Positions 1-64,000 of a DNA stretch of 64,000 nt are shown here, in pieces. The first letter of the stretch is position 1, and every line of letters starts with the position of its first letter. Position numbers and translations under genes: made by a program. Origin of the DNA: Rhodospirillales bacterium (lineage in GTDB: Bacteria > Pseudomonadota > Alphaproteobacteria > Rhodospirillales > WMHbin7); contig JACRPC010000041.1 in NCBI GenBank assembly GCA_016214125.1, positions 1 to 64,000 on the forward strand. Reading direction: 5' to 3'. The notes under the pieces were generated by a model. It was not told the origin of the DNA. It searched no databases and saw only the letters and a list, made by a program, of their open reading frames with translations.

Positions 1-142
1 CAAGGAGGGCGCGCTGGCGATCGCCACCATGATGAATGTGACGCTGTCGGTCGATCATCGGGCGGTCGATGGGGTGCTGGGCGCCCAGTATCTCGCCGCC
101 TTCAAGGCACTGATCGAAGACCCGATAAGGCTGATGCTGTAA
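1..142 (+). CDS. pdhC: pyruvate dehydrogenase E2 (dihydrolipoyl acetyltransferase), C-terminal end only
   Basis: Only the last 46 or so codons are present; the gene enters from the left edge and ends at TAA 140-142. The fragment carries the catalytic motif of 2-oxo acid dehydrogenase acyltransferases, seen as SVDHRAVDG, in which the His and Asp belong to the HxxxDG active site. It ends with the usual short tail after the motif. The E2 core moves an acetyl group from lipoyl-lysine to CoA. Because lpd and lipA follow, I read it as the pyruvate rather than the oxoglutarate enzyme. That choice is inference from context, since the fragment itself cannot separate the two. Confidence 0.85.
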   Translation, partial: KEGALAIATMMNVTLSVDHRAVDGVLGAQYLAAFKALIEDPIRLML

Positions 143-154
143 AAGGAGGCAGGC

Positions 155-2068
155 TTGGCCTTCGCTCTTCTCGGACGCGATACCTCGATCCGGGGCCAGC
201 TTTGGGCCTCGTTCGGGCTGTTCGTTGCCCTGTTGGCGTCGGGCATCGGTTACATCCTCTACGAACTCGACTTGCGCCGGCACGATTACCAGATCCTCAA
301 TCTCGCCGGCCAGATCAAGGTCGATGCCGGCACGCTGCGCCAGCAGGCCGAGGCCTATCTGGGCACCAACGTCTTTTCCCTGGCTCAGCGTGGCGCCGGG
401 ACCGATTTGGCCCTGCGGGCGCTACGCGAACGGGTGGACCATTACGATCAGGTGGTGATGGGCTTCAAAGCCCGCGAATTGAAGCCGGAACTGACCGGTC
501 GGGCCGAGCCTTTGCGCTGCAATTGGGATGAACGCTCGCGCGATCAGCTCGACGTCACGGTGGCCTTCTGGGAGGATTTCCGCAAGGGCTTGGAAGCGGC
601 GCTGGGCGACGATCTTCACCGTCCGCGCCTGGTCGAGGCGTCGCGCTACATCCTGGCCCGGGGCGACGCCTTGATCGAGAATACCGACAATCTGGCCTTG
701 GCCTTCCAGGTCATGATGGAGGGAAAGCTTCGCCTGGTGAACGCCTCGGTGGCCGGCATGTTGGTCTTGGCCCTGGCTTTGGCGGCGCTCATCTTGCTTC
801 TGTTCCGGCATCGGGTCTTGAAGCCGCTCGACGCCACGGTGGCCGGTTTCGCTCGGGTGGCCGGTGGCGATCTCGGCCATCAGGTGCCGCGGACCGGCGC
901 CGCCGAAATCGGCCGCATGACGGAAGCCTTCAACCGTCTTTCCGAGCGTCTGCACGCCCTGTTCGGACTGACCGACCGCATCAATCGCGGCCACGACCTG
1001 AACGAGACCTTGCGCTTCATCCGTGAGGAATTTTCGGGGTTCCTGCCGGTCGATTGGGTCGCGGTCCTGCTGGCCAGCCCGGATGGTCATCATTTTTCGG
1101 TCGAGCGGGTGAGCGGCGCCGTTCACCCGTTTCATGGGCAGCGCGAGGTTTGCTCGCCGATGCTCGATCAAGCGGTGAGCAAGGGACGCCCCGTCCTTTA
1201 CGACGCCCCCGATAAGCCGCCGGATAATGCCTGCGATCTGGTCAACGGCTTCGCCCATGAAGGGCTGGCCTCCGCCTTGCTCCTTCCCCTGGCCGATCTG
1301 CGCGACGGCGGCGCGGTGCTGGCCTTCGCCTCGCACCAGGTCAAGGCCTACACGCCCGCCCATCAGGATTTCCTGGAAAGCATCGGCGCCCAGGTGAGCC
1401 ACATCCTGGGCAAAACCGTGATCATGGAGGGGCTGGTGGTGGCGGCCATCCAAGGTTTGGCCAAGCTGGCGGAAAGCCGCGATCCCGAGACCGGCGACCA
1501 TCTGGTCCGCATGAGCCTCTATTCGGCGATCGTCGCCGAGGAGTTGGGCAAGACCCCGGATTACGCCGATCTCTGCACTCCGGCCTATGTGCGGGCCCTG
1601 CACGAATTCGCCCCCATGCACGATATCGGCAAGGTGGGCATCGTCGATTCGGTTTTATTGAAGCCCGGCCGACTTGACGACGCGCAACTGGTCGAGATGC
1701 GCAAGCACCCCACGATCGGGGCCGAAGTGTTGCGGCTGTGCGAGGCCCGGATGAACGAGCGCGGGCGCAGCGTTTTCAAGGTGGGGATCGAAATCGCCGA
1801 AAGCCATCACGAGAAATGGGATGGCACCGGTTACCCGCATGGCATCAAGGGACCGGCGATCCCGCTCTCGGCCCGCATCGTTGCGGTGGCCGATGTTTTC
1901 GACGCGCTGACCTCAAAGCGTCCCTACAAGGATGCCTGGCCGCTCGATAAGGCCCTCGACACCGTCCGCAAGGACGCCGGCACCCATTTCGATCCCCAAG
2001 TGATCGAGGCCTTCCTAGCCGCCCTGCCGCGCATTCTGGAAATCTACGAAAGGCACAAGCATGTCTGA
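155..2068 (+). CDS. membrane HD-GYP phosphodiesterase with HAMP and GAF-like domains
   Basis: This 637-residue protein has a transmembrane segment near residues 17-36, an extracytoplasmic region, a second segment near 196-218, a HAMP linker and a GAF-like region (about 285-430). A C-terminal HD-GYP domain follows, with HD at 489-490 (HDIGK), HH near 551 and GYP at 559-561. HD-GYP enzymes hydrolyse cyclic di-GMP, and all recognisable metal ligands are present. The start is TTG, 5 nt after a strong AAGGAGG. The stop overlaps the lpd start by 8 bp, so expression is probably coupled to lpd. Its place between pdhC and lpd is unusual. The sensed signal is unknown. Confidence 0.88.
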   Translation: MAFALLGRDTSIRGQLWASFGLFVALLASGIGYILYELDLRRHDYQILNLAGQIKVDAGTLRQQAEAYLGTNVFSLAQRGAGTDLALRALRERVDHYDQVVMGFKARELKPELTGRAEPLRCNWDERSRDQLDVTVAFWEDFRKGLEAALGDDLHRPRLVEASRYILARGDALIENTDNLALAFQVMMEGKLRLVNASVAGMLVLALALAALILLLFRHRVLKPLDATVAGFARVAGGDLGHQVPRTGAAEIGRMTEAFNRLSERLHALFGLTDRINRGHDLNETLRFIREEFSGFLPVDWVAVLLASPDGHHFSVERVSGAVHPFHGQREVCSPMLDQAVSKGRPVLYDAPDKPPDNACDLVNGFAHEGLASALLLPLADLRDGGAVLAFASHQVKAYTPAHQDFLESIGAQVSHILGKTVIMEGLVVAAIQGLAKLAESRDPETGDHLVRMSLYSAIVAEELGKTPDYADLCTPAYVRALHEFAPMHDIGKVGIVDSVLLKPGRLDDAQLVEMRKHPTIGAEVLRLCEARMNERGRSVFKVGIEIAESHHEKWDGTGYPHGIKGPAIPLSARIVAVADVFDALTSKRPYKDAWPLDKALDTVRKDAGTHFDPQVIEAFLAALPRILEIYERHKHV

Positions 2069-3452
2069 TGCGAACGCGTTCGATCTGGTGGTGGTGGGCG
2101 GCGGACCGGGCGGCTATGTTGCCGCCATTCGCGCCGCGCAATTGGGCATGCGGGTCGCCTTGGTCGAAGCCCAGCATCTGGGCGGCATCTGTCTCAATTG
2201 GGGCTGCATCCCCACCAAGGCCTTGCTGCGCTCGGCCGAAATCTATCACCTGATGCGCCATGCCGAAGCGTTCGGCCTGAGCGCCGGAGCGCCCGGCTTC
2301 GATCTGGCCAAGGTGGTGGCGCGCTCGCGCGCCGTGGCCGGCCAGTTGCAGACGGGCGTCAAGCATCTCTTGAAGAAGAACAAGGTCACCGTCATCGAGG
2401 GCCGCGCCAAACTGGCCGGCAAAGACAAGGTGGCGGTCGAGAAAGGCCCGGTTCTCTCGGCGCCGCATATCATCCTGGCCACGGGGGCCCGCGCCCGCTC
2501 GATCCCCGGTTTGGAACCCGACGGCCAACAGGTCTGGACCTACAAGGAAGCCCTGGTGCCGCCTTCGATGCCGAAATCGCTCTTGGTGGTCGGCTCGGGG
2601 GCCATCGGCATCGAATTCGCAAGCTTCTTCAACACGCTGGGCGCCAAGGTAACGGTCGTCGAAGTGCTTGATCGGATTCTGCCTTTCGAGGATGCCGAGA
2701 TTTCCGCCCTGGCGCGCAAGGCTTTCGAGAAACAGGGAATGACCATCCTCACCGGCGCCGCCGTCAAGGGACTGGCGAAAACGCCCGGGCTGGTCACCGC
2801 CACCGTCGATCAGGGCGGCAAATCGATGAGCGTCGCCGCCGAGCGGGTGATCGTGGCGGTGGGCGTGTCGCCCAACAGCGAGAATCTCGGCCTGGAAGGG
2901 ACGGGGGTGAAGCTCGATCGCGGCTTCATCGTCGTCGACGATTATTTGCGCACCGGCGAGTCCGGCATTTACGCGATCGGCGATGTCGCCGGTCCGCCTT
3001 GCCTGGCGCATAAGGCCAGCCACGAGGGCGTGATCTGCGTCGAGAAGATCGCCGGGTTGGCCGATGTCCATCCGCTCGACAAGCGGTCGATCCCGGCGTG
3101 CACTTACGCCCATCCCCAAGTCGCCAGCGTCGGGCTTTCCGAAGCGGCGGCCAAGGAGAAGGGCTACACGGTCAAGGTGGGCCGCTTCCCCTGGATGGGC
3201 AACGGCAAGGCGATTGCCCTGGGCGATACCGAAGGTCTGGTGAAAACGATCTTCGACGCCAAAACCGGCGAGTTGTTGGGCGCCCACATGATCGGCCCCG
3301 AGGTGACCGAGATGATCCAGGGCTATGTGGTGGCAAAGGGACTGGAAACCACCGAGGCCGATCTGATGCACACCGTCTTCGCCCATCCCACGCTTTCCGA
3401 GGCGATGCATGAGGCGGTGCTTGACGCTTATGGCCGGGCGATCCATTTCTAA
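2061..3452 (+). CDS. lpdA: dihydrolipoyl dehydrogenase (E3)
   Basis: FAD-dependent E3 reoxidises dihydrolipoyl groups with NAD+ in 2-oxo acid dehydrogenase complexes. The 463-residue length fits the family. An N-terminal GGGPGGYVAA dinucleotide-binding motif is followed by the redox disulfide in GGICLNWGCIP (C44 and C49). A second nucleotide-binding motif lies in VVGSGAIGIEFASFF, and the C-terminal FAHPTLSE supplies the catalytic His (about 442). The ATG is preceded by AAAGG and overlaps the end of the HD-GYP gene. It probably serves the PDH complex encoded just upstream. Confidence 0.95.
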   Translation: MSDANAFDLVVVGGGPGGYVAAIRAAQLGMRVALVEAQHLGGICLNWGCIPTKALLRSAEIYHLMRHAEAFGLSAGAPGFDLAKVVARSRAVAGQLQTGVKHLLKKNKVTVIEGRAKLAGKDKVAVEKGPVLSAPHIILATGARARSIPGLEPDGQQVWTYKEALVPPSMPKSLLVVGSGAIGIEFASFFNTLGAKVTVVEVLDRILPFEDAEISALARKAFEKQGMTILTGAAVKGLAKTPGLVTATVDQGGKSMSVAAERVIVAVGVSPNSENLGLEGTGVKLDRGFIVVDDYLRTGESGIYAIGDVAGPPCLAHKASHEGVICVEKIAGLADVHPLDKRSIPACTYAHPQVASVGLSEAAAKEKGYTVKVGRFPWMGNGKAIALGDTEGLVKTIFDAKTGELLGAHMIGPEVTEMIQGYVVAKGLETTEADLMHTVFAHPTLSEAMHEAVLDAYGRAIHF

Positions 3453-3458
3453 CCGGCC

Positions 3459-4352
3459 ATGACCGCCATCCCCACGCCGCTTCGCAAACCGTCCTGGATA
3501 CGGGTCAAGGCCCCCACCGGGGCCGAGCACGCCGAAACCCGCAAGCTGTTGCGGGGGCTTTCGCTGCACACGGTCTGCGAAGAGGCGGCCTGCCCCAATA
3601 TCGGCGAATGCTGGAGCCAGAAACACGCCACGGTGATGATCTTGGGCGATGTCTGTACCCGCGGCTGCGCCTTTTGCAACGTCGCCACCGGCAAACCGCG
3701 CCCCGTCGACCCGCTTGAGCCCGAGCATGTGGGGGAGATGGCGGCACGGCTTGGCCTGCGCCACATGGTGGTGACCTCGGTCGATCGAGACGATCTGGCC
3801 GATGGCGGCGCGGGGCAATTCGCCCGCGCGATCGAACGCATCCGGGCGCTCTCGCCCGGAACCTCGATCGAGGTGCTGGTGCCCGATTTCTTGAACAAGC
3901 CCGGCGCGCTCGAGATCGTGCTGGCAGCTCGGCCCGACGTCTTCAACCACAATCTGGAAACCGTGCCCCGGCTTTATCCCTCGATCCGGCCGGGCGCCCG
4001 CTATTTCAACTCGCTGCGCCTCTTGGACGACGCCAAGCGCCAAGCGCCCGACCTGTTCACCAAATCGGGCATCATGGTGGGGCTGGGCGAGGAAACCAAC
4101 GAGATCGTCCAGGTGATGGACGATCTGCGTCAGGCCCAGGTCGATTTCCTTACCATCGGCCAGTATCTGCAACCGACGCCCCAGCATGCGCCGGTGGCGC
4201 GTTTCGTGCCCCCCGACGAGTTCGACGAACTGGCCCGCAAGGCCCGCGCCAAGGGGTTCCTTTTGGTGATGGCGACGCCGCTCACCCGCTCTTCGCACCA
4301 TGCCGATCGCGATTTCGAAGCGCTGAAGGCCGCTCGGAACGCCCGCGCATGA
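3459..4352 (+). CDS. lipA: lipoyl synthase
   Basis: This 297-residue radical SAM enzyme inserts two sulfurs into octanoyl-lysine to make lipoyl groups. Both iron-sulfur cluster motifs are intact: the auxiliary cluster in [12 protein letters not shown] (C40, C45, C51) and the radical SAM motif CTRGCAFC (C66, C70, C73). It starts 6 nt after lpdA, so the cofactor enzyme is made with the complex that uses it. Its stop overlaps the next start as ATGA. No lipB is seen in the window. Confidence 0.96.
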
Positions 4353-4843
4353 TCCACCGCCACAGCGAAAAACGCCGGCTGCCCTACACGCCGGAGCAGA
4401 TTTTCGATCTGGTGGCCGACATCGACCGCTATCCCGAATTCCTGCCCTGGTGCGTGGGCGCCCGCATCCTCAAGCGCGAAGAGGAGGGGCGGGTGCTTCT
4501 GGCCGAGTTGGAAATCGGCTTCAAGCATCTGCGCGAGCGCTACACCTCGCGGGTGATCCTCGATCGGCCCCAGGGCATCGAGGTTGCGTACACCTACGGC
4601 CCCTTTCGCCACCTCGCCAATCGCTGGGCCTTCCGCACGGTCGAGGGCGGCACCGAGATCGATTTCTTTCTCGAATTCGAATTCCGCTCCCGGGTCTTGG
4701 GCGCTCTGATGAGCGGTCTGTTCGATCAGGCGGTGCGGACGATGGTTGGGGCCTTCGAGCGTCGGGCGGGGCGGCTTTACCGTCCTAAGGCCGGCGCAGC
4801 GACGCCTGCATCGCCGCCCGTGCCTGGTCGCGGGCGGCGGTGA
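4349..4843 (+). CDS. COQ10/RatA-like START-domain protein, probable ubiquinone-binding
   Basis: This 164-residue cytosolic protein opens with [17 protein letters not shown] and continues with [18 protein letters not shown], the start of the SRPBCC/START fold in the COQ10 and RatA families. COQ10 proteins bind polyisoprenoid quinones and support respiration. The name RatA (toxin) is used for some homologues, but no antitoxin is seen here. In alphaproteobacteria this gene commonly follows lipA, as here with an ATGA overlap. Its last 59 bp overlap the 3' end of the glycosyltransferase on the other strand, so the two transcripts converge. Confidence 0.85.
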
Positions 4844-5549
4844 TGAAACGGCCGGCAGCACGGCCGATTTCCAACCGCTCGGGGCTTTCCGGATAGATCA
4901 ATTGACCATTCTCCACCCGCGTCTCGGCCAGGAAGCGGTGAAAATGCGAATTGGGCGGGCAATGATGGAGAAGAAGGCGCTCCTCGATGTTTAATACATT
5001 GAATAAACTGAACAATGCTTCCTGAAAGGCGACGTCCTCGCCGGCCAAGGGAGTGCGGAAAATAGGGTCCTCGGGGAAGCCCCCCAGAAAGTCGAACACC
5101 CACCGGCGCAAGACCAGATTCGAGGGCACCGAACGCACGGTGGCGGCGTAGCGGATGGGGTCGATGGCAACCGGAGGATCGATTTCGATTCCGATCTTCA
5201 CCGCATCGACCCGATCATGCCCCTCAAGATAGCGAATTGCGGTGGAAAGAAAGCCGGGCAGATATTGGTCGTCGGCGTCGAGAAAGGCCAGAAAGCGGCA
5301 ATCTTGCGCCCGCGCCCCCAGATTTCGCGCCGCCGCCGGCCCACCATTGGCGGGCGTCTGATGCGCGCTAACCTCGGCATGGCGTTTTGCTAAGTCTTGG
5401 ATCAAGGACCAGGTGCGGCCATCGGTCGAACAGTCGTCGACCAAGGCGATATGGGTGTTCGGTTGGCCCTGGGCGCGTACGGAAACGACGGCCGCCTCCA
5501 AGGTCAAGGCGGCATTGTAGCAGGGAATGACGACCAGGGTGTCGATCAT
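4785..5549 (-). CDS. family 2 glycosyltransferase
   Basis: The 254-residue protein begins TLVVIPCYNA, typical of GT-A fold family 2 enzymes, followed by the first acidic motif (VDDCS) and the DxD-type motif FLDADDQYLPG, which binds metal and nucleotide sugar. There is no membrane segment. The acceptor and sugar cannot be read from sequence. Its ATG overlaps the stop of the upstream cinA-type gene (ATGA), an odd pairing for a DNA/NAD-related amidase. Its 3' end overlaps the COQ10-like gene by 59 bp. It may act on a cell-surface glycan. Confidence 0.85.
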   Translation of the reverse strand: MIDTLVVIPCYNAALTLEAAVVSVRAQGQPNTHIALVDDCSTDGRTWSLIQDLAKRHAEVSAHQTPANGGPAAARNLGARAQDCRFLAFLDADDQYLPGFLSTAIRYLEGHDRVDAVKIGIEIDPPVAIDPIRYAATVRSVPSNLVLRRWVFDFLGGFPEDPIFRTPLAGEDVAFQEALFSLFNVLNIEERLLLHHCPPNSHFHRFLAETRVENGQLIYPESPERLEIGRAAGRFITAARDQARAAMQASLRRP

Positions 5550-6055
5550 TCCCGGATCGCCCGGCCGAGTAAGTCCAAGGCCACCAAGACGGTCGCGTGG
5601 CGGACCTGGTCGCGATCCCCCGGGAAAATATGGCGTTCATGTCGGGCTGGTCTGCCCCGGCGGATCGCCGCCATATGAACCAGCCCGACCGGACGCTCGG
5701 GACTGCCCCCATCGGGCCCGGCAATGCCGGTGACGGCAACCGCAGCCTCGACCGGCGATTTTGCCAGCACACCCTCGGCCATGGCGATGGCGCAGGCCTC
5801 GCTTACCGCACCCTCGGTCTTGAGGAGGTCTTTGGGAACGCCCAACATGTCGATCTTCGCTTTGTTGGCATAGACCACGAAGCTGCGATCGTACCATTTC
5901 GAGGACCCGGGAATGGCGGTGATGGCAGCCGCGATCAATCCGCCGGTGCAAGATTCCGCCGTTGCGATTGTGGGATTGCCGGCCGCCCGGCAGGTCTCCA
6001 ATAGCGCTTGCGCCGCCACGACCAAATCCGCCGCCAATGCCGCCATGATTGCCAT
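5546..6055 (-). CDS. CinA C-terminal domain family protein (nicotinamide-nucleotide amidase type)
   Basis: The 169-residue product matches the stand-alone CinA C-terminal domain. It has the signature ATAESCTGGLIAAA near residues 31-44, AVTGIAGPDGGS near 107-118 and RPVGLVH. Enzymes of this family deamidate NMN to NaMN in pyridine nucleotide salvage. Start ATG 6055 is used here; an in-frame ATG at 6046 is equally possible. The reading frame stays open well upstream to 6412, but that extension shows no family similarity. Translation is coupled to the glycosyltransferase downstream. Confidence 0.88.
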   Translation of the reverse strand: MAIMAALAADLVVAAQALLETCRAAGNPTIATAESCTGGLIAAAITAIPGSSKWYDRSFVVYANKAKIDMLGVPKDLLKTEGAVSEACAIAMAEGVLAKSPVEAAVAVTGIAGPDGGSPERPVGLVHMAAIRRGRPARHERHIFPGDRDQVRHATVLVALDLLGRAIRE

Positions 6056-6493
6056 CCCCAAATCGCGATCGGATGCGAGTTTGCCGGTCCCGGGTTGACG
6101 GTGTCCAGTCCGGCGGCCGCAATAGGTCTGGATTCTGGGCAAAAACGCCTCGGATTTGACATTCATAATAGCAAATAACATATTGAAATATATATGGTTC
6201 ACCCCGCGTTCCGCACGGAATCTTTTTTCGAGCGATCCTTCGAACTTGCCAGGGCAAGTTTCAGCGGCTAGCTTGACTGGGCCGAAGGCCGTTTTTTGGC
6301 GGTCGCGGTCAATAAAATGGAGGATACGGGGTCCGAGCCCAGGATCGAAAGCGACAGAAGTCGTCGGTCTTTTCCAAGGGGCGGGCACCCGGAGAGGTAC
6401 GAAACGGAGCAAAGCTCCGGCAAGGGTCAGGCGGGATCAACCCGGCAAGTCGTTTACGACGCGGGTTCCAGGGGAAAGGCTGTTTCGTCACCG
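6056..6493. other. 438-bp divergent intergenic region with an AT-rich patch
   Basis: This gap separates the minus-strand cinA-type gene from the plus-strand M23 peptidase. Positions about 6155-6215 are clearly AT-rich against a GC-rich background and could hold divergent promoters. I found no convincing -35/-10 pair there. Open frames enter from both sides, but their translations are Arg/Gly/Ser-rich and look non-coding. No RNA gene or repeat was recognised. Confidence 0.5.
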
Positions 6494-7828
6494 ATGTTCG
6501 ATCCAAAGCGATTTGGCCGCTCGCGCTTGGCGCATCGCATGCTCGCTTGGTTTCCCGAGCGTCAAATCCTGTTGCGTTCGGATCAGGGCGTAAGGCTGGT
6601 GACGTTTTCCACCCGCCACCAGATCGGCGCGATGGGTGCGCTGGCGCTGGTGCTGGGCTGGATGCTCTTTGCCACCGGCATGTTCGCCTGGAACGCCGAC
6701 ATCCTGTTGGCCAAAGACCGCTCGATTGCGGCGCTCGAACAAGCCGAACGCGAGGCCCGCGCCGAAATCGATGGCTTGCGCCGCCATGTGGCGGGATTGT
6801 CGAGCGACCTTGACCACCGTCAGGCGCAAATGAAGCTGCTCAGCGACGACAACGCGATATTGTCGCGCAATCTGGCGAGCACGCGGTCCACCTTGTCAGC
6901 GAAAGAGTCCGATCTGGCCGGCCTTTCGGCGTCCCGTGAGGCGCTGAAGGCCCAGATGGTCGCCATGCATGCCGAGCTGAAGCTGGCGCTGGGCGCCAAG
7001 GCGCCGGCGGAAGGCGACGAAGCCGCCCTGTCGGACCGGCTGATCGCCATGGGCCGCGACATCCGCCAGGTGATCGTCCAGCGCGACGAGGTGCGCGAGG
7101 ATCGGCGCCGGATCGCCGACAAGGCCAATCGGCTTGAATTGGCGCTTGATGAGTCGCGCGGCGACCATGTCGGCCTCTTGCAGCGTTTTGGCGATTTGGC
7201 GCTTGGCAATGTCGGCGAGATCGAGAAGGCCATTTCGCTCACCGGCCTCGACGTCAACCGTCTCTTGGAAAATCAGCGCGAGGAGACCGGCAAGGGCGGG
7301 CCCTTCATTCCGGCCTTCAAGGACGAGTTCGGCAGTCCGGAACTGCGGGCCAATCTGGCGACCCTCAATCGACGCATCGACCGTTGGGACAATCTGAACG
7401 CTCTGTTCAAAGCGCTGCCGATGGTTTCGCCGCTCGAGGAATTCCAATTGAACAGCGCCTTTGGCACCCGCAACGATCCGATCAACGAGTTGACGGGCAT
7501 TCACGAGGGGGTCGATCTCGGCTCGGCGATGCGCGCCAAGGTGCGCGCCTCGGCGCCCGGCCGGGTTACCTTCGCCGGCTGGAAGGGGCGCTACGGGCGG
7601 CTGGTCGAGGTCGATCATGGGCTTGGCGTGATCACCCGCTATGCCCATCTTGAGCGCATCAGCGTGCGCGTCGGCCAGAAGGTGGGGCCCGATGTGGTCG
7701 TTGGTCTGCTGGGCAACAGTGGGCGCAGCACCGGTCCGCACCTCCACTACGAAGTCCTGGTCGGCGGTCGGCCGCGCGATCCGATGAAATTCATCAAGGC
7801 AGGGCGCTATGTTCTCAAGGATCTCTAA
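6494..7828 (+). CDS. membrane-anchored M23 (LytM) peptidoglycan endopeptidase
   Basis: The product (444 residues from ATG 6494) has a cytoplasmic N-terminus, one transmembrane segment near 45-68, a long probable coiled coil (about 70-200) and a C-terminal M23 domain. The zinc ligands are intact: HEGVD (H337, D341) and HLH (H416, H418), with PGRVTFAGWKG and GNSGRSTGPH between. M23 enzymes cut peptide cross-links in peptidoglycan. The frame stays open upstream to 6296, but that part lacks family-like sequence; AGGGGAAAGG precedes ATG 6494, though at long spacing. The gene overlaps the bactofilin gene by 20 bp, matching known M23-bactofilin (LmdC-BacA type) pairs. Confidence 0.9.
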   Translation: MFDPKRFGRSRLAHRMLAWFPERQILLRSDQGVRLVTFSTRHQIGAMGALALVLGWMLFATGMFAWNADILLAKDRSIAALEQAEREARAEIDGLRRHVAGLSSDLDHRQAQMKLLSDDNAILSRNLASTRSTLSAKESDLAGLSASREALKAQMVAMHAELKLALGAKAPAEGDEAALSDRLIAMGRDIRQVIVQRDEVREDRRRIADKANRLELALDESRGDHVGLLQRFGDLALGNVGEIEKAISLTGLDVNRLLENQREETGKGGPFIPAFKDEFGSPELRANLATLNRRIDRWDNLNALFKALPMVSPLEEFQLNSAFGTRNDPINELTGIHEGVDLGSAMRAKVRASAPGRVTFAGWKGRYGRLVEVDHGLGVITRYAHLERISVRVGQKVGPDVVVGLLGNSGRSTGPHLHYEVLVGGRPRDPMKFIKAGRYVLKDL

Positions 7829-8318
7829 CAAGAACGCCACCCCGGCCAAGGCCAGCTCCTCGGCACCGACGACGGCGCCGATCGTGCGCAGCGAGCCGGT
7901 CAAGCCGGTGCCGCCCTCGATCCTGGCCTCCGACCTCAAGATCGTCGGCGATCTCACCAGCAAAGGCGAAATCCAGGTTGATGGCGCCGTCGAGGGCGAC
8001 ATCCGCTGTCAGGTTCTGGTGATCGGTCAGAATGGCATGGTGACCGGCGAAATCATCGCCGACACGGTGCGCATCCACGGTTCGGTGACCGGCCAGATTC
8101 GCAGCCGGTCGGTGTTCCTGGCCTCCACGGCGCGCATGGTGGGCGACATCGCCCACGAAAGCCTGGCGATCGAGCCCGGCGCCTTCCTCGAAGGCCATTG
8201 CGGGCGCATCGATCCCAAGAAAGAAGCGCCGCGCGCCGAGCCGCCCAAGGCCGGCATGTCGTTTGCCGATGCGGCGACGCTTACCCTGCCGCCCGAACTC
8301 AAGAAGGCGACGGCGTAA
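7809..8318 (+). CDS. bactofilin
   Basis: The 169-residue product has a disordered, Ala/Pro/Ser-rich N-terminus (1-40), then the bactofilin beta-helix core with repeating turns such as GEIQVDGAVEGDI, GMVTGEIIADTVRIHG and AFLEGHCGRI. A disordered tail follows. Bactofilins polymerise into nucleotide-free filaments on the membrane and localise cell-wall enzymes. The 20-bp overlap with the upstream M23 peptidase indicates co-translation and a shared shape-determining role. The last 20 bp overlap the convergent PLP-enzyme gene. Confidence 0.93.
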   Translation: MFSRISNKNATPAKASSSAPTTAPIVRSEPVKPVPPSILASDLKIVGDLTSKGEIQVDGAVEGDIRCQVLVIGQNGMVTGEIIADTVRIHGSVTGQIRSRSVFLASTARMVGDIAHESLAIEPGAFLEGHCGRIDPKKEAPRAEPPKAGMSFADAATLTLPPELKKATA

Positions 8319-9300
8319 GTCCGGGCTCGGCCGCGATCGCCTCTCGATAGAGCGCGGCATCGACATTGCCGCCCGAGAGCACCGCGACGATCGTTTTTCC
8401 CTTGGTCTCGATCCTTCCGGCCAGCAAGGCCGCCAGCGCCACCGCGCCGCCCGGCTCGACGACCAGTTTCAGATGGTCGAAGGCGAACCGCATGGCTTGG
8501 TGCACCTCGGGGTCCGAGACGCACACCGCCCCGGCCTGAAAACGAGACAGCAGGGCGAAGGGGCGCTCGCCCGGCCGGGGCGCCATCAGGGCGTCGCAGA
8601 TCGTTTTTCCGTTGCCGGAATTCTCGACGAACCGGCCAGCGGCCAGCGAGCGGCCGGTATCGTCGAAGCCGGCGGGTTCGGCCACCCAGACCCGGGTTTG
8701 CGGCCGAACCTCCGATAGGGCGAGCGCGACGCCCGACGACAATCCCCCGCCGCTGCAGGGCACCAGCACCGCATCGATCGCCGATCCTTGGGCCTGGCGG
8801 TCGATTTCCAAACCGATCGTTCCCTGGCCGGCGATGATGTAGGGGTCGTCATAGGGCGGCACGATGACGGCGCCTTGCGCGTCGGCCAAGGCCTGACCAA
8901 TGGCCTCGCGGCTTTCCCGATCGCGGTCATAAAGAACGATCGTGGCGCCCAAGTCGCGGGTGCGGGCGATCTTGGCCGCCGGCGCATCCTTCGGCATGAT
9001 GATGGTGGCCTTGCAACCGGCCAATGCGGCCGCCGCCGCCACCCCTTGGGCGTGATTGCCCGAAGACCAGGCGACGACACCGCGTGCCCGCTCGGCGGCG
9101 GAAAGGCGGCCGATGCGGTTCCAGGCCCCCCGGAATTTGAAGGAGCCGGTCCGCTGCAGCATTTCCGCCTTGACCAGGATGCGCCCGCCTAGGCGCGCAG
9201 ACAGTTCCGGACATTCGAGGAGCGGCGTAACGACGGCCCGCCCGTCGAGATGGCGGGCGGCGTCTTGCACCCAGGCGAAGGTCGGCAGATCAGGCGCCAA
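8299..9300 (-). CDS. fold-type II PLP enzyme, threonine/serine dehydratase family
   Basis: The product (333 residues) aligns by eye with threonine dehydratases and 3-hydroxyaspartate ammonia-lyases. It has VVTPLLECPELS near the N-terminus, the PLP lysine in RTGSFKFRGAWNR, SSGNHAQGVA, and the glycine-rich phosphate loop in PCSGGGLSSG. Likely chemistry is elimination of water and ammonia from hydroxy-amino acids; the exact substrate is open. No ATG fits, so I chose TTG at 9300, which gives MAPDLPTF and overlaps the HAD gene stop. GTG at 9270 is an alternative. There is no C-terminal ACT domain, so no allosteric isoleucine control is expected. Confidence 0.87.
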   Translation of the reverse strand: MAPDLPTFAWVQDAARHLDGRAVVTPLLECPELSARLGGRILVKAEMLQRTGSFKFRGAWNRIGRLSAAERARGVVAWSSGNHAQGVAAAAALAGCKATIIMPKDAPAAKIARTRDLGATIVLYDRDRESREAIGQALADAQGAVIVPPYDDPYIIAGQGTIGLEIDRQAQGSAIDAVLVPCSGGGLSSGVALALSEVRPQTRVWVAEPAGFDDTGRSLAAGRFVENSGNGKTICDALMAPRPGERPFALLSRFQAGAVCVSDPEVHQAMRFAFDHLKLVVEPGGAVALAALLAGRIETKGKTIVAVLSGGNVDAALYREAIAAEPGLTPSPS

Positions 9301-9967
9301 GCAGGGCCGGGAGTTCGGAAAGGCTCTTGATTTCGCCCGAGAGTTTGCCGGGCAAGGGCTCGCGCCGGGCGCCCAGCCGATTGATCCAGACCGATTGGAA
9401 CCCGAAGGTGGCGGCCGCCGCCGCGTCCCAATAATTGCCGGAAACGAAGCCAACCCGCTGGGCCTCGATGTCGAAATGCTGGGTGACCATTTCATAGACA
9501 GTGGGGTGCGGCTTGAAGATGCCGATCCGGTCGACCGACAACACGGCATCGAGAACGCCGTCGAGTTTGGCATGGCCGGACGCCGCCACCAGCATGCTGC
9601 GCGAACCGTTGGACAGAATGCCGGTGCGCAGCCCCAGGCCTTTCAGCCTTTCCAGGGTCGGACGCGCATCGGCATAGGCGTCGAGCGTCAGATAAAGCTC
9701 CATCAGACGGGCGCGCAAGGGAGCATCCGAAATGCCCAGATTGTTCATGGCGGTGTCGAGCGCCTCGCCGGTGACGTGCCAGAAATCGACGAAACGGCCC
9801 ATCAGGCTGCGCAGCCAGGTGTATTCCAATTGCTTCTGGCGCCAGAGCTGGGCTAGGGATTCCGCCTTAGAGCCAATGGCGTTCTGGCAGCGCCGCACTG
9901 CGGCGGCGACGTCGAACAGGGTGCCGTAGGCGTCGAACATGCAAACCGAAATGTCGTCGACTTTCAT
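9290..9967 (-). CDS. HAD-superfamily haloacid dehalogenase type II
   Basis: This 225-residue protein has the (S)-2-haloacid dehalogenase pattern. The nucleophile Asp sits in FDAYGTLFD, the second motif is ILSNGS, the lysine is in IFKPHPTVYEM, and the C-terminal motif FVSGNYWDAAAA corresponds to the SxNxWD element. A helical cap lies between motifs I and II. Family members hydrolyse 2-haloalkanoates, but many homologues have unknown physiological substrates. Its stop overlaps the probable start of the PLP enzyme. Confidence 0.87.
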   Translation of the reverse strand: MKVDDISVCMFDAYGTLFDVAAAVRRCQNAIGSKAESLAQLWRQKQLEYTWLRSLMGRFVDFWHVTGEALDTAMNNLGISDAPLRARLMELYLTLDAYADARPTLERLKGLGLRTGILSNGSRSMLVAASGHAKLDGVLDAVLSVDRIGIFKPHPTVYEMVTQHFDIEAQRVGFVSGNYWDAAAAATFGFQSVWINRLGARREPLPGKLSGEIKSLSELPALLGA

Positions 9968-9992
9968 GGGCTATCCCTTTCGTCTTCGGGCC

Positions 9993-11984
9993 TCAATTGC
10001 TGGCCGGGCGCTTGAGATCGCTGGCCAGCGAATAGGCCAATTCGGTGGCGCCCAGGCGGCGCCGGTAAACCTGCAAACTCTCCATAACCCGTTGCACGTA
10101 ATTGCGGGTTTCGGTAAAGGGGATCATCTCGATCCAATCGATGGCGTCCACGTCGCGGTCGCGGGGGTCGCCATTGTCGCGCGACCATTTCGACACCCGG
10201 CCCGGCCCGGCATTGTAGGCCGCCAGCGCCATGATATAGGAGCCGTTGAAGATGTCGAGCAATTGGCCGAGATAGGCGACGCCGAGTTTGACGTTCAAGG
10301 CCGGGTTGGCGGTCAGTTGCTGCGGCTTTTGGTAAGGGACCTTGAGCGATTTGGCCAAGCTCTTGGCGGTCGCTGGCATCAATTGCATCAGGCCGCGCGC
10401 GCCCGCCGAGCTGACGGCTTTTTCGTTGAAGCCACTTTCCTGGCGAATCAGCGCCAGGACCAAGGCCTTTTCCGGAGAAACGCCGCCGTTGGGCGTCTCG
10501 ATCTTCAGGTGATCGGGCATCGGCCAGCCGGAAGTCCCCAGGGTAACGCCCTCCCGATCGGCCCGCCTTGCCACCAGCACGGCCAGATCGGTCCGCGCGT
10601 GGCGCACCGCCAGTCCGGCCGCTAAGGCCTTCAGGCCCGGCCGGTCGGCCAGTTCATGCAGGCGAAGGATGAAGGGACGTATGAGGTCGGACGCGTCGGC
10701 CTCGGCCAGCAAATTCACCGCCTGCGCCAATTCGTGCCCATTGAAGGCCTCGATGTCCTCGGGCGAGGGCAGGGGATCGGAGGGCAGCGGCCATTGCCCC
10801 TCATGGTCGAACTTCGCGGCGGCCAATTGGCCATAATAGCTGGTGACGAAATTGGCGGCGTTGCGATACCACTCGCGCGCCGTTTCCGGTTGCCCAAGCG
10901 CCTCGGCGGCCCGCCCGGTCCAATAGGCGCCACGCGCCCGGGTCACCGAGGTCTGCGCCGTCTCGTAGAGATGCTTGAAATGACGGTAGGCGACTTCCTT
11001 GTCCTCAAGGAAGCGCAACGCGATCCAGCCGGCCATCCATTCCGCCTCGGCGAAGCCGGCACCCTCGCGCAGCCCGTGTTCCCGGACGATCTGGTAGGCT
11101 TCGGAAATATAGCCTTTCTGAAAGGCCTTTCGGGCGATGAGGGCGCGCTCCGGCCACCAAAGATCGGGGCGAACCAGATCGGCCGGCGGGCTTTTGAGAA
11201 TTTGGATCGCGTCGTCGTATTTCTCCTTGCGCCTCAGCCAGCGCAACCGCTCGAAAACCAAGCCTGGGTCGCTGCGCAGCCCCGCCGGAATCTTGTCGAG
11301 CGCCGCCTGGATATTGCCCTTGGCGCCGATCAAGGCCAGCCGGGCCTGGGCCAATTGCTTGTGTGCGGCATCGACCCGCAGGATTTGCCGGCGCGCGGCA
11401 TCGAGTTGCTGGTCCCATAGCAGGCGATCAAGCCGTGCCGAATCATCTTCGGCCCGCAGATGGTGGCGGAAGCGATTGAGGAATTGGCGTTCCTGGAGCA
11501 CGCCGAAGGTGCCGCCGACCCAGGCCTCGCGCAGGAGTGCGACACCCCTTTCGCGCTCGCCCTTATCGAGAAGAGCGGCGCCCAGGGCGGTCTTGCCGTC
11601 GACGGTGAGCGGCGAGCGCTTTTCAAACCAGGCGATGATGTCGCCGGCCGGAGTCGAGGGGGCGATGGCTTCCTCGGCCCGTCTTTGCAAGGCGTTGGGT
11701 TGCGGCCAGTCGGTCGCCTGCTCGATAAACAGGGCAATTTCTTCAAAGCTTGCTCCCGAGCCGGCCCGCGAATAGTCGAGCCAGCGCACCAAACGCTTGG
11801 GAAGCGGATGGTCGATCCCCTCGGCGGTCTTGCGGGCGGCGCTCCACTTGTCGGCCTGGGCCATGGTCAGGGCCTGGCGGGCCTGGCGCGCTTGCTCGGG
11901 CGTGAGGGGGGCGGGCGGATCGGCCAGGGCTGGCCCGGCCAGCGCAAGAGCCGTCAACAAGGCACCGAGAAAAAAGATCCGCAT
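9993..11984 (-). CDS. slt: soluble lytic murein transglycosylase (Slt70-like)
   Basis: The 663-residue product has a signal peptide (FFLGALLTALALAGPALA), a long alpha-helical superhelix, and a C-terminal SLT domain. The catalytic Glu (about E516) is in IRQESGFN, followed by GARGLMQLMPATAK and AYNAGPGRVSKW. Slt enzymes cleave the MurNAc-GlcNAc bond to leave 1,6-anhydroMurNAc. The ATG at 11984 is chosen because it gives a clean signal peptide; the frame is open further upstream but without family-like sequence. It is divergent from dapA, which supplies the diaminopimelate pathway. Confidence 0.92.
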   Translation of the reverse strand: MRIFFLGALLTALALAGPALADPPAPLTPEQARQARQALTMAQADKWSAARKTAEGIDHPLPKRLVRWLDYSRAGSGASFEEIALFIEQATDWPQPNALQRRAEEAIAPSTPAGDIIAWFEKRSPLTVDGKTALGAALLDKGERERGVALLREAWVGGTFGVLQERQFLNRFRHHLRAEDDSARLDRLLWDQQLDAARRQILRVDAAHKQLAQARLALIGAKGNIQAALDKIPAGLRSDPGLVFERLRWLRRKEKYDDAIQILKSPPADLVRPDLWWPERALIARKAFQKGYISEAYQIVREHGLREGAGFAEAEWMAGWIALRFLEDKEVAYRHFKHLYETAQTSVTRARGAYWTGRAAEALGQPETAREWYRNAANFVTSYYGQLAAAKFDHEGQWPLPSDPLPSPEDIEAFNGHELAQAVNLLAEADASDLIRPFILRLHELADRPGLKALAAGLAVRHARTDLAVLVARRADREGVTLGTSGWPMPDHLKIETPNGGVSPEKALVLALIRQESGFNEKAVSSAGARGLMQLMPATAKSLAKSLKVPYQKPQQLTANPALNVKLGVAYLGQLLDIFNGSYIMALAAYNAGPGRVSKWSRDNGDPRDRDVDAIDWIEMIPFTETRNYVQRVMESLQVYRRRLGATELAYSLASDLKRPASN

Positions 11985-12087
11985 CGGGCTCCGCAAGGTT
12001 ATCGATCGCGCCCAGGGTGGGGCCGAATCGAACGAATGATAGGCGTCCGTGACGAAGCCAACAAGCCATTCCGATCGCTGGGAGCGC

Positions 12088-12116
12088 TTGTGTGGCGACG
12101 CGGCCAAGGCTATCTT
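12088..12116 (+). promoter_or_regulatory. possible sigma-70 type promoter for dapA
   Basis: TTGTGT (12088-12093) and TATCTT (12111-12116) are separated by 17 nt, 35 bp upstream of the dapA ATG. Both hexamers depart from consensus, so this is only a candidate. An alternative -10 is TATACG at about 12129-12134. Confidence 0.3.
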
Positions 12117-12150
12117 CGGCCGGTTCCTGTATACGCCCACGGAGAGAGCC

Positions 12151-13029
12151 ATGTTCAAGGGAGTGATTCCCGCCCTGGTGACGCCCTTTACCAAGGCGGG
12201 CGCCGTCGACGCCAAAGCCTATCAGGATTTGATCGCCTGGCAGATCAAGGAAGGCGTGGGCGCCGTCGTGCCCTGCGGCACCACCGGCGAATCGCCCACG
12301 CTCTCGCACAAGGAACACAAGCGCGTGGTCGAGTTGGCGGTCGAAGCGGCCAAAGGCAAGAAGGTTCCGGTGATCGCCGGCACCGGCTCGAATTCGACCG
12401 ACGAGGCGATCGATCTGACCCGTTCGGCCAAGAAGGCGGGCGCCACGGCGGCGCTGGTCGTCACCCCCTATTACAACAAGCCCACCCAAGAAGGGCTCTA
12501 TCAGCACTACAAGGCGATCCATGACGCGGTCGATCTGCCGATCGTCATTTACAACATTCCGGGCCGCAGCGTCATCGACATGACGGTCGACACCATGGGC
12601 CGGCTGGCCAAGCTGCCCAACATCATCGGCGTCAAGGATGCGACCAACGACCTCACCCGTCCGCCGCGCACCCGCAAGGCCTGCGGCAAGGATTTCTGCC
12701 TGCTGTCGGGCGAGGACGGAACCCAGATGGCCTTTCTCGCCATGGGCGGACAAGGCTGCATCTCGGTTACCTCGAACATCGCGCCCGGCCTTCTGGCGCA
12801 AATGCATGCCGCCTGGGCCAAGGGCAACGTCAAGACGGCGATGGCGATCAACGAAAAACTGATGCCGCTGCACGACGCCATGTTCTGTGAAACCAATCCG
12901 GCGCCGGTCAAATACGCGCTGAGCCTTCTTGGCCGGGCCCGACCCGACGTGCGCTTGCCCTTGGTGCCGATCACCGAGGCTTCGCAGAAGAAGGTCCAGG
13001 CCGCGATGCAGGCGGCGGGACTGCTGTAG
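12151..13029 (+). CDS. dapA: 4-hydroxy-tetrahydrodipicolinate synthase
   Basis: DapA condenses pyruvate with aspartate semialdehyde in lysine and diaminopimelate synthesis. The 292-residue length is typical. The Schiff-base lysine is K162 in IGVKDAT, with Y134 in IVIYNIPGR. The GTTGES motif binding the pyruvate carboxylate is present, as is [14 protein letters not shown] 12151 is preceded by GGAGAG; an open upstream extension to 12049 is not conserved-looking. It leads a block with smpB and the Mo enzyme. Confidence 0.96.
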
Positions 13030-13034
13030 GGCGG

Positions 13035-13511
13035 ATGGCCGAGAAGCCTTCGCCCCCGCCGGCGGCGCAGAATCGCAAGGCCCGCTTCGAATACAGCATC
13101 GAGGACTCGCTGGAGGCCGGCATCATGCTGGCCGGCACCGAGGTCAAGGCGTTACGCCTGGGCAAGGGCAACATCGCCGAGGCCTATGCCGGGCCGATGG
13201 GGGGTGAACTCTACCTCTTCAATGCCTATATCCCGGAATACCAGTCGCGCAGCCCCTTCGGCCATGAGCCGCGCCGACCTCGCAAGCTGTTGGTCCGCAA
13301 GCGCGAAATGACCAAGCTGCTGGGGGCGGTGACCCGGGAAGGCATGACCTTGGTGCCGCTGTCGATCTATTTCAACGCCCGCGGCATCGCCAAGGTCAAT
13401 CTGGGTCTGGCCAAGGGTAAGAAGCGGCACGACAAGCGCGAATCGGAGAAGGAGCGCGACTGGCAGCGCGAGAAAGGGCGCCTGATGCGCAACCGAGGCC
13501 GGGATGAATGA
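13035..13511 (+). CDS. smpB: SsrA-binding protein
   Basis: This 158-residue protein binds tmRNA and delivers it to stalled ribosomes. It shows the family core: [17 protein letters not shown] near residues 15-31, [14 protein letters not shown], and a basic C-terminal tail rich in [15 protein letters not shown] that reaches into the ribosomal mRNA channel. It starts 5 nt after dapA and overlaps the next gene by 8 bp. The tmRNA gene is not in this window. Confidence 0.96.
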
Positions 13512-14163
13512 CGACGCCGCCGACGTCAACGCCAAGCTGATCGCCGCCAAGGAACGCTGGGCGGCCGAGGGCCGCCATCAATCGGGCGAGACCCAGCCCA
13601 AACGCCGACGCCTGCCGCATGGTCAGCATCTCACCGATGGTTGGCCGGTGCTCGATCTCGGCGTTCAACCCCATGTTCCCTTGAAGGATTGGCGTTTTAC
13701 CGTCTCGGGTCTGGTGGACAATCCGATCGATTGGGGCTGGGAGGATTTCCAGGCCCAACCGCAAACCGAGATCGTCACCGACATCCATTGCGTCACCACC
13801 TGGACCATGTATGACAGCCGCTTTGCCGGCGTCTCGGCCCGCCATCTCTTGAGCGTGGTGAAACCGAAGCCGGAAGCCCGCTTCCTGGTCTGCAAATCCT
13901 ATGACAGCTACACCACCAATTTGCCGCTCGAGCGCTTTGCCGATGCCGACGTGCTGATTGCGCATTCCTGGAACGGCAAGCCGATTCTGCGCGAACATGG
14001 CGGGCCGGTGCGCGCTATCGTTCCCAAACTCTATTTCTGGAAGAGCGCCAAGTGGTTGCGCCACATCACCTTCCTCGAACACGACGCCCCGGGCTTTTGG
14101 GAAGTGCGCGGCTACCACAACGAGGCCGATCCCTGGAAGGAAGAACGCTACAGCGGCGAGTAG
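13504..14163 (+). CDS. sulfite-oxidase-like molybdopterin enzyme (MsrP/YedY fold)
   Basis: The 219-residue protein matches the oxidoreductase molybdopterin-binding domain of the sulfite oxidase superfamily. The molybdenum-ligating Cys is in [10 protein letters not shown], followed by the SARHLL element and [13 protein letters not shown]. There is no signal peptide or Tat motif, no heme domain and no dimerisation domain. It looks like the short cytosolic sulfite-oxidase-like family of unknown substrate rather than periplasmic MsrP. No membrane heme partner (MsrQ type) is adjacent. Confidence 0.85.
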
Positions 14164-14245
14164 GGGATTGTTGGCGACAAGTTCGTTGACAGCCCGTCGA
14201 AGACCCTGGAAATTAGCGGGCTAACGGGGCCGGCAGGGGGTCCAA

Positions 14246-15811
14246 ATGGGGCGTTATATCCGCACGATCGCTTTTGGGTTTTCGCTTGTCGTGGCAGCGA
14301 TGGCCGCCGGCGCCGACGCTCTGGCCTCTCCCCAATCCGAGGCGCTGATCAAGGCCGGCATCGCCAAGCTGCAGAAGCTCGATTTCGGCGCCGCGCTTAC
14401 CGATTTCGATGCCGCCATCGCCGCCGATCCTGCCGACGGGCGGGCGCTCTACTATCAGGGGTTCGCCTTGAACCGATTGGGCCAGCATGGTGGAGCCTTC
14501 GCCGGCTTCCAGCAGATGCGGCTCAAGGGCACCACCCATCCGGAATTGGATTACGAGCAAGGCTGGGCGGCGCTGGCGACGGGGCGCTTCAACACCGCCG
14601 TCGTCATTCTTGAACCCTATGAAAAGCGCCGGACCGACAACGGCAAGGCCAGCGAGTTCCTGGGGCGCGCGTATCTCGGTCTTGGCCGGCTCGATGATGC
14701 CGAAGCCGCGCTCAAGCGCGCCATCCAGCGCGACGTCAACACCGCCTCGACCTCCTATTTTTACCTGGCCGAGATCGAGGCGATGCGTGGTCAGAAGGAC
14801 CGCTCGCGTCAAGCCATCAATCAGCTCCTGCAGACGGCGCCCAACACCCCGGTCGGCAACGCGCTGCGCAGCCTGGCCCAGGCCCAACCGGCGACCCCGG
14901 GAAAGGACGCCAAGCCGCCCAAACCCTGGTCGGCCTATGCCGGACTGGCGGTGGGTTACAACAGCAACGTCATTTCGCTGAGCGACAGCATCGTTCGGCC
15001 CCAAGATATCCGCGACACCGGCTCGCCCTCTTACCAGATCGATGTCGGGGGGCAATACCGCTTCGATCTGACCGCAGCCAGCGCCTTGTCGGTCGGTTAT
15101 GCCCTAAGTTACGTGAATTTCCCGGAAATGGGCCGCCAGGATCTGTTCGATCAAGGTCTCTTTGCCCGTTACGAACATCGCTTGGCGGACATCTGGATGC
15201 CCTCCTTCCAGATCAGCGGCTCGCACGGACGCGTCGATGGTGACACCTTCCTCAACAGCGTTTCCTTCCGCCCGGCCTTGGCCGTGCAGCCGACCGAGTC
15301 GTTGGCCCTTGAGATCTATTACAGTCGCAATTACGCCGACTACAACGACCCCAACCAGACGCCGCAATTCCTCAATCGGGATTCCTGGCAGAACGTCTAT
15401 GGCGGACGCATCTCGGCCAAGATGGCGCCCTTGCGTACGATGGGCGAAGTCGGAATCGCTCATATCGACAACAATTCCGAAGGCAGCGATTTCGATTACT
15501 CGGCCCTCCAGGCCCATGTCAGCCTCGCCACGTCTTGGCCTTGGCAGATCACCAGCCTGGCTCAGGTAAAATTCACCGGCTACCACTACGACCACCGGAA
15601 CAGCATGGCGCCGACCAGCCCGCCCAGTGCGGTTGCCTTCGGCCACGCCCGCGAGGACTTTGCCGTCCAGACTCTGGCGAAAGTGTCGCGTCCGATCTGG
15701 GGGGCGGTCGATGGCTACGCGCAGTACCAGTTCACCGACAACAATTCCAACATCGCAGTTTACAATTTTCATCAGCATGACGTCCGTGTGGGCGTCGTGG
15801 CTCGGTTCTAG
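14246..15811 (+). CDS. TPR-containing outer-membrane beta-barrel protein
   Basis: The 521-residue protein has a signal peptide (to about ADALA), then a tetratricopeptide region (about 30-225) with repeats such as GAALTDFDAAIAADPADG and LDDAEAALKRAIQRDV. The C-terminal half (about 230-521) is rich in alternating aromatic and polar residues and ends in a terminal Phe (VGVVARF), the outer-membrane barrel insertion signal. The periplasmic TPR plus barrel layout resembles surface lipoprotein assembly modifiers and related exporters. It lies 14 nt upstream of the secreted mosaic protein, so a role in its display or export is plausible but unproven. Confidence 0.8.
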   Translation: MGRYIRTIAFGFSLVVAAMAAGADALASPQSEALIKAGIAKLQKLDFGAALTDFDAAIAADPADGRALYYQGFALNRLGQHGGAFAGFQQMRLKGTTHPELDYEQGWAALATGRFNTAVVILEPYEKRRTDNGKASEFLGRAYLGLGRLDDAEAALKRAIQRDVNTASTSYFYLAEIEAMRGQKDRSRQAINQLLQTAPNTPVGNALRSLAQAQPATPGKDAKPPKPWSAYAGLAVGYNSNVISLSDSIVRPQDIRDTGSPSYQIDVGGQYRFDLTAASALSVGYALSYVNFPEMGRQDLFDQGLFARYEHRLADIWMPSFQISGSHGRVDGDTFLNSVSFRPALAVQPTESLALEIYYSRNYADYNDPNQTPQFLNRDSWQNVYGGRISAKMAPLRTMGEVGIAHIDNNSEGSDFDYSALQAHVSLATSWPWQITSLAQVKFTGYHYDHRNSMAPTSPPSAVAFGHAREDFAVQTLAKVSRPIWGAVDGYAQYQFTDNNSNIAVYNFHQHDVRVGVVARF

Positions 15812-15825
15812 GGGAGGGCAACGCC

Positions 15826-17097
15826 ATGCGCCGCGCCATTATCGTCCCTGGTCTGGTTTCGCTGGCCGCCCTGGCGCTGGCTTCCGGTCCGGCCTTGGCC
15901 TGTACCGGCGGGGCCAACGATCCCTTCCAGTGCATCGGCAACAACCAAGCCATCAACGGCTTTTCCAATTTCTTCCTCACCAATCTTCAGCCGGTGCCGG
16001 GTGCGCCCTCGCAAATCCTGGATTTCGGCGGCGAACTCGGCGGCCCGATCATCAAGGACCGGCTGTGGTTCTGGGGCAGCGGCAACCGCAATCAAGTCAT
16101 CTATGATTTCGGTGCGATCGAGGAAATCGAAGTCCGGTCCGGTGGGGCGGACACCTCGCAACTGACTGGCGGCATCGGCATCAATATCGTCAGCGCGCGC
16201 GGCGCGAACCTCGTCAATTACGGCGGCAAACTGTCTGGCCAGGTAACGGCCGAGAACGAAGCCAACATCTTCTTTGATTTCGGCGACAAACAGAAGATCG
16301 GGCGGGTATCCGACATTCCGCAAACGACCTGGGATCAGCGTCCCGGCCCGGTGCTGCTGCTGCCCAATTTCCCCATGGACCCCAACCAGCCGACGACGCC
16401 CGGTCAATTCCAATTGAACCCGGATGGGGCCTTGTTCGTCAATTCGTTGCCGGGGGCACCGATTTCCATGGCGCCATCGGCGCCGCTTTCGCCGCCATCA
16501 GCGGAAGCGGTGCGCGACGACGCTGCCCGCGCCGCCTTTTTCCGCGAATTGGATGTGGCGATCACCAAGGATCGGGTTCTTCAGGGCAGCGGTGCGAAAT
16601 CGACCCTTGAACAGAGCGAAAAAGGTCTCAAGGAGTCTCTCGACAAACTGAACGACGCCGAACGCGCCCTTAACAGGCCGGTTCTGATCGGGGGCTTGGA
16701 GACGCCGATCGGCGGCCAGGCTTTCGACACCAGCCTGATTACCAGCTTCACCGGCGGGCTCGGGGGGGCAGGAGCACAAACGGCCGCCATCGACGTCTAT
16801 CTGTTCGACAACGCTGGTGGCCGGCCGATGCAGTCGCCGACCGGCCGCGAGGTTTGCTCGCCCTGCACGCTTTCCCCCGACGCGTCGGGAAAGAAGGCGC
16901 GCATCGGCATCGATCGGCTGATCGGGTCGGCGGGCGGGCTTGGCGCCGTGAAGACCGGCTACGCGGTTCTGGTTGTCCAATCGGGCAATGCCGACGCGGT
17001 CGGCCTCACCGATTTCGTCGTCAACAGCCACGGCAGCGCCCTCGATCTGGCGGTCTTCGGTTTCGAGCCGCAACCGATCGGCGGAGCGACCAACTAA
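15826..17097 (+). CDS. secreted protein of unknown function with reordered TonB-receptor-like motifs
   Basis: This 423-residue protein has a signal peptide (about 1-25, ending ALA) and a good ribosome site (AGGGGAGGG). Residues 69-85 contain LGGPIIKDRLWFWGS and residues 95-128 contain EEIEVRSGGADTSQLTGGIG. Residues 131-171 read NYGGKLSGQVTAENEANIFF and then TTWDQ. These resemble short stretches of Oar/carboxypeptidase-like TonB-dependent receptors, but the plug-like piece comes after the barrel-like piece and no barrel follows. The rest (about 200-423) has a probable coiled coil (LEQSEKGLKESLDKLNDAE) and unrecognised sequence, with a Cys pair in CSPC. Function unknown. Confidence 0.75.
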   Translation: MRRAIIVPGLVSLAALALASGPALACTGGANDPFQCIGNNQAINGFSNFFLTNLQPVPGAPSQILDFGGELGGPIIKDRLWFWGSGNRNQVIYDFGAIEEIEVRSGGADTSQLTGGIGINIVSARGANLVNYGGKLSGQVTAENEANIFFDFGDKQKIGRVSDIPQTTWDQRPGPVLLLPNFPMDPNQPTTPGQFQLNPDGALFVNSLPGAPISMAPSAPLSPPSAEAVRDDAARAAFFRELDVAITKDRVLQGSGAKSTLEQSEKGLKESLDKLNDAERALNRPVLIGGLETPIGGQAFDTSLITSFTGGLGGAGAQTAAIDVYLFDNAGGRPMQSPTGREVCSPCTLSPDASGKKARIGIDRLIGSAGGLGAVKTGYAVLVVQSGNADAVGLTDFVVNSHGSALDLAVFGFEPQPIGGATN

Positions 17098-17741
17098 CGC
17101 CCCTTCAGGCGATCAACCGCCTGCCCAACCACCTGGCGAAACATTGCCGGCGTGAGCCTTCCGGTCTGTGTGTTGTAGCGCGAGCAGTGATAGCTGTCGA
17201 TCAGGGTCGGCTTGTCCTCGCCAAGCCGGTGGATGGCGCCGTGGGCGAAGGGCGCCGCCTTCGAACGCACCGCCAGGGCCTTCAAGACCGCTTCATGCGA
17301 CACCCGGCCTAGCGACAGGATAATTTTCAAATTTCCCAGCGCTTTGACCTCGGCTTTTAAGAAAGCGCCGCAGGCTGCAACTTCATTCGTGGTCGGCTTG
17401 TTTTCGGGTGGCACGCAACGCACCGCGTTGGTGATCCGGCAACCGAGGAGTTCCAGCCCATCCTTCGGATTCGCCCCGTATTTTCCACGCGCCAATCCCA
17501 ATTCCAGAAGGGTGGTGTAGAGAAGATCGCCGGCAAAATCGCCCGTGAAAGGGCGCCCGGTTCGATTGGCACCCTTAAGGCCGGGCGCCAGGCCGACGAT
17601 CAGAAGCTTGGCGTCGCGGTCGCCAAAGGCCGGCACGGCGCCGTTATGCCAATCGGGGTAAGCTTGGCGATTGGCGACCCGAAAGGCCACCAGGCGCGGG
17701 CAGAGGGGGCAGTCGAGGGCAGGATCGAGCGACGGCGCCAT
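17094..17741 (-). CDS. family 5-type uracil-DNA glycosylase
   Basis: The product (215 residues from ATG 17741; GTG 17747 would add two) has an N-terminal CPLC pair and later Cys in GCRITNAVRCVPP that together suit a 4Fe-4S cluster. The active-site region GLAPGLKGANRTGRPFTGD fits UDGb/family 5, which removes uracil and other deaminated bases from DNA. The C-terminal motif HCSRYN matches the family's late His element. The gene lies directly after the NYN gene (GTGA overlap or 2-nt gap, depending on start). Its end overlaps the mosaic-protein gene by 4 bp. Confidence 0.87.
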   Translation of the reverse strand: MAPSLDPALDCPLCPRLVAFRVANRQAYPDWHNGAVPAFGDRDAKLLIVGLAPGLKGANRTGRPFTGDFAGDLLYTTLLELGLARGKYGANPKDGLELLGCRITNAVRCVPPENKPTTNEVAACGAFLKAEVKALGNLKIILSLGRVSHEAVLKALAVRSKAAPFAHGAIHRLGEDKPTLIDSYHCSRYNTQTGRLTPAMFRQVVGQAVDRLKGR

Positions 17742-17743
17742 GA

Positions 17744-18349
17744 TCACAGCGGCCCGTCATCCTCCATCTCTTGAATCGAGCGCTGCTGCAATTGCGCCGC
17801 CATGCGCGCCTCGCGAATCGCCGGGTTGCGGGCAATCAACGGCTCGAGATCGGTAAGCTCGATGAAGACATCGGCCTGACGGCGCAATTCGTCGGCCACC
17901 ATGGGCGGCTGCGAGCGGATGGTGCTGACCACGGAAACCCGCACCCCCTTACGCTGCACGGCATCGACCAAGCGGCGGAAATCGCCATCGCCCGAGAACA
18001 GCACGACGTGATCGAGCGAGGGCGCCATTTCCATGACGTCGATCGCCAGCTCGATGTCCATGTTGCCTTTGATCTTGCGCCGGCCTTGGGCGTCGGTGAA
18101 TTCCTTGGTCGGCTTGGTGACCATGGTGTAGCCGTTGTAATCGAGCCAATCGACCAGCGGACGGATCGGCGAGTAGTCCTGATCCTCGATCAGCGCCGTG
18201 TAGTAGAAGGCGCGGATCAGCCGGCCCTTGCCGGCGAACAGGTCCAAGAGCTTCTTGTAGTCGATGTCGAAACCAAGCGCGCGGGCCGCCGCGTAGAGAT
18301 TGGAACCGTCGATGAAGAGCGCCACGCGCTCTTGCGGATAAAATTTCAT
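17744..18349 (-). CDS. NYN-domain protein (LabA/DUF88 family), probable RNase
   Basis: The 201-residue protein starts RVALFIDGSNLYAAA, the first acidic motif of the NYN/PIN-like nuclease fold, followed by KGNMDIELAIDVMEM and LFSGDGDFRRLVDA. These supply the clustered Asp residues expected to bind Mg2+. A helical tail follows (to EMEDDGPL). I chose ATG 18349, which has AGGATA about 10 nt upstream; a TTG two codons earlier is possible. Family members degrade or process RNA, but the substrate here is unknown. It forms a two-gene unit with the uracil-DNA glycosylase. Confidence 0.87.
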   Translation of the reverse strand: MKFYPQERVALFIDGSNLYAAARALGFDIDYKKLLDLFAGKGRLIRAFYYTALIEDQDYSPIRPLVDWLDYNGYTMVTKPTKEFTDAQGRRKIKGNMDIELAIDVMEMAPSLDHVVLFSGDGDFRRLVDAVQRKGVRVSVVSTIRSQPPMVADELRRQADVFIELTDLEPLIARNPAIREARMAAQLQQRSIQEMEDDGPL

Positions 18350-18424
18350 GGTCAATATCCTTGATATAAATTCAGGGTGAAATCGGGCGTTAACTTAGAA
18401 AGCCGCCATCGGTCTGGCAAGGGT

Positions 18425-18865
18425 CTATTTCTGGGCGGTGTGCGAGGACACCCATTGCTCCAAACGGCCGTCGCTGGGCCAGGTGCTTTTCAAAAAAGCC
18501 AGGATGTCGCGAATTTGGTGATTGGCCAAGCCTTCGACCTGCTTGGTCATTTCGGCGCGCTTGCCGGATTCGTCGTCGGTGTGGGTGCCGCTCTTCGGCG
18601 TGGCCAGCAATTCGGCATCCGACAAGCGGTAGATCGAACGCGATTCGTAATCGAGATTGGGGCCGGCGCCGGGACTTCCCGGCATCGCTTGTATGGGACT
18701 CAAGCCGCCGGTGTGGCAGCGCCCGCAATGCTGGGCGTAAAGCTCGCGGCCGCGATCGACGGCGGTCTTGTTGACCGATATCGGGCGATCGGGATCGGAC
18801 ATGTGGTTCCAGATCAGATAGGCCATGAAGAGGATGCCGAACAGCACCATGGGATATCTACCCAT
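18425..18865 (-). CDS. membrane-anchored monoheme cytochrome c
   Basis: The 146-residue protein has an N-terminal membrane anchor (about 6-20, VLFGILFMAYLIW) and one c-type heme motif, CGRCH at 47-51. Candidate distal Met residues are in AMPGSPGAG (61) and EMTK (106). Most of the chain would be periplasmic. It overlaps the 3' end of queG by 8 bp, so it is translated from the queuosine operon. Its redox partner is not evident. The frame remains open upstream within queG, but that part is a shadow. Confidence 0.85.
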   Translation of the reverse strand: MGRYPMVLFGILFMAYLIWNHMSDPDRPISVNKTAVDRGRELYAQHCGRCHTGGLSPIQAMPGSPGAGPNLDYESRSIYRLSDAELLATPKSGTHTDDESGKRAEMTKQVEGLANHQIRDILAFLKSTWPSDGRLEQWVSSHTAQK

Positions 18866-19793
18866 GCGCGGCCTCGCTTTCGTTGCGAAGCGCCGTTTGG
18901 GCGTTGCGGCGCATCCGCGCCAGACCCGTGCGTTTGATCGGGCTCTCGGCGAAGCGGGTGCGGAAGGATCGATCGTCCATCGCCTCGAAAGCGTCCAACG
19001 GCAGATCGGCAGTGCGCGAGGCGAATGCGGGCTCGGCCGAGGGGATGGCGAATTTGTTCCAGGGGCAGACGGCCAGGCAGGCGTCGCAGCCAAAAATGCG
19101 CCGGCCGAAGCGCCGCGCCAGATCGGCGGGCAGATCGCCCTTGTGCTCGATGGTGAGATAGGAGATGCAGCGCCCGGCATCGATCCGGTAAGGCGCGATC
19201 GCCTGGGTCGGACAGGCGTCGAGACAGCGGGTGCAGCGGCCGCAACGGTCGGGCTCGGGCCTGTCGGCGGGAATCTCAAGATCGGTGAGCACGCCGCCCA
19301 GGAACAGCCAGGAGCCAAAGCGGCGCGACACCAGATTGGTGTGCTTGCCCTGCCAGCCCAGACCGGCCAGGGCGGCCAAGGGCTTTTCCATCACCGGCGC
19401 GGTATCGACAAAGGCCCTAGCTTGGGCACCATGGGTTTCCACAAGCCAAGCGGCCAGCGCCTCCAGCTTTGGCGTCATGACATCGTGATAGTCGCGCCCA
19501 CGCGCATAGACGGAAATCAGCCCGATCCCCGGCCGGTCCTCGGGCATCGCCTCGGGCGCGTAATTGAGCCCGACCAGGATGGCGGTACGGGCCGGTGGGT
19601 AATAGCGCCTTGGATCGCCGCGCTCCTCGGCTCGGCGTTCCATCCAGCCCATGCCGGCCTGATGGCCCGCGGCCAGATAGGCCGCCAGATTGTGCCGTGC
19701 CCCGTCGCCCGGATCGGGTTTGGCAAAGCCCACGACGTCGAACCCGAGATCGAGCGCATGGTTCCGGATCGCCTCTTTGGGCGGAAGACTCAT
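18858..19793 (-). CDS. queG: epoxyqueuosine reductase
   Basis: QueG reduces epoxyqueuosine in tRNA to queuosine using cobalamin and two 4Fe-4S clusters. The 311-residue protein shows the ferredoxin-like cluster motifs [16 protein letters not shown] and [11 protein letters not shown], and the N-terminal [16 protein letters not shown] 19793 gives MSLPPKEA and overlaps the queF stop by 4 bp. It completes the pathway begun by queA and tgt upstream. Cobalamin supply is required for this form of the enzyme. Confidence 0.94.
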
Positions 19794-20248
19794 CCCCGGC
19801 CCCGATAGGGGGCAACGTCCTGGGTGGGCAGCCACAGCCCTTCCGGCGGCGGTCCCGACTGGTAGAAGACGTCGATCGGCATGCCGCCGCGCGGGAACCA
19901 ATAGCCGCCGATGCGCAGCCAGAGCGGTCGCAAGGTGTCGATCAGCCGCTTGGCGATGGCCAGCGTGCAATCCTCGTGGAAGGCGCCGTGATTGCGGAAG
20001 GACGCCAAATAGAGCTTGAGCGACTTGCTTTCCACCAGCCAGCCATCGGGCACGTAGTCGATCACCAGATGGGCAAAATCGGGCTGGCCGGTGACCGGAC
20101 AGAGCGAGGTGAATTCCGGCTGGGTGAAGCGCACAAGATAGAGGGTGCCGGGATGCGGATTGGCGATGCGCTCGAGCACCGCCTGGTCGGGCGAGGCAGG
20201 CAGCGCGCTGGGGCGGCCCAATTGGGAAAGGTGGGAAAGGTCGCTCAT
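19790..20248 (-). CDS. queF: NADPH-dependent 7-cyano-7-deazaguanine reductase
   Basis: QueF reduces preQ0 to preQ1 before insertion into tRNA. This is the short unimodular type (152 residues). The thioimide-forming Cys is C50 in [13 protein letters not shown], and the substrate-binding ESKSLKLYL motif and FHEDC are present. It starts 4 nt after tgt ends and overlaps queG. An upstream in-frame extension to 20311 lies inside tgt and is not supported. Confidence 0.95.
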
Positions 20249-20252
20249 GGTC

Positions 20253-21383
20253 TCATCCGTTCCAGGGTTCGAGATCGCCCAGGGCCTGTTCGGTGGAAAA
20301 CGCGGTGACAAAGTCTTGGGTCCGCCCCTCAGAAATGGCCCCGCGCAGGCCCTGCATCAAGTCCTGATAATAGGTCAGGTTGTGCGCCGACAACAGCATC
20401 AACCCCAGGATTTCCTCGGAGCGGACCAAATGGTGCAGATAGGCGCGGCTGAAATCGCGGCAGGCCGGACAGCGGCATTGGTGATCGAGCGGCCTGGGAT
20501 CGTCGGTATGGCGCGCGTTGCGCAGATTGAGCGGGCCGCGCCGGGTGAAGGCCTGGGCGGTGCGGCCCGAGCGGGTGGGCAACACGCAATCGAACATGTC
20601 GACGCCGCGCAGCACGGCGCCCACGATGTCGGCCGGCTTGCCCACCCCCATCAGATAGCGCGGCCGGTCGGCGGGCAGGTGCGGCAGGGTGACGTCGAGG
20701 GTGGCGAACATGATCTCCTGGCCTTCGCCCACCGCCAGTCCGCCCACCGCATAGCCGTCGAAGCCGATGGCGCGCAGGCCCTCGGCCGACTGGCGGCGCA
20801 GTTCCGGATCGATGCCGCCCTGGACGATGCCGAACAGCCCATAGCCGGGGCGGGCGGTAAAGGCGCTCTTGCAGCGTTCCGCCCAGCGCAGTGACAAAAG
20901 CATCGCCCGCGCGCTCTCGTCGGGGCTGGCGGGGAAGGGGAGGCACTCGTCCAGGCACATGCTGATGTCGGCATCGAGCAAATGCTGGATGTCCACCGCC
21001 CGCTCGGGCGTAAGATCGTGAAGGCTGCCGTCGAGATGCGATTTGAAGCGCGCGCCCTGTTCGGTGATGGTGCGCAGCGCGGCCAGCGACATCACCTGAT
21101 AGCCACCGGAATCGGTCAAGATCGGCCCCGGCCAATTCATGAATGCGTGCAGGCCGCCCAAGGCGGCGATGCGCTCGGCGCCTGGCCTAAGCATCAGATG
21201 GTAGGTGTTGCCGAGCAGGATTTCGGCGCCGGTATCGCGCACCGCCTGGGGCATCATCGCCTTGACCGTGCCCGCCGTGCCCACCGGCATGAAGGCGGGG
21301 GTCGCCACCGCGCCATGCGCGGTCTCCAGCCGGCCCAGCCGGGCGGCACCATCGGTTTTCACGAGCGCAAAGCCGGTGCTCAT
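20253..21383 (-). CDS. tgt: tRNA-guanine transglycosylase
   Basis: Tgt exchanges guanine 34 for preQ1 in tRNAs for Asn, Asp, His and Tyr. At 376 residues it has the usual length. It has [10 protein letters not shown] with an active-site Asp, the [10 protein letters not shown] loop, the nucleophile region [11 protein letters not shown], and the C-terminal zinc site CRCPAC with a following HH. It overlaps queA as ATGA. Order nudix-queA-tgt-queF-queG puts most late queuosine steps in one transcript. Confidence 0.96.
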
Positions 21384-22417
21384 CGCCGGACCTCCGGCTC
21401 GAGAAGACAGGCATCGCCATAAGAGAAAAACCGATAATCGTTGGCGACGGCATGGACGTAAGCGGCCTTCATGCGCTCAAGACCGGAAAAGGCGGCGACC
21501 AGCATGAACAGGGTCGAGCGCGGCAGATGGAAATTGGTGAGCAGCAGATCGACGATCTTGAACCGGTAGCCGGGCAGGATGAACAGGTCGGTTTCGCCTT
21601 CGACGGGCCCGACCGTGCCTTCCGCAGTCGCGGCGCTTTCCAAACGGCGCAACGCCGTGGTGCCGATGGCGACGATCCGCCCGCCCCGGGCGCGCGCCTC
21701 GGCAATCGCCTGAGCCGCCTCGGCGCCGATTGTCCCCCATTCGCGGTGCATGCGGTGATCCTTGGGGTCGTCGAACTTGACCGGCAGGAAGGTGCCGGCG
21801 CCGACATGCAAGGTGATCGTCGTCCGCCCGATGCCCTTGATCTTCAAGGCCTCAAGAAGAGCGGGGGAGAAATGCAACCCAGCGGTGGGCGCCGCCACCG
21901 CGCCGGGATTGGCGGCGAAAACCGTCTGGTAATCGAACCGGTCGGGCAGATCGTCGTCGTCGGCGCCACGCTTGATGTAAGGGGGCAACGGCATTCGTCC
22001 GACGCGGTCGAGAATGGCCAGCAGATCGCCCTCGGCCTGGAACACCAGCTCCACTTCGCCATCGGCCAATTTGGCGGCAACATCGGCCGAAAGATCGGGC
22101 GCGAAAACGATCCGGTCGCCTTCCCTAAGCTTCTTGGCCGGCTTGGCGAAGGCCCGCCAGCGCAAGGCATCGAGCCGCTGATGCAGGGTAAGCCCGATAT
22201 GGGCCTGGCCGCGAAAGCCATCGAGCTTGGCCGGAATGACCTTGGTGTCGTTGCCGACCAAAAGATCGCCGGCTCTCAACAGATCGGGCAGATCGCGGAT
22301 CAGCCGATCCTCAAGCCTCTCGCCGATCCGTAGCAGCCGGGCAGAATCGCGCGGATAGGCCGGATGCTGGGCGATCCGTTCGCGCGGCAGATCGAAATCG
22401 AAATCTGAGGTTCGCAT
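21380..22417 (-). CDS. queA: S-adenosylmethionine:tRNA ribosyltransferase-isomerase
   Basis: QueA transfers and isomerises the ribosyl group of SAM onto preQ1 in tRNA, giving epoxyqueuosine. The 345-residue protein starts [17 protein letters not shown] and has the conserved RDSARLL, TAGLHFS and [16 protein letters not shown] stretches. I use ATG 22417, which touches the nudix stop as TGATG; GTG one codon earlier is possible. It is second in the operon. Confidence 0.96.
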
Positions 22418-22848
22418 CACCCGTTCCGCTGGAGTCGCGCCTTGGCGATGACTCCCTTGGCCTGGGGGGTAAGGGCGAATCGATCAAGATCATCGGGATC
22501 GGCCCAGCAAAGATCGGCGGCGTCGCTGCCGGCCTGGGCCTCGCCGGCCGCCCATTCGGCGGCGAAATCGATCACCGTGTAATGATGGCGGATCTTGGCC
22601 TGATCGTCGCGGTCGATCAGATCGACCACCGCCGCCACCCCGATGAGGCGCACGGAAAGTCCCGTTTCTTCAAGAACTTCGCGCAACACGGCCTCCTCGA
22701 CCGTTTCCCCCAGATGCTGCAATCCGCCCGGCAGGCTCCAAGAGCCCTGGCGGGGCGGCTGGCCGCGCTGGATCAAGAGCACCTGACCGTCGCGCCAAAT
22801 CACGGCGCCGACCCCCACCAAGGGCTGTTCGGGATAAAGGCGGTTCAT
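22417..22848 (-). CDS. NUDIX hydrolase
   Basis: This 143-residue protein carries a complete Nudix box, GGLQHLGETVEEAVLREVLE followed by ETG, residues about 41-63 (GX5EX7REUXEEXGU pattern). It probably cleaves a nucleoside diphosphate derivative, with an N-terminal GVGAVIWRDGQVLLIQRG typical of ADP-ribose pyrophosphatase-like members. It is first in the queuosine operon and divergent from the cNMP-binding gene, but a queuosine link is only positional. Confidence 0.9.
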   Translation of the reverse strand: MNRLYPEQPLVGVGAVIWRDGQVLLIQRGQPPRQGSWSLPGGLQHLGETVEEAVLREVLEETGLSVRLIGVAAVVDLIDRDDQAKIRHHYTVIDFAAEWAAGEAQAGSDAADLCWADPDDLDRFALTPQAKGVIAKARLQRNG

Positions 22849-22893
22849 TGCAAAGACTTCCGAAAAGGTCCGGCTTCGGGTAAGAAGGATGTC

Positions 22894-23259
22894 ATGGTCA
22901 CAAAATTCATCGAGCGCAAGGTCTATTATCCCGGCCAGAAGGTCTTCTCCGAGGGCGAGGACGGCAACCGGGCCTATGTGGTCGAGAGAGGCCTGATCGA
23001 AATCTCCAAGAATTTGCCTGACGGCAGCGAGAAGATTCTGGGCACCATCGGGGCCGGTGGCATTTTCGGCGAAATGGCGCTGATCGACAACCAGCCGCGT
23101 ATGGCGACTGCCCGGGCCGTGCAGGAAAGCACCTGCATCTTCATCTCGCGCCAGACCTTCGAAGATAAGCTGCGCCGCACCGATCCCTTCATCAAGGGGC
23201 TGCTGTCGATCTTCGTCCGCAACATCCGCAATCTGACCCAAGACAAGCTGAAGAAATGA
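22894..23259 (+). CDS. stand-alone cyclic nucleotide-binding domain protein
   Basis: The 121-residue product is a single cNMP-binding domain without the HTH of CRP/FNR regulators. The phosphate-binding cassette is recognisable as GGIFGEMALIDNQPRMATAR, including the Glu and Arg that contact the cyclic nucleotide. It starts at ATG 22894 with AAGGA upstream. It overlaps the DUF502 membrane protein by 4 bp. It may act by binding a partner rather than DNA; the partner could be that neighbour. Confidence 0.88.
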   Translation: MVTKFIERKVYYPGQKVFSEGEDGNRAYVVERGLIEISKNLPDGSEKILGTIGAGGIFGEMALIDNQPRMATARAVQESTCIFISRQTFEDKLRRTDPFIKGLLSIFVRNIRNLTQDKLKK

Positions 23260-23939
23260 GCGACGGACCGGTTGCCCAACCGATTCCGGCCCTGCGCATC
23301 GGCCTTGTGGCCCGGCTGCGCGCCTATTTCCTGGCCGGCATCCTGGTGACCGCTCCGGTTGGGCTTACGGTGTATCTGGCCTGGAAGGTCATCCAGGCCA
23401 TCGACGAGATCGTCCGCTCGATCCTGCCCGCCAGCCGACTGCGCGAATTCAACCTCGATCTCGCCATTCCCGGCATGGGGCTGGCGGTGGCCCTGGTCGG
23501 CCTTACCCTGATCGGCTTCCTCACCGCCAATTTCCTGGGCCGCTCGCTCGTCCGCTTCTCCGATGCCATTCTGGCCCGCATGCCGGTGATCCGCGGCCTG
23601 CACGGGGCGATCAAGCAAATCCTGGAAACCGTGCTGGCGAAGAAGAGCCAGGCCTTCCGCGAGGTGGTGTTGATCGAATATCCCCGCCCGGGCATCTGGA
23701 CCTTGGCCTTTCTGACTTCGCCGCCGCCCGGCGAGATCGTTCGGGCGACCGGCGGAGCCGAGCTGGCGGCGGTGTTCGTGCCGACCACGCCCAATCCGAC
23801 CTCGGGCTTTCTGCTGTTCCTGCCACGCACGGCGATCCGGCCGATGGCGATGACGGTGGAGGATGGTTTGAAATATGTGGTTTCGGGCGGCTTGGTGGCG
23901 CCGTCGGCCGCCCAGTCTAGCCCGAACGCAGCGTCTTGA
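23256..23939 (+). CDS. DUF502 family membrane protein
   Basis: The 227-residue protein has two hydrophobic segments near residues 22-45 and 66-95, then a soluble C-terminal part with VPTTPNPTSGFLLFLPR, characteristic of DUF502. No biochemical function is assigned to the family. It is co-translated with the cNMP-binding protein (ATGA). Its 3' end overlaps recG by 23 bp on the opposite strand. Confidence 0.88.
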   Translation: MSDGPVAQPIPALRIGLVARLRAYFLAGILVTAPVGLTVYLAWKVIQAIDEIVRSILPASRLREFNLDLAIPGMGLAVALVGLTLIGFLTANFLGRSLVRFSDAILARMPVIRGLHGAIKQILETVLAKKSQAFREVVLIEYPRPGIWTLAFLTSPPPGEIVRATGGAELAAVFVPTTPNPTSGFLLFLPRTAIRPMAMTVEDGLKYVVSGGLVAPSAAQSSPNAAS

Positions 23940-26001
23940 CCTGGGCGTCGCGCTCGAACAGATAAAGCAGCACCCGAAGCGCCTGGCCGCGCGGACTCTC
24001 AAGGTCGGGATCGCGCTCCAGGATCAGCTTGGCGTCGTCGCGCGCCGTGGCCAGGAGATCGCCATGCACCGCAAGGTCGGCAAGGTGGAATTCCGGCAAC
24101 CCGCTTTGGCGGGTCCCCAAGAGCTCGCCGGCGCCGCGCAGCCGCAAATCCTCCTCGGCGATGACGAAACCGTCATCCGTGCTCCGAAGGCAGGCCAGAC
24201 GGGCCTTGGCGGTTTCGCCCAAGGGCTGTCCATAAAGCAACAGACAGGTTGAGGCCTTGGCGCCGCGGCCGACCCGGCCGCGCAATTGGTGAAGTTGAGC
24301 CAGCCCAAAGCGCTCGGCATGCTCGATCACCATGATGGTGGCGGCGGGCACGTCGACGCCGACTTCGATCACCGTGGTGGCGACCAAGATATCGATCGGG
24401 CCTTGGGCGAAGTCCGCCATCGCCCGATCCTTCTCGGTCCCTTTCAGGCGGCCATGCACCAGCCCGACCTTGCCTGGAAAGCGCTGGGCCAAATGGGCAT
24501 GGCGTTCCGTCACCGCCGCCAGATCGCTGGTTTCGGTCTCCTCGACCAGCGGGCAGACCCAATAGACCTTGGCCCCTTGGCCGGTGGCGCGAGCCACGGC
24601 CGAAATTACCTCCTCGATCCGCTCCAGAGGGATGGCGCGGGTATCGATCGGCGTCCGACCGGGCGGCTTTTCAGTGAGCCGCGAGACGTCCATATCGCCA
24701 TAGGCGGTAAGAGTGAGGGTACGGGGAATCGGGGTGGCGGTCATCACCAGCACATCGACGGCGCGGCCCTTGCCGGCCAGATCGAGGCGCTGATGGACGC
24801 CGAAACGGTGCTGTTCGTCGATCACCGCCAAGGCCAGATCGCGGAAAACGACATCGGCCTCGATCAGGGCGTGCGTACCGACGATGAGCGGCAGGGCGCC
24901 CGAGGCCAGATCGTCCAGAATCGCCTGGCGGTTCTTGCCCTTCTCGCGGCCGGTCAACAGGCCGATGCGCAATCCGGCTGCCTGAACCAGGGGCTCCAGG
25001 GCCGCCAGATGCTGGCGGGCCAGGATTTCGGTGGGGGCCATCAACACGCCCTGGGCTCCGGCTTCGACGGCAATCAGCATGGCCAGCAGCGCCACCACCG
25101 TCTTGCCGCTGCCGACATCGCCCTGAAGCAGCCTCAACATGCAAGAGGGCTGGGCCAGATCGCCGGCGATCTCGGCCAGGGCCCGCTCCTGCGAGCCCGT
25201 TAGGCGGTAGGGCAAGGCTTCGGCAATCTTGGCCCGCAAATGGCCGTCGCCTTCGATCCGCCGTCCCGGCCGCTTGCGCAAGGTCTGGCGGACCAGGGCG
25301 AGGGCCAGTTGGTTGGCCAGCATTTCGTCATAGGCCAGGCGCTGGCGAAAAACCGCCATTGGCGCCAGATCGGCCTCGCCGCCCGGCGTGTGCAGAGCGC
25401 CGATCGCTTGCCGCCAAGGAGGCCATTTTTGGCGGGTCCGATAGGCGGGGTCGAGCCATTCCGGCAGTTCGGGGGCGCGCTCCAGCGCGGCGCGGATGGC
25501 CTTGGTCAGAACTTTGAGGGTAAGACCGGCGGTTAAGGGATAGACCGGCTCGATGGCGGCCAGTTTGGCGATCTCGTCCCTGGTGCCGACATGATCGGGA
25601 TGGGTCATTTGCACCCGACCCTGATAATGCTCGACCCGGCCGCTGACCACCCGTTCCTCGCCGATCGGCAGCAGCTTTTCCAGATAGGCTCGGTGGGCGT
25701 GAAAGAACACCAGATCGAGCGGCCCGGTTTCATCGGCGCAGCGCACCCGGTAGGGCCGGCGCGCGTTGGGCGGCGGCTCGTGCTTGTGTACGGTGACGGC
25801 GATGGTTGCCACCGCACCGTCCGGGGCCTCGGCCACCTTGGGGGTGAAGCGGCGATCGATCAGACCGGCAGGCCGATGCCACAGGAGATCGACCACCTTG
25901 GTCCCGCCGGTCAGATTTTCCACCAGCTTGCCCAAGCGCGGTCCCAAACCGGGCAGGGCGGTGGCGGGGGCAAAGAGGGGAAAGAGGATTTGCGGTCGCA
26001 C
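23917..26001 (-). CDS. recG: ATP-dependent DNA helicase RecG
   Basis: RecG remodels stalled replication forks and Holliday junctions. The 694-residue product has the N-terminal wedge/OB region, Walker A in GDVGSGKTVVALLA, the DExH-type box VIDEQHRFG, the TATPIPRTLTLT motif III and C-terminal QLRGRVGRG. GTG at 26001 is chosen because it begins MRPQILFPLFAPA and yields the normal family length; the frame is open upstream but the extension is unlike RecG. Divergent from sdhE. Confidence 0.94.
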   Translation of the reverse strand: MRPQILFPLFAPATALPGLGPRLGKLVENLTGGTKVVDLLWHRPAGLIDRRFTPKVAEAPDGAVATIAVTVHKHEPPPNARRPYRVRCADETGPLDLVFFHAHRAYLEKLLPIGEERVVSGRVEHYQGRVQMTHPDHVGTRDEIAKLAAIEPVYPLTAGLTLKVLTKAIRAALERAPELPEWLDPAYRTRQKWPPWRQAIGALHTPGGEADLAPMAVFRQRLAYDEMLANQLALALVRQTLRKRPGRRIEGDGHLRAKIAEALPYRLTGSQERALAEIAGDLAQPSCMLRLLQGDVGSGKTVVALLAMLIAVEAGAQGVLMAPTEILARQHLAALEPLVQAAGLRIGLLTGREKGKNRQAILDDLASGALPLIVGTHALIEADVVFRDLALAVIDEQHRFGVHQRLDLAGKGRAVDVLVMTATPIPRTLTLTAYGDMDVSRLTEKPPGRTPIDTRAIPLERIEEVISAVARATGQGAKVYWVCPLVEETETSDLAAVTERHAHLAQRFPGKVGLVHGRLKGTEKDRAMADFAQGPIDILVATTVIEVGVDVPAATIMVIEHAERFGLAQLHQLRGRVGRGAKASTCLLLYGQPLGETAKARLACLRSTDDGFVIAEEDLRLRGAGELLGTRQSGLPEFHLADLAVHGDLLATARDDAKLILERDPDLESPRGQALRVLLYLFERDAQVKTLRSG

Positions 26002-26073
26002 GGGCGTTTTTCTGTGGCCGGATGGTGCGGCTGATTCTATATCCTTCCCGAAGACGGAAGGCGACAGACAGTT

Positions 26074-26337
26074 ATGGACCTCGATCCCCGACGCAAGCGC
26101 GCCCTCTTTCGTGCCAACCATCGCGGCATGAACGAGAACGACATCCTTTTGGGCGGCTTCGTCAAGGCCAGGATCGCCGATCTCGACCCGGCGGAGCTTG
26201 ACCAGTTGGAAGCGCTGATGGAGGAGAACGACAACGACCTCTATCTCTGGATCATCGGCGAGCGGCCGGTGCCGGAGGCCTTCGACACGTCACTCATGCG
26301 TAAGATTAAGGAATTCAATAATTACATTGATAAATAA
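26074..26337 (+). CDS. sdhE: FAD assembly factor SdhE
   Basis: The 87-residue protein has the conserved RGxxE signature (HRGMNEND) used to bind the flavoprotein subunit, and the helical DLYLWIIGERPVPE. SdhE promotes covalent flavinylation of succinate dehydrogenase. The sdh genes are not in this window. The tail and the 3' flank (26300-26340) are AT-rich. Its stop overlaps the TTG start of mfd. Confidence 0.92.
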   Translation: MDLDPRRKRALFRANHRGMNENDILLGGFVKARIADLDPAELDQLEALMEENDNDLYLWIIGERPVPEAFDTSLMRKIKEFNNYIDK

Positions 26338-29300
26338 CGACAAACAACAATCGTTGTTTCCTCGTTCCGGTCTCCGGACGATCGGCAATGTGCCCGAGGG
26401 GGCCGAAGCCATGTTGCTGGCCGAGGCTGCGGGGCAAGGCGCCTCGATCCTGCACATTGCCCGTGACGAAGGCCGTATGGTGGCGCTGGCCGAGGAATTG
26501 GCCTTTTTTGCCCCCGCGATCGAGATCGTCACCCTGCCGGCCTGGGACACCGTGCCCTATGACCGGGTTTCGCCCCATCCCGACGTCTTGGCCCGTAGGC
26601 TCGATGCGCTGGGCCGTCTGGCGGGGGAGCCGGTCAAGGCGGGTCGGGTGGTGGTTTCCACGGTCAGCGCCATCCTGCAGCGCCTGCCGACCCCCAAGAG
26701 CGTCGCCGAGGCGACCTTCCTCCTGGTGCCCGGCCAGTCGGTGGATGGCGAGGCGCTCTTATCGTTCCTCGACCGCCACGGCTATGGCCGGGCCGAGACG
26801 GTGATGGAGCCCGGCGAATATGCGGTTCGGGGCGGGCTGATCGACCTTTTCCCGCCCGGCACCGACGAGCCCTTCCGGCTCGATTTCTTCGGCGACCGGC
26901 TGGAGACCATCCGGCGCTTCGATCCGATGAGCCAGACCAGCACCGGCACCGCCGATCAAATCATCTTGCGCCCAGTGAGCGAGGTAACGCTCGATCCGCC
27001 CTCGATCGAGCGCTTCCGCATCGGCTATCGGGAGTTGTTCGGCACCGTCACCGGCACCGATCCGCTCTACGAATCGATCTCCAACGGCGTCAAATTTCCC
27101 GGCCTCGAGCATTGGCTGCCGCTGTTCCATGAGGGGCTGGATACCCTGTTCGCCTATCTGCCCCAGGCGGTACTGAGCCTCGATTATCAGACGTCCGAGG
27201 CGGTCGATGCCCGCCTAGCCTTGATCGGCGAATATTACCAAGCCCGAAAAGATCAGGCCGGGCAGGGGCTTAAGGAATCCGATCTGCTTTACAATCCTGT
27301 GCCTCCGGCACGCCTGTTCCTCGACCGTCCGGACTTCGACCGCGCCCTGGCGGCAAGGCCTTCGGTGATCTTCTCACCCTACGCGGCCGGTCCCGACGCG
27401 GTCGATGCCGGCGGTCATGCCGGGCCCGATTTCGCCCAGGCCCGGGTCACGCCGGGCGCCAATCTGTTCGAGGCGGTGCGCGACCGGATCGTTGCCCTTC
27501 GCGCCGAAGGCAAGCGGGTGGCGATCGCCGCCGCCACGGCCGGGTCGCGCGACCGGTTGGCCGGGCTTCTTCTCGATCACGGCGTTGCCAATCTGGTGCC
27601 GGTCGACAATTGGCACGAGGCCGTTACCGGTCCTCTCGACCGCATTCCCGTCTTGGTCTTGGGCCTTGCGCATGGGTTCATCCTTGGCGATTGGGCGCTG
27701 ATTTCCGAGACCGACATTCTGGGCGAGCGGCTCGCCCGTCTGCCCAAGCGCCGCCGCCGGGCCGAGCATTTCCTGACCGAGGTGACCGGCCTCTCCGAAG
27801 GCGATCTGGTCGTCCATGTCGAGCATGGCATCGGCCGCTATGACGGCTTGGAGACGCTCGACGTGGCCGGCGCGCCGCACGATTGTCTGCGCCTGGTCTA
27901 TGACGGCGGCGACAAGCTCTATGTGCCGGTCGAGAACATCGAGGTCTTGACGCGTTACGGCTCCGAGGATTCCGGGGTGGCGCTCGACCGTTTGGGCGGC
28001 GCGGCCTGGCAGGCGCGCAAGGCCAAGCTCAAGAAGAAGATCCGCGATCTGGCCGAACAATTGATCGCCGTGGCGGCCAAGCGGCTGGTGAAAAGCGGCG
28101 AGGCGGTGCAGCCGGCCGAAGGGCTCTATGACGAATTCTGCGCCCGCTTTCCCTATGCCGAGACCGACGACCAGTTGGCGGCGATCGCCGACACGATCGC
28201 TGATCTGGCCAGCGGCCGATCGATGGATCGGTTGATCTGCGGCGATGTCGGTTTCGGCAAGACCGAGGTGGCGCTGCGCGCCGCCTTTGCGGTGGCGCTG
28301 TCGGGGCGCCAGGTGGCGGTGGTGGTGCCGACCACGCTTCTGGCCCGCCAGCATTACCGGGTTTTCAGCGACCGTTTCGCCGGCCTGCCGGTTCGGGTCG
28401 AGCAGATATCCCGCCTCGTTCCCGCCGCCAAGGCCGCCAAGATCCGCAAGGATCTGGGCGAGGGCAAGGTCGAGATTGTCATCGGCACCCATGCGCTGCT
28501 CGCCAAATCGATCGCCTTTCGCGATCTGGGGCTGCTGGTGATCGACGAGGAACAGCATTTCGGCGTCGCCCACAAGGAACGCCTGAAGCAGATGAAGGCC
28601 AATGTGCATGTGCTGACCCTGTCGGCGACGCCCATTCCCCGCACCTTGCAGATGGCGCTTTCTGGCGTGCGCGAAATGAGCCTGATCGCCACCCCGCCGA
28701 TCGACCGTTTGGCGGTGCGCACCTTCGTGCTTCCCTTCGATCCGGTGGTGGTGCGCGAGGCTTTGCTGCGCGAACGCTTCCGGGGCGGACAAAGTTTCTA
28801 TGTCTGCCCCCGGGTGGCCGACATCGAAAAAGTGGCCGAACGGCTGAAAGTGCTGGTGCCCGAGCTTTCCCTGGCGGTGGCGCACGGCCAATTGGCGGCC
28901 GGGGCGATCGAGGACGTCATGAGCGCCTTCGGCGATGGCGCCTACGACGTCTTGCTCGCCACCAACATCATCGAATCCGGCCTCGACATGCCGCGCGTCA
29001 ACACCATCGTCATCCATCGCGCCGACCTGTTCGGCCTCTCGCAGCTCTATCAGTTGCGCGGCCGGGTGGGGCGGGCCAAGCAGCGTGGCTACGCCTATCT
29101 CACCGTGCCTTCCGGCAAACTGCTCACCAAAACGGCGGAAAAGCGCCTGTCGGTGATGCAAGCTTTGGATACCTTGGGCGCTGGATTTACCCTGGCCAGC
29201 CATGATCTCGATATCCGAGGTGCCGGCAATCTCCTGGGCGAGGAGCAATCGGGCCACGTCAAGGAAGTGGGCATCGAGCTTTACCAGCAGCTCGTCGAGG

Positions 29301-29809
29301 AGGCGGTGGCCCAGGCCAAGGGCGAGGACGAGCGGGCCGAAGCCTGGTCGCCGCAGATCGGGCTGGGGATGGCGGTGCTGATTCCCGAGACCTACGTCGC
29401 CGATCTGGGTCTTCGCCTAAGTCTCTATCGGCGGATCGCCGCGCTCGACGACCGCGCCGGCATCGATGCCCTGGCGGCCGAGATGATCGACCGCTTCGGC
29501 CCGATGCCCGGGGAAGTCGCCAATCTGCTCGATGTGGTGGCGATCAAGGCGCTTTGCCGCCAGGCCGGGATCGAGAAACTGGAAGCCGGCCCCAAGGGCG
29601 CGACGATCATCTTTCGCAACAACCGCTTCGACAACCCGGCGGGGCTGGTGGCCTTCATCGCCCAGGAGGCGGGGACGGTCAAACTCAGGCCCGATCACCG
29701 GCTGGTCTGTCTGCGCGCCTGGGACGAGCCCGAACTGCGCCTAGCCGGCGCCAAACGCCTCCTCGAACGTCTGGCGGCGATTGCCGCCGCCGAAGCCCCC
29801 GGTCAGTAA
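26327..29809 (+). CDS. mfd: transcription-repair coupling factor
   Basis: Mfd displaces stalled RNA polymerase and recruits UvrA. The 1160-residue protein has the UvrB-like N-terminus (AWDTVPYDRVSPHPDV), the RNA-polymerase-interacting region (HVEHGIGRYDGLE about 500), and helicase motifs GDVGFGKTEVALRAAF, VIDEEQHFGV and TATPIPRTLQMAL. QLRGRVGRAKQRGYAY and the C-terminal TRCF domain follow. The best start is TTG 26327, overlapping sdhE by 11 bp; GTG at about 26389 would remove some N-terminal sequence. A short hairpin lies just inside the start. Confidence 0.96.
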   Translation: MINNDKQQSLFPRSGLRTIGNVPEGAEAMLLAEAAGQGASILHIARDEGRMVALAEELAFFAPAIEIVTLPAWDTVPYDRVSPHPDVLARRLDALGRLAGEPVKAGRVVVSTVSAILQRLPTPKSVAEATFLLVPGQSVDGEALLSFLDRHGYGRAETVMEPGEYAVRGGLIDLFPPGTDEPFRLDFFGDRLETIRRFDPMSQTSTGTADQIILRPVSEVTLDPPSIERFRIGYRELFGTVTGTDPLYESISNGVKFPGLEHWLPLFHEGLDTLFAYLPQAVLSLDYQTSEAVDARLALIGEYYQARKDQAGQGLKESDLLYNPVPPARLFLDRPDFDRALAARPSVIFSPYAAGPDAVDAGGHAGPDFAQARVTPGANLFEAVRDRIVALRAEGKRVAIAAATAGSRDRLAGLLLDHGVANLVPVDNWHEAVTGPLDRIPVLVLGLAHGFILGDWALISETDILGERLARLPKRRRRAEHFLTEVTGLSEGDLVVHVEHGIGRYDGLETLDVAGAPHDCLRLVYDGGDKLYVPVENIEVLTRYGSEDSGVALDRLGGAAWQARKAKLKKKIRDLAEQLIAVAAKRLVKSGEAVQPAEGLYDEFCARFPYAETDDQLAAIADTIADLASGRSMDRLICGDVGFGKTEVALRAAFAVALSGRQVAVVVPTTLLARQHYRVFSDRFAGLPVRVEQISRLVPAAKAAKIRKDLGEGKVEIVIGTHALLAKSIAFRDLGLLVIDEEQHFGVAHKERLKQMKANVHVLTLSATPIPRTLQMALSGVREMSLIATPPIDRLAVRTFVLPFDPVVVREALLRERFRGGQSFYVCPRVADIEKVAERLKVLVPELSLAVAHGQLAAGAIEDVMSAFGDGAYDVLLATNIIESGLDMPRVNTIVIHRADLFGLSQLYQLRGRVGRAKQRGYAYLTVPSGKLLTKTAEKRLSVMQALDTLGAGFTLASHDLDIRGAGNLLGEEQSGHVKEVGIELYQQLVEEAVAQAKGEDERAEAWSPQIGLGMAVLIPETYVADLGLRLSLYRRIAALDDRAGIDALAAEMIDRFGPMPGEVANLLDVVAIKALCRQAGIEKLEAGPKGATIIFRNNRFDNPAGLVAFIAQEAGTVKLRPDHRLVCLRAWDEPELRLAGAKRLLERLAAIAAAEAPGQ

Positions 29810-30243
29810 CGGGAATCCTTCTGGCTGCTGAACTTACCGACATTGCCGAACATCTGTTCCAGGAAGGTCATTTCGTTGCCGGCGGTGGGCGTTTCGCGGT
29901 CGATCGGCTTGATCTCGCGTCCGTCGTCCAGCGTGTAGGTTCGGACGTCCTTGACCATGCCCTTGGGATCGAAGCGGACCGCCACAACTCTGCGTTCGAG
30001 AACTTTCGGTTTGAAGAAGGTCTTCGTCTCGGTGCGCATGCTGATGTAGTACCAGGTTTCGTCATCGAAGACGGCGGTCGAGGACGGCGTGCCCAGCATG
30101 TTGGCGACATCGTCGCGGTTGACATCGCCCGGCTTGACCAGCACCAACTGATCGGGATTGGGCAGGTTGCCGCGCACATCGATGGTCGGCGAGCAGGCCG
30201 GCGCCGCCAACAGAATGAGAGCAAGGGTTGCAACAATACGCAT
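29803..30243 (-). CDS. bamE: outer membrane assembly lipoprotein BamE
   Basis: The 146-residue protein has a lipoprotein signal (ALILLAAPAC, Cys 17). Its SmpA/OmlA fold shows PGDVNRDDVANMLGTPSS, DETWYYIS and the C-terminal strand region. BamE supports the BAM complex that inserts beta-barrel proteins. ATG 30243 has GAGGTGGC just upstream. It is divergent from the CBP3 gene, the usual alphaproteobacterial arrangement, and its 3' end overlaps mfd by 7 bp. Confidence 0.92.
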   Translation of the reverse strand: MRIVATLALILLAAPACSPTIDVRGNLPNPDQLVLVKPGDVNRDDVANMLGTPSSTAVFDDETWYYISMRTETKTFFKPKVLERRVVAVRFDPKGMVKDVRTYTLDDGREIKPIDRETPTAGNEMTFLEQMFGNVGKFSSQKDSRY

Positions 30244-30349
30244 GCCACCTCGAATGGGCTGAAGGCCGGCGGGAAGGGGAGTTGACCCGACCGCCCGGGC
30301 GGCCGATAGTTCGACCGAATCTGAACCTCGATGGGCAGTCTTGTCAACG

Positions 30350-30883
30350 ATGGCGCTCTTGGGCCTCCTTTCCCGGCGCAAAGCCGCCCCCGGCCCCGAA
30401 AGCGGGCTCTACCGGGCGATCGTCGCCCAAGCGCGCCGCGAGGAATTCTATCGCCATCTGGGCGTTCCCGACAGCTTGGAAGGCCGATTCGATCTCATCG
30501 CCCTGCACGCCTTCCTGGTCCTGGAGCCGCTGTCCAGGCGCGACCCCTTGCTCGCGCAGGCTCTGTTCGACCATATGTTCGCCGATTTCGACGTCAATCT
30601 GCGCGAAATGGGGGTGAGCGACATGACGCTTGGGCGGCGAATCAAGAAGCTGGCCGAGTCCTTCATGGGGCGCAGCGCCGCCTACCGGCAGGCGCTCGCC
30701 AAATCGGACGATTCCGATCTGATCGCCGCGCTTGACCGCAATCTCTTCGCCAAAGTTCGCAGCGATCCCCGCTGCCTTGGGGCCCTGGCGGCCTATGTCC
30801 GGCGCGAATCGATGGCCTGCGACGAGGCCGGGCTGATCCGAGGCGAACTCGCCTTCGGCCCACCGCCCGAGAAACCGTCGTGA
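30350..30883 (+). CDS. ubiquinol-cytochrome c chaperone (CBP3/UQCC1 family)
   Basis: This 177-residue protein resembles the CBP3 domain that assists cytochrome b folding in the bc1 complex. Recognisable parts are YRAIVAQARREEFYRHLGVP, a FDLIALHAFLVLEPLSRR region and FDHMFADFDVNLREMGVSD. It is soluble. ATG 30350 is used; TTG 30341 would add three residues. It overlaps the yceD gene as GTGA. This gene next to bamE and yceD is a typical alphaproteobacterial grouping. Confidence 0.88.
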   Translation: MALLGLLSRRKAAPGPESGLYRAIVAQARREEFYRHLGVPDSLEGRFDLIALHAFLVLEPLSRRDPLLAQALFDHMFADFDVNLREMGVSDMTLGRRIKKLAESFMGRSAAYRQALAKSDDSDLIAALDRNLFAKVRSDPRCLGALAAYVRRESMACDEAGLIRGELAFGPPPEKPS

Positions 30884-31413
30884 TTCCCAATCCGCCGCCC
30901 GAATTTTCCCGCCGCGTGCCGGCCCACGAGATCGGACTGGATGGCCTCGCCACGACCATCGAGGCGGATGCCAAGGAGCGCGCGGCGCTCGCCAAGCGTT
31001 TCGACCTGGTTGGGCTTGACCGGCTTCAAGCTCGGATCGTCATAAAACCCCTGTCGGTAGGTGGCCTTTATCGTCTGGAAGGGCAGATCGAAGCCGAGCT
31101 GGCGCAGCGCTGCGTGGTGACGCTGGAACCGATCCCCGCCCGGATTTCCAACGACTTTACGAGGCTGTATGGCCCCCCGCAGGCCGTCGAGGAATGCCTC
31201 GATCTCGATCCCGAGGCCGAAGACCCGCCCGATCCTTTGGACCAGGGCGCCATCGATATCGGCGAGGCCGCCGCCGAGCAATTGGCCCTATGCCTCGACC
31301 CCTATCCCCGCAAGCCGGGGGCCATGATCGATGATTCTTCCTTTGTTTCCAAGCCGGACAAGACCGATAGCCCCTTTCAGGTTCTTGCGGCACGAGCGGC
31401 AAAAAAGGTGTAG
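30880..31413 (+). CDS. YceD family protein (DUF177)
   Basis: The 177-residue product begins at GTG and shows the DUF177 pattern: [17 protein letters not shown] in the middle and an acidic segment ([19 protein letters not shown]). It then has the C-terminal DPYPRKPGA and [13 protein letters not shown] signature. YceD proteins are encoded before rpmF and are linked to 23S rRNA or ribosome assembly. The Cys in RCVVT is conserved in this family. Its stop lies in a hairpin (31411-31436). Confidence 0.88.
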
Positions 31414-31436
31414 GTAAGGCGGGTTGGCCTTGCCTA
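31411..31436 (+). promoter_or_regulatory. hairpin in the yceD-rpmF leader
   Basis: TAGGTAAGG (31411-31419) pairs with CCTTGCCTA (31428-31436), nine pairs including one U-G wobble, around an 8-nt loop. It begins at the yceD stop codon and lies 63 nt upstream of the rpmF start. No T-run follows, so it is not a standard terminator. It could adjust rpmF translation or processing; this is inference. Confidence 0.4.
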
Positions 31437-31499
31437 AGGGGGGGAATTCCTTTACAAGGCGGCCTTCAGACGCGACCCCAGCCAGATCGAGAGAGTTCC

Positions 31500-31685
31500 A
31501 TGGCGGTACCGAAAAAGAAGGTTTCCAAGTCCCGGCGCAACATGCGGCGCGCCCATGACGGCTTGAAGAATATTTCGCCGATCGAGTGCCCGAATTGCGG
31601 CGAGGCGAAGCGTCCGCATCACATTTGCCCCTCTTGCGGCCATTATGACGGCCGGCAGGTGCGGGGCACGGCCGCGCAAGCCTAG
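31500..31685 (+). CDS. rpmF: 50S ribosomal protein L32
   Basis: The 61-residue protein begins [20 protein letters not shown] and carries the zinc-ribbon Cys pairs CPNCGE and [10 protein letters not shown], so it is the C+ (zinc-binding) form of L32. The YceD-L32-PlsX-FabH order is widespread in bacteria and links ribosome and fatty-acid synthesis. Confidence 0.97.
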
Positions 31686-31715
31686 GACGAGCAGCCGGGA
31701 CGGAGGATCAACGGG

Positions 31716-32765
31716 GTGGGGGCCGGAACCGTCATCGCCCTTGACGCCATGGGCGGCGATGACGCCCCCGATATGGTTGTCGAAGGTATGCGCTTGGCGC
31801 GGCGGCGCCATCCCGAAGTATCGTTCCTGTTGATGGGTGACGAGGCGCGGGTTCAGCCCTTGCTTGATCGCGCACCCGAATTGCGCGACGTTTGCACGTT
31901 CCGCCACACTCCCGATGTTGTGACCAACGACGCCAAGCCCTCGCAGGTGCTGCGCCACGGGCGGAAATCGAGCATGTGGCTGGCGGTCGAGGCGGTAGCG
32001 AACGGCGAGGCGGACGGCGTCGTGTCGGCCGGCAACACCGGCGCCCTGATGGCGGTCTCGAAATTCGTGCTGCGCACCGTTCCCGGCATCGATCGGCCGG
32101 CCATTGCCAGCTTCTTTCCCTCGCAAGGTCCCGACGTGGTGATGCTTGATCTTGGCGCCAACGTCGATTGCGACGCCAACAATCTGGTCGAATTTGCGGT
32201 CATGGGCGAAGTGTTCGCCCGCATCGTGCTCGGGCGCGAGAATCCCTCGATCGGAATCTTGAATGTGGGGTCGGAGGACATGAAGGGCCATGCCGAAGTC
32301 CGCCTGGCCGCCTCGATCCTGCGTGAAACCAAATTGCCGCTGCGCTTCCATGGCTTCGTCGAAGGCAACGATATTGGCGCCGGCACGGTCGATGTCGTGG
32401 TGACCGATGGCTTCACCGGCAATGTGGTCCTGAAAACCATCGAGGGCTCGGCCAAGCTGTTCACCGGCTTCTTGAAGGATGCGGTGCGGGCCTCCTTCCT
32501 GGCCAAGATCGGATTTCTTCTGGCCCGTCCGGCTTTGCAAGCGGTCAGGAATCGGGCCGATCCTCGTCGCTATAACGGAGCTATGTTCTTAGGGTTAAAC
32601 GGTATTACTGTTAAGAGTCACGGTGGCACCGATGCCCTTGGATTCGCCAACGCCATCGGGGTGGCCATCGACCTGGTCCGGCAGGGCTTCAACGACAAGA
32701 TCAAAGACGAACTCGCCCATCTGGGCGATCCGCAGCCGGAATCGTCGGTGGTTTCACCGGCATGA
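31716..32765 (+). CDS. plsX: phosphate acyltransferase
   Basis: PlsX makes acyl-phosphate from acyl-ACP for phospholipid synthesis. The 349-residue protein starts at GTG 31716 and contains the N-terminal [12 protein letters not shown] signature, [10 protein letters not shown] and [11 protein letters not shown]. The [13 protein letters not shown] region follows. It overlaps fabH by 4 bp. The segment 32570-32625 is noticeably AT-richer than its surroundings but remains in frame and conserved. Confidence 0.96.
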
Positions 32766-33733
32766 GGCGAACCCGGATCATCGGCACGGGCAGCTACCTG
32801 CCCGAGCAGGTCGTCAGCAACCGCGATCTCGAGGCGCGTGTCGACACCACCGATGCCTGGATCGTCGAGCGTTCGGGCATCCGCCAGCGCCATTTGGCCG
32901 CCGAAGGCCAGACGACCGCCGATTTGGCCTATGAGGCGGCCCAACGCGCCTTGCAAAGCGCCGGGCTTACCGGTGCCGATCTCGATCTCATCATCCTCGC
33001 CACCGCCACTCCGGATCACACCTTTCCCGCCACGGCGACCAAGGTGCAAACCCGCCTGGGCATGAACCGTGGCTTTGCCTTCGACCTGCAGGCGGTCTGC
33101 TCGGGCTTCGTCTACGCTCTGGCCACCGCCGACAATTTCATCAAGGTCGGTCAGGCCCAACGCGCCCTGGTGATCGGCGCCGAGACCTTTTCGCGCATCC
33201 TTGATTGGAAGGATCGCACCACCTGCGTGCTGTTTGGCGACGGCGCCGGCGCGGTGGTTTTGGAAGCGGGCGAGGGGACGGGCACGGCGGCCGATCGGGG
33301 AATCCTTTCGGCGCATCTGCATTCCGATGGGCGCTATCACGACCTTCTGTACGTCGATGGCGGACCGTCGACCACCGGCACCGTCGGCCATGTCCGCATG
33401 AAGGGCAACGAAGTCTTTCGTCACGCGGTGACCAATCTAGCCGCCGTGGTGAACGAGACGCTGGCGGCCAACGGTCTGACGCCCGAGGCGATCGATTGGG
33501 TGGTGCCGCATCAGGCCAATGTTCGCATTCTCGACGGCACGGCCCGAAAACTTGGCCTTCCCCGCGAGCGCATGATCGTCACCGTCGATCGCCACGCCAA
33601 CACTTCGGCCGCTTCCATTCCCTTGGCGCTCGACGAGGCGATCCGCGACGGCCGCATCAAGCCCGGTCAGCTCTTGCTCCTCGAGGCGATGGGGGGCGGC
33701 TTCACCTGGGGCGCCTGTCTCGTCCGGCTCTAG
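32762..33733 (+). CDS. fabH: beta-ketoacyl-ACP synthase III
   Basis: FabH starts fatty-acid synthesis by condensing acetyl-CoA with malonyl-ACP. The 323-residue protein contains the catalytic Cys (C113, in [12 protein letters not shown]), the His in [10 protein letters not shown] and the Asn in [14 protein letters not shown]. The terminal [13 protein letters not shown] is typical. It is co-translated with plsX. Confidence 0.97.
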
Positions 33734-33769
33734 GACGACAATTTAAGTCAAATCCATCCCATTGAGATA

Positions 33770-33798
33770 TTGACGCATTTTCCGAGTCGCGTTAGCGT
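33770..33798 (+). promoter_or_regulatory. probable sigma-70 promoter for ihfA
   Basis: TTGACG (33770-33775) and TAGCGT (33793-33798) have a 17-nt spacer. The predicted start lies about 25 nt upstream of the ihfA ATG at 33830, leaving room for the AAAGGGGGG ribosome site. The -35 is near consensus and the -10 is weaker. Confidence 0.55.
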
Positions 33799-33829
33799 TC
33801 GGGGAACGAGATCCCAAAGGGGGGCGATT

Positions 33830-34141
33830 ATGGACGGCAAAACCATCACGCGGGCTCAGTTAAGCGAAGCGATTTACGAAGAAGTGGGCCTGTCGCGCAA
33901 CGAATCGGCGGCGCTTCTGGAAACGGTGATCGAAGAGATGTCGCAAGCCCTGTCGCGTGGCGACACGGTGAAGCTCTCATCGTTCGGCAGCTTCTCGGTG
34001 CGCTCGAAGGGCCAGCGGATCGGACGCAATCCGAAGACCGGCCAGGAAGTGCCGATCCTGCCGCGCCGCGTCTTGGTGTTTCGTCCCTCGCAGCTTCTCA
34101 AGGGCCGGATCAACAAGGCGATGGCCGCCAAGAAAGCCTAG
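33830..34141 (+). CDS. ihfA: integration host factor alpha subunit
   Basis: The 103-residue HU/IHF-fold protein has TLKSSFG-like [12 protein letters not shown], the beta-arm with [12 protein letters not shown], and [15 protein letters not shown] binds and bends specific DNA sites together with IhfB. ATG 33830 has AAAGGGGGG upstream; the frame upstream to 33770 overlaps the predicted promoter and is rejected. It sits before a MerR-type gene as in many alphaproteobacteria. Confidence 0.94.
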
Positions 34142-34159
34142 GCGCGCTTCGGAAACCGC

Positions 34160-34606
34160 ATGGTCAAATCCGAAACGGCCTTCCGCACCATCAGCGAAGT
34201 CTCCGCCGAACTCGACGTTCCCCAACATGTGCTGCGCTTCTGGGAGGGACGCTTTTCCCAGATCCGGCCGCTGAAGCGGGCCGGCGGGCGGCGCTATTAC
34301 CGTCCCGACGACGTCGAGGTGATCCGGCGCATCCGTGATCTGCTTTATCGTGAAGGCTACACGATCAAGGGCGTGCGCAAACTCCTGAAGGAGAAGGGGG
34401 CCGAGGGCGACGATGCGCCAAGCACGCCCAGCGAACCCGTACCGAGTGCCGATGCGGTCGCGCCCCCGGCCGATTTGCCGAAGGCGCAAGCGCTCGCCGC
34501 CATTCTCGACGAACTCTTGGAAATGCGCCGGGTTCTCGACGCCGCCCTGGGGGCCAAGCGGCACCAATTGGCGCTCGATCTCGACCCGTCCGCGCCTGGC
34601 AATTAA
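34160..34606 (+). CDS. MerR family transcriptional regulator
   Basis: The 148-residue protein has an N-terminal winged helix-turn-helix ([20 protein letters not shown] through [16 protein letters not shown]), then [16 protein letters not shown] Pro/Ala-rich linker and a helical end ([20 protein letters not shown]) follow. No Cys suited to metal sensing is present, so it is unlike MerR or SoxR sensors. Location after ihfA is conserved in alphaproteobacteria. Target unknown. Confidence 0.88.
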
Positions 34607-34622
34607 AGCCGCGAATCCGCTC

Positions 34623-34651
34623 TTTCAATCCCCGGCCGCCCGCACTATAGT
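34623..34651 (+). promoter_or_regulatory. candidate promoter for tRNA-Pro
   Basis: TATAGT (34646-34651) is a good -10; TTTCAA (34623-34628), 17 nt upstream, is a poor -35. The -10 lies in the 12-bp perfect palindrome GCACTATAGTGC (34642-34653). A hairpin GCGCCGG-CGTG-CCGGCGC (34659-34676) sits between this and the tRNA and would be in the 5' leader removed by RNase P. Confidence 0.4.
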
Positions 34652-34681
34652 GCGGCCCGCGCCGGCGTGCCGGCGCAAGGT

Positions 34682-34758
34682 CGGAGCGTAGCGCAGCCTG
34701 GTAGCGCATCAGACTGGGGGTCTGGGGGTCGTGGGTTCAAATCCCGCCGCTCCGACCA
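34682..34758 (+). tRNA. tRNA-Pro (anticodon GGG)
   Basis: A 77-nt cloverleaf can be drawn. The acceptor stem CGGAGCG pairs with CGCTCCG, followed by A73 and encoded CCA (34756-34758). The D arm is AGCGCAGCCTGGTAGCGC. The anticodon loop CTGGGGG gives GGG, closed by TCAGA/TCTGG. The T arm contains GTGGGTTCAAATCCCGC. C1-G72 is the expected identity pair for tRNA-Pro. Confidence 0.96.
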
Positions 34759-34862
34759 ATTCACGCCATCGATAATAAAACAGGATTGCGGCGGCGAGCG
34801 CCGCGCGGGCCAGGCCCGCCTCACATCGCGCTCCATCACCGCCGCCGTTCTTCGCCAAACAA

Positions 34863-34898
34863 AAAAGAGGGAAACTCGGCTTTCGCCGCCCCTCTTTT
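34863..34898. terminator. bidirectional intrinsic terminator between tRNA-Pro and cspA
   Basis: AAAAGAGGG (34863-34871) and CCCTCTTTT (34890-34898) form a perfect 9-bp stem around an 18-nt loop. The A-run on the left becomes a U-run for cspA transcripts on the minus strand, and the TTTT on the right serves plus-strand transcripts. It sits in the 203-bp gap between the convergent tRNA and cspA. Confidence 0.7.
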
Positions 34899-34961
34899 CC
34901 GTTCCGAGGCTCTCACCCCAAACCGACCTGCCGACGAGCAGACCGGCCAAGGGAGAATCGA

Positions 34962-35165
34962 TCAAAGCGCCTTAAGATTGCCGGCCGCAGTCCGTCCGCG
35001 TTCTTCGGTCATATCGAAGCTCACCTTCTGCCCCTCGCGCAGCGACTGCAGACCGGCGCGCTGAACCGCGCTGATATGGACGAACACGTCCTTGCCGCCG
35101 CCTTCGGGCTGGATGAAGCCATAGCCTTTGGTCGTATTGAACCACTTAACCGTACCGATCGCCAT
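34962..35165 (-). CDS. cspA: cold shock domain protein
   Basis: This 67-residue single cold-shock domain begins [20 protein letters not shown], with RNP1 (KGYGFI) and RNP2 (DVFVHISAV) for single-stranded nucleic acid binding. It acts as an RNA chaperone. The 235-bp upstream gap leaves room for a long 5' leader, common in csp genes; a TTGACC at 35322-35317 (minus strand) is a possible -35 but has no clear -10. Confidence 0.93.
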
Positions 35166-35400
35166 TCCTGCGGGCTCCTTAGCTCATACGGACGCCGCGC
35201 GACCACCGCGCGACACACAAAACCGGCATCTCGGGCGTTGGACTGCAAGACCCGAGACGGGAACAAGGCAAGCCAAGACTCGATAGCCCTTAGAGCAAAC
35301 ACGTTCGAAGCGGCCTGGTCAATCGAAAACGCACCGCAACACCGAAATCCGACGCTCCAAGCCGCTCCCCAAATCGGTGGTTTTCCTGTAATATCGCCGG

Positions 35401-36027
35401 ATGATCGATGCGGTTCGCAGCCAAGGCGCGTCCCCCTATGATCCACGATCTCGCCTGGCCAGCCAACGACCGGACGAGAAGGGGGCTGGGCGTTTGTCCG
35501 AGGAAGCCCAGCAGGCCGTCGATAAGCTACGCAAGCGCGATGCCGAAGTGCGCGCCCATGAACAGGCTCATGTCACGGCCGGCGGCCCTTATGCCGGGGC
35601 GCCCAGCTATTCGACCACGCGCGGCCCCGACGGCCAGCTCTACGCTATCGGCGGCGAGGTGCCGATCGATGTCAGTCCGGTTGCCAGCAATCCTGAAGCG
35701 ACTGTACGCAAGATGGAGTTGGTCAAGCGGGCGGCCTTGGCGCCGGCCCAGCCCTCCAGCGCCGATCGCGCCGTCGCCGCCCAGGCTCAGGCCATTCTGC
35801 TCGACGCCCAATCGGAAGCACGCGAGGCCAAGGAGGCGGAAAAGGAAGGGAAGGGCGGGGAAGGTGTTTCCGGGGTCACTGATAACAATTCACATACCAT
35901 GGATGTCAATAAATCGAAGGCCGCACCATTCGATGGATCAGGAGCCAAGGCTGGAGACGCCACGGCGAGGCGAAAGGCCTTCGGAGCTTACCAGAACGTT
36001 ATAACAGCGCTTGACGGCGCAGCTTAA
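35401..36027 (+). CDS. putative metalloprotease, SprA-related/CJM1_0395 family
   Basis: The 208-residue protein has a zinc-protease-like HExxH motif, HEQAH at 53-57, followed by AGGPYAGAPSYSTTRGPDG and YAIGGEVPIDVSP. This matches the SprA-related putative metalloprotease family. There is no signal peptide. The C-terminal third is low complexity and charged (AREAKEAEKEGKGGEG), then a tail in AT-richer DNA. No substrate is known. It is divergent from cspA, and an 11-bp inverted repeat spans its stop codon. Confidence 0.78.
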   Translation: MIDAVRSQGASPYDPRSRLASQRPDEKGAGRLSEEAQQAVDKLRKRDAEVRAHEQAHVTAGGPYAGAPSYSTTRGPDGQLYAIGGEVPIDVSPVASNPEATVRKMELVKRAALAPAQPSSADRAVAAQAQAILLDAQSEAREAKEAEKEGKGGEGVSGVTDNNSHTMDVNKSKAAPFDGSGAKAGDATARRKAFGAYQNVITALDGAA

Positions 36028-36039
36028 GGCTGTTATAAC
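35998..36039. repeat. 11-bp perfect inverted repeat spanning a stop codon
   Basis: GTTATAACAGC (35998-36008) is repeated in inverted form as GCTGTTATAAC (36029-36039) with a 20-nt spacer that contains the TAA of the metalloprotease gene. Each arm also contains the 8-bp palindrome GTTATAAC. No T-run follows. It could be a terminator-like hairpin or a two-site operator for the downstream glycosyltransferase. Confidence 0.7.
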
Positions 36040-36141
36040 TTCGTCGGGTGTTGATAGAGGCCGGCATCAATTTAGTGGTCGATGGTGGGTCTTTGATCTA
36101 ATTTGCCCGCCTTCGGCCAACCTCATGCGTTGAAAAATCCG

Positions 36142-37218
36142 ATGCCAAACATCCTAATCTCCCTTTCGGCGCATGGCTACGGCCATGCGGCGATGACAGC
36201 ACCTATAATTAACAAAATCAATGAACTAAATAACAATATTAAATTTGTTATTCAAACTTCGATTTCCGACACCTGGCTGAGGACACGAATTCAAGCGAAT
36301 TTTCAGCTAATTGAAAATAAATATGATTTTGGTCTGGTGATGAACTCGGCGATCGCCGTCGACCGCGAGGCAAGCGCCAGGGCCTATCAGGAACTTCACG
36401 CAAGATGGCAGGACCGAATCGCCGAGCAGGCGGAGGTCATTAAAATAGTAAACCCAACCATCGTACTATCGAATATTTCGTATCTGACGCTTGCGGCAGC
36501 CGCTGAGGCAAGAATACCCTCTATTGCCGTTTCAAGCTTGAATTGGTTAGAAATTTATAGATACTATCTCGATGGCGGGGCAGATTCCAAACGCATACAA
36601 AGTGAAATGCTCGATGCCTACAAATTGGCATCGGAGTTTCTGATCTTTACTCCGGGATTGCCGATGGACAACGTGCCGAACACTCGTTTGCTTGGGCCAT
36701 CGGCGAGGCTTGGCGTCAACCATTGCCACAGCTTGGTGTCCCTATCGATGGGGGATCGGCTGGGCCTAGTCGCCTTTGGGGGAATTGCCACCCGTTTGCC
36801 CGTCGAGGGCTGGCCATCCATTCCGGGCTGGCGCTTTCTGGTCCCTCCGGAATGGAATACTGCGACCGACCGCTTGATTCCCTGGGATCGGGCCGGCCTA
36901 TCCTTTGTCGATCTGATTGCATCGGTCGATGCCGTTATAACAAAGCCAGGCTATGGCACCTTCACCGAGGCCGCCTGCAATGGAACGGCGGTCTTGGCCC
37001 AAGTGAGGCCCGATTGGCCGGAGACACCGTACTTCGAAAGCTGGATGGCAAAGAACGCCCGCTTCCTGACGGTACCCGAAAGGACCATCCACAGCGGCGA
37101 TTTGGCCGAGGTCCTGGAAGATTTGCTGCTCCAACCGCGACCGCCGGTGCCAAAACCCAGCGGAGTGGCCGAAGCGTGCGATATTATATTGAAAACTTTA
37201 AATAAACAACATATGTAG
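36142..37218 (+). CDS. MurG-like (GT-B fold) glycosyltransferase, possibly acquired
   Basis: The 358-residue product begins MPNILISLSAHGYGHAAMTA, the glycine-rich start seen in MurG/GT28-type and related GT-B enzymes. Its C-terminal donor site resembles AVITKPGYGTFTEAACNGTA, followed by YFESWMAKNARF. There is no membrane segment. The first half is clearly AT-richer and uses codons (AAT, ATA, AAA) rare in neighbouring genes, while the last third is GC-rich. Acceptor and sugar are unknown. ATG 36142 is chosen over an upstream TTG at 36103. Confidence 0.78.
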   Translation: MPNILISLSAHGYGHAAMTAPIINKINELNNNIKFVIQTSISDTWLRTRIQANFQLIENKYDFGLVMNSAIAVDREASARAYQELHARWQDRIAEQAEVIKIVNPTIVLSNISYLTLAAAAEARIPSIAVSSLNWLEIYRYYLDGGADSKRIQSEMLDAYKLASEFLIFTPGLPMDNVPNTRLLGPSARLGVNHCHSLVSLSMGDRLGLVAFGGIATRLPVEGWPSIPGWRFLVPPEWNTATDRLIPWDRAGLSFVDLIASVDAVITKPGYGTFTEAACNGTAVLAQVRPDWPETPYFESWMAKNARFLTVPERTIHSGDLAEVLEDLLLQPRPPVPKPSGVAEACDIILKTLNKQHM

Positions 37219-37320
37219 GCCGTTTTCCGGCCGTTGGTGCATGATCGAAATATCCACCGATCGCTCCCCAGCGGTTCCCTAACGAAAATACAACCTATTG
37301 ATAAATATTGATTCGTTATA

Positions 37321-37584
37321 TCAGGCGGAGGCGCCGTTTTCGGCGATCTTGCGCCCACTCTCGGTCAGTTTGCAGACCAGCCAATCGGGCTTCAGGGGGT
37401 TGGAGAACCAGGGCTCGGCCCAGCCGCGCTTGATGCAGCTCTTGATGGTCTGTTCGCTGTAGCGCTGGCCCAACTCATCGAACAGCGGCAATTTGCCACC
37501 GGGCTGGCCCAGCCCGCGTTTCAGCCATTTCACCTGCCCATCGGTCGGGCGTTCCGCCTTGACGCGCTCCTTAAGGTCCGACAT
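37321..37584 (-). CDS. small protein of unknown function
   Basis: The 87-residue product (from ATG 37584) begins MSDLKERVKAERPTDGQVKW and contains YSEQTIKSCIKRGWAEPWF and a basic middle. It then has LVCKLTESGRKIAENGA, which looks like the end of a winged-helix domain. I do not recognise a family. Codon use is like the chromosomal background. It is divergent from cutA (61-bp gap) and faces the AT-rich stretch after the glycosyltransferase. Confidence 0.7.
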   Translation of the reverse strand: MSDLKERVKAERPTDGQVKWLKRGLGQPGGKLPLFDELGQRYSEQTIKSCIKRGWAEPWFSNPLKPDWLVCKLTESGRKIAENGASA

Positions 37585-37645
37585 CGTCGCTCCATCCTCT
37601 CCTCTTCCCATTCTATAAGCGAATCGGAGCGAAGGGAAAAGAGCC

Positions 37646-37963
37646 ATGAGCCACCGCCTGCTCTATATGACGGCCGCCAGCCTCGAGGAGGCGCGAAAAA
37701 TCGGCAAGGCCCTGGTCGAGGCCCGGCTTGCCGCCTGCGCCAATGTGTTGGGCGCCATCGATTCCTACTATTGGTGGGATGGCGCGATTCAAGAGGGCAA
37801 AGAGGTGGCTCTGATCGCCAAAACCCGGGGTGATTTGGTGGGGGCGGCGATCGAAAAGGTAAAACAACTCCACAGTTACAGTTGTCCCTGTGTGATTGCC
37901 TTGCCGATCGAGGACGGAAACCCCGATTTTCTTGCGTGGATTGATTCAGAAACCCGAAAATAA
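37646..37963 (+). CDS. cutA: divalent cation tolerance protein CutA
   Basis: This 105-residue protein has the CutA1 trimeric signal-protein-like fold: YMTAASLEEARKIGKALVEARLAACANV, YYWWDGAIQEGKEVALIAKT and the terminal YSCPCVIALPIEDGNPDFLAWI. Linked historically to copper tolerance; its real role is unsettled. It ends one base before the convergent ispDF gene. Confidence 0.94.
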   Translation: MSHRLLYMTAASLEEARKIGKALVEARLAACANVLGAIDSYYWWDGAIQEGKEVALIAKTRGDLVGAAIEKVKQLHSYSCPCVIALPIEDGNPDFLAWIDSETRK

Positions 37964-37964
37964 T

Positions 37965-39128
37965 CTACGGAGATAAGGCGGGCATCTCGATGGTGGCCAT
38001 CGCTTGGGCGGCGATGCCCTCCTTGCGCCCGGTGAAGCCCAGTCCCTCGGTCGTCGTAGCCTTGACGCTTACCTGGTCCGAGCCGAGCCCCAGGATTTCA
38101 CACAGTTTGGCGATCATGCGTGCCCTGTGGGGCCCGATCTTCGGCTTTTCACATATTATCGTCACGTCGATATGGGAAATACGCCCGCCCTTGGCGGCGA
38201 TCAAATTGGCGGCATGGATGAGAAAGCGCTCCGAGGGCGCTCCTTTCCATCGCGGATCGCCGGGTGGGAAATGCAGACCGATATCCCCGGCCGCGATGGT
38301 GCCCAAGAGGGCGTCGGTCAGGGCATGCAAGGCGACATCGGCATCCGAATATCCATCCAACCCCTGCTCATGGGGAATACGTACCCCCAGGAGCATCAGA
38401 TGATCGCCACCCGGCTTAAAACGATGGGTGTCGAAGCCGCTGGCGGTCCGAACCTGCCGAGCCTGAGCCAAGCGCGACCCGGCACGCTCGAAATCGGAGG
38501 GCGTGGTGATCTTGACGTTGATGTCGTCGCCGCCGACCAGCGCCACGGCCAAACCGGCCTTTTCGGCCACGGCGGCGTCGTCGGTCAGCTCCTGACCCTG
38601 GGCCGCCCGGTGCGCGGCCAGGATATCGTTATAACGGAACCCCTGCGGAGTTTGGGCTCGATAGAGCCCGGTTCGATCGAGGGTAGCCTGAACCTGCCCT
38701 CCGGCCGCCTTCTTGAGGGTATCTTGGACGGGTAGGGCGGGGATAGCGCCCGGATGGCGTTCCAGGGCCGAAAGCACCCGATCGATCAGGGCATTGGACA
38801 AGAAGGGGCGGGCGGCGTCGTGGATCAACACCCAATCCGGGGGATCGCCGGCCAGGCTTTCCAATCCCAACCGCACCGAATCCTGGCGCGCCGCGCCGCC
38901 GGGAACCGGATCAAGCAGCGAAAGGCCCGCGGCCGCCTTGTCATATAAGTCGCGGTCGTCGGGATGGATGACGGCGCGCACCCTGGCAACGGCGGGATGA
39001 GCGGCAAAAGCCGCCAGGCTGTGGCGTAGGATCGGCCGCCCGTCCAATTCCCGATATTGCTTGGGAACATCGCCGCCCAGCCGGGTTCCCCGACCCGCCG
39101 CCACCACTAAAGCCACGCACCGCGCCAT
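37965..39128 (-). CDS. ispDF: bifunctional IspD/IspF isoprenoid enzyme
   Basis: The 387-residue fusion carries two MEP-pathway steps. The N-terminal IspD part (about 1-225) starts ALVVAAGRGTRLGGDVPKQY and has the conserved HDAARPF. The C-terminal IspF part (about 229-387) has metal ligands in FDTHRF, DGYSDADVALHAL and the ATTTEGLGFTGRKEGI end. The IspD-IspF fusion is common in alphaproteobacteria. The dusB gene follows nearby as expected for this group. Confidence 0.96.
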   Translation of the reverse strand: MARCVALVVAAGRGTRLGGDVPKQYRELDGRPILRHSLAAFAAHPAVARVRAVIHPDDRDLYDKAAAGLSLLDPVPGGAARQDSVRLGLESLAGDPPDWVLIHDAARPFLSNALIDRVLSALERHPGAIPALPVQDTLKKAAGGQVQATLDRTGLYRAQTPQGFRYNDILAAHRAAQGQELTDDAAVAEKAGLAVALVGGDDINVKITTPSDFERAGSRLAQARQVRTASGFDTHRFKPGGDHLMLLGVRIPHEQGLDGYSDADVALHALTDALLGTIAAGDIGLHFPPGDPRWKGAPSERFLIHAANLIAAKGGRISHIDVTIICEKPKIGPHRARMIAKLCEILGLGSDQVSVKATTTEGLGFTGRKEGIAAQAMATIEMPALSP

Positions 39129-39164
39129 ACGCTCGGCTCCCTCGCTTTCCCGTTCGCGCTACCA

Positions 39165-39193
39165 TAGACCAGGCCCGGCGACATGACTATAGT
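39165..39193 (+). promoter_or_regulatory. candidate promoter giving a leaderless mRNA
   Basis: TAGACC (39165-39170) and TATAGT (39188-39193) are 17 nt apart. The predicted start is 6-7 nt later, at the ATG (39200) of the next gene, which has no ribosome-binding site. This suggests a leaderless transcript. Confidence 0.5.
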
Positions 39194-39199
39194 GCGCCC

Positions 39200-39997
39200 A
39201 TGTTTGCCGGCTTCGTTGCCCTGTCCGCCCTTGTTCCCGCCCTGCTGCTGGGGTGGTTCCGTCCCGCCCGGCGGGATGGAGCCTGGTGGGCGTCGCTGTT
39301 TCTGGCAACCGCCGGTCCCCTGGTCTGGTCGGTCCTTCAATTGCAATCGGGCTGGCATGCCGGCTTCTCCGCCACCTTGTGGGTGAGCGTGTCGGCCAGC
39401 CTGGTGCTGTTCGCCCTTCTGGCGGCTCTTACCCCCGATGGCTGGCGCCTGCTGCCGATCCTCATCCCCTACCTCTTTATCCTTTCGCTCTTGGCCCTGG
39501 TCTGGGGCCACGCGCCCGAGCGGGCGATGAGCGGCACCGCCCCCACGGCCTGGATCGGCATCCATATCGGCGTTTCGGTCCTGACCTATGGGCTTTGTAC
39601 CTTGGCGGCGATGGCTTCGCTGGCCGCCTTTCTCCAGGAACGGGCCCTTAAACTCAAGAAACCGACCAATCTCACACGGGCCTTGCCCTCGGTCGCCGAC
39701 AGCGAAAGCCTGACCGTAAGGCTGCTGGCGGCCTCGGAGATCGTTTTGGGCCTGGGACTGGCGACCGGCATGGCGACCCTTTATTTCGAAAGCGGGTCCA
39801 TGCTCCGCCTCGATCACAAGATTCTTCTTTCGCTGCTGGCCTTTGCTGTTATCGGCGGCCTTCTGTTGGCGCAAAGGCTGATCGGCATTCGTGGCCGCAT
39901 GGCGGCCCGTTTCGTCCTTTTGGCCTATCTGCTGCTGACCCTGGCCTATCCGGGCGTCAAATTCGTCACCGACGTGCTCTTGGGGCGCGCTGCCTAA
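39200..39997 (+). CDS. CcsA/YpjD-like cytochrome c assembly membrane protein
   Basis: The 265-residue protein is almost entirely hydrophobic, with about seven or eight transmembrane segments, for example FLATAGPLVWSVLQL, LLPILIPYLFILSLLALVWG and WIGIHIGVSVLTYGLCTLAA. His residues in IHIGVS and LDHKILLS suit heme contact. It resembles the YpjD/CcsA-type cytochrome c assembly family. No other ccm genes are nearby, so the exact role is unsure. Confidence 0.8.
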   Translation: MFAGFVALSALVPALLLGWFRPARRDGAWWASLFLATAGPLVWSVLQLQSGWHAGFSATLWVSVSASLVLFALLAALTPDGWRLLPILIPYLFILSLLALVWGHAPERAMSGTAPTAWIGIHIGVSVLTYGLCTLAAMASLAAFLQERALKLKKPTNLTRALPSVADSESLTVRLLAASEIVLGLGLATGMATLYFESGSMLRLDHKILLSLLAFAVIGGLLLAQRLIGIRGRMAARFVLLAYLLLTLAYPGVKFVTDVLLGRAA

Positions 39998-40063
39998 CCT
40001 CTAGGCAGAATTGATTGGACTTGCGTCGGCGAAAGATCAATATTCGGGCATCTTGGATCAAAG

Positions 40064-41050
40064 ATGCTTAAAATCGGCTCATTAACGCTCGACAATCCGG
40101 TTATCCTGGCGCCGATGGCGGGGGTAAGCGATCAGCCATTCCGCCGCCTGGTCCGCCGTTTCGGAGCCGGTCTGGCGGTCTCCGAGATGATCGCCTCCAA
40201 TGCCATGGTGCGCGCGCATTGGAAAACCATGCGCATGTCGGGCACCGAGGGCGAGGCGGGGCCGATCGCCATTCAGATCGCCGGCGGCGATCCCCAGACG
40301 ATGGCCGAGGCGGCGCGGATGAACGCTGATCGGGGCGCTGACATCATCGACATCAATATGGGTTGTCCGGCCAAGAAGGTCGTCAAGGGCGTGGCCGGGG
40401 CCGCCCTGATGAAGGACGAGATCCTGGCCGGCCAGATCATCGCGGCGGTGGTCCGGGCGGTCGATGTGCCGGTGACGGTCAAAATGCGGCTCGGCTGGGA
40501 CGAGGATTCCATCAACGCCCCCCAACTGGCGCGCATTGCCCAGGATTGCGGCGCGGCGATGGTGACCGTGCATGGCCGCACGCGCGGCCAGTTCTATCGC
40601 GGCGAGGCCGATTGGCGGGCCATCGGCACGGTCAAACGGGCGGTATCGATCCCGGTGGTCGGCAATGGCGACGTCAATTCGCTCGCCGACGCCAAGGCCC
40701 TGCTCGACCAATCCGGCGCCGACGGGGTGATGATCGGGCGCGGCAGTTACGGCCGGCCTTGGTTTCCCGGCCAAGTGGCGACCTTCCTGGCCACCGGCAC
40801 GGCGCCCCCTGATCCGCCGCTGTCCCAGCGCCGCGCCATTCTGGTCGAGCATGTCGCTACGATGATCGAACGCTACGGCGTCAAGGCCGGCATCCCAATA
40901 GCGCGCAAGCATGTCGCCTGGTACGCGCGTGGCCTGGTGGGCGCCGCCCAATTCCGCGATCGGGTGATGCATGCCGAAACGCCCGAACGCCTGTTCTCGG
41001 TCATCAACGCCTATTTCGATCCCTTGATCGAACGGCAGGCCGCGGCATGA
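40064..41050 (+). CDS. dusB: tRNA-dihydrouridine synthase DusB
   Basis: DusB reduces uridine to dihydrouridine in tRNA with FMN. The 328-residue protein has the FMN-barrel start [18 protein letters not shown] and the catalytic Cys in NMGCPAKKV (C101). [11 protein letters not shown] and [11 protein letters not shown] follow. It is first of the nifR3-ntrBC operon and overlaps ntrB as ATGA. Confidence 0.96.
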
Positions 41051-42158
41051 AGAGCGCCGCCAAGACCCGGCCGCCCGAGCCGTCGCCCGATGCCCTTCAG
41101 GTCTTGAACGCCCTGCCGTTGGCGGTCATCACCGTCGATGGGCATGGCCAAATCCGGGCGATGAATTCGTCGGCCGAGCAATTCTTCGAATCGAGCCTGG
41201 CCCATCTCGAAGGCACGGCGTTGAACGAACTCTTGCCGATCGACAGTCCGCTTTTCGCCTTGATCGATCAGGCGCGTGCCGAGGGCGGCTCGGTTTCCGA
41301 ATTCGGCGTCACCCTCGATTCCCTGCGCACCGGACCTCGCGCCATGACGGTTCAGGTGGCGCCGCTTGCCGATTGCCCGGGCTGGATGACCATCGGCCTG
41401 CACGAGCATTCGATGGCGGTGAAGCTCGGTCGCCAATTGGTGCAGCGCGGCGCGGCGCGCTCGGTGACCGCCATGGCGGCCATGTTGGCGCACGAGGTGA
41501 AGAACCCGCTTTCCGGCATTCGCGGCGCCGCCCAGCTTCTCGAGGAAAACGCCAGCCAAGAGGATCGGGCGCTCACCCGCCTGATCTGCGACGAGACCGA
41601 TCGCATCCGCGCCCTGGTCGACCGCATGGAATCCTTTTCCGACAACCGGCCCTTGGAACGAGGCGCCGTCAACATCCACCGCGTCCTCGAGCATGTTCGC
41701 CGCCTGGCGGAAACCGGCTTCGCCCGCCATGCGACGATCGCCGAGCATTACGATCCCTCCTTGCCCGATGTCTGGGGCAATCGCGACCAGTTGATCCAGA
41801 TTTTCCTCAATCTGGTGAAGAACGCCGCCGAGGCCTGCCCGCGCGAGGGCGCTGAAATCGTCCTTGCCACCGCCTATCAGCATGGCGTGCGCCTGGCGGT
41901 GCCGGGCGGCGAGGCCCGCGTTCATCTGCCTCTGGTGGTCTCGGTCACCGACAATGGCGGCGGCATTCCCGAGGATTTGTGGCCCAATCTGTTCGATCCC
42001 TTCGTCACCACCAAGGCCAACGGCAGCGGGCTGGGCCTGGCTCTGGTCGCCAAGATGGTGGCCGATCACGGCGGATTGGTCGAATTCGACAGCCGGCCGC
42101 GCCACACCGTCTTTCGCGTTCATTTGCCCGTTGTTTCGTCTGGCGAGGTCGATCTTTC

Positions 42159-42162
<4 letters not shown>
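41047..42162 (+). CDS. ntrB: nitrogen regulation sensor kinase NtrB
   Basis: The 371-residue cytosolic histidine kinase has an N-terminal PAS-like domain ([20 protein letters not shown]), a HisKA domain with the phosphorylated His (H149 in [15 protein letters not shown]), and a HATPase domain with [10 protein letters not shown] and DNGGGIPED. NtrB, with PII proteins, controls NtrC by kinase and phosphatase activity. It overlaps ntrC as ATGA. Confidence 0.95.
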
Positions 42163-43607
<1,445 letters not shown>

Positions 43608-43625
43608 GAACCGGCGAATCCCGTC

Positions 43626-45881
43626 ATGAACCACGATCTTTCCCCTTCCCATTCCGACGCGGCCAAGACCGATGGCCTTAAGGCCCGCCTTGGCCTATGG
43701 GCGCGACGGGTGGAGCTTGGGCGCAAGATGGCGATCGCCCTTACCATCGCCGCCCTCGCTTCCGGCACCGGGACCTTCATCACCCTGACCGGGGCGTCGG
43801 CCGTCACGCCCGATCCGATCACCGTCATTGCCTTCCTGGCGCTCGATTTGGTTCTGGTGCTGGCGCTGGGCGTTTTGGTGGCGCGCCGCCTACTCGGTGT
43901 GTGGGGCGCCGGGCGCAAGGGTGGCGCCGGTACGCGGCTGCATTTCCGCCTGGTGGGTCTGTTCAGTCTGGTGGCGCTGACGCCGGCGGTGCTGGTCGCT
44001 GTCTTTGCCGTTCTGTATTTCAATCTCGGCATCGAGGCTTGGTTCAATCCACGGGTGCGCACCGCCCTTGACGAATCGCGTGCCGTCGCCGGCGCCTATC
44101 TCAAGGAACATCAGCAAAGCCTGGCCAGCGAAGTGCAGGCGATGGCCAACGATCTGGCGCGCGAAACCTCGCGTTTCGTCATCAATCCGGTGCGTTTGGC
44201 CGAGATGGTGCGGGCGCAAACCCGCCTGCGCGGCCTGTCGGAGGCCGTGGTGTTCGATGGCAGCGGCCGCATCGTCGCCCGCTCGGGCTTTGCCTATTCC
44301 CTGCAATTCGGCGAAATTCCCTTCGGCGCCCTCGATCGGGCCCAGCAGGGCGAGGTCGTGCTTCTCTCGGCGGCGGGCGACGATCAGGTGCGGGCGCTCA
44401 CCCGCCTTCCCGGCGGCTTCGACGTCTACCTCTTCGTCGGCCGCTTCGTCGATCCCAAGGTGATCGGCCATCTTGAACGGACCAACAAGGCGGTCCTCGA
44501 ATACGAAACGCTGTCGGGCCGGCGCACCGGCATTCAGACCACCTTTTCCCTGGTCTTCGCGGTGGTGACGCTGCTCTTGTTCGTGGTGGCGATCTGGGTC
44601 GGCCTGACGGTTGCCAACCAGTTGGTGCATCCGATCACGCTCCTCATCGACGCCGCCGAGCGCATCCGTGGCGGCGACCTGGCCACCCGGGTCGACGAGG
44701 CGGGGGTCGGCAACGAACTGGGCTCGCTGGCGCGCGCCTTCAACCGCATGACCAGCCAGCTTGAATCGCAACGCCGGGAATTGATCGACACCAACCGTGC
44801 CTTGGACGAGCGGCGTCGCTTCACCGAAACCGTTCTGTCGGGCGTCTCGGCCGGCGTGGTCGGGCTTGATGCCGAAGGCTGCGTTCATTTGCCCAACCGC
44901 CGCGCGTCCGAGCTTCTGGGTTACGATCTCGACCGCGAGCTTGGCCGGCCCCTGGGCGCGGTGGTGCCGGCGATGGACGAACTGGTGCAGACGGTCAAGC
45001 GCCGGCCGGATCGCGTCGCCCAGGGAGAAATCCAAATCGACCGCGATGCGCAGCCGCGCACGCTGTTGGTCCGCGTCGCCGCCGAGCGGCTGGAAACCGA
45101 AGTGGTCGGCTACGTCGTGACCTTCGACGACGTCACCGATCTTCTCTCGGCCCAACGCAAGGCGGCTTGGGCCGACGTCGCCCGGCGCATCGCCCATGAG
45201 ATCAAGAATCCGCTGACGCCGATTCAGCTCTCGGCTGAGCGTCTGAAACGCAAGTACCTGAAAGAGGTGCAGAGCGAGCCGGAAATCTTCGCCACCTGCA
45301 CCGACACCATCGTCCGCCAAGTGGGCGAGATCGGCCGCATGGTCGACGAATTTTCCGATTTCGCCCGCATGCCCCAAGCGGTGTTCCGCGACGAAAACCT
45401 GACCGAGATCGTCGCCCAGGCGGTGTTCCTGCAGCGCAATTCGCATTCCGCCATCCGCTACGAAACCCAAATGCCCGACGGCAGCTTCCGCTTTCCCTGC
45501 GACGGCCGCCAAGTGAGCCGGGCGCTCATCAATCTCCTGAAGAACGCCGCCGAGGCGATCGAAGGGCGCGACGCCCCGGCCGAGCCCGGCTGGATCGCGG
45601 TGCGCCTTTCGGCCCAGGATGGCGGCGCCCTTCTGGTCGTCGAGGACAATGGCAAGGGTTTGCCCAAGGAAGAACGCCATCGGCTGACCGAGCCCTATGT
45701 CACCACCCGCTCCAAAGGCACCGGCCTGGGGCTGGCGATCGTCAAGAAGATCATGGAGGACCATGGCGGCGATCTCCGGCTCGAAGATCTCGATGGGGCC
45801 GGCGCCCGCGTAAGCCTCTTCTTCCCGGCGCGCGAGCCGCTCGTCCAACCGTCGATTGGCGAGGTCGTGCATGGCGCATGA
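43626..45881 (+). CDS. ntrY: membrane sensor kinase NtrY
   Basis: The 751-residue protein has several N-terminal transmembrane segments (about 35-135) and an extracytoplasmic region. A further transmembrane segment near 300 is followed by HAMP and PAS domains. Next come HisKA with H524 (RIAHEIKNPLTPIQLSAERL) and HATPase (NLLKNAAEAIEG, DNGKGLPKEERH). NtrY partners NtrX and is linked to nitrogen or redox control. It begins 18 nt after ntrC and overlaps ntrX by 11 bp. Confidence 0.95.
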   Translation: MNHDLSPSHSDAAKTDGLKARLGLWARRVELGRKMAIALTIAALASGTGTFITLTGASAVTPDPITVIAFLALDLVLVLALGVLVARRLLGVWGAGRKGGAGTRLHFRLVGLFSLVALTPAVLVAVFAVLYFNLGIEAWFNPRVRTALDESRAVAGAYLKEHQQSLASEVQAMANDLARETSRFVINPVRLAEMVRAQTRLRGLSEAVVFDGSGRIVARSGFAYSLQFGEIPFGALDRAQQGEVVLLSAAGDDQVRALTRLPGGFDVYLFVGRFVDPKVIGHLERTNKAVLEYETLSGRRTGIQTTFSLVFAVVTLLLFVVAIWVGLTVANQLVHPITLLIDAAERIRGGDLATRVDEAGVGNELGSLARAFNRMTSQLESQRRELIDTNRALDERRRFTETVLSGVSAGVVGLDAEGCVHLPNRRASELLGYDLDRELGRPLGAVVPAMDELVQTVKRRPDRVAQGEIQIDRDAQPRTLLVRVAAERLETEVVGYVVTFDDVTDLLSAQRKAAWADVARRIAHEIKNPLTPIQLSAERLKRKYLKEVQSEPEIFATCTDTIVRQVGEIGRMVDEFSDFARMPQAVFRDENLTEIVAQAVFLQRNSHSAIRYETQMPDGSFRFPCDGRQVSRALINLLKNAAEAIEGRDAPAEPGWIAVRLSAQDGGALLVVEDNGKGLPKEERHRLTEPYVTTRSKGTGLGLAIVKKIMEDHGGDLRLEDLDGAGARVSLFFPAREPLVQPSIGEVVHGA

Positions 45882-47256
45882 CATCCTGATCGTCGATGAC
45901 GAGGCCGACATCCGTGGCCTGGTGGCCGGCATCCTCAAGGACGAGGGCTATGAATCGCGCGAGGCGGCGCACAGCGACGGCGCGCTGGCGGCGATCCGCG
46001 CCCGCCGCCCCAGCCTGGTGCTGCTCGACATCTGGCTGCAAGGCAGCCGTCTCGACGGCTTGGGCATCCTGGCGGCCGTCCGGCGCGACCATCCCGAGGT
46101 GCCGGTGGTGATGATGAGCGGCCACGGCACCATCGAAACCGCCGTGGCGGCGATCAAGGAAGGCGCCTACGATTTCATCGAGAAGCCGTTCAAATCCGAT
46201 CGCCTGCTCCTGATCATCGCCCGCGCCATCGATTCGGCGCGCTTGCGACGCGAGGTCGAGGAGCTGCGCCTCAAGGCCGGCGGGCTCGAGGAATTGGTGG
46301 GCGCCACGCCGGCGATCAACGCGTTGCGCCAGATGATCGACAAGGCGGCGCCCACCGGCTCGCGGGTGCTGATCTCGGGCCCGCCCGGCTCGGGCAAGGA
46401 GGTGGTGGCCCGCCTGCTGCACGCCCGCTCGCGGCGCGCCAACGGCCCCTTCGTCGCCATCAACTGCGCCGCGCTTCAGCCCGATCGGATGGAAATCGAG
46501 CTTTTCGGCACCGAGGGGCCGGCGGACGGCGCCGACGGCCCGCGCAAGATCGGCACCTTCGAGCAAGCGCATGGCGGCACCCTGATGCTCGACGAAGTGG
46601 CCGACATGCCGATCGAAACCCAGGGCAAGATCGTCCGCGTGCTGCAGGAGCAGACCTTCGAGCGGGTCGGCGGCGGCAAGGTCGAGGTCGATGTCCGGGT
46701 GATCGCCGCCACCAACCGCGACCTGCAGGCGGCGATCGCCGCCGGCCGCTTCCGCGAGGATTTGTTCTACCGCCTGAACGTGGTGCCGATCCGGGTGCCG
46801 TCCTTGCGCGAGTGCAAGGAGGACATTCCCCTGATGGCCCGCTATTTCATGGAGCGCGCCGCCAAGGCAGCCGGAGTGAGCCCACGCCCCTTCGGCGAGG
46901 ACGCCCTGATCGCCCTTAAGAACTACGACTGGCCGGGCAATGTCCGCCAGTTGCGCAACGTCGTCGAATGGCTGCTGATCATGGCGCCGGGCGAAACCCG
47001 CGACCTCATCCGCGCCGACATGCTGCCACCCGACGTCAGCGCCGTCACGCCGGCGGTCCTGCGCTGGGAGAAGTCGAGCGAGATCATGGGCCTGGCGCTG
47101 CGCGAGGCACGCGAGCTGTTCGAGCGCGAATATCTGCTCTCCCAGGTCTCGCGTTTCGGCGGCAACATCTCGCGCACCGCCACCTTCGTCGGCATGGAGC
47201 GCTCGGCCTTGCATCGCAAGCTGAAATCGCTGGGCATCGGCTCGGCGGAAGAGTAG
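45871..47256 (+). CDS. ntrX: response regulator NtrX lacking the GAFTGA loop
   Basis: The 461-residue protein has a receiver domain with phospho-Asp D53 (LLDIWLQGSRLDG), an AAA+ domain with Walker A GPPGSGKEVV (about 170-179), Walker B GTLMLDEVADMP and a C-terminal HTH region. Where NtrC has [10 protein letters not shown], NtrX has GTEGPADGADGPRKIG (about 212-228), so the sigma-54-contacting loop is missing. Such NtrX proteins are typical of alphaproteobacteria and likely regulate without direct sigma-54 remodelling. ATG 45871 is chosen. Confidence 0.94.
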   Translation: MAHDILIVDDEADIRGLVAGILKDEGYESREAAHSDGALAAIRARRPSLVLLDIWLQGSRLDGLGILAAVRRDHPEVPVVMMSGHGTIETAVAAIKEGAYDFIEKPFKSDRLLLIIARAIDSARLRREVEELRLKAGGLEELVGATPAINALRQMIDKAAPTGSRVLISGPPGSGKEVVARLLHARSRRANGPFVAINCAALQPDRMEIELFGTEGPADGADGPRKIGTFEQAHGGTLMLDEVADMPIETQGKIVRVLQEQTFERVGGGKVEVDVRVIAATNRDLQAAIAAGRFREDLFYRLNVVPIRVPSLRECKEDIPLMARYFMERAAKAAGVSPRPFGEDALIALKNYDWPGNVRQLRNVVEWLLIMAPGETRDLIRADMLPPDVSAVTPAVLRWEKSSEIMGLALREARELFEREYLLSQVSRFGGNISRTATFVGMERSALHRKLKSLGIGSAEE

Positions 47257-47265
47257 GGGACGGGC

Positions 47266-48639
47266 ATGAAAGTCATCATCTGCGGCGCCGGCCAGGTCGG
47301 CTACAACATCGCCCGCTATCTGGCGGGCGAGAACAACGACGTCATCGTCATCGACCAGCGGCCCGATCTGATCCGCAAGATCAGCGATTCCCTGGACGTC
47401 CAGGCGATTTTGGGCCACGCCTCGCATCCCGACGTGCTCGACCAGGCCGGCGCGGGCGATGCCGACATGATCATCGCCGTCACCGCCGCCGACGAAGTCA
47501 ACATGCTGGCCTGCCAGGTGGCGCATTCGCTGTTCAACGTGCCGACCAAGATCGCCCGGGTCCGCCATCAGGGCTATCTGCAGCCGATCTGGGCCAATCT
47601 CTTTTCGCGCGACCATCTGCCGATCGACGTCATCATCTCGCCCGAGGTCGAGGTGGCGCGCGCCGTCATGCGCCGCCTGCGCGTTCCGGGCGCCACCGAT
47701 GTCATTCCGCTCGCCAACGACAAGGTCCAGTTGATCGGCGTGCGCTGCACCGACAACACGCCCCTGGTCAACACGCCCCTGCGCCAGCTCACGGTGCTTT
47801 TCCCCGATCTCAACATCGTCATCATCGGCATCGTCCGCCAGGACAAGGCGATCGTGCCCAGCCCCGATGACCAGATGCTGCCCGGCGACGACATCTATTT
47901 CGTCGTCGACGCCACCCACACCGAGCGCGCCATGATGGCGTTCGGCCACGAGGAAAAGGAGGCGCGCCGGGTGGTGATCTTCGGCGGCGGCAACATCGGC
48001 CTCTTCCTCGCCCAGCAGATCGAGGAGCATGGCGGCGTGCGGGTGCGCGTCGTCGAGTTCAACAAGGAGCGCGCCGAATACGTCGCCAAGTCGCTGGCCC
48101 GCACCGTGGTCTTGAACGGCGACGTGCTCGACCCCGATATTCTCAAGGAAGCCAACGTCGCCGACGCCGAGACGGTGGTCGCCGTCACCAACGACGACGA
48201 GACCAACATCCTCTCGGCCCTGCTGGCCAAGCGTTACGGCGCCAAGCGGGCGATGGCGCTGGTCAACAAGAACACCTACTCGCCGCTTCTGGGTCCCCTG
48301 GGCATCGATGTGGTGGTGAGCCCCAGGGCGATCACGGTTTCCAACGTGCTCCAGCATGTCCGGCGCGGCCGCATCCACGCCGTCCATTCGCTCCACGAAG
48401 GGTTCGGAGAATTGATCGAGGCCGACGCCCTGGAAACCTCGGGCCTGGTCGGGCGGCCCTTGAAGGAAATCAAGCTGCCGGCCGGCGTCCTGATCGGCGC
48501 CGTGGTGCGCGAGGGCAAGGTGATCAGCCCGCGCGGCTCCACCGTTATGCAGGTCCACGACCGGGTGATCCTGTTTGCCGCCGCCAGCGCGGTCAAGAAG
48601 GTCGAGAAGATGTTCTCGGTCCGGCTGGAATATTTCTGA
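47266..48639 (+). CDS. trkA: Trk potassium uptake regulatory subunit TrkA
   Basis: The 457-residue cytosolic protein has two RCK modules. The first begins MKVIICGAGQVGYNIARYL and the second VVIFGGGNIGLFLAQQIEE; both are NAD(H)-binding Rossmann motifs, each followed by an RCK-C domain. It gates the TrkH/G potassium channel. No trkH is in this window. Its stop overlaps dat as TGATG. Confidence 0.95.
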   Translation: MKVIICGAGQVGYNIARYLAGENNDVIVIDQRPDLIRKISDSLDVQAILGHASHPDVLDQAGAGDADMIIAVTAADEVNMLACQVAHSLFNVPTKIARVRHQGYLQPIWANLFSRDHLPIDVIISPEVEVARAVMRRLRVPGATDVIPLANDKVQLIGVRCTDNTPLVNTPLRQLTVLFPDLNIVIIGIVRQDKAIVPSPDDQMLPGDDIYFVVDATHTERAMMAFGHEEKEARRVVIFGGGNIGLFLAQQIEEHGGVRVRVVEFNKERAEYVAKSLARTVVLNGDVLDPDILKEANVADAETVVAVTNDDETNILSALLAKRYGAKRAMALVNKNTYSPLLGPLGIDVVVSPRAITVSNVLQHVRRGRIHAVHSLHEGFGELIEADALETSGLVGRPLKEIKLPAGVLIGAVVREGKVISPRGSTVMQVHDRVILFAAASAVKKVEKMFSVRLEYF

Positions 48640-49496
48640 TGGCGCGCATCGCCTACGTCAACGGCCGCTACCAGCCCTTTGCCGACGCCCAGGTCCATAT
48701 CGAGGATCGCGGCTACCAACTGGCGGACGGAGTCTACGAGGTGGTGGCCGTCCATCAAGGCCGCCCGCTCGATGTCGGCCCGCATCTCGAGCGTCTCAAG
48801 CGTTCGCTTAGCGAGGTGGCGATCGCCTGGCCGCTGACGCCGACAGCGCTTCGCCTTATCCTCGATCGCATGATCCGCAAGAATCGGCTGGTCAACGGGC
48901 TGATTTACATCCAGATCACCCGCGGCGTGGCCAGGCGCGATCACGCCTTTCCCAAGCGCCGGATCAAACCGGCGCTCACCATCACGGCGCGCCATCTGGC
49001 TCCGACGCCCGATTGGGTGGTGGCCAAGGGCGTGCGGGTGATCACCCAGCCCGATCTTCGTTGGAAGCGCTGCGACATCAAGGCGGTCGGGCTGTTGCCG
49101 AACGTCCTGGCCAAGCAGGCGGCGCGCGCCCAGGGCGCCTTCGAGGCCTGGCTGGTCGACGAGAACGGCCGTATCACCGAAGGCGCCTCGACCAACGCCT
49201 GGATCGTCACCAAGAACGGCACCATCGTCACCCGACCGCTGGGGCCCGAGATTCTGGCCGGCGTCACCCGCCGCGCGGTGCGCGCCTTCCTCGCCAAGTC
49301 CCAAGGAAAACTGGTCGAGCGCCCCTTTACCCTGGCCGAGGCCTTGCAGGCCAAGGAAGCCTTCCTCACCAGCGCCACCAGTTGGGTGCTTCCGGTGGTG
49401 TCGATCGACGGTCACCCGATCGGCAACGGCCAGCCCGGCCCGGTGGCGCTAGGCCTTCGCGCCCAATACGCCAAGGAAGTCGCCCAATCCCGATGA
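48639..49496 (+). CDS. dat: class IV aminotransferase, D-amino-acid transaminase type
   Basis: The 285-residue PLP enzyme has the fold-type IV pattern: EDRGYQLADGVYEVV near the N-terminus, the Schiff-base Lys in RCDIKAVGLLPNVLAKQ, and DENGRITEGASTNAW. D-amino-acid aminotransferases make D-Glu or D-Ala for the cell wall, but branched-chain or aminodeoxychorismate activity cannot be excluded. It is coupled to trkA and to the HAD gene (ATGA). Confidence 0.87.
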   Translation: MARIAYVNGRYQPFADAQVHIEDRGYQLADGVYEVVAVHQGRPLDVGPHLERLKRSLSEVAIAWPLTPTALRLILDRMIRKNRLVNGLIYIQITRGVARRDHAFPKRRIKPALTITARHLAPTPDWVVAKGVRVITQPDLRWKRCDIKAVGLLPNVLAKQAARAQGAFEAWLVDENGRITEGASTNAWIVTKNGTIVTRPLGPEILAGVTRRAVRAFLAKSQGKLVERPFTLAEALQAKEAFLTSATSWVLPVVSIDGHPIGNGQPGPVALGLRAQYAKEVAQSR

Positions 49497-50143
49497 TCGC
49501 CAAACCCCGTTTGCTCATATTCGATTGGGATAACACGCTGATCGATTCCTGGCCCAGCATCAACCAGGCGATCAACGTCACCCTGCGCGCCATGGACCAG
49601 CCGGAATGGAGCCTCGAGGAAACCCGCGACCGCGTGGCCAAAAGCCTGCGCGACAGTTTTCCCGCCCGCTTCGGCGATCGCTGGCCCGAGGCGCGGCAGA
49701 TTTTCTACGATGCCTTTGAAGCCATCCACATCGACTGGCTTACCCCGCTTCCCTGGGCGGTCGCGTTGCTCGACGGCGTGGCCGAATTGGGCATCCCGAT
49801 GGCGGTGGTGAGCAACAAGAATGGCCGCTTCCTGCGCGAGGAGGCCAAACATCTCGGCTGGACCGAACGCTTTCACCGACTGGTCGGCGCCCAGGATGCG
49901 GCCAAGGACAAACCGGCGGTGGAACCGATTCGCTTGGCGATGGAGGGCACCGATCTGGCGCTCGGCCCCGACATCTGGATGGTGGGCGACGCGCCGATCG
50001 ACATGGAATGCGCAAGGAATGCCGGCATAAGCGCCCTCTTGTTGCGCGACGAGCCGCCGGGGCCGGAATTCGCCGGCAAAGAGCCCTTGCGGCACCTCGC
50101 CGATGGGCCGGCCTTGCTCAATTTGATACGAACCGTGGGTTGA
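49493..50143 (+). CDS. HAD-superfamily phosphatase
   Basis: The 216-residue protein shows the DxDxT motif in IFDWDNTLIDSWP, motif II VVSNKNG and lysine motif KDKPAVEP. The acidic motif is GDAPIDMECARNAG. It resembles phosphoglycolate-phosphatase-like HADs (Gph type), with a cap between motifs I and II. Substrate unknown. ATG 49493 overlaps the dat stop. It ends the operon before a 151-bp gap to hfq. Confidence 0.87.
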   Translation: MIAKPRLLIFDWDNTLIDSWPSINQAINVTLRAMDQPEWSLEETRDRVAKSLRDSFPARFGDRWPEARQIFYDAFEAIHIDWLTPLPWAVALLDGVAELGIPMAVVSNKNGRFLREEAKHLGWTERFHRLVGAQDAAKDKPAVEPIRLAMEGTDLALGPDIWMVGDAPIDMECARNAGISALLLRDEPPGPEFAGKEPLRHLADGPALLNLIRTVG

Positions 50144-50294
50144 TCCGGGTCAATACGTATCCAAATTCGGCGGGTTCACAGTTAGGCTGTTTGGTGCTAA
50201 AGAGCGCCTGGAGTGGAATCTTTAAGGCCCTGCCTGCCGGGGTCAATCAATAACACCCGAAAACAACAACCGAGAATGAAAGGGGCACTTACCC

Positions 50295-50552
50295 ATGTCA
50301 TCGGAAAAAAGCCAGAATGTTCAGGACGTCTTCCTGAACTACATCCGCAAGAACAAAACGCCTGTCACGATCTTTCTGGTCAACGGCGTCAAGCTGCAGG
50401 GCATCGTCACCTGGTTCGACAATTTCTCGGTCCTTCTGCGCCGGGATGGGCATACCCAGCTAGTCTACAAGCACGCCATCTCGACGGTGATGCCGGGGGC
50501 GCCGATCCAGCTCTTCGAACCGCCGGTCAAGGAAGGCGGCGGCGAGGAGTGA
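50295..50552 (+). CDS. hfq: RNA chaperone Hfq
   Basis: The 85-residue Sm-like protein starts [20 protein letters not shown] and has the Sm1/Sm2 motifs [20 protein letters not shown] and [12 protein letters not shown]. It pairs small RNAs with mRNAs. AAAGGGGC lies upstream of ATG 50295. The 151-bp leader contains ATACGTAT at 50153-50160. Confidence 0.97.
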
Positions 50553-50574
50553 TCCCGCTCAACGGGACACGTCC

Positions 50575-51897
50575 TTGAGCGGCGATCGGCCGACGCTTGC
50601 GGCGGCAAAGATCACCACGGCTCTGATCGTTCATCCGCGCGCCAAGGCCGAGGGCTCGGCGGCGCGCGACGCCCAATCGCGCCTGGCGGAAGCCGTTGGC
50701 CTTGCCCAGGCGATCGCGCTGTCCGTGGTGGCGGCCGAAAGCGTGCCGCTGATTAAACCCAAGCCCGCCACCCTGTTCGGGTCCGGTACGGTCGAGCGCC
50801 TGGGCGAAATCGTCAAGGAACGCGCCATCGATCTGGCGGTGATCGATGCGCGCCTGTCGCCGGTGCAGCAGCGCAACCTCGAGAAGGCCTGGGGCTGCAA
50901 GGTCATCGACCGCACCGGCCTCATTCTGGAAATTTTCGGCGCCCGCGCCCGCACCCGCGAAGGTCGGCTTCAGGTCGAACTGGCGGCGCTCACCTATCAG
51001 AAAAGCCGGCTCGTTCGCTCCTGGACCCATTTGGAACGCCAACGCGGCGGCTTCGGCTTTTTGGGTGGTCCGGGCGAAACCCAGATCGAAACCGACCGCC
51101 GGCTGATCGGCGAGCGGATCGCCAAACTGGGCCGGGAACTCGACGAAGTCCGGCGCACCCGCGATCTGCACCGCCGGGCACGAAGGCGGGTGCCCTATCC
51201 GATCGTCGCCCTGGTCGGCTACACCAACGCCGGCAAATCGACCCTGTTCAACGCGCTCACGCGGGCCACCGTCTATGTCCAGGATCAGCTTTTCGCCACG
51301 CTTGATCCCACCATGCGCGGGCTCGATCTGCCCTCGGGGCGCACGGTGATCCTGTCCGACACGGTGGGGTTCGTCTCCGATCTGCCGCACGAATTGGTGG
51401 CGGCCTTCCGCGCTACTTTGGAAGAGGTTCTGGAAGCCGATCTCGTCTTGCATGTGCGCGACATCGCCCATCCCGACAGCGATTCACAAAAGAGCGACGT
51501 CGAGACGGTGCTGCGCGAACTGGGTCTGGAAACCGCCGTCGAGCAAGGCCTCTTGGAGGTCTGGAACAAGATCGATCTTCTGGCGGAAAGCGATCGCGAT
51601 CGCCTGCTCGAATCCCTGCTGCGCCAGAGCGGCGGGGTGGCGGTCTCGGCGCTCGCCGGCACCGGGCTCGATGATCTCAAAAGACGGATCGATGCCGTCT
51701 TGGCGGCGGCCCGCCATCAGGCGTCGCTCGACGTGCCGATCGGCGATGGCGCCGCCCTGGCCTGGCTCTACGCCCATGGCGAGGTGCTGGAACGGCGCGA
51801 CGACGACACCCACGCCCATCTGACCGTCCGGCTCGATCCGCCCGATCTCGACCGGTTCCGCCAGCGCTTCGCCCAAGGGAGTAGGGCCGGTGGTTGA
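50575..51897 (+). CDS. hflX: GTPase HflX
   Basis: HflX is a ribosome-associated GTPase that splits stalled ribosomes. The 440-residue protein has the N-terminal HflX domain with GSGTVERLGE, a glycine-rich RGGFGFLGGPGETQIETDRR linker, and G1 GYTNAGKST at about 215. DTVGFVSDLPHELV gives G3. The start is TTG 50575; the downstream frame has no better start. It follows hfq by 22 nt and overlaps the inositol monophosphatase gene by 8 bp. Confidence 0.94.
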   Translation: MSGDRPTLAAAKITTALIVHPRAKAEGSAARDAQSRLAEAVGLAQAIALSVVAAESVPLIKPKPATLFGSGTVERLGEIVKERAIDLAVIDARLSPVQQRNLEKAWGCKVIDRTGLILEIFGARARTREGRLQVELAALTYQKSRLVRSWTHLERQRGGFGFLGGPGETQIETDRRLIGERIAKLGRELDEVRRTRDLHRRARRRVPYPIVALVGYTNAGKSTLFNALTRATVYVQDQLFATLDPTMRGLDLPSGRTVILSDTVGFVSDLPHELVAAFRATLEEVLEADLVLHVRDIAHPDSDSQKSDVETVLRELGLETAVEQGLLEVWNKIDLLAESDRDRLLESLLRQSGGVAVSALAGTGLDDLKRRIDAVLAAARHQASLDVPIGDGAALAWLYAHGEVLERRDDDTHAHLTVRLDPPDLDRFRQRFAQGSRAGG

Positions 51898-52672
51898 TCC
51901 CAAGGTGGTCGCCGCCATCATCGCCGCCGTCGCCGGCGAGGTAATCCTGCCCCGCTTCAACAAGCTGGCGGCGCATGAAATCTCCAGCAAGAGCGGGCCG
52001 CGCGATCTGGTCACCATTGCCGATCTCGAATCGGAAAAGCTGCTGAGCGAACGCCTGACCGCGCTTCTGCCCGGCTCGTTGGTGGTGGGCGAGGAAGGGG
52101 TGGCGGCCGACCGGGCGGTGCTCGATCGCCTCGACGGCCCCAATCCGGTCTGGATTCTCGATCCAGTCGACGGCACGGTCAATTTCACCCAAGGTCTGCC
52201 CGCCTTCGGGGTCATCGTGGCGCTGGTCCAGCAAGGACGCACCGTGGCGGGCTGGATTCACGATCCGCCAGCCGGCCGCACGGCCTGGGCGATGGCGGGC
52301 GAGGGGGCCTGGATGGACGATCGCCGGCTTGCGGTGGCCGCCCCCGTGCCACCGGCCAAGATGGAAGGCGCCTTTTATTCCAAGAACCGGCTTAACCGCT
52401 TGGCGGCCGGGGTGGCGCGCCGCGTTTGCTCGGGCTGCGCGGCGCACGATTATCTGCGCGTCGTTGAAGGACGCCTGCATTTCGCGCTCTTCACCCGCAT
52501 GATGCCCTGGGATCACGCCGCCGGCGTCCTTATCCACGCCGAGGCGGGCGGCCATTCCGAGATCGTCGGGCAGGGGCCCTATCGGCCCAAACCGGCGGAA
52601 GGGATGCTGATCCTGGCACCCGATGTGAAAAGCTGGACCGAGCTGCGCGACCTGGCAGCAAGCCCCGTTTAG
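51890..52672 (+). CDS. inositol monophosphatase family protein
   Basis: The 260-residue protein has the Mg2+-dependent phosphatase motifs VVGEEG, ILDPVDGTVNFTQGLPAFGV and MPWDHAAGVLIHAEAGG. It starts at GTG 51890 within hflX's end. Substrate may be inositol phosphate, a related sugar phosphate, or 3'-phosphoadenosine compounds; sequence alone does not decide. Confidence 0.9.
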   Translation: MVDPKVVAAIIAAVAGEVILPRFNKLAAHEISSKSGPRDLVTIADLESEKLLSERLTALLPGSLVVGEEGVAADRAVLDRLDGPNPVWILDPVDGTVNFTQGLPAFGVIVALVQQGRTVAGWIHDPPAGRTAWAMAGEGAWMDDRRLAVAAPVPPAKMEGAFYSKNRLNRLAAGVARRVCSGCAAHDYLRVVEGRLHFALFTRMMPWDHAAGVLIHAEAGGHSEIVGQGPYRPKPAEGMLILAPDVKSWTELRDLAASPV

Positions 52673-52916
52673 GTCTTCCCCGAGGCCTTTTCCCTATAGT
52701 GGCGAACCGGCCAGAAATGGCCTATAGGGCTTCAATTTGGAGCCAAAGCGGCATCATCATTCGCTGCAAGGGGAATGGCCGTTACAATCGTCCACACTTC
52801 GGCGCCGGCTATCTTTGGTTGGCGCGGCGGCTTGATTGCGAACTCGTCACCCTTTCGGCGCCTGGAATCCGCGCTCACGTCCGCCGGCTGATTCCGATGG
52901 CGCAAAAAATTAAGCC
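52673..52916. other. 244-bp gap upstream of higBA with no convincing gene
   Basis: Short frames cross this stretch on both strands (for example 52699-52920 plus), but none has family-like sequence or a convincing ribosome site. A CTATAGTG motif is at 52694-52701. It may contain the end of a decayed gene; nothing can be named. Confidence 0.4.
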
Positions 52917-52944
52917 TTGATACGTATCGCATATCGGCGATAAT
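52917..52944 (+). promoter_or_regulatory. higBA promoter with palindromic operator candidate
   Basis: TTGATA (52917-52922) and GATAAT (52939-52944) with a 16-nt spacer form a plausible promoter. The perfect 10-bp palindrome GATACGTATC (52919-52928) overlaps the -35, a typical place for HigA autorepression. The predicted start near 52951 favours the toxin ATG at 52970. Confidence 0.6.
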
Positions 52945-52969
52945 GGCGGTCGCCAAGCGGGTTGGGTGG

Positions 52970-53251
52970 ATGATCGTCTCGTTTCAATGCAAGGAAACCT
53001 TGCGAATCTGGCAAGGCGCATCGAGCCGCAAGTTTCCCGCCGATATCCAGGACCGGGCCTTGCGGAAACTTCGCCAACTCGACGCCGCTCGCGGCCTGGA
53101 CGACTTGCGCAACCCGCCAAGCAATCGTCTGGAAGCGCTTAAGGGCGATCGCCTTGGGCAAATGAGCATCCGCATCAACGATCGATGGCGGCTCGGCTTT
53201 GTCTGGCGCGACGGCGACGCCTACGATGTCGAAATCGTCGATTACCATTAA
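52970..53251 (+). CDS. higB: HigB/RelE-like toxin of a toxin-antitoxin system
   Basis: The 93-residue protein begins MIVSFQCKETLRIWQ and has ALRKLRQLDAARGLDDLRNP, SNRLEALKGDRLGQMSIRIN and DRWRLGFVWRDGDAYDVEIV. This is the HigB (plasmid maintenance killer) subset of the RelE fold, an mRNA interferase acting at the ribosome. Toxin-first order and the gene for a HigA-type antitoxin 12 nt downstream confirm the assignment. An ATG at 52943 lies within the promoter and is rejected. Confidence 0.93.
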   Translation: MIVSFQCKETLRIWQGASSRKFPADIQDRALRKLRQLDAARGLDDLRNPPSNRLEALKGDRLGQMSIRINDRWRLGFVWRDGDAYDVEIVDYH

Positions 53252-53263
53252 GGGAGCCTTGCC

Positions 53264-53566
53264 ATGGCGCACCTTCGCAACCCGCACCCGGGCGAGATTT
53301 TGAAGGAGGAGTTCTTAAACGAGATCGGGTTGAGCCAAAACCAATTGGCGCAGGCGATCGGCGTTCCGGGAAACCGGATCCACGCCATCGTCAATGGCAG
53401 CCGCGACGTTTCCGCCGACACCGATTTGCGCCTGTGCAAGTTTTTCGGCTTGTCGGAAGGATACTTTCTTAGGCTCCAGAACGCCTACGACACCTTGGAG
53501 GCCAAGCGGCGGATCGCCGCAGACATCGCCAAGATCAAGCCGTTCAAGCCGTCGAAGGCGGCGTAA
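53264..53566 (+). CDS. higA: HigA-type antitoxin, XRE family
   Basis: The 100-residue protein opens HLRNPHPGEILKEEFLNEIG and carries an HTH (LSQNQLAQAIGVPGNRIHAI, residues about 22-42), matching HigA/VapI antitoxins. It neutralises HigB and represses the operon, probably through the GATACGTATC palindrome upstream. It is nearly end to end with the SDR gene on the other strand. Confidence 0.93.
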   Translation: MAHLRNPHPGEILKEEFLNEIGLSQNQLAQAIGVPGNRIHAIVNGSRDVSADTDLRLCKFFGLSEGYFLRLQNAYDTLEAKRRIAADIAKIKPFKPSKAA

Positions 53567-53568
53567 CG

Positions 53569-54339
53569 TTACTCGGTCCGCCGGCTGATGCCGATGCCGT
53601 TGGCGGCCTGCTGCACCGGCATCATTTCGATCCGGTTGATGTTGACATGGGCGGGCAGCGACACCGCCCAATAGGCGCTTTCGGCGATGTCCGAGGCGGT
53701 GAGCGGATCGACGCCCTGATAGACCTTGTCGGCGCGCTCGCGATCGCCATGGAAGCGGACCAGGGAGAATTCCGTCTCGGCCAGTCCCGGCTCGATCAGG
53801 GTGACGCGAATCTTGGTGCCCAAGAGATCGGCGCGCAGATTGAGCGAATACTGGGCGACGAAGGCCTTGGTGCCGCCATAGGCGTTGCCGCCGGTGTAGG
53901 GATAGACCGCCGCCACCGAGCCGATGTTGATCACATGGCCGCGGTCGCGCTCGACCATGCCGGGCAGCACGGCGCGCGTCACATACATCAGGCCCTTGAT
54001 GTTGGTGTCGACCATGGTCTCCCAGTCCGACAGCAGCGAGCGCTGCGCCGGCTCCAGCCCCTGGGCAAGGCCGGCGTTGTTGACGAGCACGCTCAGCTTG
54101 CGGAAGGGGCGGGGCAGGGTGGCCACCGCCTCCTCGACCGCCTTGTTGTCGCGCACATCAAGCGCGATGATGTGGGCGGGAACATCGAGCGTCTTGGCGA
54201 GTTTGGCCAGCCGGTCGGCGCGCCTGGCCGCCAGCACCAACTTGGCGCCCGCCCGGGCGAAGCGCTTGGCGATGGCGGCGCCGAAGCCCGACGAGGCGCC
54301 GGTCACAAACACCACTTCCTTCGACATGTCCCTCGTCAT
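53569..54339 (-). CDS. short-chain dehydrogenase/reductase (YdfG-like)
   Basis: The 256-residue SDR has the NADP-binding VTGASSGFGAAIAKRFARAG, NNAG at the centre, and the YxxxK active site in NAYGGTKAFVAQ with a catalytic Ser in NIGSVAA. It resembles 3-hydroxy acid dehydrogenases (YdfG, serine dehydrogenase type). ATG 54339 is supported by TAGGAGGA about 7 nt upstream. It follows the lipoprotein gene by 11 nt. Confidence 0.9.
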   Translation of the reverse strand: MTRDMSKEVVFVTGASSGFGAAIAKRFARAGAKLVLAARRADRLAKLAKTLDVPAHIIALDVRDNKAVEEAVATLPRPFRKLSVLVNNAGLAQGLEPAQRSLLSDWETMVDTNIKGLMYVTRAVLPGMVERDRGHVINIGSVAAVYPYTGGNAYGGTKAFVAQYSLNLRADLLGTKIRVTLIEPGLAETEFSLVRFHGDRERADKVYQGVDPLTASDIAESAYWAVSLPAHVNINRIEMMPVQQAANGIGISRRTE

Positions 54340-54350
54340 GCGCGTTCCTC

Positions 54351-54950
54351 CTAGCGAAGTTTGAAGGCGATCTTGGGCGCCGCCTGATCCCATTTCTGGA
54401 TCTTCCAGACATAGACGGTCAGCGCCCCTTGTTTCTGGGTCTCCTGGGCGTTGCTGTTCAGGGGCTGCGGCAGATCGGTGACCACCTTGAGCGTGCCGCC
54501 CGGCCGAATGCCGAGCTGCAGGGCGCGCTGGGCGTCGTCGGCCGACAGGGCCGAGCCGCGGATGGTCACGATTCCCTGCTTGTCCAATTTCATCGACAGG
54601 ATGTCCGAGTTTCGGCGCACGAAGGTGTAAAGCACGCTGCCTTCCAGCTTCTCGCTGTGCTTGTAGCGGACCTTGAACTGGCCCTTGCCCTGCGGTTGGA
54701 CCTCGGCAAAGCCGCTGTCGCGGCGCAAATCGCGCTCGAGAACTTGCATTTTCTGGCGCTGCTCGTCGGGCGACAGGTTCTTGGACGATATCTCATAGAC
54801 CAGCGGCGCGTAGATCAGCAGGCCTTGAAAGGAGATGGTGAAAGTCCCGTCGCGCAGGATGCGGATTTCGGCGTCGAACTGGTTGGGCAGATAGCAGCCG
54901 CCAAGCCCAAAAAGGACGAGAACGAGGAAGAGAATTCTCGATAAACGCAT
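54351..54950 (-). CDS. lipoprotein of unknown function, LppM-like
   Basis: The 199-residue product has a lipoprotein signal (ILFLVLVLFGLGGC, Cys at about 19). It contains FDAEIRILRDGTFTISFQG, an alpha/beta middle, and a C-terminal YVWKIQKWDQAAPKIAFKLR. This weakly recalls LppM/DUF3153-type lipoproteins. It is otherwise unrecognised. ATG 54950 is favoured over the upstream ATG because the signal then starts MRLSRILF. Probably co-transcribed with the SDR. Confidence 0.75.
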   Translation of the reverse strand: MRLSRILFLVLVLFGLGGCYLPNQFDAEIRILRDGTFTISFQGLLIYAPLVYEISSKNLSPDEQRQKMQVLERDLRRDSGFAEVQPQGKGQFKVRYKHSEKLEGSVLYTFVRRNSDILSMKLDKQGIVTIRGSALSADDAQRALQLGIRPGGTLKVVTDLPQPLNSNAQETQKQGALTVYVWKIQKWDQAAPKIAFKLR

Positions 54951-55099
54951 GCCGCGGACGATCCGATGAAATGTCCGACCTTTCATAGCACAAGAGGAAG
55001 GGCAGCGGCCATCGCCCCGGAATCGGGAGTCGAAGTTCCCACAAATAAGAAATAATATTGCTTGTATTTATCATATGATTACCGTACAGTGCTACAACC

Positions 55100-55402
55100 A
55101 TGGGGGCAATTCTCAAGCCACGTCGCATTATTGTGACTATCGGCGCCTTGGCGCTGATGGGCGTCACCCTCATGTTTCTGCAAGGCCACCCCGACGCGGC
55201 GACGATTCGCACCCAGGGTCCCGACCAACTGACCGTGGTCAACCGCTTCCTCGGCATCGGCCCTCGCTATGACAGCGAGCCCGACGAAAAGGCGCAGCTC
55301 CGTCTTCAACTCGAGCGTCTCCAGTGGGAGACCTATCACAGCCGCCAATCGATTCCGGGAATGGTGGTCGGCCATCGCCATCCCCACCGCCCGCGAACCT
55401 AG
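55100..55402 (+). CDS. small single-pass membrane or secreted protein, unknown
   Basis: The 100-residue product has an N-terminal hydrophobic segment (IIVTIGALALMGVTLMFLQG, about 10-29) and a basic start (KPRR), then a short extracytoplasmic part ending HRHPHRPRT. No family is recognised. Upstream (55055-55099) is AT-rich, with TTGTAT-17-TACAGT and the palindrome ATCATATGAT (55070-55079). It ends one base before mazG on the other strand. Confidence 0.6.
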   Translation: MGAILKPRRIIVTIGALALMGVTLMFLQGHPDAATIRTQGPDQLTVVNRFLGIGPRYDSEPDEKAQLRLQLERLQWETYHSRQSIPGMVVGHRHPHRPRT

Positions 55403-56293
55403 CTAGCGCTTGCGCCGTCGCCGTTCCGATCGTTTGGCCTGCTCCCAGGCTTCTTCCATGGATTCGGGCGTATCGGTACCGCTTTGCTCGACTTGGCGGA
55501 AGCGGCGCTCGAATTTGCGATTGGCCTGGCGGAGCACGGTTTCCGGATCGAGATCAAGCTTGCGCGCCAGATTGACGCAGCTAAACAGAAGATCGCCCAT
55601 CTCCTCGGCGATCGGGGCGCGCCGGCCGCGCCTCATCGCCTTGGCAAGTTCCCCGACCTCTTCGGCGATCTTGGCAAGCACCGGCTCCGGCTTCGGCCAG
55701 TCAAAGCCGATCCGGGCGGCGCGCTTTTGCAGCTTGGCGGCACGACTGAGGGCTGGGAGGGTGCGCGCCACCCCGTCAAGAGCGCTGGCGGTGGCGCGCT
55801 CACGCGCCTTGCCGTCTTCCCAGGCCTCGGTCTGCGCCTTGGCGTCCGCAACCTTGCGCCCGGCAAAGACATTGGGATGGCGGCGGATCATCTTGTCGGC
55901 GATGGCATCGGCAATCGCATCGAAATCATAAAGGCCACGTTCCTTGGCAAGCTGGGCGTAGAACACGACCTGAAACAGAAGATCGCCCAGCTCGTCCTTG
56001 AGCGCGCCAAAGTCGCCGGTCTCGATCGTCTCGACGACCTCGTAGGCTTCCTCGATGGTGTGGGGCGCGATGGTGTGAAAGTCTTGCTCAAGGTCCCAAG
56101 GACAGCCACCTTCGGGGTGCCGCAAGCGGGCCATGACCGCCAGCAGGCGCGCGAGCGGGGAGCCATGCCGGGTCGGTTTCGCCCGGTCGCCCTTCGGTCC
56201 CTGAGCGTCTTCAAGTTCCCGAGCGCTCTTTGATTTTGGGGCGCGGTTAGTGTTCCCAACGCGCTTTGGTTTTTGCCCTGCCTTGGCCGCCAT
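55403..56293 (-). CDS. mazG: nucleoside triphosphate pyrophosphohydrolase MazG
   Basis: MazG hydrolyses NTPs to NMPs and PPi and removes aberrant nucleotides. The 296-residue product has two MazG domains: EEAYEVVETIETGD plus LKDELGDLLFQVVF in the first, and AKIAEEVGELAKAM plus AEEMGDLLFSCVN in the second (EExxE/ExxD metal motifs). The N-terminal 45 residues are a basic, disordered extension. ATG 56293 is preferred; GTG 56296 is one codon earlier. Confidence 0.94.
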   Translation of the reverse strand: MAAKAGQKPKRVGNTNRAPKSKSARELEDAQGPKGDRAKPTRHGSPLARLLAVMARLRHPEGGCPWDLEQDFHTIAPHTIEEAYEVVETIETGDFGALKDELGDLLFQVVFYAQLAKERGLYDFDAIADAIADKMIRRHPNVFAGRKVADAKAQTEAWEDGKARERATASALDGVARTLPALSRAAKLQKRAARIGFDWPKPEPVLAKIAEEVGELAKAMRRGRRAPIAEEMGDLLFSCVNLARKLDLDPETVLRQANRKFERRFRQVEQSGTDTPESMEEAWEQAKRSERRRRKR

Positions 56294-56329
56294 CACCCCA
56301 CCCCTGATTGTCGCATAATGTATATTATG

Positions 56330-56352
56330 GCACGAACACCACTAGGTCGTGC
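56330..56352 (-). promoter_or_regulatory. hairpin in the gap upstream of mazG
   Basis: GCACGA (56330-56335) and TCGTGC (56347-56352) are a 6-bp inverted repeat in an AT-richer gap between the MBL-fold gene and mazG. No T-run follows on either strand. It may be a weak terminator or an operator; role unknown. Confidence 0.3.
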
Positions 56353-56395
56353 GAATAAGATATCAAGAACAAATACAGTGTCTTGCGATATCGAT

Positions 56396-57169
56396 TCAAT
56401 CACCAACCTCAAGGACCATACCGTCATATGCTGGCTCGATCCCCTCGGGCATTTGCCGTTTCAAGGTCTCGTAATCCATGTAGTACGACAGATGCGTCAG
56501 CACGGTGCGCTTGGGCTTCAGTCTCTCGATCCATCCCATCACCCGATCGGTCCAGGCGTGGGTCGGATGGCGGAAATCAAGCGTACAGGCCACCAGCCAC
56601 AGATCGAGCCCGGCCAGGGCTTCAAATCCCTCCTCCGACAGATCGACCAGATCGGTCGAATAGGCAAAGCGGCCGAAGCGGAAGCCCAGCGTTTGGGAAT
56701 AGCCGTGATCCTGCCAATAGGGCCGTATCGCCACCGCCCCAACCCGAAAAGGCCCGTCGATGGTCCGGGGATTGAGCAAGGGCTTGTAGATGAAGCTGGC
56801 CGAAGGGTCCATGGGCGTAAAGACGTAGGGAAAGCGGACGTCGATGGTCTTCAGGGTTTCCGGATCGGCCCAGACATCGATCGAGCCTTCCATGGCCCGG
56901 TTGACGTCGCGCAGATCGTCGATGCCGTGCAGATGGTCGGCATGGGCATGGGTGTAGATGACGGCGTCAAGCCGGCTGACCTCGGCTTCAAGCAACTGGT
57001 CGCGCAGATCGGGCGCGGTATCGACCAAAATCACCGTGCCGGCCTTCTCGACCAGGATCGAGGGCCGGCGCCGCCGGTTGCGCGGATTGGCGGGATCGCA
57101 CTTGCCCCAGCCGCGTCCGATCACCGGCACGCCCGTGGCGCCCCCCGAACCCAGCACGGTAATTTTCAT
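56396..57169 (-). CDS. metallo-beta-lactamase-fold hydrolase (PhnP-like)
   Basis: The 257-residue product has the MBL metal motif THAHADHLHGID (HxHxDH) and later His residues in LDFRHPTHA and LTHLSYYMDY. It resembles PhnP-type phosphodiesterases. N-terminal KITVLGSGGATGVPVIG is typical. It overlaps tatD as ATGA and is part of the metG-tatD operon. The phn genes are absent, so substrate is open. Confidence 0.9.
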   Translation of the reverse strand: MKITVLGSGGATGVPVIGRGWGKCDPANPRNRRRRPSILVEKAGTVILVDTAPDLRDQLLEAEVSRLDAVIYTHAHADHLHGIDDLRDVNRAMEGSIDVWADPETLKTIDVRFPYVFTPMDPSASFIYKPLLNPRTIDGPFRVGAVAIRPYWQDHGYSQTLGFRFGRFAYSTDLVDLSEEGFEALAGLDLWLVACTLDFRHPTHAWTDRVMGWIERLKPKRTVLTHLSYYMDYETLKRQMPEGIEPAYDGMVLEVGD

Positions 57170-57945
57170 GCGGGCTGGGCTTTCACGAACAGGCGGAAGA
57201 AATTGGCGCTCGAGGCGCGGGCGAATTCGGCCACACCCAAACCGCGCGCATGGGCGATCTTGGCCGCCACATGGGCGACGAAGGCGGGCTCGTTGCGCTT
57301 GCCGCGCTTGGGCACCGGCGCCAGGAAGGGCGCATCGGTCTCGACCAAGATGCGGTCCAGAGGCAATTGGGCGGCGACCGCCAGGATCGGCTCGGATTTC
57401 TTGAAAGTGACGATGCCCGAGAAGGAAACGTAAAGCCCCAGCCGGATCGCGGTTTCGGCAAGCTTGGGTCCCGAACTGAAGCAATGGATGAGGCCACGGA
57501 AGGCGCCCTTCTCCATCTCTTCTTCCAAGATGGCGATGGTGTCGTCGTCGGCGTCGCGGCTATGGATCACCAGCGGCAGGCCCGATTTGCGGGCTGCCGC
57601 GATGTGGGTGCGGAAATTCTCCTGCTGCGCCGCCCGCGGGCTGTGTTCGTAGAAATAATCGAGCCCGCTTTCCCCGAACCCCACCACCTTGGGATGGACG
57701 GCCAGTGCAATCAACGCGTCGGCATCGGTTTGAGGTTCGCGCGCCGCCTCGTGCGGATGGATGCCGACGGTGGCGAAGATTTCGGGATAGCGCTCGGCCA
57801 AGCCAATCACCGGCCGCGCCTTGGTCAGGTGGGTGCCGATGGTGAGCATGGTCCCCACCCCGGCCGCCTTGGCGCGTTCGATGACGCCCGCCTGATCCTG
57901 GGCGAAATCGGGAAAATCGAGATGGCAATGGCTGTCGACCAGCAT
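57166..57945 (-). CDS. tatD: TatD family DNase/hydrolase
   Basis: The 259-residue TIM-barrel metallohydrolase begins DSHCHLDFPDF (HxH metal motif) and has IGIHPHEAA-like VGIHPHEAARE, GESGLDY and VIHSRDADDD. LVETDAPFLAPVP is also present. TatD enzymes are 3'-exonucleases acting on DNA or RNA. It overlaps metG as TGATG, the conserved metG-tatD arrangement. Confidence 0.93.
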   Translation of the reverse strand: MLVDSHCHLDFPDFAQDQAGVIERAKAAGVGTMLTIGTHLTKARPVIGLAERYPEIFATVGIHPHEAAREPQTDADALIALAVHPKVVGFGESGLDYFYEHSPRAAQQENFRTHIAAARKSGLPLVIHSRDADDDTIAILEEEMEKGAFRGLIHCFSSGPKLAETAIRLGLYVSFSGIVTFKKSEPILAVAAQLPLDRILVETDAPFLAPVPKRGKRNEPAFVAHVAAKIAHARGLGVAEFARASSANFFRLFVKAQPA

Positions 57946-59510
57946 CAGGCGGCTCCCGCCGGCTCCGCGCCCTCCTCGATGAAGCGCGGAAAGATTCCTT
58001 GGGGTTTGGGCAGGGCTTGGCCCGATATCAAGGCTCGGCCGATGGCCGCGAAGCTGCGGGCTTCCGGGGCCACCGCCAACTGATCGAGCAGATTGGCGGC
58101 AGCATCGGGCGTGAAGGGCTGCATCACCAGGCCCAGCGCCCGCAGAACTTCGGCCAGCACGTAAAGAACGGTATCCATGCGGGCCGGATCGGTTTTCTTC
58201 AAGGCCCAGGGCGCCTGGCGATCGACATAGCCGTTGGCGGCGCGCACCACCACCCAGATCGCCTCCAGCGCCTCGTGAAAGGCCTGGGCGTCGATCAGGG
58301 GCCGCAGCCGCTCCACCAGCCTCAGGGCGGGATCGAGCATCGCCCGATCCTCGTCGGTGAAGGCGTCGTGCGCCGGCACCTGGGCGGCGGCGTTCTTGTT
58401 GATCATCGACAACACCCGCTGGGCCAGATTGCCCAGATCGTTGGCCAGTTCGCTGTTCATGCGGGTGATCATGGCCTTGTGCGAGAAATCGCCATCGGCC
58501 CCGAACGGCACTTCGCGCAGCAGGAAATAGCGCACCGGGTCAAGCCCGTAGCGTTCGATCAAGGCCAAGGGCTCGATGATGTTGCCCACCGACTTGGAAA
58601 TCTTTTGGCCCTCGTTGGTCCACCAGCCATGGGCGAAAACCCGCTTGGGCGGCGCAATGCCGGCCGCCATCAGGAAGGCCGGCCAATAGACGCAATGGAA
58701 GCGCAGGATGTCCTTGCCCACCATATGCAGGTCGGCCGGCCAATAGCGGGCGAAGTCGCCTTCGGTATCGGGATAGCCGGCGGCGGTGATGTAGTTGGTG
58801 AGCGCGTCGAGCCAGACATACATGATGTGGGCGGGATCATCGGGCACCGGCACGCCCCAGGAAAAGGTGGTGCGCGACACCGACAGATCCTGAAGACCGC
58901 TCCTAACGAAGCTGATCACCTCGTTGCGCCGGCTGGTGGGCGCGATGCAATCGGGATTGGCCTCGTAATAGGCCAACAGCCGGTCCTGCCAAGCCGAGAG
59001 GCGGAAGAAATAGCTGGGTTCCTCGACCCATTCGACCTCGGCGCCCGAGGCGATGGCGACCCGCTTGCCGTCGGCGGTCTGGGTCAATTCGCTCTCGGCG
59101 TAGAAGGCCTCGTCGCGCACCGCGTACCAGCCGGCATAGCTGCCGAGATAAATGTCGCCCCGCTTGAGCAATTCGCGCCACAGCGCCTGGCAGGAGCGGA
59201 TATGGCGGGGCTCGGTGGTGCGGATGAAATCGTCGTTGGAGAAATTCATCGCCTTGGCGAGATCGCGGAAATTCTGTGACACCTTGTCCGTGAAGGTCTT
59301 GGGCGCCAGACCCGCCATTCCGGCCGCCTTCTCCACCTTCTGGCCGTGCTCGTCGGTGCCGGTGAGGAATTTGACGTCGAATCCGTCAAGGCGCTTGAAG
59401 CGCGCCAGCACATCGCAGGCCAGCGAGGTGTAGGCGTGCCCGATATGGGGCGCGTCGTTGACGTAATAGATCGGGGTGGTGAGATAATAGGTTCGCTTGG
59501 AACCGGACAT
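57945..59510 (-). CDS. metG: methionyl-tRNA synthetase
   Basis: The 521-residue class I synthetase has the HIGH-like motif PHIGHAY and the KMSKS-like KISKSVGNI, with the usual anticodon-binding helical domain. There is no C-terminal tRNA-binding domain. The absence of Cys-knuckle motifs in the insert suggests the zinc-free subtype. ATG 59510 gives MSGSKRTYYLTTPIYYV. Confidence 0.95.
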   Translation of the reverse strand: MSGSKRTYYLTTPIYYVNDAPHIGHAYTSLACDVLARFKRLDGFDVKFLTGTDEHGQKVEKAAGMAGLAPKTFTDKVSQNFRDLAKAMNFSNDDFIRTTEPRHIRSCQALWRELLKRGDIYLGSYAGWYAVRDEAFYAESELTQTADGKRVAIASGAEVEWVEEPSYFFRLSAWQDRLLAYYEANPDCIAPTSRRNEVISFVRSGLQDLSVSRTTFSWGVPVPDDPAHIMYVWLDALTNYITAAGYPDTEGDFARYWPADLHMVGKDILRFHCVYWPAFLMAAGIAPPKRVFAHGWWTNEGQKISKSVGNIIEPLALIERYGLDPVRYFLLREVPFGADGDFSHKAMITRMNSELANDLGNLAQRVLSMINKNAAAQVPAHDAFTDEDRAMLDPALRLVERLRPLIDAQAFHEALEAIWVVVRAANGYVDRQAPWALKKTDPARMDTVLYVLAEVLRALGLVMQPFTPDAAANLLDQLAVAPEARSFAAIGRALISGQALPKPQGIFPRFIEEGAEPAGAA

Positions 59511-59534
59511 CGAAGGAACCCGTTGCAAAAGGCT

Positions 59535-60611
59535 TCAGGCGGCCAAAAGCCGCTCGGCCGCCAGGAAGGCGTTGAGGATCACCTGCTTGCGGTCGAGATG
59601 AACCGCCTCGGCGCGGGCAAACAGGGCCGTGCTCTTTTCCCACAGCTCCACCCAACGATCAAGGCCGCGGGCGGCGGTGAGCCGTCGCATCAGTTCCCCC
59701 TCGCCCGCCACGACCTCGGAAAACGCGCCCCCCCGTCCCGCCTGGGCGATCATCCGGGCCAGCCAGCCGCCCATCAGCTCGGCCAAGGTACGGAAGCGTT
59801 CGGCTCCGTCGGTACGCGCCAGCCGGTCGCCGAAGGCCTGCAGGGATTGCACATCAATTTGTGGCATTGATATAAGTAGTTGAACCATTTCTCGGTAAAG
59901 ATCAAGCCCACCTTCCTCGGCCAACGCCAGGGCCCTTCCGATCGAACCCTCGGCCAGACGGGCCAGCGCCGCCGCCTCGTCGGCCGGCAGGTCGGGACGG
60001 TATTGGGCCAGCAAATCCGCCACCGTCTTTTCGGCAAGCGGCTTCAGGGCCAGGCGGCGACAACGCGAGCGGATGGTGGGCAAGAGGCGTCCCGGGGCGT
60101 GGCAGACCAACAGCAACAGCGCCCGGGCCGGCGGCTCTTCCAGGATTTTCAGGATGGCGTTGGCCGAGGAGCGGTTCATTTCGTCGGCGGCGTCGACCAC
60201 CGCCAGACGCCATCCGCCCTCGGCCGGCGTCAAATTCATGAAGGAACCCAGCTCGCGGATGGCGTCGACCGGGATTTCCATCCGGGGCTTGCCCTCGTCG
60301 TTGACGCCCTTCTCGATGATCTTGAGATCGGCATGGCCGCCCGAAGCGACTCGTTGGAAAATGGGATGATCGTTCGCCACCGCCAGGCTGTCGGGCGGAC
60401 CGCCGAACAGCCCCCCGCCTCCCCCTCCGCCGGAAAGGACGAAGCGGGCGATGCGATAGGCCATCGTCGCCTTGCCGATGCCCCGGGGCCCGGTGAGCAG
60501 CCAGGCATGGGCCAGCCGGCCCGAACCCCAGGCGTCAAGGAAGGCGCGCTCGGCTGCCGCCTGACCGACCATGGTGGCGTTGGCGCGCGGTTCAGGCGAC
60601 AGGCCACTCAT
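59535..60611 (-). CDS. holB: DNA polymerase III delta-prime subunit
   Basis: The 358-residue clamp-loader subunit has a Walker A-like GPRGIGKATMAYRIARF, the AAA+ sensor region with VVDAADEMNRSSANAILKIL, and LLLLVCHAPGRLLPTIRSRC. It opens the replication clamp with delta and tau/gamma. ATG 60611 overlaps the tmk stop. Confidence 0.94.
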   Translation of the reverse strand: MSGLSPEPRANATMVGQAAAERAFLDAWGSGRLAHAWLLTGPRGIGKATMAYRIARFVLSGGGGGGGLFGGPPDSLAVANDHPIFQRVASGGHADLKIIEKGVNDEGKPRMEIPVDAIRELGSFMNLTPAEGGWRLAVVDAADEMNRSSANAILKILEEPPARALLLLVCHAPGRLLPTIRSRCRRLALKPLAEKTVADLLAQYRPDLPADEAAALARLAEGSIGRALALAEEGGLDLYREMVQLLISMPQIDVQSLQAFGDRLARTDGAERFRTLAELMGGWLARMIAQAGRGGAFSEVVAGEGELMRRLTAARGLDRWVELWEKSTALFARAEAVHLDRKQVILNAFLAAERLLAA

Positions 60612-61264
60612 TTTGTCAACCCCAGCCGGATTGACGCCACTTTCCAGATCGCCCAGGCGGTGGTCTCGATATCGCCCGAGGAATCGATCAGGGCGCAGCG
60701 CGCCGGCTCGGCCTCGGCGATGGCGCGAAAGCCTTGGCGCAACCTTTCGTGAAAATCCCGCCCCATCCGCTCATAGCGATCCTCGGCGCCGCCACGTTTG
60801 CCGGCGCGCTCCAGGCCGAGTTCGACCGGCACGTCGAGAATGAGGGTGAGGTCGGGCCAGAAATTCTCGTTGGCCAGCCGATGCAGCCGGCGGATGTCCT
60901 CGACCGGCAGACCGTGGCCGTGGCCCTGATAGGCCAAGGTGGAATCGGCGTAGCGGTCGCTGATCACCCAGCGCCCTTGGCTGAGAGCTGGCCAGACGGT
61001 GACCGCCAGATGGCTGCGCCTTGCCGCCGTGTGCAATAGCGCCTCGGTCATCGCGTCCCAGCGGCCGGTCTCGCCCAAAACCAGAAGGGCGCGAATCTGC
61101 TCGGCGCCCGGCGAGCCGCCGGGCTCGCGGGTCAGGATCGCTTCGATCCCCTGCCCGTTCAGCTTCTCGGCCAAGAGGCGGATTTGAGTCGATTTGCCGC
61201 TTCCCTCGCCGCCCTCGAACGAGATGAAGCGCCCCCGGTTGCCGCCGTTCTGGGCCTGGCCCAT
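60608..61264 (-). CDS. tmk: thymidylate kinase
   Basis: Tmk phosphorylates dTMP. The 218-residue protein starts MGQAQNGGNRGRFISFEGGE with P-loop EGGEGSGKST, the DRY motif VISDRYADSTLAYQG, and a lid KRGGAEDRYERMG. ATG 61264 overlaps the dacA stop as TGATG. It is coupled to holB. Confidence 0.95.
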   Translation of the reverse strand: MGQAQNGGNRGRFISFEGGEGSGKSTQIRLLAEKLNGQGIEAILTREPGGSPGAEQIRALLVLGETGRWDAMTEALLHTAARRSHLAVTVWPALSQGRWVISDRYADSTLAYQGHGHGLPVEDIRRLHRLANENFWPDLTLILDVPVELGLERAGKRGGAEDRYERMGRDFHERLRQGFRAIAEAEPARCALIDSSGDIETTAWAIWKVASIRLGLTK

Positions 61265-62400
61265 CAGCCGTTCGGGCCCCAGAGGATGTATTTCACCGCC
61301 GCCGACAAGCGGCCCATGAATCCCAGCCGCTCGACATCGGCGCCGGCCTCCAGCGGCAGTTCGAGGGGGGGCATGTCGGGCGCGGTGACGATCAGCTTGC
61401 CCAAGACCGTGCCCTTGCGGATCGGCGCCGGGGCGGGCGCGTTGAATTGCGCCGCCACCTTGAGGCCGCGCCTGGCCTTGCGCGGGATGGTGATCTCCAT
61501 CGTCTGGCGGATATGCGCCGGCACCATCGCCTGCTGGCCCAACCAAACGGGAATTTCGGTGACCATGTCGCCGGCGTTGAACATGGCGACGTTCTCGAAT
61601 TCGCGGAAGCCCCAATCGAGCAGGCGTTCGGCCTCCTCGGCGCGCTCCTTCATGCTCGACAGCCCGTTAACCACCAGGACCAGGCGCCGGTTGTCGCGCT
61701 GGCCGGAAATGGTGATGCCGTAGCCGGCCGCCTCGGTATGGCCGGTTTTCAGGCCGTCAACGCCCATATTCTTGCCCAAGAGCAGGTTGCGGTTGGGCTG
61801 GCTAATGCCGCTGTAGGTGAACTGAGTCTCGCCGTAATAGCGGTAGAATTCGGGGAAATCGCGGATGGTGCGCAAGGCCAGCCACGCCAAATCGCGCGCC
61901 GTGGTCAGATGCTCGGGATCGGGCCAGCCGGTCGAATTGCGGAAGATGGTGTTCTTGAGGCCGATCTCCTTGCCGCGCCGGGTCATCTCGTCGGCGAAGC
62001 TGGCCTCGCTGGCCGCCAGGCCTTCGGCGACCACGATGCAGGCGTCGTTGCCCGACTGGACGATGATGCCGCGCAAGAGGTCTTCCACCCGCACCCGGTC
62101 GCCCACCTTGACGAACATTTTCGAGCCGCCCATCCGCCAGGCCTTCTCGCTCACCGCCAGCGTGTCGTCGAGCGACAGGCTGCCCTCCTTCAGGCGCTGG
62201 AAGACCATGTAGATGGTCATCATCTTGCTCATCGACGAGGGCGGCATCAACTCGTCGGCATTCTTCTCCATCAGCACGGTTCCGGTGCGGTAATCGATCA
62301 GCAGCGCCTGTTTGGCGTTGCTGTCGATCGCCTGGGCCGGCGGGACAAACCCAAGGCTCGCCAACACCAGCGAGACGGCCAACAGAAGCTTACGCATCAT
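61264..62400 (-). CDS. dacA: D-alanyl-D-alanine carboxypeptidase (DacA/PBP5 type)
   Basis: The 378-residue periplasmic enzyme removes the terminal D-Ala from peptidoglycan. It has a signal peptide ending PPAQA, SxxK (S56 and K59 in PPSSMSKM), SGN in VQSGNDAC and KTG in DGLKTGHTEAAG. A C-terminal beta domain with an amphipathic tail follows. ATG 62400 is used. It lies between rlpA and tmk. Confidence 0.95.
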   Translation of the reverse strand: MMRKLLLAVSLVLASLGFVPPAQAIDSNAKQALLIDYRTGTVLMEKNADELMPPSSMSKMMTIYMVFQRLKEGSLSLDDTLAVSEKAWRMGGSKMFVKVGDRVRVEDLLRGIIVQSGNDACIVVAEGLAASEASFADEMTRRGKEIGLKNTIFRNSTGWPDPEHLTTARDLAWLALRTIRDFPEFYRYYGETQFTYSGISQPNRNLLLGKNMGVDGLKTGHTEAAGYGITISGQRDNRRLVLVVNGLSSMKERAEEAERLLDWGFREFENVAMFNAGDMVTEIPVWLGQQAMVPAHIRQTMEITIPRKARRGLKVAAQFNAPAPAPIRKGTVLGKLIVTAPDMPPLELPLEAGADVERLGFMGRLSAAVKYILWGPNG

Positions 62401-62438
62401 GAGAGGCGATCCATGAAAGAGGGCCATGAAAAAGGGAC

Positions 62439-63425
62439 TCAATCGACAACCGTGCGCGCGTCGGGATAGCCCGAGCGCAGCACCAGATCGAGGACGCGGT
62501 CGGCCTCTTCAACAGACGCCAAGGGGCCGATGCGGACACGGAACAGTTCCTGCTGCCCCACCATCACCGAAGTCACTTTGGCCGGGCCGATCGGTGACAC
62601 ACCGGCGCGCACCCGGTTGGCGTTGTCGAAGCGGGCGTAGGCGCCGGCCTGGACGAACAGGTTCGAGGGCTTGACCGCTTCCATCTGCACGGTCTGGGTC
62701 TTGAGGTCGGCCGGCACGGTGGCGTGGTTGTTGTTCGTCGGACGGCTGGGCGCGCTGGCCGAAACGGGCGTCACCTGGCGGTTGCCGGAACCGGGATTGG
62801 ATTTGCTGCCTTGGGGCGCCGGCAGGCTTTCCGCCTGCACGCTCTCGCGTGGTGCGCTCGCCACCTTGGTTTCGTCGGGCAAGGCTTGGCCCTTCAGCTC
62901 GGCCGCCAGCTTGCGGCTTTCCTCGGCCAGGATCTGGACGCGGACCTTGGCGGTGCCCTGGCGATCGATGCCGAGAAGCTGGGCGGAACGGCGCGACAGA
63001 TCGATGATGCGCCCGTTGGCGTAAGGCCCGCGATCGTTGATCCGCACCACCAGGGCACGACCGTTTTCGAGATTGGTGACGCGGACCAGACTGGGCATCG
63101 GCAGCGTGCGATGGGCGGCAGTGACGTCGTTCATGTCGTATGACTCGCCGTTCGCGGTGTTCTTGCCGTGGAAGCCCGGCCCGTACCAAGAGGCGATGCC
63201 GGTCTCGTCGTAATCGTAATCCTCGGCCGGATAGTACCAGACGCCATTGATCTGATAGGCGTTGCCGACCTTGTAGGTGGTCGAGGGTTTGGCGGCGGGC
63301 GAAGCGTCGGGCAGTTGCTTGGCGGCATGGATGACAAGCTTCGATTCCGCACAGGCCGACAGCCCAAGCGCCAGCGCCGCCAGCGCCAATCCGCGTGCCG
63401 TTCCGGAAATCCTCGATGCCACCAT
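62439..63425 (-). CDS. rlpA: RlpA-family septal lytic transglycosylase with SPOR domain
   Basis: The 328-residue lipoprotein has a signal ending LALGLSAC. A DPBB-type RlpA domain follows (GIASWYGPGFHGKNTANGE, INDRGPYANGRIIDLS), then a Pro/Ser-rich linker. A C-terminal SPOR domain (LFVQAGAYARFDNANRV) binds denuded septal glycan. It cleaves naked peptidoglycan. Its stop is 38 bp before the dacA start. Confidence 0.93.
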   Translation of the reverse strand: MVASRISGTARGLALAALALGLSACAESKLVIHAAKQLPDASPAAKPSTTYKVGNAYQINGVWYYPAEDYDYDETGIASWYGPGFHGKNTANGESYDMNDVTAAHRTLPMPSLVRVTNLENGRALVVRINDRGPYANGRIIDLSRRSAQLLGIDRQGTAKVRVQILAEESRKLAAELKGQALPDETKVASAPRESVQAESLPAPQGSKSNPGSGNRQVTPVSASAPSRPTNNNHATVPADLKTQTVQMEAVKPSNLFVQAGAYARFDNANRVRAGVSPIGPAKVTSVMVGQQELFRVRIGPLASVEEADRVLDLVLRSGYPDARTVVD

Positions 63426-63468
63426 CCTTGGTAGGTTCAAACCCGTCGTCCTAAGCAGATATGGTAGT

Positions 63469-64000
63469 TTACTTGGCGCCGATGCGATCGGCAAGAGAGC
63501 CGGCGGCCAAGGCGAAGAAATGGGAGCGGTTCCATTTCATGATGATCCGGTAATTGTCATTGACCAGGAAAGCCGCCCCCCCCGGCCCTTCGGGCAGGAC
63601 CAGCGAGGCGTTCAGATCCTTGCCGGCGACCGGCTTGCCGTTTTGCAGGGTAATGCCCCGCTTGGCCCAGGCGCTCATCGGCAGCTTGGTCTCCAAATCG
63701 GTCTTGGCCTCGGCGAAGCCCTCGGCCGGCAGGCGAACCTCGCGGCCCCAATTCTCCTCGGCCCGCCAGCCCGATTTCGAAAGGTAATTGGCGGCCGAGG
63801 CAAGGGCGTCGGCGGTCGAGCCCCAAAGGTCGCGCTTGCCATCGCCATCCCAATCCTCGGCGTAGCGCAGGAAGCTTGACGGCATGAACTGCACCTGACC
63901 CATCGCTCCGGCCCAGGAGCCGATCATGGTCTTGGGCGTCACATGGCCGCCATCGAGGATGCGCAGCGCATCGAGCAGCTCGCCCTTGAAGAAGGCCGAG
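63469..64000 (-). CDS. mltB: MltB-family lytic murein transglycosylase, N-terminus outside window
   Basis: Only the C-terminal part (about 176 residues) is present; the gene continues beyond the right edge. SWAGAMGQVQFMPSSFLRYA and DWDGDGKRDLWGSTADALAS are typical of the MltB SLT fold, followed by NYRIIMKWNRSHFFALA. The catalytic Glu is outside the window. It lies 43 bp upstream of rlpA in the same direction. Confidence 0.9.
   Translation of the reverse strand, partial: SAFFKGELLDALRILDGGHVTPKTMIGSWAGAMGQVQFMPSSFLRYAEDWDGDGKRDLWGSTADALASAANYLSKSGWRAEENWGREVRLPAEGFAEAKTDLETKLPMSAWAKRGITLQNGKPVAGKDLNASLVLPEGPGGAAFLVNDNYRIIMKWNRSHFFALAAGSLADRIGAK

Follow-up and report, generated by a model that had tools for sequence, protein, structure and literature searches.

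Introduction

Type XI secretion systems (Slam; DUF560/SlipAM, PF04575) place a TPR and β-barrel protein beside a cargo with a signal peptide and a variable effector part, and PMC12282271 describes predicted cluster 1 type XI cargo as unified by a C-terminal barrel domain. Two other families enter the comparison made here through the cargo itself: Oar-type TonB-dependent receptors (PF25183), in which the plug precedes the barrel and three sequence blocks, termed A, B, and C below, read A-B-C; and the Gram-negative porins (PF13609). A third, the ASRT/TM1070 superfamily, comprises small-molecule-binding β-sandwich domains (PMC2739507).

We describe a gene pair from a draft Rhodospirillales genome, located in a window of 64,000 nucleotides (the whole stretch of DNA analyzed). 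Its second product, P0001, resembles Oar-type receptors in all three blocks at the sequence level, but carries them in the order B-A-C within about 115 residues, with neither a barrel nor a CarboxypepD_reg domain detectable by Pfam. Its first product, P0002, has the TPR-plus-barrel plan of type XI systems, yet scores below the SlipAM cut-off, and the shared part of the cargo is N-terminal here. We put the probability that P0001 and P0002 form a two-gene pair for export across the outer membrane, with P0001 as its cargo, in the full form proposed in the Discussion, at roughly 45%. In the literature that we covered, mostly papers readable without subscription, we found no description of permuted receptor fragments in secreted cargo.

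Results

Layout of the P0001 gene

P0001 is an intact open reading frame with codon use broadly that of its neighbors, and its start codon lies 14 bp past the stop codon of P0002. The features of the pair, in window coordinates, are the following.

14246–15811, forward strand: P0002, 521 residues, with a signal-peptide-like start, TPR repeats at about residues 37–210 and a C-terminal β-barrel-like region ending in Phe.
15826–17097, forward strand: P0001, mosaic protein, 423 residues, ATG start (ORF list and translation).
15826–15900, forward strand: signal-peptide-like leader, P0001 residues 1–25, with ALA just before Cys26 (by eye).
15901–16005, forward strand: N-motif, residues 26–60, with Cys26 and Cys36, common to other products encoded behind TPR-barrel genes.
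16009–16095, forward strand: block B, residues 62–90, the GGPIIKDRLWFW segment of Oar-type receptors (Pfam, tblastn, profiles).
16096–16209, forward strand: block A, residues 91–128, the end of the receptor plug, which precedes B in receptors (tblastn, profiles).
16210–16353, forward strand: block C, residues 129–176, the receptor segment after B (tblastn, profiles).
16354–16680, forward strand: linker, residues 177–285, Pro-rich, then charged and probably helical (by eye).
16681–17088, forward strand: C-terminal extracellular repeat domain, residues 286–421, with VCxPC and NSH...DL motifs (tblastn to three loci, alignment, model).

Third-position GC lies between 0.72 and 0.83 in every part of the gene, as in neighboring genes, and the codon index ranges from 0.65 to 0.88 across the parts (0.72 for P0002), so that no part looks recently imported. 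The genome is a draft of 54 contigs, which would allow the block order to be an artefact of assembly, but the block seams lie in frame within one intact reading frame and the blocks have host-like codon use, making such an artefact extremely improbable. A scan for promoters and terminators gave no signal exceeding shuffles, and a Pfam search returned no match for the linker.

Receptor blocks and their order

A first-pass annotation of this DNA had proposed a secreted protein assembled from reordered TonB-receptor-like motifs. The resemblance to Oar-type receptors was borne out, with blocks A, B, and C all matching, and a profile search split the P0001 alignment to receptors into pieces in swapped order, as had been anticipated. 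Using a profile running from the plug to the first strands (eight receptors), residues 39–86 aligned to profile positions 96–144 (41.4 bits), residues 91–133 to positions 40–82 (25.2 bits), and residues 129–176 to positions 168–218 (10.3 bits); the total of 77.1 bits compares with 5.4 bits for the best of 2000 shuffles of P0001. Rewriting P0001 into receptor order brought no overall gain (70.1 bits), with B and C fusing into one 41-bit piece. Two of the motifs originally pointed out bracket the plug-like piece (IEEIEVRSGGADTSQLTGGI, residues 98–117); the second (NYGGKLSG...TTWDQ) does lie at 131–171, but the first (LGGPIIKDRLWFWGS) occupies residues 71–85 rather than 69–85.

Block profiles built from six receptors scored 34 (A), 49 (B), and 23 bits (C) for the best stretch of P0001, which ranks first for each block among 905 ORFs (those of the window and ten other loci), the next best ORF reaching about 6 bits or less. 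The peptide patterns used to fetch these receptors overlapped parts of B and C, and the scores of those two blocks are thereby favored; no fetching pattern fell within block A, which therefore constitutes an unselected test. A profile of two distant receptors found via Pfam recovered block B alone (18.0 bits, against 7.8 for the best of 2000 shuffles). Pfam itself matched residues 48–87 to PF25183 positions 26–63 (E = 3.3e-4); the score of 19.6 bits misses the family cut-off of 30, and the 38 of 838 profile positions covered do not make up a full barrel domain. The annotation's statement that no barrel follows also held, in that Pfam detects no receptor barrel behind the blocks, and CarboxypepD_reg was likewise not found by Pfam in P0001.

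One scan of genome contigs, which constitutes the whole of our Acidobacteriota coverage, yielded 11 loci with similarity to one portion or another of P0001. Four of these are receptors of Acidobacteriota/Thermoanaerobaculia MAGs in which tblastn places the match to P0001 residues 93–128 (93–144 in one) upstream of the match to residues 62/63–171/179, the reverse of their order in P0001. We surveyed block order in 796 ORFs of at least 200 residues from 127 sources, counting those with at least two blocks detected and merging overlapping loci: the order was A-B or A-B-C in all 14 ORF entries other than P0001, corresponding to 11 distinct receptors (six that had built the block profiles and five that had not), and B-A-C was found in P0001 alone. 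The swapped order thus stands, and B-A-C as the usual arrangement, which had been named as the contrary case, was seen in none of these 11. In P0001, block A sits at the B/C junction, and the protein lacks the spacers that receptors have between A and B and between B and C. Comparison of the sequences suggests both the permutation and a receptor origin of the blocks.

Other candidates from these searches were set aside: a match in genome G726 that by position spanned the B-A junction proved to be an ordinary receptor, and one in G071 an Oar-like receptor. A match in G070 covers P0001 residues 175–261 and contains one stop. No evolutionary intermediate of the permuted blocks was found. The P0001 genome (98.94% complete) yielded no other PF25183 match, so no receptor donor is seen there. 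An Aminicenantes MAG carries two tandem Oar-type receptor genes (locus L013, 3310–6816 and 7032–9986), both A-B-C.

A 21-nt direct repeat (76–81% identity) occurs at window positions 16016–16036, 16211–16231, and 16271–16291, so that one copy lies at or close to the start of block B, one likewise at block C, and one within C; a similar GATTTCGG stands at the start of block A. These repeats at the seams may represent microhomology used in shuffling, or may encode the receptor's own D-F/Y-G residues.

The description of P0001 as a receptor-derived mosaic is supported for the three blocks but not for the whole protein, since only about 115 of its 423 residues are receptor-like: residues 1–60 belong to a leader family and the last ~135 residues form an unrelated repeat domain.

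The C-terminal domain

Residues 286–421 belong to a repeat domain of ~125 residues with VCxPC and NSH/NTH...DL motifs, which occurs in surface-type proteins of several phyla (L006 4516–7257, L005 7839–9122, L007 2–655). A Fibrobacter protein contains two copies, a Pyrinomonadaceae protein four, and a Deltaproteobacteria MAG protein one, the best copies showing 42–46% identity to P0001 by tblastn; neighboring elements in the Fibrobacter and Pyrinomonadaceae proteins are FG-GAP repeats or a T9SS sorting tail. Alignment indicates that the P0001 copy keeps the motifs of its relatives. Pfam gave no coverage of the domain in P0001, P0008, or P0009, and a PDB sequence search with it found no match.

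The domain was modeled as a β-sandwich with middling confidence (pLDDT 63.0, pTM 0.59). Foldseek returned nothing significant with this model (best E = 0.041); in a second structural search the leading matches were TM1070 and the Anabaena sensory rhodopsin transducer, the top four entries being 1nc7 (Z 7.7, 97 residues aligned, 3.1 Å) and 2ii7, 2ii8, and 2ii9 (Z 5.4–5.8), followed by a carbohydrate-binding module (Z 5.2). With Z under 8 from a middling model, we treat the domain as possibly ASRT/TM1070-like, a lead.

Residues 1–225 of P0001 were less amenable to modeling (pLDDT 47.8, pTM 0.25, uninformative), with only residues ~90–130, block A, reaching pLDDT 63–72. A PDB sequence search with P0001 found antibody light chains only (E = 0.21 or worse), and NCBIfam gave nothing useful.

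The leader and the TPR-barrel gene pairs

By eye, the N-terminus of P0001 is signal-peptide-like, with an AxA site followed by Cys26; this start, together with the Cys pairs, suggests that P0001 is probably secreted and may be soluble. Residues 1–60 have counterparts in two proteins encoded on a different contig of this genome (60% identity over 50 residues, 48% over 64), and the N-motif recurs in proteins of genomes G354, G457, G441, and G444. The similarity fades past residue 60–80 and the bodies behind do not align; some BLAST rows extend with gaps to residue 96 or further, an extension beyond the N-motif that we take as chance. At locus L004 of the P0001 genome, the second TPR-barrel gene and the genes for its two N-motif proteins are followed (9069–12396) by two more Pro-rich, secreted-looking paralogues of 418 and 743 residues, both with SCPWDQPNCLAGKPPPPGVPSG and internal repeats; cargo-like genes have thus expanded locally.

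P0002 matches TPR_16 in Pfam (E = 1e-14) and SlipAM below cut-off (E = 0.019, 15.0 bits, cut-off 22). Among its relatives, the paralogue P0005 just passes (22.3 bits), P0007 scores 15.9, P0004 and P0006 are not listed, and another relative passes the BBP2_2 cut-off instead. In a PDB sequence search, the P0002 family profile found, among 60 of 220 matches, TPR proteins over the TPR part or fusions of such, while the barrel profile alone gave nothing useful. Searching 385 genomes of the class with P0002, and genomes of one family, of the order, and of the class with a profile of five barrels, we identified ten strong TPR-barrel loci across eight genomes, all with a barrel E value of 4e-63 or lower. 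The P0001 genome contributes three, and G354, G457, G444, G441, G368, G015, and G466 contribute one each; the profile had been built from five of these ten. It matched 4 of the 24 genomes searched in the family, 6 of 248 in the order, and 9 of 385 in the class. Weak matches were left out (G502 and G510, with barrel ORFs lacking TPRs; G009; and six in the class, G153, G181, G195, G239, G284, and G347). The G502 and G510 relatives are barrel-only proteins of 346 residues (L070, reverse complement, 3167–4207; L071 3786–4826), and in L070 an Ala-rich ORF of 562 residues, FecR-like by eye, adjoins the barrel gene on the opposite strand. No P0002 relatives were found in plasmids.

At all ten loci, a same-strand gene follows directly, at −4 to +30 bp; its product looks secreted and has an N-terminal Cys pair, the two residues 8–12 apart. 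The N-motif of the P0001 type is present in six of the ten cargo-like proteins, P0001 included, and the other four show different Cys motifs. This arrangement bears on whether P0002, as a protein of the PgaA/BBP2 type, instead exports a polymer or serves as an ordinary outer-membrane channel, with P0001 a periplasmic or surface accessory not transported through it. Polysaccharide exporters, too, combine TPRs with a barrel (PMC8406197), and the relative above the BBP2_2 cut-off fits with such a role, but we recognized no polymer synthase by eye among the neighbors of the loci examined, and a cargo-like gene stands next at every locus; we consider this reading unlikely.

The same arrangement must be weighed against the idea that P0001 arose by evolutionary accident, when a leader gene captured foreign coding pieces, and is an unfolded or useless protein that has not yet been lost. 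Beyond its own genome, no full-length relative of P0001 was found in 60, 385, and 398 genomes (overlapping sets), none was found in plasmids, and viral contigs gave one pattern match and no relative; the permuted cores lack their receptor spacers, and residues 1–225 model with low confidence, all of which would fit an accident. Speaking for retention, however, are a frame open over 423 codons with neighbor-like third-position GC throughout, a C-terminal domain that has preserved its motifs, and a gene position that recurs in all ten pairs. We regard an accident as a rather unlikely explanation, if one to be taken seriously.

Bodies of the putative cargo

The bodies of these proteins differ greatly among the ten loci. 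The cargo of G354 (P0003) and its G457 relative, 53% identical to each other, both match Porin_4 (PF13609) above the cut-off of 27 (35.2 and 36.1 bits, respectively), and are colinear over their front part with true porins (BLAST E down to 2.6e-10), as judged from BLAST rows to proteins that end like porins (L104, L107, L114, L120, and L121); with P0001 these two share the leader only. Both (L051 4851–6473 and L065 4500–6428) have a Pro-rich tail with an FxDGFExG-like end, and in the G457 cargo a tail block of ~75 residues is duplicated. The G441 and G444 cargo have a common end region (47% over 81 residues), and those of G015 and G466 are alike.

As a bare count, two separate captures of sequence from outer-membrane proteins are thus seen, spread over three of the ten loci. 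Phages and bacteriocins usually bind receptor loops. The two unrelated captures, receptor and porin, behind one leader could mean that the body of P0001, once secreted, imitates outer-membrane receptors and porins or acts as a decoy for them, for instance against phages, bacteriocins, or the ligands of competitors; yet P0001 holds only the end of the plug and the first strands, misordered and without a barrel, the loops usually bound are absent, and at seven of the ten loci neither Pfam nor inspection by eye shows a body of the outer-membrane-protein kind, so that a decoy is very unlikely.

Discussion

We propose that P0002 is the outer-membrane export partner of P0001, with its TPR domain presumably in the periplasm. 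In the scheme that we favor at somewhat under even odds, the signal peptide would bring P0001 to the periplasm, where a Cys26–Cys36 disulfide would close the N-motif; the TPR part of P0002 would recognize this motif, and P0001 would pass the outer membrane via the P0002 barrel. Once outside, it would act by way of its C-terminal domain, which would bind a ligand or surface. As the probable source of the receptor block we envisage an Oar-type receptor from another genome; duplication and deletion would then have reordered the block (e.g. A1-B1-A2-B2-C minus A1 and B2), which was retained as β-rich body material. We infer the export, solubility, and function of P0001 in this scheme.

Several observations count for the export pair: the TPR repeats of P0002; the adjoining Cys-pair cargo-like gene at ten of ten loci; the common N-motif before bodies that do not align; the second, porin capture behind the same motif; the recurrence of the C-terminal domain beside FG-GAP repeats or a T9SS tail in proteins of the surface type; the intact reading frame with neighbor-like codon use; and the lack of any further PF25183 match in the genome. 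Counting against it are the SlipAM miss of P0002 (its paralogue barely passing, another relative passing BBP2_2), the other Cys motifs in the cargo of four loci, the lack of a full-length P0001 relative in the genomes searched, and the uninformative model of residues 1–225.

A more specific version, which we hold as doubtful if worth stating, is that the TPR-barrel partner reads the N-terminal Cys-loop leader only, such that bodies could be swapped like cassettes and recruited from outer-membrane proteins, here in permuted form. By analogy, we propose that the pair works like a type XI system with an N-terminal recognized signal, and we do not class it as type XI, given the SlipAM miss of P0002 beside a paralogue that just passes, the BBP2_2 match of a relative, and a cargo without the C-terminal barrel domain by Pfam (the eight-stranded barrel, TbpBBD/lipoprotein C, gave no match in P0001 at E up to 10, and the C-terminal domain models, with middling confidence, as a β-sandwich).

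If the leader alone directs export, an outer-membrane translocon would here be addressed by a targeting signal at the N-terminus, whereas known type XI cargo has a C-terminal domain in this role. Permuted receptor motifs in an intact gene would be a natural case of shuffling on a scale finer than entire domains, and would illustrate how new bodies arise in secreted proteins.
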